Virus record (IMG/VR): IMGVR_UViG_3300027971_000011
Coordinates: 1-33,527 of that record
DNA length: 33,527 nucleotides
Direction: 5' to 3' (one strand)
Source: a virus
In this document: in pieces, positions 1-33,527 of the stretch
Layout of the letters: the number at the start of each line of letters is the position of its first letter
How positions within the stretch are numbered: position 1 is the first letter of the stretch
Made by a program: the position numbers and the translations under genes
The notes under the pieces: model-generated
Database searches by the model: none
Seen by the model: the letters and a program-made list of their open reading frames with translations, nothing else
What the model was told of the DNA's origin: nothing

Positions 1-127
1 GAAATGTTTGACATTACGACTGCATGGCGTAAAGACTGGGAGGGTTCTGTATGACGGAACAGGAACTCACGGACTTAGTGAATGACTTGCGTTTCCAAGT
101 TAATGCCCTGAAACAACGAGTGGAAGA
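1..127. repeat. Assembly-overlap direct repeat, left copy
   Basis: Identical to 33401-33527. It cuts through a gene end and the start of the next gene, so it is not a discrete biological terminal repeat. An exact 127-base overlap is what a circular genome assembled with a k-mer of 127 gives. The real molecule or its permuted packaged form is therefore about 33,400 bp. Confidence 0.95.
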
Positions 128-230
128 CATTGTTGTTATGACTGGGGCTAACACCAACGGCTATTACGATTTAAAAACAAAACTAAACGAACTGGTAAAG
201 AATGACAAGGAAACAACTTCAAATGACTAA
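51..230 (+). CDS. Small helical protein of the recombination operon
   Basis: 59 residues, unrecognised. The start ATG overlaps the stop of the upstream gene in an ATGA junction (seen intact at 33451-33454), which implies translational coupling. Residues 4-28 and 42-53 are rich in Leu/Val with alternating charged residues and look like short amphipathic or coiled-coil helices around a Gly/Asn-rich turn. No cysteine or membrane segment. Its end overlaps the next gene. Function unknown; position suggests an early gene. Confidence 0.7.
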   Translation: MTEQELTDLVNDLRFQVNALKQRVEDIVVMTGANTNGYYDLKTKLNELVKNDKETTSND

Positions 231-414
231 ACATGAAATGATTAGTTTTTTACGCATGGCGGCAGTTGATGAGAACACAATTACCGCTATGAACAACGCC
301 TTTGACATGGGCGTAGAGAACGAAAGGGACATAAATTGTTCCATCATCTTTGGCATGATCGACGACCACGCTAAAGCCCAATCAATAGTAGACACCATCC
401 GAATAAGGGAGTGA
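202..414 (+). CDS. Hypothetical small protein
   Basis: 70 residues from the ATG at 202, or 63 from the ATG at 223. The second ATG sits in ATGACTAA with the preceding stop and has AAGG at 207-210, so it may be the true start; I cannot decide. Mixed charged, mostly helical composition, one Cys, no membrane segment. The gene is followed after 3 nt by the next start with a good AAGGGAG ribosome site overlapping its tail. Function unknown. Confidence 0.65.
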   Translation: MTRKQLQMTKHEMISFLRMAAVDENTITAMNNAFDMGVENERDINCSIIFGMIDDHAKAQSIVDTIRIRE

Positions 415-417
415 AAA

Positions 418-627
418 ATGACGGATCAAGAAAAGTTAAACAAAGCCTTCCATGAACTTGATTATGAAGACGAACTGGCAGTCAATGTCGTCATGTATCA
501 AACTGAGGCAGAGCATCTCAAAGCAGAGATAGTAGAGTTGCACAGAATCCTTGCCGAACATGAGTTGCAGTTGAGAATCAAGAACGAAATGATTGCAGAA
601 ATCCACAAAGTATTGGGGACACTATGA
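418..627 (+). CDS. Hypothetical coiled-coil protein
   Basis: 69 residues, highly acidic and Leu-rich. Residues about 25-65 show heptad-like spacing of Leu/Ile/Met with Glu/Lys, consistent with a coiled coil. Ribosome site AAGGGAG lies 7 nt before ATG. The stop overlaps the next start as ATGA. No recognised family; likely an oligomeric accessory early protein. Confidence 0.7.
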   Translation: MTDQEKLNKAFHELDYEDELAVNVVMYQTEAEHLKAEIVELHRILAEHELQLRIKNEMIAEIHKVLGTL

Positions 628-809
628 ACATGAAATATACATTTGAGGATGTCTTAAAACGATACTCCCATGTTGACTATTGCTGTTATTGCTATGAGCC
701 AAAAGACGAGAAAATATCTTGTTGTCAAGAAAATCATTTTATCCAGTTGAAAGACTTTGACCATGAGACACAGATGGAAATAGCAAAGGCAGAATACGAT
801 GCTCAATGA
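624..809 (+). CDS. Small Cys-rich, putative metal-binding protein
   Basis: 61 residues. Cysteines cluster at 20, 21, 23, 33 and 34 with His38, so a zinc site is possible, but the spacing is not a standard CxxC pair. Starts in an ATGA overlap with the upstream gene and overlaps the next one by 11 nt. Not recognised; function unknown. Confidence 0.65.
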   Translation: MNMKYTFEDVLKRYSHVDYCCYCYEPKDEKISCCQENHFIQLKDFDHETQMEIAKAEYDAQ

Positions 810-996
810 TTATTCAACATTTCTAATGAACATAGAAAGATCAGTGAAAACCCTAAGTGAAATGTGCTTGAATAAGCAATATACTGGGTTCTATTCAGAA
901 ATTAATACCATCATTTCAAATTTGATTGGTTTATCACACTGGATAGGTCAAGAGCAAGTTAAACAGAGTCAATATCAAAATAGGAGTAAAGAATGA
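799..996 (+). CDS. Hypothetical small helical protein
   Basis: 65 residues, no recognised motif. Overlaps the previous gene by 11 nt and the annealing-protein gene by 4 (ATGA). Ile/Leu-rich middle (about residues 36-48) is amphipathic rather than clearly transmembrane. The tight coupling to the annealing protein suggests co-expression with the recombination genes, not a known role. Confidence 0.6.
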   Translation: MLNDYSTFLMNIERSVKTLSEMCLNKQYTGFYSEINTIISNLIGLSHWIGQEQVKQSQYQNRSKE

Positions 997-1559
997 ATAG
1001 TGAACAAGTGTTATCAATGCTGAAGACAAACGTCAACGAGCATACCGAGAAGAAAAACAATCTTACATATCTATCATGGGCTTGGGCTTGGGCAGAGGCT
1101 TTAAAGGCCGATCCTGAAGCCATATACAAGATAGAAATGTTTGGCGATAAGTGTTTCATGGACATCAACGGCACAGCAATGGTGTTCGTAACAGTCACAT
1201 TGTTTGGCAAACCAATGACTTGCCAACTTCCTGTGATGGACTATCGTAACAAAGCAATCCCTAACCCAGACGCATTTGCAGTCAATACAGCAATCATGCG
1301 TTGTATGACAAAGGCATTAGGGTTGCATGGATTGGGTCTATACATTTATGCGGGTCAGGATATTCCAGATGGCGAGAGCGATGAAGGCTCACCTGATGAA
1401 GGCAAGATGCTTGACTACATTGCGGCTATTGAGGCCACCATAACCCTTGATGAACTAAAAGATATATATATCAGGGCATTTGCGGATTGCGATGGAAACA
1501 AGGCATGGCAGACCAAGATGATTGCCGCTAAAGATGCTAAGAAGAAGGAGTTGAAATGA
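993..1559 (+). CDS. ssDNA-annealing recombinase, DUF1071/Sak3-like
   Basis: 188 residues. The stretch YLSWAWAWAEALK near residue 26 followed by a beta-rich segment and an NTAIMRCMTKALGLHGLGLYIYAG block is the signature I associate with DUF1071 (Sak3-type) phage single-strand annealing proteins, which pair complementary ssDNA after a 5'-3' exonuclease resects an end. The C-terminal about 60 residues are acidic, then Lys-rich. It is two genes upstream of a YqaJ exonuclease, the usual partner. Start overlaps the upstream stop as ATGA, with AGGAG just before. Family confidence is high; activity is inferred. Confidence 0.88.
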   Translation: MNSEQVLSMLKTNVNEHTEKKNNLTYLSWAWAWAEALKADPEAIYKIEMFGDKCFMDINGTAMVFVTVTLFGKPMTCQLPVMDYRNKAIPNPDAFAVNTAIMRCMTKALGLHGLGLYIYAGQDIPDGESDEGSPDEGKMLDYIAAIEATITLDELKDIYIRAFADCDGNKAWQTKMIAAKDAKKKELK

Positions 1560-1789
1560 AAGATATATCAGCATTTCCAATACAAAGCATTTACGTTGAA
1601 GACCAAGATACAAATTCAAGGGGCATGACCTTGCGTGATTACTTTGCGGCTAAGGCTATGCAAGCAATCTTGGCAGACCAATATGCAAATGGCATATATG
1701 TTTTAGATTTAGATAATGATTCTGAAATTGTTGCTTCTAATGCGGCTTACACAATGGCAGACGCAATGATGAAAGCGAGATCAGAATGA
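1556..1789 (+). CDS. Conserved phage protein of unknown function
   Basis: 77 residues with the pattern GMTLRDYFAAKAMQ near the N-terminal third and AAYTMADAMMKAR at the C-terminus. This arrangement is familiar from many phage proteins of unknown function that sit beside recombination genes. Both ends overlap neighbours by 4 nt (ATGA), placing it in one translational unit between annealing protein and exonuclease. Confidence 0.75.
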   Translation: MKDISAFPIQSIYVEDQDTNSRGMTLRDYFAAKAMQAILADQYANGIYVLDLDNDSEIVASNAAYTMADAMMKARSE

Positions 1790-2496
1790 GTGACGAAATC
1801 ATCCAAGGCACAGACGAATGGAAGATGCTCAGACTAGGCAAAGTTACTGCTAGTCGAGTAAAGGACATTGTTGCTACCACAAAGACAGGTTATTCAACAA
1901 GCAGAGACAAATACATGACTCAGTTGCTGTTGGAACGCCTGACAAATTCAGTAGCAGAATCGTATAGCAACGATGCAATGACCTGGGGTGTGGAAAATGA
2001 AAAATATGCACGAGCCGCTTACGAGCAAAAAATGGGTGTGTTGGTTGATGAGGTAGCATTTGTTAACCATCCAACCATTGAGCAGTCAGGCGCATCTCCA
2101 GACGGGATTGTTGGCGAGGGCTTGGTCGAACTGAAATGCCCAATGTCTCATACGCACTTGGAAAGCATTTTGGGTGGTCTTGACGATCAGTATAAAGTGC
2201 AAGTCCAGTGGCAGATGGCTTGCACAGGGGCTAAATGGACAGACCTATGTTCATTTGACCCAAGATTTCCCGCAGAATTGCAATTAGTTATCAAGCGTTT
2301 CGAGCGTGATGATGCGTACATTGCAACGCTGGAAAAAGAGGTTATCAAGTTCTTGGCTGAACTCGATGACAAGTTAAATAAAGTTAAATACTTTGAAAGG
2401 TTAATATGGAAAAAAGAGACAACTCAGGCGTGTTGTTTAAAAACGACAAGAAGGAACAGGAGAAACATCCTGACTACAAAGGTAGCATCATGGTAG
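1786..2496 (+). CDS. YqaJ/lambda-type recombination exonuclease
   Basis: 236 residues, typical length. The PD-(D/E)xK core is visible: SPDG with Asp106, then VELKCP with Glu115 and Lys117, and the following QVQWQM motif (Gln139-Gln143). Such enzymes degrade the 5' strand of dsDNA ends in concert with an annealing protein, here encoded just upstream. The last about 30 residues, rich in Lys/Arg, overlap the downstream SSB-like gene by 91 bp in another frame. They are not expected for the family and may result from loss of an earlier stop. Confidence 0.9.
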
Positions 2497-2642
2497 ACGG
2501 AAACGAATACTGGTTGTCTGCTTGGATTAAAGAAGGCAAGTCTGGCAAGTTTATGGGTTTGGCAGTATCGCCGAAAGATGGTCAGCCACCAGCAAGCAAG
2601 CCTTTGCCTAAAGACTTAGAAGATTCTGACATCCCCTTTTAG
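2406..2642 (+). CDS. Small OB-fold/SSB-like protein
   Basis: 78 residues. The pattern [32 protein letters not shown] matches small DUF736-like phage proteins, and the C-terminus DLEDSDIPF mimics the acidic DDDIPF tail by which bacterial SSB recruits partners. Role inferred: coat ssDNA during exonuclease/annealing recombination. Its first 91 bp lie inside the exonuclease gene in another frame. Start ATG at 2406 follows GAAAGG, a good ribosome site. Confidence 0.75.
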
Positions 2643-2658
2643 TCAAAACGGGGAAAGC

Positions 2659-2681
2659 GTAAGTAAGTACCCACTAACTTA
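2659..2681 (+). promoter_or_regulatory. Isolated iteron-like site
   Basis: GTAAGTAAGT then ACCCACTAACTTA matches the repeat unit of the array at 27220-27370 (shared GCGTAAGTAAGTA start and ACTAACT end). It lies between the SSB-like and winged-helix genes, so it could be an operator through which the winged-helix protein controls itself. Binding is inference. Confidence 0.55.
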
Positions 2682-2728
2682 ATTAATAGGAGTTCACAAA
2701 TGAGTTTTAATAGGGATTCGCAAATGAG
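2681..2728 (+). repeat. Tandem duplication of a translation start region
   Basis: Two imperfect 24-bp copies, 2681-2704 and 2705-2728, each holding TTAATAGGR, an RBS-like block and CAAATGAGT. Both ATGs (2700 and 2724) are in frame with the winged-helix gene, so the protein may start at either. Confidence 0.75.
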
Positions 2729-3059
2729 TATATTAGACAAAACATGGTTTGAAGGTGGAGTAGAGAAGTTCTTTGGTTCACAGTCATTCGTCAGAGCAAG
2801 GATCATTGATCCATTAACAAGCCACATGGCGGCTGAAAGCGTCACCAATGTAGCCCCAGCCCACATGGATGTCATCCACGCTTGTTTAAAGCGGTTTGGG
2901 CCACTAGGTAAGGATGGAATAGCAAAGCAAACTGGTCTGAGAAATGACCAAGTATGGCGTAGACTGCCAGAGATGCAGAAACTAGGAATGATTGGGCTAA
3001 CTGGCAAGACAGTTGCATCCAATTCTGGTAGACAAGAGCGTGAGTGGATCATCCTATGA
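2700..3059 (+). CDS. Winged-helix DNA-binding protein
   Basis: 119 residues from 2700, or 111 from 2724; both ATGs have a ribosome site because the region is duplicated. Residues about 58-116 read as a winged helix: GPLGKDGIAKQTGL (helix 2), NDQVWRRLPEMQKLGMI (recognition helix) and TGKTVASNSGRQEREW (wing). This pattern is shared with phage proteins of unknown role near replication/recombination genes. An iteron-like site lies directly upstream, making it the best candidate for the protein that reads the iteron family. Ligand and target unproven. Confidence 0.8.
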   Translation: MSFNRDSQMSILDKTWFEGGVEKFFGSQSFVRARIIDPLTSHMAAESVTNVAPAHMDVIHACLKRFGPLGKDGIAKQTGLRNDQVWRRLPEMQKLGMIGLTGKTVASNSGRQEREWIIL

Positions 3060-3376
3060 GCCTGTGGCGCAAACGCAATGTTCAGCATAATGGACAAAAT
3101 CAACCTAAATGGTTCAATATGACCGCTTTGGCTAACAATGATTTAAGTATCAAGTCGGAAGATTTAAGTATCAAGTCGGAGAAAGAAATGCAGATATGGG
3201 TTGACCCACCAGAGGGTTGGCGTTACGGCTTCCCTGCCATATACGATCCTGAAAAAGATGGTCAGATGAGTGAGTGGATTGTCAGAAAAGGCTATCCACT
3301 TCTGACAATTAAGGAATATGGCGATGCTTGGGCGGTCAGGTGTTGGCCTGTGGAAGCGAAACCTTCCGATGAGTAA
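3056..3376 (+). CDS. Hypothetical protein with 7-residue tandem repeat
   Basis: 106 residues starting at the ATG that overlaps the previous stop (TATGA); an upstream in-frame ATG at 3044 is less likely. Residues 29-42 are two copies of DLSIKSE, encoded by a 21-bp tandem repeat. The C-terminal half is Trp-rich (IWVDPPEGWRYGFPAIYD, EYGDAWAVRCWP) and looks like a small folded domain. No family recognised. Confidence 0.7.
   Translation: MSLWRKRNVQHNGQNQPKWFNMTALANNDLSIKSEDLSIKSEKEMQIWVDPPEGWRYGFPAIYDPEKDGQMSEWIVRKGYPLLTIKEYGDAWAVRCWPVEAKPSDE
3140..3181 (+). repeat. 21-bp tandem repeat inside a gene
   Basis: Units 3140-3160 and 3161-3181 differ only at the last base. The period is a multiple of three, so the frame is kept and the protein gains one DLSIKSE copy. 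Probably recent slippage. Confidence 0.9.
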
Positions 3377-3447
3377 AAATATCCCGATAGGGTCATATTT
3401 GCACAAAAACACATTTAGATGATAAAAATGTCCCGATAAGGAAATAT
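3375..3447 (+). repeat. Imperfect 24-bp direct repeat, 49-bp period
   Basis: Copies at 3375-3398 and 3424-3447 share AAAAAT(A/G)TCCCGATA, then GG and ATAT. The second copy ends in the ribosome site AAGG of the small membrane protein at 3449, so the repeat may be a duplicated leader. Between the copies there is only a 17-codon reading frame from 3369. Confidence 0.7.
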
Positions 3448-3448
3448 T

Positions 3449-3550
3449 ATGTTAGAAACAGTTTTGTGGGTAGTGTTCTTAATTATGTTTGGCGCAGTAG
3501 GAGTAATTGCTACTATTGTCGCAATCTTCATGTTATCGGAGGAAAAATGA
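3449..3550 (+). CDS. Single-pass membrane microprotein
   Basis: 33 residues. A continuous hydrophobic segment (about residues 4-28, starting TVLWVVFLIMFGAVGV) is followed by a short charged tail SEEK. Ribosome site AAGG lies 7 nt before ATG, and the stop overlaps the next start as ATGA. These two signals, not homology, support the gene. A frame shifted by one base also stays open here but encodes Arg/Cys-rich sequence without a good start. Function unknown. Confidence 0.65.
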   Translation: MLETVLWVVFLIMFGAVGVIATIVAIFMLSEEK

Positions 3551-3738
3551 AAATAACTATCGAATTTGATGACTTAATCGAGGCAAAACAGGCTATCCAT
3601 GCACATGATGTATGGACAGCCATGTTAGACATCAACCAAGCAATGCGCTCACATACTAAACACGATGTTTCTGAAACACAAACATTAGCCAGTATTCAGG
3701 AAATCTTGTCAGATGTAAGCCAGTTGCTTTACTCTTGA
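3547..3738 (+). CDS. Hypothetical protein, last gene of the recombination operon
   Basis: 63 residues starting at 3547, where GGAGG lies 5 nt before ATG and the ATG overlaps the previous stop. N-terminal beta strand (KITIEFDD) then amphipathic helices. It resembles small phage proteins of unknown function. It converges tail to tail with the acidic protein on the other strand, overlapping by 10 bp. Confidence 0.7.
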   Translation: MKITIEFDDLIEAKQAIHAHDVWTAMLDINQAMRSHTKHDVSETQTLASIQEILSDVSQLLYS

Positions 3739-3983
3739 TCTTCGTCTTCTTCTTCTTCGTCTTCTTCTAACTCAAGCCACTCGTCTTCGTCTTCGTCATA
3801 GTACCAAGTGACACCTTCAGTATCGGTGAATGACATCAATTCGATGTCCTCTTCTTCTTCTTCAACCCAGCCGCACTCTTCTTGTTCTGCTATATACGCT
3901 TGCAACATAGCAACTTTGTTGAAGTCGTCTGTCTTGATGGTGATAGTCTCATCCCAACCCAACTCAATTTCTACTGTATACAT
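3729..3983 (-). CDS. Highly acidic small protein
   Basis: 84 residues from the ATG at 3983, chosen because AAAAGGG precedes it and it begins just after the upstream gene stops at 3994. N-terminal beta/alpha segment, then a tail made almost entirely of Asp and Glu (residues about 45-84), giving a low-complexity CTT/TCG-rich stretch on the plus strand. Such acidity suggests a DNA mimic or an inhibitor of a basic protein, but nothing more specific shows this. Last gene of the late block. Confidence 0.7.
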   Translation of the reverse strand: MYTVEIELGWDETITIKTDDFNKVAMLQAYIAEQEECGWVEEEEEDIELMSFTDTEGVTWYYDEDEDEWLELEEDEEEEDEDQE

Positions 3984-3993
3984 AAAAACCCTT

Positions 3994-4959
3994 TTAAGAA
4001 ACATTAATGATCTGTCCTCTAAATTCAACCTGATCCTCATCCCACTTATGGACTAGTTCAGGCCATAACAGTTTCCCATCCTTAAATGTCAGAATTGCGA
4101 AACCTGACCTATGATTCAATGGATTGTCTTCGCCATAACCAAATTGTGGGCCATAAGGCTCTGCAAGTGTACCTGTATCTACACCAAATCGGTTGCCGTT
4201 GTAGTCAGAGTAAGGCGTTACTTTTAAAGAATGTAGGTGACCTGTAACTATTGTTTTACCCGCACCGACTGTGTTGTTGTGGGTAGCATGAACTCCACCC
4301 TTATACCTATGCTTGATAACCACATCTTCAGTAGGCCATACTGTCATACAGAACTCCCAAGTTGGGAAATGGTCTTCTAATTTAAACCCATAGGTTTCGG
4401 CAAACTGAGGCGCATTAGTCGCTAAACGGGCATTAAAGCGAGCATCGTGGTTGCCCCATGTATAGACAAGTCTGACGTTGTGACGGGCTTGCTTGGCGGC
4501 TTCTTCAATCTCTCCAAGACGTTCCTTACAGGCTTTTAGTTCCTCAATAACAGATGGTTCTTTGCCTGATATGCCTGATGGTGGGTGGCGACTGATAGAA
4601 GCCCCATCAAGCGCATCCCCGTTACACACTACAAATGATGGCTTAAACTCTTTAATCGCCCATAAAAGTGCTTTATGTGCTGTGGTGACGATGCCAGGCC
4701 AATAGTGTGCATCACTAAACACAATTCCCACGCCATTCAGAACACCCAACTGCTTGCGCTCATAGGCTGATTGTGGTCTTTCAGGTCTACCATGCGGATT
4801 CTTGGCTTCTAATAACAGACCATATTTAGTCTCTAAATTGGCTCTACGCCTCTGAAGAGTTCTTATATTACCCCCTATAAGTTTATGTATAGCGGCGGCA
4901 GATTTATGTGTTTCCCACAACTCCATAAACTCAGCATCAGATATATTGGGGGTTGTCAT
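3994..4959 (-). CDS. Calcineurin-like metallophosphoesterase
   Basis: 321 residues from the ATG at 4959 (GGAG 7 nt upstream, right after the previous stop at 4962). N-terminal 45 residues form a helix-turn-helix-like segment (DAEFMELWETHKSAAAIHKL). The phosphoesterase motifs follow in order: SDAH (Asp83, His85), NGDALDG (Asp115), GNHD (Asn170, His171) and TGHLH (His241, His243). Such two-metal enzymes hydrolyse phosphodiesters or nucleotides; phage copies are often annotated as DNA repair exonuclease-like. The HTH fusion suggests a DNA target, an inference. Confidence 0.88.
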   Translation of the reverse strand: MTTPNISDAEFMELWETHKSAAAIHKLIGGNIRTLQRRRANLETKYGLLLEAKNPHGRPERPQSAYERKQLGVLNGVGIVFSDAHYWPGIVTTAHKALLWAIKEFKPSFVVCNGDALDGASISRHPPSGISGKEPSVIEELKACKERLGEIEEAAKQARHNVRLVYTWGNHDARFNARLATNAPQFAETYGFKLEDHFPTWEFCMTVWPTEDVVIKHRYKGGVHATHNNTVGAGKTIVTGHLHSLKVTPYSDYNGNRFGVDTGTLAEPYGPQFGYGEDNPLNHRSGFAILTFKDGKLLWPELVHKWDEDQVEFRGQIINVS

Positions 4960-4961
4960 CA

Positions 4962-5384
4962 CTACTCCAGTTTTAGTCGCCAATAACTCGTATTTTTTGC
5001 CATCCAAGGATTAGTTGGATTAAACATTTTGAAACCACACGAGATGAGAGAATTTGCTGAAGCGGGATTGTCATAGGTGCTAGTGATTAACCAGTTCAAT
5101 CCAAGTGCTTTCGACTGTCTAATCCTGACCCGAATAAACTTCTTCTGTAAGCCGAATCCACGATGACTAGGTAGCACACCACAGCGTACAAGATAACCGC
5201 AATCAGACCAGCGAGAAGAATAAACAAGACCTGCGAAACCACAATCCACGCCATCCTTAGTAGCAATCCACCAATATCCATTAGATACGTCATAGGCTTT
5301 ATCGTAAGGTAGGCACTTCTTTTGAAGTACCGACAATCTTGTCTTTACAGAGTCATGGCGAACGTCTACACGCTGTATTTTCAT
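4962..5384 (-). CDS. GNAT-family N-acetyltransferase
   Basis: 140 residues. The acetyl-CoA loop is visible as RGFGLQ (Arg75-Gln80) after the strand YLVRCGVLP, and a late NPASANSLISCGFK block fits GNAT motif B. Members move an acetyl group to amines; the acceptor here is unknown, with possible host-protein modification or host-defence evasion. No convincing ribosome site is visible, but no better in-frame ATG exists. It sits between endolysin and phosphoesterase in the late block. Confidence 0.82.
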   Translation of the reverse strand: MKIQRVDVRHDSVKTRLSVLQKKCLPYDKAYDVSNGYWWIATKDGVDCGFAGLVYSSRWSDCGYLVRCGVLPSHRGFGLQKKFIRVRIRQSKALGLNWLITSTYDNPASANSLISCGFKMFNPTNPWMAKNTSYWRLKLE

Positions 5385-5416
5385 GTTGCGTATTAGACGT
5401 TGCCAATATGAACGAT

Positions 5417-5845
5417 TTATGAATAAGCCCGTGTAGAAACCTTATCAATGATTAACGCTTGCTTGCGTGGTGTGCCTGAAGGTGAATTAGGAACAGATAT
5501 ATGCGTCCAAGAATCAAACTCACGAATGATTTGGTCATACGCTATTGGCGAACCAATGATTGCTTTAACTACTTGGTCAGGAGTAAGACCTGGCACTCTT
5601 ATGTCAGCCGCACAACCAACTCTGTGCTGTGATGTGTCTTTTGAACCCACAGCGTCATTCACGGCTTTTGACCGAAATGCAGAGTTAACCATGATCGGCT
5701 TGCCATCTAGCAAAGTCTTAACTTTTTCAAGCATCTCAGCCAAACGCTTGAGATTGTTTATCTCTGAACTGTTAGGAGTATTGTCAAACTCTCTATGTTG
5801 CGTGGCAATCAGTTCTTCAAGGGTAAAGTGTGGTGTTAACAACAT
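5417..5845 (-). CDS. Endolysin, peptidase M15A (D-Ala-D-Ala/VanY-like)
   Basis: 142 residues, full length for the small M15A domain. Zinc-site motifs: SQHRVGCAADI (His74, Asp81) and FDSWTHISV (His115), with the SAFRSKAVNDAVGS loop typical of the family. It cleaves peptide cross-links of peptidoglycan at the end of infection. No signal peptide or membrane segment, so it needs the holin encoded 2 bp upstream (stop at 5848). Confidence 0.92.
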   Translation of the reverse strand: MLLTPHFTLEELIATQHREFDNTPNSSEINNLKRLAEMLEKVKTLLDGKPIMVNSAFRSKAVNDAVGSKDTSQHRVGCAADIRVPGLTPDQVVKAIIGSPIAYDQIIREFDSWTHISVPNSPSGTPRKQALIIDKVSTRAYS

Positions 5846-5847
5846 GA

Positions 5848-6321
5848 TTATTTCTTTCGCATCTCTGCAAGTTTCTCAACAGTCCTACCGCCAAAGTAAG
5901 CACCCATAATCAACATGCCCCATTGACCCAATAAGGTGACATAGGCTTCGTTAGCATTCAGACCAAAGGCAGACATCATGGCAAACAGGAAGTAGCCTAT
6001 AAAGATGGCTACAAGGCTCATAGGGCGAATATTCTTGGACAACCAAGAGTCAGATGACATATCTGCTGACCAACGGGTAGAGACATTGTTATCTTCGTTC
6101 TTCATAGCGTCTGCCGCTAACTTAGCAAACTCTAATTCTGTTTCAGCAATCTTTTGAGCCGCCTGTGGATCGCCTGCGATAGCCTTAGCAACAGCATCAA
6201 CGGAATCAGAAACGCCAAACTTATTAGCCAAAGCGGTAATAGCCATGCCCCCCAGAGGGCCAGCGACAGCAGTTGCCAACGTGGGTGCGACACCCTTGAG
6301 TAAATTGAGTAGGTCATTCAT
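5848..6321 (-). CDS. Holin, GTA/3TM type
   Basis: 157 residues with three hydrophobic segments: residues about 10-32, 102-120 and 128-144, and the STRWSADMSSDSW...NIRP motif before the second, as in the 3TM holin family first noted in gene transfer agents. It permeabilises the inner membrane so the endolysin can reach the wall. A charged helix separates segments 1 and 2. It starts in an ATGA overlap with the small interrupted reading frame upstream. Confidence 0.87.
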   Translation of the reverse strand: MNDLLNLLKGVAPTLATAVAGPLGGMAITALANKFGVSDSVDAVAKAIAGDPQAAQKIAETELEFAKLAADAMKNEDNNVSTRWSADMSSDSWLSKNIRPMSLVAIFIGYFLFAMMSAFGLNANEAYVTLLGQWGMLIMGAYFGGRTVEKLAEMRKK

Positions 6322-6477
6322 TTATTTCTCCAACAGATTTCTGCTTGCTTTTTATAGTAATCAGCCCGTTTGTCATGCTCACGCACAAACCAAGACGCAC
6401 CAATTACCACCACTACTATAAATATGGTGACAACAACCATAACAGCGAGTTCCCATATTAGTATCCCCATCTCCATT
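6318..6477 (-). pseudogene. Small membrane protein split by a frameshift at a T run
   Basis: From the ATG at 6477 (GACAGG upstream) the frame encodes MEMGILIWELAVMVVVTIF, then a stop after 32 residues. One base out of phase, from the run of four T at 6420-6423, the frame continues as IVVVVIGASWFVREHDK and ends at 6318 in an ATGA overlap with the holin. Joined, they make a clean 52-residue protein: one membrane helix plus a basic-acidic tail. Either an indel, a +1 programmed shift, or a TTG start in the second frame explains it. Confidence 0.5.
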
Positions 6478-7030
6478 CCCTGTCATATTCCACTAACCAT
6501 GTTAAAGACCAAACAGAAACGCAAACATAAACAACTGCAATGGATATTGCTATGTATATATGTACTTTCTCTTTTATCCTTCTACGCTTCTCTTGTCTTC
6601 TAAGGTATTCTTGTTTCTCAGCCGCTTGTTGTAGTTTTGTTATTGCTTTGGCTTCTTCAATCAACTTATCTCGTTCTGCTTGAATTTCTACCCACAAGTC
6701 AGGCATACCCAACTCGTATCTAACCATGTGTTCTAAGTCTTTGTAATATTGCCTGATCTGCCTAACGTGCATTACGTTATCAATCGCTTGCATGGTTACA
6801 TTCTTAACCTTGCCTTGCTTTGCTAACTCCTTAGTCTCTTCTTGCTTCTTTTTGTAATCTTCTTCTAACTGGTCTTGACCATGAAAGAATTTCGAGAGTA
6901 ACCCACCGACTTCACCAGCAATACCTGCAACCTCACCGCCAGTCTTCTTGATGTCTTGATAGGCTTGAACTGCCGTCTTGATTCCTTCATAGGCGAGTTT
7001 GCATCCAGCAAAGATGGTGATTGGATCAAT
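6458..7030 (-). CDS. Tail-anchored coiled-coil protein with apparent ATT start
   Basis: 190 residues if translation starts at ATT (7028-7030). The frame is open from the TGA at 7034-7036, has no ATG, GTG or TTG before the ATG at 6791-6793, and GGAG stands 6 nt before the ATT. The first 79 residues (IDPITIFAGCKLAYEGIKTA, a Gly-rich helix, a Lys/Glu coiled coil) read as good coding sequence and fill an otherwise empty 240 bp. A membrane segment lies at about 157-180. Similar proteins with a Gly-rich start, a WxxxQxxR-like helix and a C-terminal membrane segment sit near internal-virion genes in other podoviruses; function unknown. Confidence 0.7.
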   Translation of the reverse strand: MDPITIFAGCKLAYEGIKTAVQAYQDIKKTGGEVAGIAGEVGGLLSKFFHGQDQLEEDYKKKQEETKELAKQGKVKNVTMQAIDNVMHVRQIRQYYKDLEHMVRYELGMPDLWVEIQAERDKLIEEAKAITKLQQAAEKQEYLRRQEKRRRIKEKVHIYIAISIAVVYVCVSVWSLTWLVEYDREWRWGY

Positions 7031-7033
7031 GGT

Positions 7034-9577
7034 TCACTCCACGATTTCGTAATCAGAAGGGTTGTACATTTCAGGCTTAATTGCAGGTTCAGGTTGTTCC
7101 TGACCTACAACGCCACCGACTGCAATACCTCTGCGAACCAAGGTGTGCGCTACTCCACCAAACAAATCACCTGCAAGTTTGGTAGCCCTTTGACTAACAT
7201 CTTGTGGGTCAACATTGCCAATTTTCTTAAAGGCTTGATTTACTTTCATAACCGCATCTGGATCAGTTAAGAACCTACCAAGTTCATCTTTGGTTGTGTT
7301 GTCAATCTGATTTACATAGAAACGACTTAACAAGTTAATGCCTTTATAGGTCACTCCAGCCACACGATCACGCAATACAGAGACTAAACCAGCGGGAGAA
7401 ACACCTGTTTGTTCCTCAAATCCTGTGCGCTGAACAGTCTTCAATGGTGTATTGATAAACAACTTGTTTTCTAGTTTTCCAGCCGTTTCTGCCAAATCAC
7501 TCAAAACCTTGTAATACTGACCGCCAAACAACTTATCGTAAGCAACTTGGTTTTCTTTGATATATTGGATTGGATTATTAGAATTTAATGCGTCATCCAC
7601 CAACTTAGCCCTCAAAGTGTTAATGGCTGGTTGGTTACGACCTGCACCGCCTGAAGACATAAACTGTCTACGGAAATCAGGGCTTCTAATAAAGTCAGCG
7701 GCAACACCATCTAAACCAGATGTGTTAAATCTCTGCATTATCTTGGCACTATCTTGAGCATCTTGAACCTTCTTCAGGTCATTCAGTTTGCCAATAGTTG
7801 CAGTCAATTCAAGACCATCACCAGAAATATTTTGTAATGCCTGTCTAACTTCAGGCACAGCACTCAAAGTATCTTTGTTTACATCAATATATCGAGAAAG
7901 TTTTTTAGGGTCTAGGATGCCATCTTTAACCACTCCATATCGAGTTGCGTCAGCAAAGAAAGCATCTTGGACAAGATTTAACCCATCTTTGCGATCAACA
8001 CTTGCCAAATAGTCAGTTAAAGCAGTTCTATTCTTTGTGATTGCAGGGATAGATTGTTCAACAAAGTCTTTGTATTTGACATCTTGAACAGTTTTAGCAC
8101 CATAAGGGATTCCAACTTTAGCCAAATATTCTTGGTCAACAGCCTTATAAGCATCACCAAGATTACCAGGCATATTGTCAATCACTTGACCAACTTGTTT
8201 TTTCAGTTCAATCAATGTTGGAAGTTGTGTGTTGTCAGCCTTACGAATAGAGTCATTGACAGCCCGTTTAAGGCTATCTAGGTCTTTCATAGATGCTTCA
8301 GGAAATTCTCTTGACGCAGGGAGCATTGGTTGACCAGTTGTAGGGTCAACAATCATGCTTGGTTCAGACACAGTAGGTCTAAATTTAGCCTTAATCAATG
8401 GATAGAGAGTTGGAAAACGCTTGAAAATGTCATCATTCTGTTCTTGATTAACAAAATCATAGAGTCGTCCTGTTTCCTCAGACGATACTTTATAGCCTTT
8501 ATCCTCTGCGGCAGAAATAACGCTATCGTATTTAGTAGATAACTCTTTGCGAACAGTAGTTTCTTTGGCGGCAACTAAATTACGGAGTTTGTCGCCAATC
8601 TCTTGATAGTTAGCCCTTTCAAAAGCCAACCCCATATCAGCCAATTGTTCTTCAACAGTACGAACTCGTTGTTCTATTTTTGGTGCTACTTTTGTAGGTG
8701 CACCCAAAGCATTAGCCATTTTTGCTTCAGAAATAGAACCAAACATCTTCCCTTGTCTTGCGGCAAGTTGAGAAGCGGCTTCTTGTTCTAGTTGGGCATA
8801 CTTTGCTTGGAAATTCAAATCCCTTGCAGACAAACTACGAGCAGTTTGCATCAATACATTAGAACCTTCAGCGGCGGCTAACAAAGGTATTTTTACGCCT
8901 GTGGATGCTTGTAATTCGGCGGCACGAAGTAAGTTTGCTTTTAGATTAGGGTCTGCCGTATAAGCAGAAGCAATCATCAAAGCGGCTTTCTGATCGCCAA
9001 ACTCTTTAAGCAAACCATTTAGTTTGTCAGGATTAAGAGACTTGGCGGCAGTAACTTGATTTAAACCAGCCTCAACCAATACGGCAGGATTTAATAGTCC
9101 ACCAAGTAATGTTCCAATTGTTCTGCCGCCTTCTGTTCCTGTATAAGCCTGTCCTGCTTGACCGCCTAATTCAGACGATACGGCAGTTGCGCTAGGAGTT
9201 AAAGCAGTTGTCAAGCGAGAGCCGCCAGGGATTAGGTAGTTGTATGGATTTAAGCCTTCTTCAAAAGCCGCACCAGCCAAACTTGTAAACAATCCTTGTT
9301 TTGGCAATGGTTCAGTAGTCATTCCAAGCGATTGACGAACCTTATTAGCGGCAGTTGTTATTTCTTCTGCGGTAGGTGTTGCGGCAGGAGTTCCCATAGC
9401 CAATGGAGCAAATCCTGTGGCGGCAGTAGCGAACCCCATGCCTGGGCCAGCGGCGGCACTTATTGGCGCACCAAGACCACGCAAAGCACGTTGCCCAAGA
9501 TATTGTCCAGTTGTCATTGGAGGAGTTTGATCCTCTGTTACAACTTCATAGTCATCAGGGTTGTAAGTATTTGCCAT
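7034..9577 (-). CDS. Large internal virion/ejection-type protein
   Basis: 847 residues. No enzymatic motif recognised; the N-terminal 180 residues are Ala/Gly/Pro-rich, the remainder a long helical, charged protein, as in the large internal proteins that podoviruses eject with DNA. Position after two other long helical/Ala-rich proteins and before the lysis genes supports that. Odd: the same motif, YNP(D/S)DYE(V/I)V, occurs at residues 5-13 and again at 838-846, the extreme ends. Could be a processing or docking tag. Confidence 0.7.
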   Translation of the reverse strand: MANTYNPDDYEVVTEDQTPPMTTGQYLGQRALRGLGAPISAAAGPGMGFATAATGFAPLAMGTPAATPTAEEITTAANKVRQSLGMTTEPLPKQGLFTSLAGAAFEEGLNPYNYLIPGGSRLTTALTPSATAVSSELGGQAGQAYTGTEGGRTIGTLLGGLLNPAVLVEAGLNQVTAAKSLNPDKLNGLLKEFGDQKAALMIASAYTADPNLKANLLRAAELQASTGVKIPLLAAAEGSNVLMQTARSLSARDLNFQAKYAQLEQEAASQLAARQGKMFGSISEAKMANALGAPTKVAPKIEQRVRTVEEQLADMGLAFERANYQEIGDKLRNLVAAKETTVRKELSTKYDSVISAAEDKGYKVSSEETGRLYDFVNQEQNDDIFKRFPTLYPLIKAKFRPTVSEPSMIVDPTTGQPMLPASREFPEASMKDLDSLKRAVNDSIRKADNTQLPTLIELKKQVGQVIDNMPGNLGDAYKAVDQEYLAKVGIPYGAKTVQDVKYKDFVEQSIPAITKNRTALTDYLASVDRKDGLNLVQDAFFADATRYGVVKDGILDPKKLSRYIDVNKDTLSAVPEVRQALQNISGDGLELTATIGKLNDLKKVQDAQDSAKIMQRFNTSGLDGVAADFIRSPDFRRQFMSSGGAGRNQPAINTLRAKLVDDALNSNNPIQYIKENQVAYDKLFGGQYYKVLSDLAETAGKLENKLFINTPLKTVQRTGFEEQTGVSPAGLVSVLRDRVAGVTYKGINLLSRFYVNQIDNTTKDELGRFLTDPDAVMKVNQAFKKIGNVDPQDVSQRATKLAGDLFGGVAHTLVRRGIAVGGVVGQEQPEPAIKPEMYNPSDYEIVE

Positions 9578-9579
9578 GT

Positions 9580-10770
9580 TTACTCCGCAGGAACAAGTTT
9601 TCCACCACGCACAATTTCAATCTTATTGGTCTTTTTATTGCGTAATTTAGTTCCTTCAGGAGGCAATGCCGCTTGTGCTTTGATTGGTAAATCAGGTGCA
9701 ATAAACTTAGATGTCTTATCTGGAAGATTTTCTGCTTTGGCTCTATTTACATAATCATTTTGAATTGTTGAATACTGACTAGTTGCATCTCCCTTAAGTT
9801 GATTAGCCAAAGAAAGTGCTTCCTCACGTTGTCCTTGTGTATATTTACCCTCAAAGAACTGAGATAAAGTACCAGCCAATCGTTGTCCAAGATCGCCATA
9901 ATTAGCCAGTTCAGCAACGTCCTTATTGGAAATGTTGTTATCTCCAGCAACTTTAGCAAATTGTTTTTTGGCAATAATGTCACCAAGAGAAGTATTGCTT
10001 CTAAGCAATCTATCTATCTTATCTGCGGCATTTATTGCAGTTGTAAATGGTTTTGTTTCAGTAACAAAGTCTTTGCGTAAATTAGATTCTTTATCAACAG
10101 TAGACAATCCAACATTAACAACTGTTCCTTTTCCTTGAGTTTCTGCTTTAATTGTCTGATCTACTTCTTTTACCTTTGGATGATTCTCTCCAAGTTGGTC
10201 AACCAAAGACTGCCTATAAGATTGCAACTTAGCAATTGTTGGCAAACCGCCTTGACCACCACGTTTTAAAGCAGTCAATTCATCTGTAAATAATTGAATA
10301 GCATTTTTAACTTCAGGAGTTTGTTCTGCATCTTTTAATTGACGTAAAGACTGTTGTAACTGAGCCTCACGTTGTGCCCTCATTCCCTCTGGGCCAACTC
10401 CAGCCGCACGACCTTCACGCAAATTCTTTGTTACTTGCGATAACTTAACCTGTGCTTCTCTAGCCATTGTTGCTAATGCGGTTGCACCTTGTGGATCAAA
10501 TTGAGCCAATTTTTGTGCGCCAGACATTATTGACTCAGGATCATTTGGATTTATTTCTTTCATTACAGTATTTCTCATACTAATCAACTGCAATTGTGGG
10601 TCTACTGCACCTAATGCACCACCAATGCCACGACCTAGTTGTGCGGCAGAAGCATAAAGACCTTGAGGAGTTCCAAAAGATTGTCCTTCTCTTAATGATT
10701 GTTCGTATTGCTGTCTTTCATACGATTGAGGAGTAATACCAAACAATCCACCTACGATATCTGTTGCCAT
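9580..10770 (-). CDS. Internal virion-type structural protein
   Basis: 396 residues, almost entirely helical with Gln/Ala-rich N-terminal half and no catalytic motif. The start (VGGLFGITPQSYE) followed by a Gly/Ala segment (LGRGIGGALGAVDPQ) is a pattern I associate with aquatic podovirus virion genes beside internal proteins. Ribosome site AAGGAG precedes ATG. Only 2 bp separate it from the next gene, so both are one translational unit. Role in the internal core or DNA delivery is inferred from context. Confidence 0.65.
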   Translation of the reverse strand: MATDIVGGLFGITPQSYERQQYEQSLREGQSFGTPQGLYASAAQLGRGIGGALGAVDPQLQLISMRNTVMKEINPNDPESIMSGAQKLAQFDPQGATALATMAREAQVKLSQVTKNLREGRAAGVGPEGMRAQREAQLQQSLRQLKDAEQTPEVKNAIQLFTDELTALKRGGQGGLPTIAKLQSYRQSLVDQLGENHPKVKEVDQTIKAETQGKGTVVNVGLSTVDKESNLRKDFVTETKPFTTAINAADKIDRLLRSNTSLGDIIAKKQFAKVAGDNNISNKDVAELANYGDLGQRLAGTLSQFFEGKYTQGQREEALSLANQLKGDATSQYSTIQNDYVNRAKAENLPDKTSKFIAPDLPIKAQAALPPEGTKLRNKKTNKIEIVRGGKLVPAE

Positions 10771-10779
10771 AATTACTCC

Positions 10780-12396
10780 TTAATAATTTGCGTAGCCTAA
10801 TGGCACATAGTTACCATAAGCATCAACTGTTGGCGACATCATGCCTTGGCTTGTTATACCGCCCGTTGTTGGTGCAGAAGAAGTCAACCAGTTAGCCAAC
10901 CCAGTACCCAATGTAGATGTTGGGCTTGACAATCCACCAAGAACTGTTGCAAACGGATTGGTAGTATTAGCAGAAGACAAGCCTATGGCATTGCCATATA
11001 CATTTCCTTGTATACCAAGTTGCCCAGCCCTTGCGCCTGCATTAGAGACAGAAGTTCCCAAACCAGTACCCAAGTTAAATGGTTGTTGTGCCATGTTCTC
11101 TAAGTTGCCAGCCTGACCAAACAAACCTGTTCCAAATAATACATTTTGTTGACCAGCCTGAGTAGCATTTGCCGCCAATTGAAGGTCTTGCAATGTTCTA
11201 GCATTAGCCAAAGCAGACATTTCAGGATTAGCCGCCAACAAACCACCACCCTGAGCAACAGACAATCCTGTTCTTCCCGTGTTTTGCAACTGGTTAATCA
11301 AATTAGCAGATTCACGCTCACGACTAGGAGCAAGTAATGCAAGTTGGTCTTGGATATATTTCTGAGCCACATCTTGTGGAGTCTGTGCCAAATAACTAGA
11401 ACCCAAGTTCAATAGTTTGTTTTGAGCAGAAGTAATCTCAGGTGATGCCGTATAACCAGCACTTACCAACTGACCAGTAGCAGGGTCAATTTGGAAGTTT
11501 GATGAACCAAAGCGTGTTGTAACGCCTACTGGACGAAATTGTGAACCAGCAACTGCTTGTTGTGTTGCCTGACCTATTCTTGCTTGTGCTTGTTGTGCCG
11601 CTTGTCTATCCGCTTGTAATTGCATTAAGTTAGCGGCAGTTCCTAAACCACCTTGAACAACGCCCTTTTGACCTAAGAAGTTCAACGCTCCCTGAGCCGC
11701 AGTACCACCAGCCGCCAATGCTCGTTTAATTAAGGCTTGTGTAGCCGAATCCAAAGAACTATTGCCACCATAGGTTTGCATAGTGGCATCTATTTGCGCT
11801 GGCGTCATTGGCGCACTACCTGTGTCGTAGAAGCCCTCTCCACCAGTAATGTCAGTTGGAATACTACCATAGTCGTAAATTGGATTAGTATCAGCCATGT
11901 TTGTCGCTCCCGTTGTTCCTTGTCCTGAAGTTCCACCAGAACTGAATAAAGTAGATGGTGTTACTTGGCTTATTGCCCCACCTGTTACGCCGCCTGCTAA
12001 TGATTGCTCTAATGATTTTCCACTTAGCAAGCCACCCGTAGTCCCACCAGCCACATTGCCAGCCAAACTAGAACCTGTTTCAGCCCCAACTGCGCCACCA
12101 ACTTGTGTTCCCGCATAACTTATGGCGGCACTTTGGAGAGCCTTTTCTGGGCTTTGTCCAGCATCTAAAGCAAACCCCGCATTTATATAAGGTATTAGAT
12201 ATGTTTGCCCCGTTGCCATAGCAGTTGCTATCGCCGCAGTCTGTAACGGGTTATCCAATGCCGCTTGAACAGTTTGCTCAACTGCTTTAACAACGGGTTG
12301 AACTACTTGTTCAATAACTGGTTCAACAATGGGGTCAACTACAGTCTCCACAACTGGGTTAAATACTTGTCCAATAAATCCACCACAACATCCCAT
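10780..12396 (-). CDS. Internal virion/tail structural protein, Gly/Ala-rich
   Basis: 538 residues. Starts MGCCGGFIGQVF, then a Val/Pro-rich amphipathic run of degenerate repeats (VVDPIVEPVIEQVVQPVVK) at about 18-36, a Gly/Ala-rich membrane-active-looking section (70-160), and a C-terminal helical half with RERESANLINQLQNTGR. The mix of amphipathic and Gly-rich segments suits a protein that inserts in membranes during DNA ejection. No enzyme motif. Ribosome site GGAGATATAAC precedes ATG. Confidence 0.65.
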   Translation of the reverse strand: MGCCGGFIGQVFNPVVETVVDPIVEPVIEQVVQPVVKAVEQTVQAALDNPLQTAAIATAMATGQTYLIPYINAGFALDAGQSPEKALQSAAISYAGTQVGGAVGAETGSSLAGNVAGGTTGGLLSGKSLEQSLAGGVTGGAISQVTPSTLFSSGGTSGQGTTGATNMADTNPIYDYGSIPTDITGGEGFYDTGSAPMTPAQIDATMQTYGGNSSLDSATQALIKRALAAGGTAAQGALNFLGQKGVVQGGLGTAANLMQLQADRQAAQQAQARIGQATQQAVAGSQFRPVGVTTRFGSSNFQIDPATGQLVSAGYTASPEITSAQNKLLNLGSSYLAQTPQDVAQKYIQDQLALLAPSRERESANLINQLQNTGRTGLSVAQGGGLLAANPEMSALANARTLQDLQLAANATQAGQQNVLFGTGLFGQAGNLENMAQQPFNLGTGLGTSVSNAGARAGQLGIQGNVYGNAIGLSSANTTNPFATVLGGLSSPTSTLGTGLANWLTSSAPTTGGITSQGMMSPTVDAYGNYVPLGYANY

Positions 12397-12397
12397 G

Positions 12398-12784
12398 TTA
12401 TATCTCCATTGACATTAAGTAAGGGTCAACTTTTCGTTTTTCATCTTTCTTAAAACTAACGGAAATTGCTCCTGCGGTTTTTGCTAGTCTTTCTGCTGTG
12501 GTTGTGTTATCAACATACATTTGCAATAAACGAATATTTGCTTTTTTCATCGTAGCAAAGAATTCTTTAATTGCTTTTATGTAACCCATTGCATTGCCAC
12601 CATTGACAATGTAAAACAATGCACTATTACCAGAAACCTTATAAATAAACATACAGTCGCCAGACCGCACAGCAAATGAATTTTTCTGCTTTAATGTGCC
12701 ATTTATTTCAGCAACCATTTGTGCTTTTGTTGTATCAAGATTGTTATTCTTGATATGGTTTGCAACAATTTGTTCTGGAGTCAT
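12398..12784 (-). CDS. Small virion-associated protein, possibly GNAT-like fold
   Basis: 128 residues. Pattern of strands SGDCMFIYKV, SALFYIVNG and a helix-rich centre with NIRLLQMYVDNTTTAERLAKTAGA recalls the degenerate acyltransferase-like proteins (T7 gp13 type) that assist assembly of the internal core in podoviruses. That link is by context and shape, not sequence. Its ATG overlaps the previous stop as TAATG. Confidence 0.55.
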   Translation of the reverse strand: MTPEQIVANHIKNNNLDTTKAQMVAEINGTLKQKNSFAVRSGDCMFIYKVSGNSALFYIVNGGNAMGYIKAIKEFFATMKKANIRLLQMYVDNTTTAERLAKTAGAISVSFKKDEKRKVDPYLMSMEI

Positions 12785-12918
12785 TACATTGTTCCATTTG
12801 CAATAAGTAAATATTTAGCCTTAACCAATGCACCAATAGTTTGCAAGGCTTTATTTGGATCAACCTTTCGATTGACCGCATCTGCTTTAATGATTTCTGA
12901 TGCTTTCATAGTTATCAT
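12784..12918 (-). CDS. Small basic hypothetical protein
   Basis: 44 residues from the ATG at 12918, which overlaps the upstream stop (ATGA); a second ATG at 12909 gives 41. Lys-rich, helical (KASEIIKADAVNRK, ALQTIGALVKAKYLL). The end overlaps the next ATG by one base. Both junctions support translation. Function unknown. Confidence 0.6.
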   Translation of the reverse strand: MITMKASEIIKADAVNRKVDPNKALQTIGALVKAKYLLIANGTM

Positions 12919-13181
12919 TTTGGATACTTTGCTTTAATCGCTTGGCAATCAGCAATGTATTTGTTAATTTGTGTTTGATCACCTTTGGCTATGCCATCCA
13001 AATAGTCAGTAAATGGGGGGTATTCCGCTTGGCGTTTGGCTATGTAGGCATGAGCATCAATGTATGCTTGAATTGCTGTCTCGTCATAAGTGACTGCGTT
13101 GCCATTAGCATCAAAAGCATCATTACCATAGATGGTAACAATATTGTTATATAACGCAAGAATTGCATCATGTTTATTCAT
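12915..13181 (-). CDS. Tail fibre assembly/chaperone-like protein
   Basis: 88 residues. Layout DAILALYNN..VTIYGNDAFDANGNAVTYD, then a helix, then YPPFTDYLDGIAKGD and a C-terminal AIKAKYPK is that of the short XkdW-like proteins coded directly after phage tail fibres. It probably helps fold or attach the fibre encoded immediately upstream, whose stop overlaps its ATG by 4 nt. Confidence 0.72.
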   Translation of the reverse strand: MNKHDAILALYNNIVTIYGNDAFDANGNAVTYDETAIQAYIDAHAYIAKRQAEYPPFTDYLDGIAKGDQTQINKYIADCQAIKAKYPK

Positions 13182-14050
13182 GCTGAAATCTCCAAAAGAG
13201 TAATAACAGAAGAGGATGCGCCAGTTGGCAAACTATTGAAATATGCAGTTTTTGTTCCACTTACTAAACCATAAACTGTATAAGATGTAGCAGATGTTGT
13301 TGCTGGAGAATCTAATATTGTCATACAAGCACTTGAATATGTAGCACCACCGCTTTGTAAAGCCGCTAATGCCGTATTTGGTGAAATATTTGTACCACCA
13401 CGATAAATAGTCATTTGTACATTTTCATTTGCTGTATTTACACCAAAAGGAACACTTGCTATTACTAAAATTTTGCTCGTTGAGGATGTTGGGGTAATTG
13501 AAGCAGTTAAATTTGTTGTTACAAAAGAACCACTTGTGGTTGTGACTTGCGTTGAATAAGTAGCATTAACCACTTGCAACACAGACCCCGTAGGTAATGT
13601 ACTCTTTGGTATAGCCTGCGACCCAGTAATTTGTGCGGCTGGCACAGAAGTCACATTTGTCATAACACCACTTGCTGGCGTTCCAAGTGCTGGTGTTGTA
13701 AGAACAGGACTTGTTAAAGTTTTGTTTGTCAGCGTTTCTGTGCCTGTATAAGTGGCAATAGAAGCACCAGCCAATGTAGTTGCACCCGTACCACCATTAG
13801 CAATAGGCAAAGTACCAGTAACACCAGTAGTCAAAGGTAATCCTGTGACATTGGTCATCACACCTGAAGATGGAGTACCAAGGGCAGGGGTTACTAACGT
13901 AGGAGATGTTGAGTCAGCCTTTGTTGCAACCGCAGTAGCAATATTGTCAAACTCAGTATTGATTTCAGTACCTTTGACAATCTTTGACGCATTGCCTGAA
14001 GGCAACGAATCCTTAGATGCAAAGTTTGTACTTTTCGTGTAATTACTCAT
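13178..14050 (-). CDS. Tail fibre protein
   Basis: 290 residues. N-terminal region (NYTKSTNFASKDSLPSGN, then GTEINTEFDNIATAV) is the usual virion-attachment end of podovirus fibres. The middle holds two related Thr/Gly repeats, TPALGTP(S/A)SGVMTNVT, around residues 55-75 and 118-135, with IANGGTGATT between: typical beta-helical shaft sequence. The C-terminal about 130 residues are the likely receptor-binding head. Host recognition is inferred. Confidence 0.85.
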   Translation of the reverse strand: MSNYTKSTNFASKDSLPSGNASKIVKGTEINTEFDNIATAVATKADSTSPTLVTPALGTPSSGVMTNVTGLPLTTGVTGTLPIANGGTGATTLAGASIATYTGTETLTNKTLTSPVLTTPALGTPASGVMTNVTSVPAAQITGSQAIPKSTLPTGSVLQVVNATYSTQVTTTSGSFVTTNLTASITPTSSTSKILVIASVPFGVNTANENVQMTIYRGGTNISPNTALAALQSGGATYSSACMTILDSPATTSATSYTVYGLVSGTKTAYFNSLPTGASSSVITLLEISA

Positions 14051-14059
14051 GTTCTTTCC

Positions 14060-15604
14060 TTACAAAATCTTGCCATTCTTGGCTTGAATTTCTATTTTTT
14101 GCACACTCAACGCTGAACCATTTATATCTGCTTCATATCCTGTCTGAATCACTTTTCCAGAGCCTGTTGGATAACACTTCAATGTACTCATGGCAATACC
14201 ATTGGAATACTCAGCAATATTGTATTCAGCCACCCCATAATATGCAATGTTATTAGCACCAATTGATACATTCTGTGAGTAAAAATTACCCGTAAAGTCA
14301 TAAGCCCATTTCATCGTTACATACTGGTTATTACCACCAATAACAACAATAGACAAACGCTTTAGAATCGATGTAACAGATGGCACACCAAGGTCAGTAT
14401 GGTTTGTATAATACTGAAAACGATATGTGTCTGTATCATCGTTATAACCAGAATAGGTAGCAAGATAGCCTGATTTACCAAGATAAAGCGTTCCATCTTG
14501 TTTAACCAATAGTGATTTTGGCTGTATAGAGTCCCATGTGGTAACTCTTGCCGCCCCATCTTGCAGTTGTGCTTTCAAATCAAAACAATACACTTGCTTT
14601 ATAGAAGGTAAAGTTAATAGATAGAAAGCCTCAGTAGCAGAGTAAGCGCATTTAATAGTGCCACTTGTTTCACCAGAATAGGCAGTCATCAAGTCATTAC
14701 GGACATTCTTAGACAAATCACGTAATGGCATTGATTTTTCTTGAACAGTCCTCAAAGCACTACGCACACCTGTCGCAGACAAGAAAATCAGGTCTGTACC
14801 CGTATAAGCCAAAGAATCACGTTCTACACAGCCAATTCCTGTGATGACATCCTGTAAAGTCATCGTAGAAGGAGTTGTTGCTCCTTGATAGACCAAAATA
14901 TTGTTCTTACCAAAGATAAACAAAAAGCCGTTATGTGCGCCCAAAGCGACAATTACATCACCACCTCTAGGCCAAACAGTAGTGGTATCCAAAGTACCAG
15001 CAGTACCTGAATTCCACTTGTTTGCCAACTTTGTATCGCACCATTGAACAGTTAACTTATCTGACGACACATCTGCTGTCCAAAGCCTTCCATAGGCACT
15101 TAGAGCCGTGTTAGCCAACTGAACAGTACCTGCATAGCCAGTCAACTCACTAATGCGTCTATAAGTCGTTGTAGACAGACTAGGATCAAAAACTAAAGGA
15201 TCATGCCCTGATTGGAACAAATAAAGTGCGCCAGCCAATGAAACCATCTGCCAATTGCTTGCAGTAATGGTCGGGGCAGTACCCCCTCCCCCATAGGTCA
15301 AAGTAACCAATGAAGAACTACTTACTTTAAATAATTTATTGTTTCCAGCGCAAATTGTGTACGAAACTGCCGCTGAAGTTACAACCTCTCCAATCGAGGT
15401 AATATCATTGGTAGACAAGTCAGAATTCGTTGCAGAATTAACCTTTGTCCAACCTTTTCTAGCACCAACACGACCATATTGGTCAATCACGCAATTGTTG
15501 GCAACCAATGCAAAACCACTAGCCAAATCCAAAGACGAGTCTTGGGTATTGAGGCCGTAGAAGCCTGGGGCTGTAATTGCAAAGGCTTGTATCGGTTGAG
15601 ACAT
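14060..15604 (-). CDS. Tail nozzle/tubular protein B-like (stabilisation protein)
   Basis: 514 residues of beta-rich sequence starting PIQAFAITAPGFYGLNTQDS and NNCVIDQYGRVGARKGW, the N-terminal pattern I associate with the T7 gp12 / P22 gp10 class of tail hub and nozzle proteins in environmental podoviruses. Repeated Gly/aromatic strands fit a beta-propeller. It closes the tail below the adaptor coded just upstream (TAATG junction). Confidence 0.78.
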   Translation of the reverse strand: MSQPIQAFAITAPGFYGLNTQDSSLDLASGFALVANNCVIDQYGRVGARKGWTKVNSATNSDLSTNDITSIGEVVTSAAVSYTICAGNNKLFKVSSSSLVTLTYGGGGTAPTITASNWQMVSLAGALYLFQSGHDPLVFDPSLSTTTYRRISELTGYAGTVQLANTALSAYGRLWTADVSSDKLTVQWCDTKLANKWNSGTAGTLDTTTVWPRGGDVIVALGAHNGFLFIFGKNNILVYQGATTPSTMTLQDVITGIGCVERDSLAYTGTDLIFLSATGVRSALRTVQEKSMPLRDLSKNVRNDLMTAYSGETSGTIKCAYSATEAFYLLTLPSIKQVYCFDLKAQLQDGAARVTTWDSIQPKSLLVKQDGTLYLGKSGYLATYSGYNDDTDTYRFQYYTNHTDLGVPSVTSILKRLSIVVIGGNNQYVTMKWAYDFTGNFYSQNVSIGANNIAYYGVAEYNIAEYSNGIAMSTLKCYPTGSGKVIQTGYEADINGSALSVQKIEIQAKNGKIL

Positions 15605-16266
15605 TAAACAGCCTCAAATGTGTCGTTTTCAGGCGATCTAGCCAACTCTAACGCTATCAGATCAGACATACAAGACTTGTACATAGCAAATGCTTCTGAA
15701 CTGTTTAAACCACCATCTTCTCCACGCTCTATCAAAGCACGAGCAAATGCACCCAAAACGATGGGTTCTTTTGCCAACAAAGTCGTAGATGCGTCTGTTG
15801 TAAAGTCTGCTTCAGGAACAATCAGGCTGAAACGGATGGCATATACAGCATCTGGAACAGGCCAAAAATTGACTTTAATATCGCCACTTGTATCTACACC
15901 CTTAATAGAGTAATACATTGGCAAACCCTTTGTAGGGGTAGGAGTTGTATAGTAGAACGAGTCGTAATTAGCGTGAGACAAAGGTGACAATTCATAAAAA
16001 CTAGTGGTGTTAATCACATCCATAGTCTTATAACGAACTCCAGCACCCGTAATGCTATACGGCCCAGTTGTATTAGCAATCGTGTTTACAGTAATTGGGG
16101 TATTGAAAGCGTCCCAATCGTAAGCATCAGAGACTTGACGCTTGGCATCATTAACGTATTTTCCAACAAGTGTAGAAACTGTATTTTCGGAAACAGTAGA
16201 TACTTGTGGTTCACGCATACGAACCAAAACATCGTTAACCAAATCTAAATAGGTAGGTAATGCCAT
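15604..16266 (-). CDS. Tail adaptor/tubular protein A-like
   Basis: 220 residues. Start TYLDLVNDVLVRMREPQVS, then VGKYVNDAKRQVSDAYDWDAF and a later beta region (IKVNFWPVPDAVYAIRFSL) match the gp11/gp4-like head-tail adaptor class that forms the dodecamer under the portal. It starts in a TAATG junction with the basic DUF6321-like protein and precedes the nozzle gene, as expected for the pair. Confidence 0.82.
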   Translation of the reverse strand: MALPTYLDLVNDVLVRMREPQVSTVSENTVSTLVGKYVNDAKRQVSDAYDWDAFNTPITVNTIANTTGPYSITGAGVRYKTMDVINTTSFYELSPLSHANYDSFYYTTPTPTKGLPMYYSIKGVDTSGDIKVNFWPVPDAVYAIRFSLIVPEADFTTDASTTLLAKEPIVLGAFARALIERGEDGGLNSSEAFAMYKSCMSDLIALELARSPENDTFEAV

Positions 16267-16565
16267 TACTTCTTCCCTTTATTTCTCGCAGAAATCGCTT
16301 TTGCTTTTGCCTTTGCGTCAGCCTTGGAGGAAGCCCCCCATGCCTTAAGAGAAAGAAGCAGTCTTGTCGGTTCACCATTCTTGTACTCAGGGCCAGCATT
16401 ACCAGCCATTCGAGCCAAGAAACTTGCTCTACGGGGATTATCCCCTGATTTAACTGGCGGTTTTAAGTCTCCACCAGTTGTCGCATTATATGATGCTCTG
16501 CCCTTGGCGTTCAACCCTCCTTTAGGGTTTTTACCTTCGGAGCGTTGCCAAGCGGGAGTTTTCAT
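16266..16565 (-). CDS. DUF6321-like basic protein
   Basis: 99 residues from the ATG at 16565. The N-terminus TPAWQRSEGKNPKGGLNAKGRASYN is split here as TPAWQRSEGKNPKGGLNAKG plus RASYN, the hallmark of a widespread small phage protein (DUF6321). A Lys/Ala-rich tail (ADAKAKAKAISARNKGKK) is DNA- or RNA-binding-like. It is the third of three consecutive tiny basic genes. Function unknown; probably virion-associated. Confidence 0.78.
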   Translation of the reverse strand: MKTPAWQRSEGKNPKGGLNAKGRASYNATTGGDLKPPVKSGDNPRRASFLARMAGNAGPEYKNGEPTRLLLSLKAWGASSKADAKAKAKAISARNKGKK

Positions 16566-16729
16566 CACTTCACCTTTTTTGGTTTCTTCGCTGTTTTAGC
16601 AGATTGAATAAAGTCTTGCTTAGTTGGCGCACCTTTGCTACCAACCTTACGCATCTTTTCACCAGAGCCAGCCTTAATCCTTGCCTGTTTAGCATGGATA
16701 TTGGCATAGAGTCCTTGCTTAGTAGCCAT
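16565..16729 (-). CDS. Small basic phage protein
   Basis: 54 residues. Pattern ATKQGLYANIHAKQARIKAG, then SGEKMRKVGSKGAPT and a Lys-rich end is a common phage microprotein always found in clusters of basic proteins. The gene begins inside the end of the upstream one (11 bp overlap) and ends in TGATG with the next start. Function unknown. Confidence 0.78.
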   Translation of the reverse strand: MATKQGLYANIHAKQARIKAGSGEKMRKVGSKGAPTKQDFIQSAKTAKKPKKVK

Positions 16730-16898
16730 TTTTCTTCTTCTTTGGTTTGCTCATGCCAGCCTCAGACAAGGCGATAGCAACGGCTTGCTTTTGTGACTTG
16801 ACCACAGGGCCTTTCTTAGAGCCTGAGTGCAATTTACCAGCACCATACTCTTTCATCACTTTAGACACTTTTTTAGCGGCAGGGGACTTCATCTTCAT
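16719..16898 (-). CDS. DUF6496-like basic protein
   Basis: 59 residues starting at the ATG at 16898 with AAGGAG upstream. KVMKEYGAGKLHSGSKKGP followed by VKSQKQAVAIALSEAG is the DUF6496 signature: a short basic protein of unknown role found in many phages and bacteria. First of three overlapping basic genes; the cluster may help condense or protect packaged DNA, a guess from charge only. Confidence 0.8.
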   Translation of the reverse strand: MKMKSPAAKKVSKVMKEYGAGKLHSGSKKGPVVKSQKQAVAIALSEAGMSKPKKKKNGY

Positions 16899-16907
16899 GG
16901 ATACTCC

Positions 16908-17225
16908 TTAGTTAAGTTCTGTTACAGAAACAGTTGAAGTGGTAATAGTCGCATCTTTGATAAATGCGATCTTTTGACCAGGCGTGACTTTGACAATTTC
17001 CACGCAATTTTGTGGAATCATCGCTGAAGTTGTAACGCTTGCCGTTGGGCTAGTACCAATTGCATAGTGGCAATGACCTTGAGAACAGGCAATACGAATC
17101 ATTGTGGTATTTGCACCAAAAGCGGTCATCTGAACGCTACTTGTAGTGACTGTTGCTACTTGGGTAGTCCCCATTGAAGGAACGCCAAAAGCAACTTGGT
17201 TTGGGTCTAATTGAAAGGTACTCAT
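16908..17225 (-). CDS. Small beta-rich structural protein
   Basis: 105 residues made of Thr/Val/Ser-rich strands (VATVTTSSVQMTAF, TTSTVSVTEL) with no charge clusters and no enzyme motif, like small capsid decoration or tail-associated proteins. Ribosome site AAGGAAAAATC precedes ATG. Location between capsid and tail genes supports a virion role; it cannot be named further. Confidence 0.65.
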   Translation of the reverse strand: MSTFQLDPNQVAFGVPSMGTTQVATVTTSSVQMTAFGANTTMIRIACSQGHCHYAIGTSPTASVTTSAMIPQNCVEIVKVTPGQKIAFIKDATITTSTVSVTELN

Positions 17226-17234
17226 GATTTTTCC

Positions 17235-17633
17235 TTACTGAAGGGTAAGTTGATAAAGGGTGTTTTGATATAAAGCAACGATTTCATCAATCTTGTTTTG
17301 CAAAGCAGTTTCAGTACGAGGAACGATTTGTTGGCGGTTCGCCTCAATCCATTCCATTTCCTGACGCAAGACTTCTGAAACAGTACCCTTATATTTGTTG
17401 TTCACATAAGGAATGTCTAAACGAATGGCATAACGACCCATAAACTGTTGGGCAAAGTCATCTGCCAACGGAATAATTGCCTCATAAAACTCATTTAGAG
17501 TATTGTGTTCGGCAAAAGATAGGGTTTTTAGGTGGATTCTGTGGGCTATATCTCTAGCGAGGAAGAGCATCCCAACAAACTCACCTGCCGTATTGTTCAT
17601 TCCTACAAATTTATTGTCCGTTGCCATCATCAT
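17235..17633 (-). CDS. Ferritin-like helical protein (DUF5856-like)
   Basis: 132 residues, up to three N-terminal Met from consecutive ATGs at 17633, 17630 and 17627. Four-helix-bundle pattern: IHLKTLSFAEHNTLNEFYEA then IIPLADDFAQQFMGRYAI resembles phage DUF5856 proteins of the Dps/ferritin superfamily. The His and Glu in HLKT, EHNTL and EFYE could bind a metal but the ligand set is not certain. Function unknown. Confidence 0.62.
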   Translation of the reverse strand: MMMATDNKFVGMNNTAGEFVGMLFLARDIAHRIHLKTLSFAEHNTLNEFYEAIIPLADDFAQQFMGRYAIRLDIPYVNNKYKGTVSEVLRQEMEWIEANRQQIVPRTETALQNKIDEIVALYQNTLYQLTLQ

Positions 17634-18040
17634 TCCTTAGTTATTGGGCCACCAGATTTCCATGCGTCACAGGTGCGTTTGGCGGCACAAGTAAAGTGGA
17701 AAAGTTCACAAAATCCTAGATTTGCCGCATCAATAAATTGCTGATCGTAGGACAACTCTTTTTCAGAAGTATTCATAGACTCTAAGCCACCCTTGATGCA
17801 CTCCATCATTCTTGGAGTCTGGATAAATGCGGCACAGTTGCCACAACGCATATCCATAATATCTTTGGTAGGGGCTTTGTACATCTTGGCTTTCTTCAGC
17901 CAAAACGCATGATTAGGGTCATTAGGATTGGGTGGGCCATATCCATAAACCTTGAAAGCATGATTGCGGTTCTTCAGATTGGTAGAAACATCCTGAGTTG
18001 CCACAGGACACATCTTCCCAGACAACATTCCTTGTTTCAT
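17630..18040 (-). CDS. Cys-rich protein, possible Fe-S or zinc site
   Basis: 136 residues. Conserved-looking cysteines: CGNC (66, 69), Cys81, then GFCELFHFTC (111, 118) and RTCDAWKSGGPI (Cys124). This C-terminal block recurs in environmental phages, where the protein is sometimes likened to high-potential iron-sulfur proteins; the metal is unproven. ATGA overlap with the upstream gene, ATGA with the next. Function unknown. Confidence 0.68.
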   Translation of the reverse strand: MKQGMLSGKMCPVATQDVSTNLKNRNHAFKVYGYGPPNPNDPNHAFWLKKAKMYKAPTKDIMDMRCGNCAAFIQTPRMMECIKGGLESMNTSEKELSYDQQFIDAANLGFCELFHFTCAAKRTCDAWKSGGPITKE

Positions 18041-18240
18041 CTTATGAACTTTCCAACTAAAAAGGTAATAAAACCACCAATAATTGATGCTATTGTCATG
18101 CCCATCCAGAATCCACCTTTGGATTTGTTTGCAAGTTCAAGCAAAGCACGAACATCTTTACCCAACTGATGAACTTCAGCCTGCAAAGACTCAACTTGGG
18201 CTTCTATTCTGCCGAAATCTCTCGCATCAATATCACTCAT
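18037..18240 (-). CDS. XhlA-like coiled-coil membrane protein
   Basis: 67 residues. N-terminal heptads (IEAQVESLQAEVHQLGKDV) then a C-terminal membrane segment GFWMGMTIASIIGGFITFLV and a basic end. This layout is that of small XhlA-type proteins linked to holins, though it lies far from the holin here and could instead be a virion membrane protein. AAGGAACG ribosome site. Confidence 0.62.
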   Translation of the reverse strand: MSDIDARDFGRIEAQVESLQAEVHQLGKDVRALLELANKSKGGFWMGMTIASIIGGFITFLVGKFIR

Positions 18241-18434
18241 ATTCGTTCCTTACGGGGTCTACCCATAGGTTTCTTTAACGTGATTGTGTGCCTTGTTCCA
18301 TCATCTTTGACATCTTCAACAACGATTGAAGTATCCACAAAATCATATTCATGGTGTTCCATCATTGCATCAACGTCATGTTGCGCTGTGAATTCAACCA
18401 CAGTTCCGCTACGTTTACATTTGAACAAAGCCAT
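18237..18434 (-). CDS. Small phage protein with AT-hook-like tail
   Basis: 65 residues. Starts MALFKCKRSGTVVEF, a form common in phage hypothetical proteins; central HDVDAMMEHHEYDFV segment; C-terminal KKPMGRPRKERI contains GRPRK, the core of an AT-hook that binds the minor groove of AT-rich DNA. ATGA overlap with the next gene. Role unknown. Confidence 0.65.
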   Translation of the reverse strand: MALFKCKRSGTVVEFTAQHDVDAMMEHHEYDFVDTSIVVEDVKDDGTRHTITLKKPMGRPRKERI

Positions 18435-18451
18435 CTAAATTCCTAATGAAG

Positions 18452-18475
18452 AAAGGGGGGTTATTCGCCCCCCGA
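18452..18475 (-). terminator. Intrinsic terminator downstream of the decoration-type gene
   Basis: On the minus strand a six-pair G6/C6 stem (18468-18473 with 18455-18460) with a 7-nt loop is followed by TTTCTTC. It would reduce read-through from capsid and small structural genes to the genes below. Confidence 0.7.
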
Positions 18476-18480
18476 TCTTA

Positions 18481-18804
18481 TTAAACAGGTCTAGCAACAA
18501 CGCACTTTACTGTGGTGCTTGCTAAATCCAATGTACCACCTGATTCATTTTGGAAACGAATTGATACTACATCTGCGGCTGAAACATAAGGGGTTATAGT
18601 TATACCAGAGACATCTACACCCATGCTTATGTTCATCACAATATCACCCAACTTAACGCCTGGGACTGCTATCGTGTTTGTCTCTCCTGCGCCATCTGCT
18701 AAAGATGATGCGTTCAAGGTTGCTGATACCGACCAAGTGTCTGAAAACAAACCCCTGAATTGGTCATTACCTCTGCGTGAGGTTACTGCGGTTGCGGCGG
18801 CCAT
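18481..18804 (-). CDS. Structural protein next to the capsid gene, possible head decoration
   Basis: 107 residues, strand-rich. RRGNDQFRGLFSDTWSVSAT near the N-terminus and a later Gly/Val pattern (GVKLGDIVMNISMGVDVSG). It stands alone between two hairpin terminators immediately after the major capsid gene, the usual place of decoration or minor head proteins. AGGAG ribosome site. Assignment by position. Confidence 0.6.
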   Translation of the reverse strand: MAAATAVTSRRGNDQFRGLFSDTWSVSATLNASSLADGAGETNTIAVPGVKLGDIVMNISMGVDVSGITITPYVSAADVVSIRFQNESGGTLDLASTTVKCVVARPV

Positions 18805-18824
18805 ATTATTTCTCCTAATTAGTT

Positions 18825-18856
18825 AAAAAAGTCCCCCCACCACTAGGGCAGGGGGC
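18825..18856 (-). terminator. Intrinsic terminator/attenuator after the capsid gene
   Basis: Minus strand: a 9-bp stem with a CCCCC/GGGGG base and CTAGT loop, followed by GAC and six T. Flanked by the capsid stop and the next gene's AGGAG; partial termination here would keep capsid mRNA most abundant. Confidence 0.7.
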
Positions 18857-18866
18857 GCAACTGCAA

Positions 18867-19838
18867 TTAGGCTGGAACTGCCAAGGCAAATGCTGATGAG
18901 GACTTAGCCAAACCAGTAGAAGCCGCTGTACGCAATGCCTGAACGCCATACAGAGTGTCAGAAGTAAACAATGTACCGAGGTACTCTTGTTTGTACTGAG
19001 TCTGTGCGCGAACTGCTTGCTGTTCCACAAGAACCATAGACTCTTTGTGACCCATCAAAGCAATGCGGTCAGTTTGAGTGTTGCCATAGCCTGTGTCAGC
19101 GTTAGAGGAAACAAACACGGGGATGCCGTACAAGTTACCAATTTCGCCATTGCGGATTGCATCGCCATTACCAACAAATGCTTGTTCGGTATAACGAGCC
19201 AAGCCCATCAATGTGTTGCGGCTTGATGGTGGGATCAAGAAGAAACGACCATCCATAGGAGTGTCATTGTCATCAAGGCGTTGGATAGTGCGGCGAATAG
19301 CGGCATCAGTCAAAGCAGAAGCGTTTGAAGATGTGCTGTTGTAAGCAGTAGTTCCATCACCACCGATGTAGGCTTTAGTGGTTGTGTTAGAAGTTGCATA
19401 GTCATCAGTACCAACTGTTGCACCATTGAAGGAACGACCCAATTGAACCAAATCTGTATCAACTTGTTTAGCCAAAGCGTAACCTGCGTCACCTGTGTAG
19501 AAGTTACGGAGGCTGTTTAATGCCTGTGCTTCTACGATGTCTTCGATCAAGCGGCTGTACTCATAGTGCTTGTTGATAGACACTTGGACTTCTGATTCGG
19601 TGTTAACGATCAGGGTAACTGCGTTTGTTGCGCCTTTAGCAGAAGCAGAACCACGAACAGGTGCTGGAATGTGAACTGTGTCACCTTTCTTGCCCTTGAA
19701 GTTCATCTTCATAACTAAGTTTGCTAAAACCAAGTTCTTTTTGTATGCCGCAATAATCTCATCAGACCAAATTTCAGGGATGAAATTGGCGGCTGACGTT
19801 ACAGTCGTATTATTTGCTGGGGAAAATGCTGTTGCCAT
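18867..19838 (-). CDS. Major capsid protein, HK97 fold
   Basis: 323 residues. Order and motifs suit a P22/HK97-type coat: N-arm to FIPEIWSDEIIAAYKKNLVLAN, KGKKGDTVHIPAP, VQVSINKHYEYSRLIEDIVEAQA (spine helix region), RFFLIPPSSRNTLMG and a C-terminal YGVQALRTAA segment. It follows the scaffold gene and has the strong ribosome site AAGGAGAATTAAC. It forms the icosahedral shell. Annotated terminators follow it and the gene below. Confidence 0.9.
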   Translation of the reverse strand: MATAFSPANNTTVTSAANFIPEIWSDEIIAAYKKNLVLANLVMKMNFKGKKGDTVHIPAPVRGSASAKGATNAVTLIVNTESEVQVSINKHYEYSRLIEDIVEAQALNSLRNFYTGDAGYALAKQVDTDLVQLGRSFNGATVGTDDYATSNTTTKAYIGGDGTTAYNSTSSNASALTDAAIRRTIQRLDDNDTPMDGRFFLIPPSSRNTLMGLARYTEQAFVGNGDAIRNGEIGNLYGIPVFVSSNADTGYGNTQTDRIALMGHKESMVLVEQQAVRAQTQYKQEYLGTLFTSDTLYGVQALRTAASTGLAKSSSAFALAVPA

Positions 19839-19864
19839 GTTAATTCTCCTTAAGAATCAATTAG

Positions 19865-20620
19865 TTACTTTACTCGACCCTCTTGATAAGCCAACATAAT
19901 CTCTGGAGACAATGCGTCATATCTGTCTGGATCACTCATTTTTAGCCGAATTAGGTCAGCCCTCCTGTAAGTACGCTTGCCCGATTCTCCCGATCCACCT
20001 ACATCAACCGATGCGGCCTTCAGATTACTCTTGCGACTTGACTCTCCGTCACTAGCCACTTGTTTCGTCTTAACGCCACGTAACTGTTTAAAGGTAGATA
20101 ACAACTCATTGGCACTATCGTAGTCAAACTCACCATCAGCCTTTGCATACAGCCCCATCCGTACATTTGAGGATTTAACCCAATTTACGAACTCTGGATC
20201 AGCAGAAATCTGCTGAAAATCAGGGTGTTCTTGCGCTAACTTCTGCTGAATCTGCATCCTTTTGAAGTCATTAGCCGCTTGTTTAGCCGCTAAAATATCG
20301 GGATGTCTATCAACTGTGTTCTGAATTGCTCTCTGAGGATTCTCAAAAAAGTCTACTTCAGGCTCAACTTCAGCGTGTTGGACTTTCTGTCCGAGATTTT
20401 GCTTAATCAACTCATCGGCTAATTTGCGAACCTCTCCAACCTCTTGTGCTTGACGACCAACCAGTTTTTCAACCTCTTGGTGCATCTTGATAACGTCTTC
20501 TAATGATTTATTCCTATATTTATCAGGAATCTTAGAATCTTCTATCGCATTATGGTCTTCAATCTTCGTTTCTTCAGCCTCTAACTCGCTAGGCATCTCG
20601 TCTTCTTGGTCTACTAACAT
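19865..20620 (-). CDS. Capsid scaffolding protein
   Basis: 251 residues starting at the ATG at 20620, chosen because AAAAGGAAACAGT stands before it; a GTG start at 20641 would add 7. Very acidic N-terminus, long coiled-coil middle (IKMHQEVEKLVGRQAQEVGE), a conserved-type HPDFQQISADPEFVNWV segment and a basic C-terminus, which is how scaffolds bind coat protein. Located between portal and capsid. It guides procapsid assembly and then leaves. Confidence 0.85.
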   Translation of the reverse strand: MLVDQEDEMPSELEAEETKIEDHNAIEDSKIPDKYRNKSLEDVIKMHQEVEKLVGRQAQEVGEVRKLADELIKQNLGQKVQHAEVEPEVDFFENPQRAIQNTVDRHPDILAAKQAANDFKRMQIQQKLAQEHPDFQQISADPEFVNWVKSSNVRMGLYAKADGEFDYDSANELLSTFKQLRGVKTKQVASDGESSRKSNLKAASVDVGGSGESGKRTYRRADLIRLKMSDPDRYDALSPEIMLAYQEGRVK

Positions 20621-20684
20621 ACTGTTTCCTTTTCCTGCCACTAATGGGTTCTAGGAGATACACATGAACTCGACAACATCTTGT

Positions 20685-20915
20685 TTATGAGTTCGCTTTT
20701 TGCTCTGACTTTAGTTTGTCCAAGTGGCTCTTTTCAAACTTCCCATGCGCTGACGGGAAATGACCAGACCACCCTTCCAATCTAAATGCTGGAGCAGAGA
20801 TTGTTTTATAGGCTTGTGACCCACAATCTCCACATTGAACACTATCTGTCTCATAATCAGTTAGTTTTTCAATGCGCTGTCCACATAAGCAGACAAATTC
20901 AAACATTCTTTTCAT
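20685..20915 (-). CDS. FmdB-like zinc ribbon protein
   Basis: 76 residues. Zinc ribbon cysteines CLCG (9, 11) and CGDC (28, 31), followed by KTISAPAFRLEGWSGHFPS, the pattern of small FmdB-like phage proteins. Start at 20915 is supported by AGGA 7 nt upstream, although an internal ATG at 20906 would resemble family members more. Overlaps the upstream gene by 17 bp. Sits between portal-side genes and scaffold in many podoviruses; function unknown. Confidence 0.75.
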   Translation of the reverse strand: MKRMFEFVCLCGQRIEKLTDYETDSVQCGDCGSQAYKTISAPAFRLEGWSGHFPSAHGKFEKSHLDKLKSEQKANS

Positions 20916-21138
20916 TCAATTCCTCGTATGCTTGTGTGCTGACCTGTTTTAAGGTTTTCAGCCAAACTAGGATAGAAAGTTCGCCTTTTTTGAATTGTAG
21001 GCTTTTTTCATCAGGGATTGTACTAATATTGTTCAACGAATTTATCATGTTGTCAATATCCTCCATTAAGTCTTTCCACCCCTCCCTAGACATCAAGTCA
21101 AAGCGAGACTCGTAATAGCGTTGAAGTTCAGGTGTCAT
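20899..21138 (-). CDS. Conserved phage protein near portal genes
   Basis: 79 residues. Helical: PELQRYYESRFDLMSREGWK, DLMEDIDNMINSLN, KKGELSILVWLKTLKQ. This pattern is familiar from small proteins next to portal/scaffold genes in T7-like and environmental podoviruses, without a known function. ATGA overlap with the upstream gene. Confidence 0.7.
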   Translation of the reverse strand: MTPELQRYYESRFDLMSREGWKDLMEDIDNMINSLNNISTIPDEKSLQFKKGELSILVWLKTLKQVSTQAYEELNEKNV

Positions 21139-21404
21139 GCGTCTGTTGCGCCATCAAACTCAGGCTTTTGCTTAATGATTGCATATAACTGCGCCCTGTC
21201 AGCACCCGCTACATACTCACTACCACTAATCTGAACTTTACCCGCAGACAATGGCTGTTTGCCTTGCTCTCTAGCCTGTTGTGAGGCATAGCCGTAGAAA
21301 GTGACCTCAGTTCCTTGACCTTTAAAGTCTTCTTGGACTGCGCCAATATTCCAATAAGTCGCTGGTATGCCGTAGTCTGTGTCGATTGATTTAATTAATG
21401 CCAT
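21135..21404 (-). CDS. Hypothetical structural-region protein
   Basis: 89 residues. Strand-rich start LIKSIDTDYGIPATYWNIG, then VTFYGYASQQAREQGK. Resembles short phage proteins of unknown role that accompany fibre or portal genes. ATGA overlap downstream and an AGGATAAAAC ribosome site upstream. Confidence 0.68.
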   Translation of the reverse strand: MALIKSIDTDYGIPATYWNIGAVQEDFKGQGTEVTFYGYASQQAREQGKQPLSAGKVQISGSEYVAGADRAQLYAIIKQKPEFDGATDA

Positions 21405-21407
21405 GTT

Positions 21408-23009
21408 TTATCCTACTAAAAGTCTGCGAGTTGTACCACCACTATCGGTAATAGTGATGTAGCCTGTTGGAGTCAAAATAGTACCTGTATGTGTACCAAA
21501 TCTAATTGTTCCTGCGCCTTTTGGTGATAGCGACAAAGTAACATCTGTATCTGAACCTTGGGCAGAAATAGCAACTACTTTGCTTGCTGTTGTAGCACCC
21601 GTCACCTGTACATAGTTAACAGCAGAGGCTGTGTGGGATACAACAAGTTGAGATGTTGTAGTGTTAGTTCTAAAAGTTAAAGCATTAGCACCTGCTGAAC
21701 TAATTGTCCCAGCACCCGTTGACCGAAAATCTGGCGTTCCACTTGCCCCATAAGCAGTCCAATATGCGGCACTTGTAACACCAGAATCAACAACTCTAAA
21801 ACTTTCGCCATTTGGAGTGTAAAACGATAAAGTAGAACCAAGAGTTTTAAATATTGTTCCACTACCCACAGTAGCATAAGCAGTAGCACCACTACCACCA
21901 CTTACAGGCGTAAATGTAATTGTTGGTTGCTCAACATAACCACTACCAGCGTTTGTAATGGTAAAAGCAGTATCAACAACACCAGCGGTAACAGTACACG
22001 TTGCAGTTGCTTGAACACCGCCAGCCGTTGTAGGGGCAGAAATAGTAATAGTAGGGGCAACTGTGTAACCAGTACCACCAGCAGTCCTAGTAATAGCAGT
22101 AACAGTTCCACCATTACTTATGTTCACACCGCCAGAACCAGCCGCTAGGTCAATAGCACCCGTTCCTTTAGTATCTAGTACCAATGCAATGTTTGAGTCA
22201 CTTCCAAGCGTCTGAAACTCAACCGCCTTGGTTGTAGCACCGCCTGTTAACTGTCCATAGTTAGCAGAACCACCGCCACCGATTAGAGTTGTAAATGTGC
22301 CAGTATTTGGAGTTGTGTTACCAATGGTAGGAGGGCTAGATAGGTCTAATGTTCCACCTAAAGTCAGGTTACCAGTGGTTGTAACTGTGCCTGTTAAAGT
22401 TAAACCATTAACAGTTCCAGTACCACCGACAGAAGTAACAGTACCTGTGCCATCACCTGCCGCCCAAGACAGAGCAGTTCCATCAGTCTTAAGATATTTG
22501 TTGGCATTGCCTGTTTGACTTGGCAAAACAGTACCTGCCCCACCAGAGGTTACTAACTTAATCTTCTCTTGCAATTCAGGAGCAACGACTTCACCAACAT
22601 TGATCTCTTGTCCTGTTGACAAAGTAATAACCAACGAACCATCAAAGTCAATCTTGGCATCCGTTACGGAAACACCATCTTTACCATCTACTCCGTCTTT
22701 ACCATTTATCCCGTCTTTACCATCTTTGCCATCACGCCCATCTTTGCCTTGCTTACCATCTAAGCCTTTATCGCCTTTGTCGCCCTTTTCAGGAACAATG
22801 GATTTGGCAATCTCTAGTTGGGCATTGACTTTATCTTCCATCACTTTGATGGCTTCAACGATTAAGTCAACATTTTCTTGAACGGCAGTTTCTTCTTGTT
22901 GGCGCATAGCCACAAGAGTTTCTTCCATCTGATTGATGGCGGCTAACTTCTCGTCAAATGAGGAATCTGCCGCCTCAATGCTTTGGATCAGTTCCTTGAT
23001 GTTAGCCAT
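21408..23009 (-). CDS. Collagen-like fibre protein
   Basis: 533 residues in three parts. Residues 1-70: helical coiled coil. Residues 76-113: about 12 uninterrupted Gly-X-Y triplets, mostly GKD/GDK, a collagen-like triple helix trimerised by the coil. From 155 on: Gly/Thr/Ser beta repeats (VTSVGGTGTVNGLTLTG, SGSGATAY-type) and a C-terminal KGAGTIRFG domain common in phage fibres. It lies between portal and capsid genes, not with the tail fibre at 13178, so it may be a head or neck fibre. Ribosome site overlaps the portal gene, which shares 8 bp. Confidence 0.8.
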   Translation of the reverse strand: MANIKELIQSIEAADSSFDEKLAAINQMEETLVAMRQQEETAVQENVDLIVEAIKVMEDKVNAQLEIAKSIVPEKGDKGDKGLDGKQGKDGRDGKDGKDGINGKDGVDGKDGVSVTDAKIDFDGSLVITLSTGQEINVGEVVAPELQEKIKLVTSGGAGTVLPSQTGNANKYLKTDGTALSWAAGDGTGTVTSVGGTGTVNGLTLTGTVTTTGNLTLGGTLDLSSPPTIGNTTPNTGTFTTLIGGGGSANYGQLTGGATTKAVEFQTLGSDSNIALVLDTKGTGAIDLAAGSGGVNISNGGTVTAITRTAGGTGYTVAPTITISAPTTAGGVQATATCTVTAGVVDTAFTITNAGSGYVEQPTITFTPVSGGSGATAYATVGSGTIFKTLGSTLSFYTPNGESFRVVDSGVTSAAYWTAYGASGTPDFRSTGAGTISSAGANALTFRTNTTTSQLVVSHTASAVNYVQVTGATTASKVVAISAQGSDTDVTLSLSPKGAGTIRFGTHTGTILTPTGYITITDSGGTTRRLLVG

Positions 23010-25059
23010 TTTGCTTTAGACCATCCGTGAGTTTGGTAAGGAAATCTTGCTTAACTTTTGACTGTGCATTGACCTTATCAGCCATCTGCAACTCAACAAT
23101 CTTGCCTTTATTAGAGATGTCTTTCTCTTTCAACATCAATTCGGCAATCTTAACTCGTTTATCAAACTCACGACTTGCCGCTTCATCTTGGTTTGGCAGA
23201 TTATTAGTGGTAGACGCAATCACTTTAGCCTTGATTTCTTCAGGCATTAACTGCGCTTCCATCATTGTCTTAGTTGCTTCAGCACGATTTTGTTCAGCCT
23301 GAGTCGTATTGACTGCAATCTGCGCCTGAGCCGCTTGCAATGCCAATTGTTGCTGTGCTTGTTGCATTTGTTGCGCTTGTGGGTCAGGTTGACTCATCTG
23401 AGCCAATGCTTCCATCAATTCATAGCGGTTAGTAAACGAACTATTACCCACAATTCCCTTCAAGATCAACGGCATGACAGGGGTATTTGGCCCTAAAGTC
23501 TGCAATAGACCAATGAATTGCTGTTGTTCGTACTCACGGGCAATAATTCCAAGCGTAGCCGTAGGAATGAAGTTCATGTCCACAGAAGGATAACGCTCTG
23601 GATCGAATTGCATATAGCGGAAAGCCGCTTTTTTGATAAACGGCATCAAGAAATCTTCTTGGAAGTTCACCAAAGTGCGCTTGTACTTCTTAATAATCGA
23701 GGCAATCGCCATCGACATACCGCCTTGACCACCATCACGGGCTACGGCAGAGACTAAACCTTGTGAGTCTAGCGTACCAGTAGCCTGTAACAGCATCGTT
23801 TGGAAGGCAGTAGCAGTTTGGATGTTGCCCTGATCGGTTGTGCCAAACTTAAATGGCATCAAAATCTCTTGAGGAGAGCCGTTTGTCAGGATTGCCTTGC
23901 CTGGCTTGACTTCAAACTTAGCACCCCTTGGTAGACGGGTAGCATCCATCGCAATCATGGGGCTAGTTGTCAGGGCAAGAGAGTCTAAATGGCTACGGAT
24001 TTGTGCATCCATCGCCTTTTGCATATTATAGGCTTTCTCTACTGTGCCACGACCCATAACTCGGTTAGGAACTGTATCTGCTTGATAGGAAAGAATCGGG
24101 CGATCCTTCATCATGTAAGGCGTTGGCTCTGCCTTCAACAATAATGAGTCATTGGCAATCACCACAATAGCCTCTACCAAGTCGGTATAGGTATCTGCTT
24201 CGCTATTCTCAGGGAATAGATCAACAATGTCTTTTTGCTCTTCAAGATTGTTCAGATATTCCCGTGGGACTAGACCATAGTAGGTCATCAGGCGAACCTT
24301 GTTGTCCTTGAACTGTGTAGATTCTTGGGTAGGCTCTAAGTCAGCATCATCAGGATCGGTATTGATGTCTACTTTGCGATATACCCCCGCCTCAATGCCT
24401 TGGACAATCTTGTGCATCGAGACAAACTTCTCCACAGCCACGCCCAAACAGTCATCTATGCTTGTGCCGTTAGGGTCAAACAAGAAGTTCTTAGGATTTA
24501 CAGGATTGATCCGCACAGAAATGCGGTCTTTTTCCATCACACCAATGGCGGCTTGGTTTATTTGGCCTGGGATTGGCTGAGTCGATGGATAGTATTCTTT
24601 TTCAGTCTTAACAATGATCTCGCCTATGCCAGAACCATAGATTTCTGCCATCAAAACGATTTGGTCAATAGACTTGCGAACTTTGTCTTTGGAGAAATCC
24701 TCCATTAACTGCGCTCTTAGTTTGCCAACATCTAGGGGGTTGCCATCAAGGTCTTGAATGTCGTCTTTGATGTCAAAATATTCGCCTTGACCAAAGATTG
24801 CTTCAATAATCTCAGCGTGGCGGGTTTCAACGGCTTGTTGAGTGCCTGGGGTTATCAGTCGGCTACGCTCAGATTCACGACTAGCGTCCTCTGCCGCCCA
24901 CTCACCACGGAATATGCGCTCGTACTCTAGCCAAGCGTCAAGGTAGTTGCTATCTCGGTAGTCACGCCAGCGGTCACAATGGTCAACAACAAAGGAAACC
25001 AGTTCCTTATCACCCTCCGTAGGTTCTACAAAGTCGTTTTGATCTAGTTGTTCATCCAT
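23002..25059 (-). CDS. Portal protein
   Basis: 685 residues, in the large podovirus portal size range. WLEYERIFRGEWAAED and SRLITPGTQQAVETRHAEI early, AEIYGSGIGEIIVKTEKEYY in the wing, RPILSYQADTVPNRVMGRGT and YNMQKAMDAQIRSHLDSL in the stem/crown region, and a long Gln-rich helical C-terminus (QQMQQAQQQLALQAAQAQI) typical of the barrel. It forms the dodecameric DNA channel. Terminase large subunit ends where it starts. Confidence 0.9.
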   Translation of the reverse strand: MDEQLDQNDFVEPTEGDKELVSFVVDHCDRWRDYRDSNYLDAWLEYERIFRGEWAAEDASRESERSRLITPGTQQAVETRHAEIIEAIFGQGEYFDIKDDIQDLDGNPLDVGKLRAQLMEDFSKDKVRKSIDQIVLMAEIYGSGIGEIIVKTEKEYYPSTQPIPGQINQAAIGVMEKDRISVRINPVNPKNFLFDPNGTSIDDCLGVAVEKFVSMHKIVQGIEAGVYRKVDINTDPDDADLEPTQESTQFKDNKVRLMTYYGLVPREYLNNLEEQKDIVDLFPENSEADTYTDLVEAIVVIANDSLLLKAEPTPYMMKDRPILSYQADTVPNRVMGRGTVEKAYNMQKAMDAQIRSHLDSLALTTSPMIAMDATRLPRGAKFEVKPGKAILTNGSPQEILMPFKFGTTDQGNIQTATAFQTMLLQATGTLDSQGLVSAVARDGGQGGMSMAIASIIKKYKRTLVNFQEDFLMPFIKKAAFRYMQFDPERYPSVDMNFIPTATLGIIAREYEQQQFIGLLQTLGPNTPVMPLILKGIVGNSSFTNRYELMEALAQMSQPDPQAQQMQQAQQQLALQAAQAQIAVNTTQAEQNRAEATKTMMEAQLMPEEIKAKVIASTTNNLPNQDEAASREFDKRVKIAELMLKEKDISNKGKIVELQMADKVNAQSKVKQDFLTKLTDGLKQNG

Positions 25060-26319
25060 TTAAACCCCGCTTATTATGTCTAAAGGTTGCCAGTCCTCGT
25101 CTTCATCTCCCTCAAAGTAGGAAGTGACCGCTAACTGGTCAAGATAACTGAGTGAGTCTGGCAAGTCATCGTGGACTCCTTGTGCAGGGAACATCAGCAG
25201 TTGGTCAAGGAAAATATCCCAATCTTCGTCTTGATTTAAGATGATGCGCCCATGCTCAAAACGCCCTTGGAGACTCCAAATAATTCGGTCAGCCTTTTTC
25301 CTGTTGCCATGCGTCAAGTCAACTATATGCGAATATACATTATTTTTACGCATTAAGTCACTTAAATATGGCAAAACTGCGTTTTTTAGTGCGCCTCGCT
25401 CAATTCCAACAGCCAAAGGACGATAGTCTCGCATCGCCATCAGTATCTTTGCCGCAGTCTCACGGATATCCCAACGCCCATGAATAATCTCTTTTACCCA
25501 CCACTTGCCATCCTCAGTCACCTTGACCACAGAGATAGCCGACTCGTCTAGTCGCTTCTTAGAGTTAGCCGCTTGTTTGGCAACTTCTTCAAATCCTGCT
25601 AAGTCAATGGCTATGTAGTAACTGCCAACTTGGGGTTCTTCCCCGTATTTAATCCATTCTTCCTTGAAGATGTCGCTACCAGCATTGGTGAAACTTGCCA
25701 TGTACTCTTGCTTGAAGGCAAAAGTAGACAGGGTTTTCTTAGCAGACTCAATTTCAGTCGGGTCAATCAGGGGGTTGTCTTTTGTGGTGAAGTGCCAAGA
25801 CTTCCAGTCGGTGTCCTCTGCGCTCTCGCCCAATCTAAACAAATCGTAAAACCAGTTTCTTCCTTTGGGAGTTCCGATGAACATTGCTCTACCTTTTTTA
25901 TCGGAGAGGGAGGCTCGGATAACTTGTTCCCACGCTTCGGGCTTGATGTCTGCGACTTCATCGAGGACTGCATAGGTGAGTGAAACTCCACGTAGCGTGT
26001 CTGGTCTGTCTGCTCCACGGACGTAGATGGTTGCTCCGTTGATTGTCGTGATGTCTTGGTTGTTGATGTGCGCATTTTGGATAACTTCCCTTCCTAAATC
26101 CATTAGAACTTGCCAAATAATCTGTCTAGCCTGACCATTGGTAGGTGCAACATAAAGCACCGCAGAACCTGCTGGGCAACGCAATGCTTCAATAAGCAAC
26201 GTGATAGCCGCCATACGGGACTTACCACATCGCCTACCAGCGGCAATGACCTTAAACCTCGTGGAATCTTTAAAAACTTCTTCCTGCCAAGGTAATAGTT
26301 TGAAGGATAGATCACTCAT
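25060..26319 (-). CDS. terL: Terminase large subunit
   Basis: 419 residues. ATPase: Walker A AAGRRCGKS (26-34), Walker B VLDE (118-121). RNase H-fold nuclease: IAIDLA with Asp239, VGIERG with Glu307 and HDDLPDSLSYL with Asp384/Asp385/Asp388. It pumps DNA into the procapsid and cuts the concatemer. Ends one base from the portal start; starts inside the small subunit's end (8-bp overlap). Confidence 0.95.
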   Translation of the reverse strand: MSDLSFKLLPWQEEVFKDSTRFKVIAAGRRCGKSRMAAITLLIEALRCPAGSAVLYVAPTNGQARQIIWQVLMDLGREVIQNAHINNQDITTINGATIYVRGADRPDTLRGVSLTYAVLDEVADIKPEAWEQVIRASLSDKKGRAMFIGTPKGRNWFYDLFRLGESAEDTDWKSWHFTTKDNPLIDPTEIESAKKTLSTFAFKQEYMASFTNAGSDIFKEEWIKYGEEPQVGSYYIAIDLAGFEEVAKQAANSKKRLDESAISVVKVTEDGKWWVKEIIHGRWDIRETAAKILMAMRDYRPLAVGIERGALKNAVLPYLSDLMRKNNVYSHIVDLTHGNRKKADRIIWSLQGRFEHGRIILNQDEDWDIFLDQLLMFPAQGVHDDLPDSLSYLDQLAVTSYFEGDEDEDWQPLDIISGV

Positions 26320-26689
26320 TCTTAGCCTCTATGTCTTCAGCATCTATGGTTTCAGGATTGTGTGTAATCTCGCCAATACCTGTGATGTTAATGGTTACAG
26401 CACTACGGGACTTGCCTTCTTTCTCAAACATACTGACTGGCAACATTCTGTCCATACAGAGTTTGATGGCGGCTAGTTGAGCAGGGTGTTCATCATTAAG
26501 GGCTATCTCTACCGCCTTGTGGACAACTCTAGTACCTGCGCTGTTTATCAGGAGGTTCTTGAGTTCTTTGAGTTGAGCAGTCTCAGTCTTGGGTAGGGTG
26601 ATGAGTTCAGGCTTATCAGCATAACTGGTAAGGGAGAACTGTTTGTTGGTAGAACCCTTTGGGCGACCACGCTGTTTTGTTTGATTCAT
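26312..26689 (-). CDS. Putative terminase small subunit
   Basis: 125 residues. Starts QRGRPKGSTNKQFS, a basic DNA-binding arm also found in small-subunit-like phage proteins; the middle is helical (VVHKAVEIALNDEHPAQLAA), and the tail is acidic. Role assigned by its place directly before terL and the end-first organisation; no HTH is obvious. It would recognise packaging sites, perhaps in the non-coding region just upstream. Confidence 0.65.
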   Translation of the reverse strand: MNQTKQRGRPKGSTNKQFSLTSYADKPELITLPKTETAQLKELKNLLINSAGTRVVHKAVEIALNDEHPAQLAAIKLCMDRMLPVSMFEKEGKSRSAVTINITGIGEITHNPETIDAEDIEAKNE

Positions 26690-26777
26690 TTACTTTTGTC
26701 CACAATGGGGAAGTGTTTAAAACCATCGAATTCGAGGGAGTTAACCATATTCGTGAGGTTACGCAAATGGTTGCTCT

Positions 26778-26806
26778 ATTATGAACTAGATTTATTTGTT
26801 GAACAA
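26778..26806 (-). promoter_or_regulatory. Possible late-operon promoter
   Basis: Minus strand TTGTTC (26801-26806), 17-nt spacer, CATAAT (26778-26783): five of six -10 matches, weak -35. It is correctly placed about 90 bp upstream of the small terminase gene. Modest support. Confidence 0.35.
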
Positions 26807-27219
26807 TAGGGTAATCCCTGATATAGTTAAGACAACGGGGGCATGACCCACCCCTCTATGCGGTTGAGCCGACCAAGTAGGATAAACGTAGTGAACTGGG
26901 CGAGTTTCTAGTAACCCTCTGCTAATGTTGTGATAACACCGCAGACAAGGCGAACGGGGCAACGTTGCTTGGGCTTCCATTGTCTGACAAACATGGTTGT
27001 AACTTAGATAAACGAGAGGCTCTCTCTTCTTGAGAACTACCTGTATATACGGGTTACAGGCTATCGTCCGTAACTCGTAAGTCAATGACAGGAAGAAGGG
27101 AAGGGAAGTATTAGTTAATAGGACAAGTCTTTTCTAGCAATTTCCTAATTTACCTTTTCTTGTGGATGGGGTGTACCCACAAATATTCCACACAGCGACT
27201 ACCCCCTCCCCCCATACAT

Positions 27220-27370
27220 AAGTAAGCACTAACTAACATAGAAGTAAGCGCACACTAACTACCAGGTTAGCAAGCACTAACTAACTAGGTCAGCGTAAGT
27301 AAGTAAGCACACACTAACTAACCAGGTTAGTAGATACTAACTTAGTGGTAAGTGAGCACTCACTAACTTA
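27220..27370 (+). repeat. Iteron-like array, six degenerate copies
   Basis: Copies at about 27220-27237, 27242-27263, 27266-27285, 27295-27322, 27326-27341 and 27348-27370. Core is AAGTAAGC(A/G)C followed by (AC)ACTAACTAAC, with two half-sites GTTAG...CTAAC forming palindromes; the last copy has AGTGAG-CA-CTCACT. Further copies occur at 2659 and 30588. Arrays of this kind bind replication initiators or repressors. Confidence 0.75.
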
Positions 27371-27514
27371 GTGTATATGAGTGACGCACCATTACAGGGA
27401 TACTCTACAAACTGTATACTGATATTGCATACAATCCAAGTATAAGTAAGAAAGTATTACAATAGTAATTGACTATCAATATAGTGGAACTGATAGAAAA
27501 GATTTTAGATAATT

Positions 27515-27530
27515 TAGGGTTTATCCTAGT
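27515..27530 (+). promoter_or_regulatory. 16-bp element shared by both control regions (copy 1)
   Basis: TAGGGTTTATCCTAGT, identical to 33092-33107, with TAGG/CCTA inverted arms. Each copy lies 80-100 bp before the first plus-strand gene of its operon, so it may be an operator or activator site. Confidence 0.5.
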
Positions 27531-27615
27531 TACTTTATTGTAGTGGTGACGTTATATTAGTAGCACTGGTTAACAAATAATCAGTGTGTTTTTAACTAAC
27601 TTAATAGGTGTCAAT

Positions 27616-27921
27616 ATGGATAAACAAACACAATCACTAGAATCCCTTAATCGTGCAAAGCATGGGGATTCACTAATCAACTATCCTACAATAATAAAAG
27701 GGTTTATTGAAAAGGGTATCAATCCCTTAGAGATTAAACCTAGGGAAAACGTGTTTACTTACAATGCTTGGTTAGCCCTTGGTAGGCAAGTTAGAAAAGG
27801 TGAAACTGGTGTTAAGTGCGTAACTTGGATTGATACAGAATCCAAGGAAACGGGGAAACCTAGTAAACTAGTAAGACCAGTTTCAGTGTTTCACGTTTCA
27901 CAAACTGATGCTATACAGTAA
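27616..27921 (+). CDS. ArdC N-terminal-like protein
   Basis: 101 residues from the ATG at 27616, preceded by TTAATAGGTGTCAAT. The middle, NVFTYNAWLALGRQVRKGE then TGVKCVTWI, matches the ssDNA-binding N-terminal domain of ArdC-type antirestriction proteins and related phage proteins; the C-terminus holds VSVFHVSQT. It lacks the ArdC metalloprotease part. As first gene of the early operon an antirestriction or DNA-protecting role is attractive, but not shown. Confidence 0.68.
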   Translation: MDKQTQSLESLNRAKHGDSLINYPTIIKGFIEKGINPLEIKPRENVFTYNAWLALGRQVRKGETGVKCVTWIDTESKETGKPSKLVRPVSVFHVSQTDAIQ

Positions 27922-27932
27922 AGCATAGGTTA

Positions 27933-27988
27933 TAAACCCTTGGTTAACTCTAGGGGTTTATGGCCTAGGTTTCACAATCTAGGGTTTT
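27933..27988 (+). repeat. Double-hairpin intergenic element, copy A
   Basis: Hairpin 1: TAAACCC (27933-27939) with GGGTTTA (27954-27960). Then TGGCCTA. Hairpin 2: CCTAG (27964-27968) with CTAGG (27979-27983), followed by GTTTT. Lies between genes at 27921 and 28016. Confidence 0.7.
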
Positions 27989-28015
27989 AATCAATCTTTT
28001 TTAATAGGTGTAAAA

Positions 28016-28261
28016 ATGACTAATCAACAAATTAAAGCATTGCAAAGCATAGGCAAGGGAATCATAGAATCTGCTAACTTAAGCGATACTGGTGCACCAA
28101 GTGGCGTTATTTATAGTGCACTAATGGGGCATGGTGCTAGTCTTAATCAGTTCAATTCAATTATGGATACTCTGGTTAAACATGGATTTTTAACGCATGA
28201 TTATGATAATCATACCTACCATGCTACACCTAGTGGCCTTGCATGGGCTAATAAGGTATAA
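28016..28261 (+). CDS. Small winged-helix-like protein
   Basis: 81 residues. Helix-strand order GAPSGVIYSALMGHGASLNQF, then SIMDTLVKHGFLTHDYDNHTYH and TPSGLAWANK reads as a small winged-helix: three helices and a wing. Could be a transcription factor of the early region; no close family recognised. AGGTGTAAAA ribosome site cassette before ATG. Confidence 0.65.
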   Translation: MTNQQIKALQSIGKGIIESANLSDTGAPSGVIYSALMGHGASLNQFNSIMDTLVKHGFLTHDYDNHTYHATPSGLAWANKV

Positions 28262-28262
28262 C

Positions 28263-28303
28263 TAGGGTTTATCCCTATTGTTTAGGGGCTAACAATCCCT
28301 AAA
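28263..28303 (+). repeat. Double-hairpin intergenic element, copy B (variant)
   Basis: TAGGG (28263-28267) with CCCTA (28273-28277), then TTTAGGG (28281-28287) with CCCTAAA (28297-28303). Same two-hairpin plan as copies A, C and D but with the G-rich arm first. Confidence 0.55.
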
Positions 28304-28341
28304 CTATCAATCTCAATCAACTAATTTAATAGGTGTTACAA

Positions 28342-28521
28342 ATGAAAATTACTGAACAAAAAAACGGCAATTACACTACGTTTGAACGTATCGCACACAA
28401 TGGATACTACATTGTCAAACTGTATAAAAACGGGCAACTATGCGACAAAATCATGGCCGATACTTACCAGGGCGCAAGGGATTACCTAAAATCATTTAAT
28501 CTATTGGCTAAAAACTCTTAA
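28342..28521 (+). CDS. Hypothetical early protein
   Basis: 59 residues, starting at 28342 where TTTAATAGGTGTTACAA stands directly before ATG. Pattern NGYYIVKLYKNGQLCDKIMA is beta-rich, followed by the helix YQGARDYLKSFN. No family recognised. Next gene begins 12 nt after it with the same ribosome cassette. Confidence 0.68.
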   Translation: MKITEQKNGNYTTFERIAHNGYYIVKLYKNGQLCDKIMADTYQGARDYLKSFNLLAKNS

Positions 28522-28533
28522 TAGGTGTTAACT

Positions 28534-28629
28534 ATGCGTCAATTCTTATATGAAACCCTTTGTGGCCTTGCATTTTGTATAGCATGGGTTAGCCTACTGC
28601 TTGCATATTTTGATTGTTTAACTTTTTAA
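28534..28629 (+). CDS. Single-pass membrane microprotein
   Basis: 31 residues, almost all hydrophobic from Leu9 (LCGLAFCIAWVSLLLAYF), no charged tail. Supported by the TTAATAGGTGTTAACT cassette exactly as in its neighbours and by spacing: the following gene's cassette begins at its stop. Function unknown; may affect the host membrane. Confidence 0.6.
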   Translation: MRQFLYETLCGLAFCIAWVSLLLAYFDCLTF

Positions 28630-28641
28630 AAGGTGTTAATT

Positions 28642-28788
28642 ATGAAATTAAAAGTAAATGAAATCTACATGATGCCAATATTTGGTAAAGTGCAACCAGT
28701 GAAAGTTATCAAAATTCACCCATTTGGCACGATTGACGTGCAATTACAAAATGGTAACTGCTATCGTTTAACTGGTTTATCCCTGTAA
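28642..28788 (+). CDS. Hypothetical early protein
   Basis: 48 residues, beta-rich (KLKVNEIYMMPIFGKVQPVK, VIKIHPFGTIDVQLQNGN), like a small SH3/Tudor-type barrel. Cassette AAAAGGTGTTAATT before ATG. No homologue recognised. Confidence 0.62.
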   Translation: MKLKVNEIYMMPIFGKVQPVKVIKIHPFGTIDVQLQNGNCYRLTGLSL

Positions 28789-28799
28789 TCTCTATACTG

Positions 28800-28857
28800 C
28801 TAACCCTTTTAACTAGGGGTTAGTGGCCTAGTGATTGTCATTAGGGGCATGGGTTTT
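28800..28857 (+). repeat. Double-hairpin intergenic element, copy C
   Basis: Hairpin 1: CTAACCC (28800-28806) with GGGTTAG (28817-28823); relative to copy A two pairs changed on both sides. Then TGGCCTA; hairpin 2: CCTAGTG (28827-28833) with CATTAGG (28839-28845), followed by GGGCATGGGTTTT. Confidence 0.7.
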
Positions 28858-28891
28858 CCTATGCTTAATTTTCTTTTTAATAGGTGTCAAT

Positions 28892-29527
28892 ATGAAATTT
28901 TCAGTTATGCGTAAAGAGTTAAAAGCCCTTAATCGTTTTAGTTCTACTAAGGACATACGTTATTACCTATGCGGTATCCATGTAGTGCAAAATAATCGGG
29001 GCACTTACTTGGAATCTACAAACGGACATATGCTAGGGCGTTTGTTGATAGATGACGCACCAAGGGAGAAATGTAGCGTTATTATCGGTAATGACGCACT
29101 AAAAACCCTTATTGGAACTGCTAGAAATGCCAATGAAATATTGCATTTCACTATTGACGGCGTAAAAATACACGTTATAACGCCTACTGGTGAACAAACA
29201 TTCCAAGCATTAGACGGGGCATTTCCCGATTGCGATAGAGTGTTGCCCTTAGTCTTAAAAGATGATGATATTGCGCCCGCTTGCTATAACCCTGAATACG
29301 TTTTAGCATTTCACCAAGCCGCATACGATATAAAAGAAAGTAAAAAAGGTGCAACGCCTACTGTATCCATTTTGCAACGGGGCAACAATAGTGGCCTAGT
29401 TAATATCGGTGTTGATAACTTTATCGGCGTTATTATGCCCATGCGTGACGGCGGCGGCGCAACAATTCCACAATGGTGTTTTAAACCCACTGCAAAGCCC
29501 ATAGAGACTGAAACGGAAACAATCTAA
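28892..29527 (+). CDS. DnaN-like sliding-clamp-related protein
   Basis: 211 residues from the ATG at 28892 (TTTAATAGGTGTCAAT cassette before it). Segments that recall bacterial beta clamp: RYYLCGIHVVQNNRGTYLES then TNGHMLGRL; a DGAFPDCDRVLP block (clamp GxFPdxxrviP); and the C-terminal IMPMRD, like the terminal MPMRL of DnaN. At 211 residues it is about half a clamp, so it might form a differently sized ring or act as a decoy. No phage DNA polymerase is present, so it likely interacts with host Pol III. Distant match; moderate. Confidence 0.68.
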   Translation: MKFSVMRKELKALNRFSSTKDIRYYLCGIHVVQNNRGTYLESTNGHMLGRLLIDDAPREKCSVIIGNDALKTLIGTARNANEILHFTIDGVKIHVITPTGEQTFQALDGAFPDCDRVLPLVLKDDDIAPACYNPEYVLAFHQAAYDIKESKKGATPTVSILQRGNNSGLVNIGVDNFIGVIMPMRDGGGATIPQWCFKPTAKPIETETETI

Positions 29528-29538
29528 CCCTGAGACTG

Positions 29539-29598
29539 TAAACCCTTAGAAATAGGGGTTTATGGCCTATGTCTTAATTCTAGGGCATGGGGTTTTTT
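29539..29598 (+). repeat. Double-hairpin intergenic element, copy D
   Basis: Hairpin 1: TAAACCC (29539-29545) with GGGTTTA (29556-29562), then TGGCCTA. Hairpin 2: CCTATG (29566-29571) with CATGGG (29586-29591), followed by six T (29593-29598), so this copy could act as an intrinsic terminator. Confidence 0.7.
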
Positions 29599-29623
29599 AA
29601 TGTTTATATAAATGGGAGTTACT

Positions 29624-29911
29624 ATGACTGATAAAACTTACAATGGTTGGGCTAACTATGAGACTTGGAGAGTTAACCTAGAAATTTTTGATGGTGTCGC
29701 ATGGTTAGACCAATTTGATGATGGCATGGAAGTTTATGAGGCCGCCGATAGTTTAAAAGAATATGCCACTGAAATCCTAGAAAATGAAGGCACTAAGGGG
29801 CTTACATTTGACTATGCAATGGCCTTTTTAGATGCTGTTAACTGGAGACAGATAGCACAATCCATGTTTGACGCATATAAAGAGGAAAACTCTGAGGAGA
29901 TAGACGCATGA
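29624..29911 (+). CDS. DUF7249-like conserved phage protein
   Basis: 95 residues starting at 29624 with GGGAG upstream (an ATG at 29612 overlaps that site). Starts TYNGWANYETWRVNLEI, the hallmark of small phage proteins (DUF7249-like) present in many early regions; later part is acidic and helical. Function unknown. ATGA overlap with the next gene. Confidence 0.75.
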   Translation: MTDKTYNGWANYETWRVNLEIFDGVAWLDQFDDGMEVYEAADSLKEYATEILENEGTKGLTFDYAMAFLDAVNWRQIAQSMFDAYKEENSEEIDA

Positions 29912-30132
29912 AATACGAAATCCAACATTTGACATTGTGTGACGATTGGGTAAATACTTGGACAACTTATGACCTAGATGAAAACGAAATCCCTACCATT
30001 TTCGATAGTTACCAAGATGCACAAAATGCCCTTAGTGACTTTTTAAAAGAGGAATTAAGGGAATACCAAGATGGAAATATTGCAAGCCCTTACACATCTG
30101 AGGAATTTAGAATTATGGAATTAGTTACATGA
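29908..30132 (+). CDS. Conserved early phage protein
   Basis: 74 residues: KYEIQHLTLCDDWVNTWTTY, then PTIFDSYQDAQNALSDFLKE. This alternating strand-helix pattern is common in tiny phage proteins paired with the DUF7249-like gene upstream. Its stop overlaps the 17-codon reading frame downstream as ATGA. Function unknown. Confidence 0.7.
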   Translation: MKYEIQHLTLCDDWVNTWTTYDLDENEIPTIFDSYQDAQNALSDFLKEELREYQDGNIASPYTSEEFRIMELVT

Positions 30133-30182
30133 TTTATGCAACTATTGCACTAATTCTACAAATAATCTTAAAACGTAAATAA
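30129..30182 (+). CDS. Possible 17-residue hydrophobic micropeptide
   Basis: MIYATIALILQIILKRK: nearly all hydrophobic with a basic end, like short holin-type or membrane peptides. Its ATG overlaps the previous stop in an ATGA junction and the next ribosome site begins at its stop. Too short to be sure; low confidence. Confidence 0.3.
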   Translation: MIYATIALILQIILKRK

Positions 30183-30196
30183 ATAGGAGTTAACAA

Positions 30197-30409
30197 ATGA
30201 AAACAGTTTCAATCGGGTTTACCCGTGATGATGGGGATTTTGCCCTATTTGCCACACTTAACAATTTAGATGAATACTTTAATAGTTATGACTTTAAAGA
30301 GTTAGTTCATGCCGTTGCATCTGAATTGCAAGCGGCAACAAATATGAAAGTAGAAATTCTAGAACGTGAAGATGCACCAAGTTATGTAACCTTGAATTGT
30401 GAGGTTTGA
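30197..30409 (+). CDS. Hypothetical early protein
   Basis: 70 residues. Strand-helix-strand (KTVSIGFTRDDGDFALFATL, FKELVHAVASELQ, KVEILEREDAPSYVTL). AATAGGAGTTAACAA is a canonical ribosome site. One nt separates its stop from the next start. Confidence 0.68.
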   Translation: MKTVSIGFTRDDGDFALFATLNNLDEYFNSYDFKELVHAVASELQAATNMKVEILEREDAPSYVTLNCEV

Positions 30410-30410
30410 C

Positions 30411-30587
30411 ATGGAAATAAACGAACACTACGCCGACAATCTTGCAAACCTCACGGAAGACGAATTATGGCAAGTTTCCCGATACATTGCCGACCATGTG
30501 ACCTATGAGATTAAAAGCGGTAAAACGCCTGATAAACACACAATTTTTTGGGCACTTGATGCAATCCTTGGAGGAGCATTAGAATAA
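30411..30587 (+). CDS. Hypothetical early protein, last of the operon
   Basis: 58 residues from the ATG at 30411 (GAGG in the previous coding end). Helical: ADNLANLTEDELWQVSRYIA, then TIFWALDAILGGALE. Followed directly by an iteron-like site and a strong terminator, so it closes the early operon. Confidence 0.66.
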   Translation: MEINEHYADNLANLTEDELWQVSRYIADHVTYEIKSGKTPDKHTIFWALDAILGGALE

Positions 30588-30608
30588 GTTAGTAAGCACT
30601 CACTTACC
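30588..30608 (+). promoter_or_regulatory. Isolated iteron-like site before the early terminator
   Basis: GTTAGTAAGC then ACTCACTTACC, a copy of the array unit with a GTAAG/CTTAC palindrome. It touches the terminator stem at 30609, so bound protein could change termination. Confidence 0.55.
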
Positions 30609-30629
30609 ACCGCCTTCGGGCGGTTTTTT
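30609..30629 (+). terminator. Intrinsic terminator of the early operon
   Basis: ACCGCC-TTCG-GGCGGT stem with a UUCG tetraloop and six T at 30624-30629. The strongest terminator in the window; it also separates the early operon from convergent minus-strand genes. Confidence 0.93.
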
Positions 30630-30726
30630 CATGCCCGTTTAAAACCCATTATTAGCATATTGATGTAGGGTGATTAGGGAAGCCCTAAATTATGGCCTTC
30701 TAGGGGTGTTTTAATGCGTTTTAGCC

Positions 30727-30942
30727 CTATTCGTGCGGATAGTTATCGGTGCTGGAAACTGTAACCAGTCCAATGTGCGCCAAATCCATCTCAGTTGTCA
30801 GCCCCAAATTCCAAAAATGAGCGCCCCACATTACGCATATTCGTGCGCCCTCCGAAATATTACCGCCTCCAATGGTTCGCATAATCTCCCGCTCTTTCTC
30901 TGAGAATCGAATTAAATTATGCTTTGGCTGTGGCTTTGTCAT
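30727..30942 (-). CDS. Hypothetical protein at end of replication-type cluster
   Basis: 71 residues. AAGGGTTAAGAG before ATG at 30942; the first 26 bp overlap the RuvC-like gene out of frame. Segment KEREIMRTIGGGNISEGARI resembles a ribbon-helix-helix-like or small regulatory core, followed by aromatic-rich WGAHFWNLGL. Not recognised further. Confidence 0.6.
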   Translation of the reverse strand: MTKPQPKHNLIRFSEKEREIMRTIGGGNISEGARICVMWGAHFWNLGLTTEMDLAHIGLVTVSSTDNYPHE

Positions 30943-31411
30943 CTCTTAACCCTTTAACTTGTTGCCTCCAATATTCCCCAATAAGTAGGGCGTCTGCTAA
31001 GTTGTGATGTTTCTTGAGTTTCAGAGGGGCTTCTGGCCACAGCATACGGGCTACATCTAGGCTCTCATGCTTACCTTGTGGCAAATGGAAAAAGGAACGC
31101 CACACTTGTGGTCTCACAAAATGGCACGGCATGGTAGTTAGTTCGCATATTGCCGTTATTGCCCCGACTGCCCTTGCGAATGTCCACATGGCTGAGGCTG
31201 ATTGACCTGGGCGGCTGTATAGCATCTCTATCGCTATTTCTCCGCCTTCATGTGCTGGCGCGAATTTGAGTAATGCGTTTTTGAACACCATAGCCCGAAT
31301 GTGTTTTTCTGAGTGCTCTATCATTTGGCAATTTATGAAATTACCCTCTGAATCCAATACACCAACTGCACCCGTTGCGCTTGCGGGGTCTACGCCTATA
31401 AACACAGTCAT
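30917..31411 (-). CDS. RuvC-like Holliday junction resolvase
   Basis: 164 residues, RuvC size. RNase H-fold acidic residues are in place: IGVDPASATGAVGVLD (Asp8), EIAIEMLY (Glu62), and HHNLADALLIGEYW (Asp140). It would cut branched DNA produced by recombination-dependent replication before packaging. ATGA coupling to the zinc-ribbon gene upstream. Confidence 0.87.
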   Translation of the reverse strand: MTVFIGVDPASATGAVGVLDSEGNFINCQMIEHSEKHIRAMVFKNALLKFAPAHEGGEIAIEMLYSRPGQSASAMWTFARAVGAITAICELTTMPCHFVRPQVWRSFFHLPQGKHESLDVARMLWPEAPLKLKKHHNLADALLIGEYWRQQVKGLRDDKATAKA

Positions 31412-31605
31412 TTTTTAACCTTTTTCTTTGCTACTTTAAGAATTTGTAAACGCTGATATTGCTTTATGGCATCTTCAGGCAAAATTCTCTCTTGCGTTGT
31501 GAATCGGTGCTGATTGCCACATTCTCTGCGCCTTGTATAGCCGAAAATGCTTGATTCTCTGCTTTCTTTGATTGTTGTCCAAGCACCACAAGTAGGGCAT
31601 TTCAT
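31408..31605 (-). CDS. NrdR-like zinc-ribbon protein
   Basis: 65 residues. Starts MKCPTCGAW, then SRESS and YTRRRECGNQHRFTTQE, close to the zinc ribbon of NrdR, the ribonucleotide reductase repressor, but without its ATP-cone. The second metal pair is Cys29 with His33 rather than CxxC. May bind DNA as a small regulator or be a truncated form. ATGA overlaps on both sides. Confidence 0.78.
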   Translation of the reverse strand: MKCPTCGAWTTIKESRESSIFGYTRRRECGNQHRFTTQERILPEDAIKQYQRLQILKVAKKKVKK

Positions 31606-31871
31606 TTTGTCTCTTTCAGTTTATTCATTCTTAATCTAAGGTTATCCACAAAGGCTTTCCCACGCTTCTTCTCCATTGATTCGACTATATCTCGCCACCA
31701 AGTCGATGCTTTGTGTTTCCCAATGAGGTTGATTTGTTTCATGTAACGGGTTTTCCACTCTTTCGCCAACAAATTCAAGCGTTCCTCGTAAATCTCCTGT
31801 GAGGAATAGTGCTTTATCAATCTCTGAAGGTAAGCATGGCTCTCCTCGCCTTCTTCTCGTAAGTAGTTCAT
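31602..31871 (-). CDS. Hypothetical protein, frame 2 of a dual-frame slot
   Basis: 89 residues. Its middle and C-terminal end (STWWRDIVESMEKKRGKAFV then LRLRMNKLK) have the feel of a real phage helicase-loader-adjacent protein. ATG at 31871 follows the upstream stop by 15 nt with AGAAG upstream; the stop makes an ATGA junction with the zinc-ribbon gene. It shares 230 bp with the alternative frame below; probably the principal product. Confidence 0.6.
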   Translation of the reverse strand: MNYLREEGEESHAYLQRLIKHYSSQEIYEERLNLLAKEWKTRYMKQINLIGKHKASTWWRDIVESMEKKRGKAFVDNLRLRMNKLKETK

Positions 31872-31890
31872 GGGCTTCTATCTTGTTCAT
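31642..31890 (-). CDS. Alternative overlapping frame, hypothetical
   Basis: 82 residues in another frame of the same DNA. Its N-terminus KIEAHELLTRRRRGEPCLPS then EIDKALFLTGDL resembles small phage proteins ending in the phrase ALxxTGDL, and its ATG makes a perfect ATGA overlap with the previous gene. The rest does not look conserved. Either a second product, a frameshifted N-terminus, or a coincidence. Confidence 0.4.
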   Translation of the reverse strand: MNKIEAHELLTRRRRGEPCLPSEIDKALFLTGDLRGTLEFVGERVENPLHETNQPHWETQSIDLVARYSRINGEEAWESLCG

Positions 31891-32243
31891 TTGTTTAGCA
31901 TCCTGTTAATGTAATCACGAACCGATGACGGCATGGGCGCAACATTCTTTGAATCTTCCTCAATCTTTGCTAGTGCTGGGTCTTTGAAGTTGACATTGAC
32001 GTTTACAGTCATTTCAGGCACTTCAGCACCATCCCAACGCATTTGGTTGATGTAGACCAAGGGTGCTGGAATAAAGTCCCCATTTGCCTTCTTCCATTGG
32101 TCTGTTGTCTGCATCCATGTTACGTGCTTAATAATTTGGTCGGCTTGCAAGTCTAGTTTTAGTTTGTCCCACTTTGCTTTACATTGGGCTTTACCACCTT
32201 TTCTAGTGCTTTTAGGCCATGCTGTCCAGAACTCTTCAAACAT
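31887..32243 (-). CDS. Replication-initiation/helicase-loader-associated protein
   Basis: 118 residues from the ATG at 32243, chosen for the ribosome site AAAGGATAACA; an earlier ATG at 32261 overlaps that site. FEEFWTAWPKSTRKGGKAQC then KWDKLKLD and the later FIPAPLVYINQMRWDG are typical of the C-terminal module of phage replication proteins linked to replisome organisers. It lacks the N-terminal DNA-binding domain. It could recruit host helicase to the iteron region. Confidence 0.7.
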   Translation of the reverse strand: MFEEFWTAWPKSTRKGGKAQCKAKWDKLKLDLQADQIIKHVTWMQTTDQWKKANGDFIPAPLVYINQMRWDGAEVPEMTVNVNVNFKDPALAKIEEDSKNVAPMPSSVRDYINRMLNK

Positions 32244-32245
32244 TG

Positions 32246-32428
32246 TTATCCTTTCGGGCATAGTTTCTCCAAGGGTGGATAGAACCTATTTCTATCCTTC
32301 CCGCTCCAGACTTCATTGTGTTCATCTTGACTCCTATTGACATTGAAATAACAAAAAGCCCCAAGTGCGCTTGACGGGTTTGTTCGCTTATAAATATGGC
32401 CTTGTTTACCACCGATGAACCATATCCT
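32246..32428 (-). pseudogene. Downstream part of an interrupted gene (conserved-looking)
   Basis: 60 residues from codon 32426-32428 with no ATG, beginning RIWFIGGKQGHIYKRTNPSS and ending NRFYPPLEKLCPKG; it ends 2 nt before the next ATG. It is in frame with an upstream stretch (to about 32548) containing TPCEKCDQRWFGDW, separated only by TAA at 32429-32431. Good composition on both sides suggests one zinc-ribbon-type protein cut by a nonsense codon, or a real stop with an unusual downstream start (AAAGGA lies before ATC at 32414-32416). Confidence 0.45.
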
Positions 32429-32547
32429 TTACCAGTCGCCAAACCAACGCTGGTCGCATTTTTCACAAGGGGTGTGCTTGTGTGCGGTGTTTCTTGACTT
32501 GTCAACCCATGCAGGTTCAGTTACGTATCGTGAGTCAAACGGCTGAA

Positions 32548-32656
32548 ATGAAAAACAAAAAAGCCCCTTACAACTGCCCTCGGTGGAAACCCTTCGATTT
32601 AAACCAAGGGCGAGAGCATGTGTAAGAGGCTTCATCTGTTGTTTTCCACGACAACG
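32548..32656 (-). ncRNA. Candidate structured small RNA
   Basis: Minus-strand transcript predicted from about 32656. It folds as a 5-bp 5' hairpin (32651-32655 with 32638-32642), then a 12-bp stem (32621-32632 with 32561-32572, one G-U) enclosing an 8-bp stem (32604-32611 with 32576-32583, one T-G wobble) and a 20-nt loop, then a T-rich tail (TTTTTTGTTTTT) as in an intrinsic terminator. A perfect sigma-70-like promoter sits before it. An ORF (32635-32429) crosses it but the complementarity argues against coding here. No RNA family recognised. Confidence 0.6.
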
Positions 32657-32662
32657 GATCGG

Positions 32663-32690
32663 ATTATATATGAATTCTAGGAAGTGTCAA
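32663..32690 (-). promoter_or_regulatory. Consensus sigma-70 promoter
   Basis: TTGACA (32685-32690), 16-nt spacer, TATAAT (32663-32668), all twelve positions consensus, on the minus strand. Predicted start near 32656. It is embedded in the last codons and stop of the gene ending at 32664 and drives the structured RNA and possibly the replication-type cluster beyond its terminator. Confidence 0.8.
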
Positions 32691-33038
32691 ATTGTCCCCA
32701 AATCTTGATGGATATTTCAGAAAATCGTATGCACCTAGTCTGGCACAAGTTTGCTTTAAGTCTTTACCATCGTAGAATTCAGTCGTAGTGCCGTTGCTCA
32801 TTTTGGTAGGGGTTGCCACGTTCTTTTTCTCATGTAGTGCCGCCAATCCATATCCCGTGATATGCCATGTATCCTCAATGTTTACAACATAGCCAAAGTT
32901 CTGCAAGTCATTAAGGTAATTCTCAAAATGAACGCTCACATTGCCCACATTCTGATCTCCATGCGTAAATGATTTCAATGGGCTAGGCTGGTGTTCTAGC
33001 CTTCTGAGCATTTGCTTATGATAAGTCTTTAGGTACAT
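32664..33038 (-). CDS. Winged-helix-like hypothetical protein
   Basis: 124 residues. First 75 read as helices and a wing: HKQMLRRLEHQPSPLKSFTH, ENYLNDLQNFGYVVNIEDTW, HITGYGLAALHEKK. C-terminal part (DGKDLKQTCARLGAYDFLKY) is unplaced. AAGGAG before ATG. Possibly a transcription factor acting on the divergent region upstream; its last codons contain the consensus promoter. Confidence 0.65.
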   Translation of the reverse strand: MYLKTYHKQMLRRLEHQPSPLKSFTHGDQNVGNVSVHFENYLNDLQNFGYVVNIEDTWHITGYGLAALHEKKNVATPTKMSNGTTTEFYDGKDLKQTCARLGAYDFLKYPSRFGDNLTLPRIHI

Positions 33039-33062
33039 AAAATCTCCTTGTTTTGTTAGACC

Positions 33063-33089
33063 ATCCTAAACCCAAATTTATTTTGTCAA
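33063..33089 (-). promoter_or_regulatory. Possible promoter of the minus-strand gene at 33038
   Basis: TTGACA (33084-33089) with TAGGAT (33063-33068) at a short 15-nt spacing, about 25 bp upstream of ATG. The -35 is perfect, the -10 and spacing are weak. Confidence 0.35.
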
Positions 33090-33091
33090 CA

Positions 33092-33107
33092 TAGGGTTTA
33101 TCCTAGT
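33092..33107 (+). promoter_or_regulatory. 16-bp element shared by both control regions (copy 2)
   Basis: Identical to 27515-27530. Here it lies between the divergent genes at 33038 and 33173, just beside the possible minus-strand promoter, where it could regulate both directions. Confidence 0.5.
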
Positions 33108-33172
33108 ATTCAAACATTTATTTTCATTGACAATTCATGCACCACAACAAGTGGGTTACTAAACAGGAGTTA

Positions 33173-33454
33173 ATGATGACAGTAAAAATTAGTGATTTCA
33201 AACATCAGATATGCGTCTACCTTGAGGGAATTGGAGAGTGCTTAGTGTGTTTCGACATACTGACGCCAGGCGAGGAACTTGATGCTGACCACTCAGATGA
33301 CTATGACATAGATTTCGCAGTCTTTGATGAGCAAGATCGGCATATTACTTACGACATAAGCAAGAGACATTACAACTATTGCGAAAACAAAGCAACAGAT
33401 GAAATGTTTGACATTACGACTGCATGGCGTAAAGACTGGGAGGGTTCTGTATGA
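33173..33454 (+). CDS. Hypothetical protein opening the recombination operon
   Basis: 93 residues from the ATG at 33173 (a second ATG follows at 33176), with AGGAG 6 nt upstream. Beta-rich, acidic: HQICVYLEGIGECLVCFDIL, then DADHSDDYDIDFAVFDEQD. No family recognised. ATGA overlap with the gene completed at 51-230 past the assembly join. Confidence 0.7.
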   Translation: MMTVKISDFKHQICVYLEGIGECLVCFDILTPGEELDADHSDDYDIDFAVFDEQDRHITYDISKRHYNYCENKATDEMFDITTAWRKDWEGSV

Positions 33455-33527
33455 CGGAACAGGAACTCACGGACTTAGTGAATGACTTGCGTTTCCAAGT
33501 TAATGCCCTGAAACAACGAGTGGAAGA
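33401..33527. repeat. Assembly-overlap direct repeat, right copy
   Basis: Same 127 bases as 1-127. Reading across the join restores one continuous operon: the gene ending at 33454 overlaps (ATGA) the start of the 59-residue gene that is complete at 51-230. Confidence 0.95.
33451..33527 (+). CDS. Partial copy of the 59-residue gene (cut by window end)
   Basis: Same gene as 51-230, cut by the window edge because the assembly repeats its first 127 bases. Not a second gene. Confidence 0.9.
   Translation, partial: MTEQELTDLVNDLRFQVNALKQRVE

Follow-up and report, generated by a model that had tools for sequence, protein, structure and literature searches.

In phage lambda, the Q-controlled leader (6S RNA, tR') has a constitutive promoter and a short terminated RNA, with the operon lying beyond. 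To our knowledge, this leader holds no structured, covarying RNA. In the case of IsrK, part of the transcripts pass the terminator of the small RNA, and the terminated short RNA binds to these longer ones (PMC4825925). In the CI system of phage P4, one RNA segment has two complementary sites (seqA and seqC) in the same leader (PMC4825925). Here we describe a viral locus that is compared with these systems. The locus lies in a stretch of DNA of 33,527 nucleotides (IMG/VR record IMGVR_UViG_3300027971_000011, positions 1 to 33,527), hereafter called the window.

A first-pass annotation made from the letters of the window had claimed a perfect sigma-70 consensus and, framed by this promoter and a terminator, a structured, phage-encoded RNA about 105 nt long. 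The consensus was confirmed and was placed on the minus strand, which had been left unstated. The perfect TTGACA-N16-TATAAT is the sole instance in the window (0.04 expected; present in 4 of 100 shuffles), and it overlaps the last codons and the stop of the upstream ORF 32664-33038. Seven bases past the -10 box the predicted RNA (RNA1) starts, opening with GUUGU...ACAAC (5 bp). Across the RNA1 relatives the distance from the end of the -10 box to GUUG is mostly 6-9 nt, and a promoter match of at least 9/12 was found upstream of 113 of 135 RNA1 copies, compared with 22 of 1245 random positions. The claimed terminator also stood: among the 105 genuine RNA1 copies found without the tail as a search criterion, all had at least four U after P2 and 103 had at least five. 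The remaining 10 of the 115 pattern hits had neither the whole structure nor the 3' strand and were counted as chance. A 109-nt stretch folded at -47.5 kcal/mol (z -6.2), a stability equalled in 0 of 200 shuffles. Taken together, the results showed that the locus encodes a predicted discrete ncRNA of about 90-105 nt with a sigma-70 promoter, and the claim of a structured RNA of this kind held in every test. The features are collected in Table 1.

Table 1. Positions of the predicted features of the locus in the window
Feature	Position	Strand	Basis or remark
Sigma-70 promoter	32663..32690	(-)	-35 TTGACA 32690-32685; -10 TATAAT 32668-32663; 16-nt spacer
RNA1 5' end	predicted start 32656/32655	(-)	at P1
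RNA1, whole ncRNA	32557..32655	(-)	93.5 bits; 3' end in U-run 32562-32557
P1 hairpin	32638..32655	(-)	stem 32655-32651 with 32642-32638; alignment
P1 loop GUGGAAA, pseudoknot 5' strand	32643..32649	(-)	pseudoknot columns 100% paired
P2 5' strand (terminator stem)	32621..32632	(-)	pairs with 32572-32561
P3 and P4	32576..32617	(-)	P3 32617-32611 with 32582-32576; P4 32610-32606 with 32594-32590
UUUCCAC, pseudoknot 3' strand, between P4 and P3	32583..32589	(-)	
P2 3' strand and U-tract (intrinsic terminator)	32557..32572	(-)	pairing, tail conservation
Spacer past terminator	32535..32556	(-)	about 20 nt, between RNA1 U-tract and RNA2
RNA2, second conserved structured RNA	32255..32541	(-)	up to just before replication gene start
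Downstream ORF, replication initiation protein (phrog_9474)	31887..32261	(-)	
Overlapping 68-aa ORF	32429-32635	(-)	very probably no gene

The alignment showed that the predicted terminator stem P2 encloses P3, P4 and the pseudoknot, with P1 at the extreme 5' end. P2 is a 12-bp stem, AAGCCUCUUACA/UGUAAGGGGCUU, running into a run of six U (32562-32557), and the P1 hairpin has an invariant C at 32650. The P3 pairing GCUCUCG/CGAGGGC and the P4 hairpin are kept in relatives; upper P3 and P4 were assigned by visual inspection of the alignment, and the lowest P3 pairs are included in the pairing count given below. The first description had a hairpin set of 5, 12 and 8 pairs, of which the first two were borne out. 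The 8-pair stem, probably GCCCUUGG/CCGAGGGC, did not survive, being unconserved in relatives and absent from their conserved structure. Missing from that description was the pseudoknot, in which the P1 loop GUGGAAA pairs with UUUCCAC.

The sole named phage record with RNA1 is MW202484 (Manatee Spring), with 71-75% identity. Peptide and pattern scans of IMG/VR gave further loci, at least 150 and well over that number, and 135 distinct RNA1 sequences were taken from these loci, among the matches listed. The scan patterns were without the pseudoknot 3' strand, and the broad pattern held nothing 3' of the 5' strand of P2. Since the patterns never required the pseudoknot 3' strand, the pairing result for the pseudoknot is not circular. 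Every one of the 135 distinct RNA1s had a perfect match of 6-9 bp between the P1 loop and the junction strand, and the pseudoknots fell into 25 sequence types, which by this comparison is more than descent alone would explain. In an alignment of 36 diverse members, 98.5% of the cells in the nested helices and the pseudoknot were paired, compared with 85% in shuffles (0 of 500 as high) and 35-56% in slid versions, all cell counts being inflated by the relatedness of the sequences. The pseudoknot had 100% of its aligned cells paired, with both-side changes in five of seven pairs, and P2 had 99.8% of its cells paired, with compensatory changes in five pairs. The sequence of P1 and P2 is conserved across relatives, and that of the pseudoknot, P3 and P4 is variable. 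In MW202484, loop and junction strand changed together, being GUGGAAA/UUUCCAC in the window and GUAACGGU/ACCGUUAC in MW202484. The covariation check in related phages that had been suggested for the stems thus found paired changes, and the changes in relatives were not of the protein-conserving kind that had been named as evidence against a structured RNA.

No Rfam match at the gathering threshold was found for the window and 14 relatives, and a relaxed search of the region (E≤10) gave chance-level hits alone, far below gathering scores. The RNA1 family is absent from Rfam, in agreement with the earlier remark that it belongs to no named family, and an earlier description elsewhere is conceivable, for example in the candidate-RNA catalogue of 2017 (NAR, 224 motifs) or as Burkholderiales-1 of 2010, which PMC2864571 lists with no Rfam accession.

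The carriers of RNA1 are well over a hundred uncultured viruses of bacteria, mostly freshwater; in isolate phages and in the genomes of bacteria RNA1 is almost never found. Among about 85,000 bacterial species genomes it was found on two short MAG contigs only, from a Comamonadaceae bacterium and a beta-proteobacterium, and in one bacterial family it was found in 1 of 401 genomes; a host prophage element was rejected on these counts. A tyrosine integrase was found in 0 of 26 records, compared with detection in all 14 control genomes, a result that speaks against a temperate life as far as the tyrosine type of integrase goes, in records that may be fragments. From the distribution in MAGs and bacterial genomes and the integrase result, we infer that the hosts are probably aquatic Burkholderiales and that the phages are probably non-integrating. 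Each of the 25 genuine records had a single strong RNA1 match (one further record, a chance pattern hit without the RNA, was left out). A regulon with several RNA1 copies per genome was rejected, as the weaker second hits were on the reverse strand at the same place.

Conservation extends about 280 nt beyond the RNA1 terminator, as far as the start of the replication gene. In the window's class of RNA2, the class in which covariation was tested, RNAalifold on 36 members gave 37 pairs, 31 of them with both-side changes. Since the single-sequence fold of RNA2 has a z of 0 despite this covarying alignment, folding energy is no guide for RNA2. The loop of its first hairpin apparently forms a pseudoknot of its own. 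Nearly all of 127 loci have one of about eight classes of downstream module at most about 20 nt from the U-tract, and the gap between RNA1 and RNA2 is too small for a separate RNA2 promoter. At some loci further RNA modules lie between RNA1 and the downstream module; the extra modules at L069, L173, L101, L197 and L212, between RNA1 and RNA2, are RNA-like and closed by a long stem. The 121 proteins downstream of RNA1 fell into 52 clusters, and the neighbours, identified by eye from the cluster sequences, include replication-initiation genes, a RusA-type resolvase, terminase, and capsid and scaffold genes. As tRNAs occurred in only 3 of 135 RNA1 contexts, a tRNA-associated island was rejected. 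Of the phages of L137 and L080, one has six tRNA genes no more than 1.2 kb from RNA1, and in the other RNA1 follows a tRNA-Met at about 50 nt.

Other RNAs were observed in this set of loci. After an HTH-like ORF, a different and larger RNA occupies the RNA1 slot on the same plan (L048, L053, L054 and L058-L062), with a promoter, a 5' hairpin with a GUGGCA loop and a terminator-closed stem, and with a matching UGCCA in L048 and L054. Directly after the HTH-like ORF at L025-L047 and L049, another leader RNA lies between promoter and replication gene; it has a GGCUAG...CUGCC core and a variable pseudoknot, such as CACCUU/AAGGUG, and no Rfam match in those scanned. In the RNA2 class with ATGCGGTACGTC (L102, L089, L260 and others), a phage-specific direct repeat of about 8 nt has one copy within the RNA and the second at the 3' edge beside the ribosome binding site.

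The P1 loop was also found to fit the spacer past the terminator. GUUUUUCAU (32556-32548) is complementary to the loop over 9 bp, two of them G-U, and in the window this alternative pairing (32649-32641 with 32556-32548) is the one preferred in the minimum-energy fold. Phage by phage, the duplex of a loop with its own spacer had a mean energy of -6.90, compared with -5.63 (sd 0.17) after shuffling (0 of 300, z -7.5) and -5.95 (sd 0.15) after shuffling within RNA2 type (0 of 300). When each loop type was counted once, the own spacer fitted better in 22 of 26 types (Wilcoxon p 1e-4) and not better in the other 4. Also at one count per loop type, loop complementarity in sequence windows other than the spacer was not significant; those downstream of the spacer had no loop signal, bar a weak one at 110-132 nt (z -2.5), and the sense-strand control had no signal like that of loop and spacer. 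The strongest of the other RNA1 segments against the spacer was nt 34-44 (z -2.0). RNA1 showed no general complementarity to the next 350 nt, the first 22 nt or so alone showing it. Antisense targeting inside the phage loci was rejected, with 56 loop complements against 59 expected; this count covers the phage side of what an Hfq-type antisense sRNA, with an exposed and conserved seed for mRNAs, would show. L103 and L114 are nearly identical, yet loop and internal strand changed together between them and the spacer did not, indicating that the internal pairing is strict and the spacer pairing lax. Taken together, the comparisons showed that the P1 loop has a putative second, phage-specific partner in the spacer, found only in the readthrough RNA.

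We propose, tentatively and with confidence just short of even, that the locus is an attenuated phage leader in which a short and a readthrough RNA would be coupled by one loop with two competing partners, a function that we infer from the sequence comparisons. One promoter would give two RNAs: most transcripts would end as stable RNA1, and a minority would continue into RNA2 and on into the gene that follows, which in the window is the replication initiator. The P1 loop would have two choices: pairing with its internal partner, which gives the RNA1 fold, or pairing with the spacer, the latter within the readthrough RNA itself (in cis) or by a separate RNA1 molecule (in trans). It would so couple both forms. 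Such a switch may tune the folding, processing or use of the transcript of RNA2 and the gene. Since the spacer is transcribed only past the terminator, loop-spacer pairing comes too late to decide whether that same molecule terminates. We favour this coupled leader because IsrK and P4 CI are precedents for pairing by a readthrough RNA. Against it, action in trans would need the P1 loop to be freed from a perfect pseudoknot of 7-9 bp, and the cassette precedes different genes across phages, which would also fit a purely trans-acting RNA. Of the two functions guessed in the first-pass annotation, regulation of host genes and an attenuated leader for the replication cluster, the leader fits better: a replication-initiation gene and RNA2 lie directly downstream in the window, but in other phages the cassette is followed by other genes.

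The main rival, which we regard as somewhat unlikely, is that RNA1 stands alone as a structural RNA acting in trans, a very stable decoy or scaffold for a host or phage protein, with contact through the conserved sequence of P1 and of P2 and the internal loop, and with RNA2 being separate, as in a tRNA array. This would agree with the single copy per phage (25 of 25 genuine records), the varied neighbours, the own promoter and terminator with P1 at the 5' end, and the conserved P1 and P2 beside a variable pseudoknot, P3 and P4. It is also consistent with the adjoining tRNA cluster at one RNA1 copy and with the lack of excess loop complements elsewhere in the phage loci, which gives no sign of mRNA targeting there. 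However, such an RNA predicts neither the loop-spacer complementarity nor the fixed tandem of RNA1 and RNA2 with no promoter between them.

By an improbable further reading, lytic phages would have a compatibility or superinfection system built of RNA only, with RNA1 conferring its specificity. The loop types, at least 25, would then be recognition groups, matched to the internal strand and mostly to the own spacer, and the RNA1 of a resident phage would act only on leaders of its own type. If this were true, RNA1 and the exchangeable RNA2 modules would make up a hitherto undescribed RNA operon, modular and mobile. Similarly doubtful is that RNA1 is a short terminated operon leader switched on by processive antitermination, in which a Q/N-type phage protein, or RNA2 in cis like the HK022 put RNA, would let the polymerase pass this and later terminators. 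In HK022 the put RNA alone suppresses termination (PMC9378689), and the strong promoter, the universal terminator and the large structured RNA immediately downstream, followed by replication genes, would suit such a leader. Since RNA2 sits past the RNA1 terminator, however, it could act on later terminators only, and the covarying pseudoknot would be superfluous in a plain leader.

It is very improbable that RNA1 is a terminator-embedded riboswitch like HMP-PP (thiS), whose ligand would alter the pseudoknot and hence the terminator: while the aptamer-like pseudoknot within a terminator and the competing structures have a precedent (PMC6478431), RNA1 has few conserved unpaired bases, its pseudoknot sequence is free to vary, and there is neither a shared pathway among the downstream genes nor an Rfam match. 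There is next to no chance that ORF 32429-32635 is a real gene with a fold over its coding sequence by chance: although it covers RNA1 and a CDS is annotated at the same place in MW202484, this protein-coding explanation was rejected because RNA1 lengths differ between relatives by numbers not divisible by three, which breaks the frame, and it is further opposed by the compensatory changes and by the lack of a matching protein family. Given these frame-breaking differences, the 68-aa ORF and the hypothetical CDS in MW202484 are very probably not genes, and the early view that the overlapping ORF is likely untranslated was upheld, the base pairs covarying while the frame is broken. In MW202484.1 (33533-33892; L002 2868-3227), the annotation of a hypothetical protein, UOF77725.1, overlaps both RNA1 and RNA2; this gene call is probably spurious.

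With RNA1, a family of pseudoknotted RNAs that Rfam lacks gains strong support from well over a hundred uncultured phages, and its terminator is always kept. That a single loop has two competing, co-varying partners gives rise to a concrete hypothesis, ready for mutagenesis, on how RNA may control a phage operon, and suggests a kind of RNA switch in the gene control of phages that has not been described so far. The catalogue of loop types offers a route to a direct test of RNA-based self/non-self discrimination by phages. Next to RNA1, the locus further brings to light another large covarying RNA and several modules that are exchangeable.

Among the known systems, the HMP-PP (thiS) riboswitch resembles RNA1 in having a terminator stem with an embedded pseudoknot (PMC6478431); in contrast, RNA1 lacks both a conserved pocket and a pathway common to the downstream genes, its pseudoknot being variable and its downstream proteins spread over 52 clusters among 121. 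The HK022 put RNA is, like RNA1, a structured RNA that opens an early phage transcript (PMC9378689), but put suppresses termination and RNA1 ends in a terminator, and RNA2 is the better analogue of put. The lambda 6S/tR' leader shares with RNA1 the order of constitutive promoter, short terminated RNA and operon. The CI immunity RNA of satellite phage P4 and the c4 RNA of P1/P7 (RF01695) are like RNA1 in having a two-site segment and replication genes downstream, and the P1 loop likewise fits two sites, the internal strand and the spacer. CI arises by processing of a leader and works in lysogens, while RNA1 has its own terminator and no tyrosine integrase was found in its phages; the c4 (RF01695) model had no match in the window, the 14 relatives or the region at E≤10. 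With IsrK of the Salmonella prophage Gifsy-1, RNA1 shares a phage promoter and a short RNA with an intrinsic terminator (PMC4825925), with no Rfam match that would place RNA1 in the IsrK family. IsrK differs in its longer pairing with orf45 beside an antirepressor gene and in its temperate prophage, whereas RNA1 has a spacer partner of about 9 nt beside a structured RNA, a covarying pseudoknot, and phages without a tyrosine integrase. What is IsrK-like in RNA1 is that a short terminated RNA has a complement in the part of its transcript that only readthrough would produce. By these analogies, the logic of the coupled leader that we favour would be that of IsrK or P4 CI, with RNA1 apparently a member of neither.
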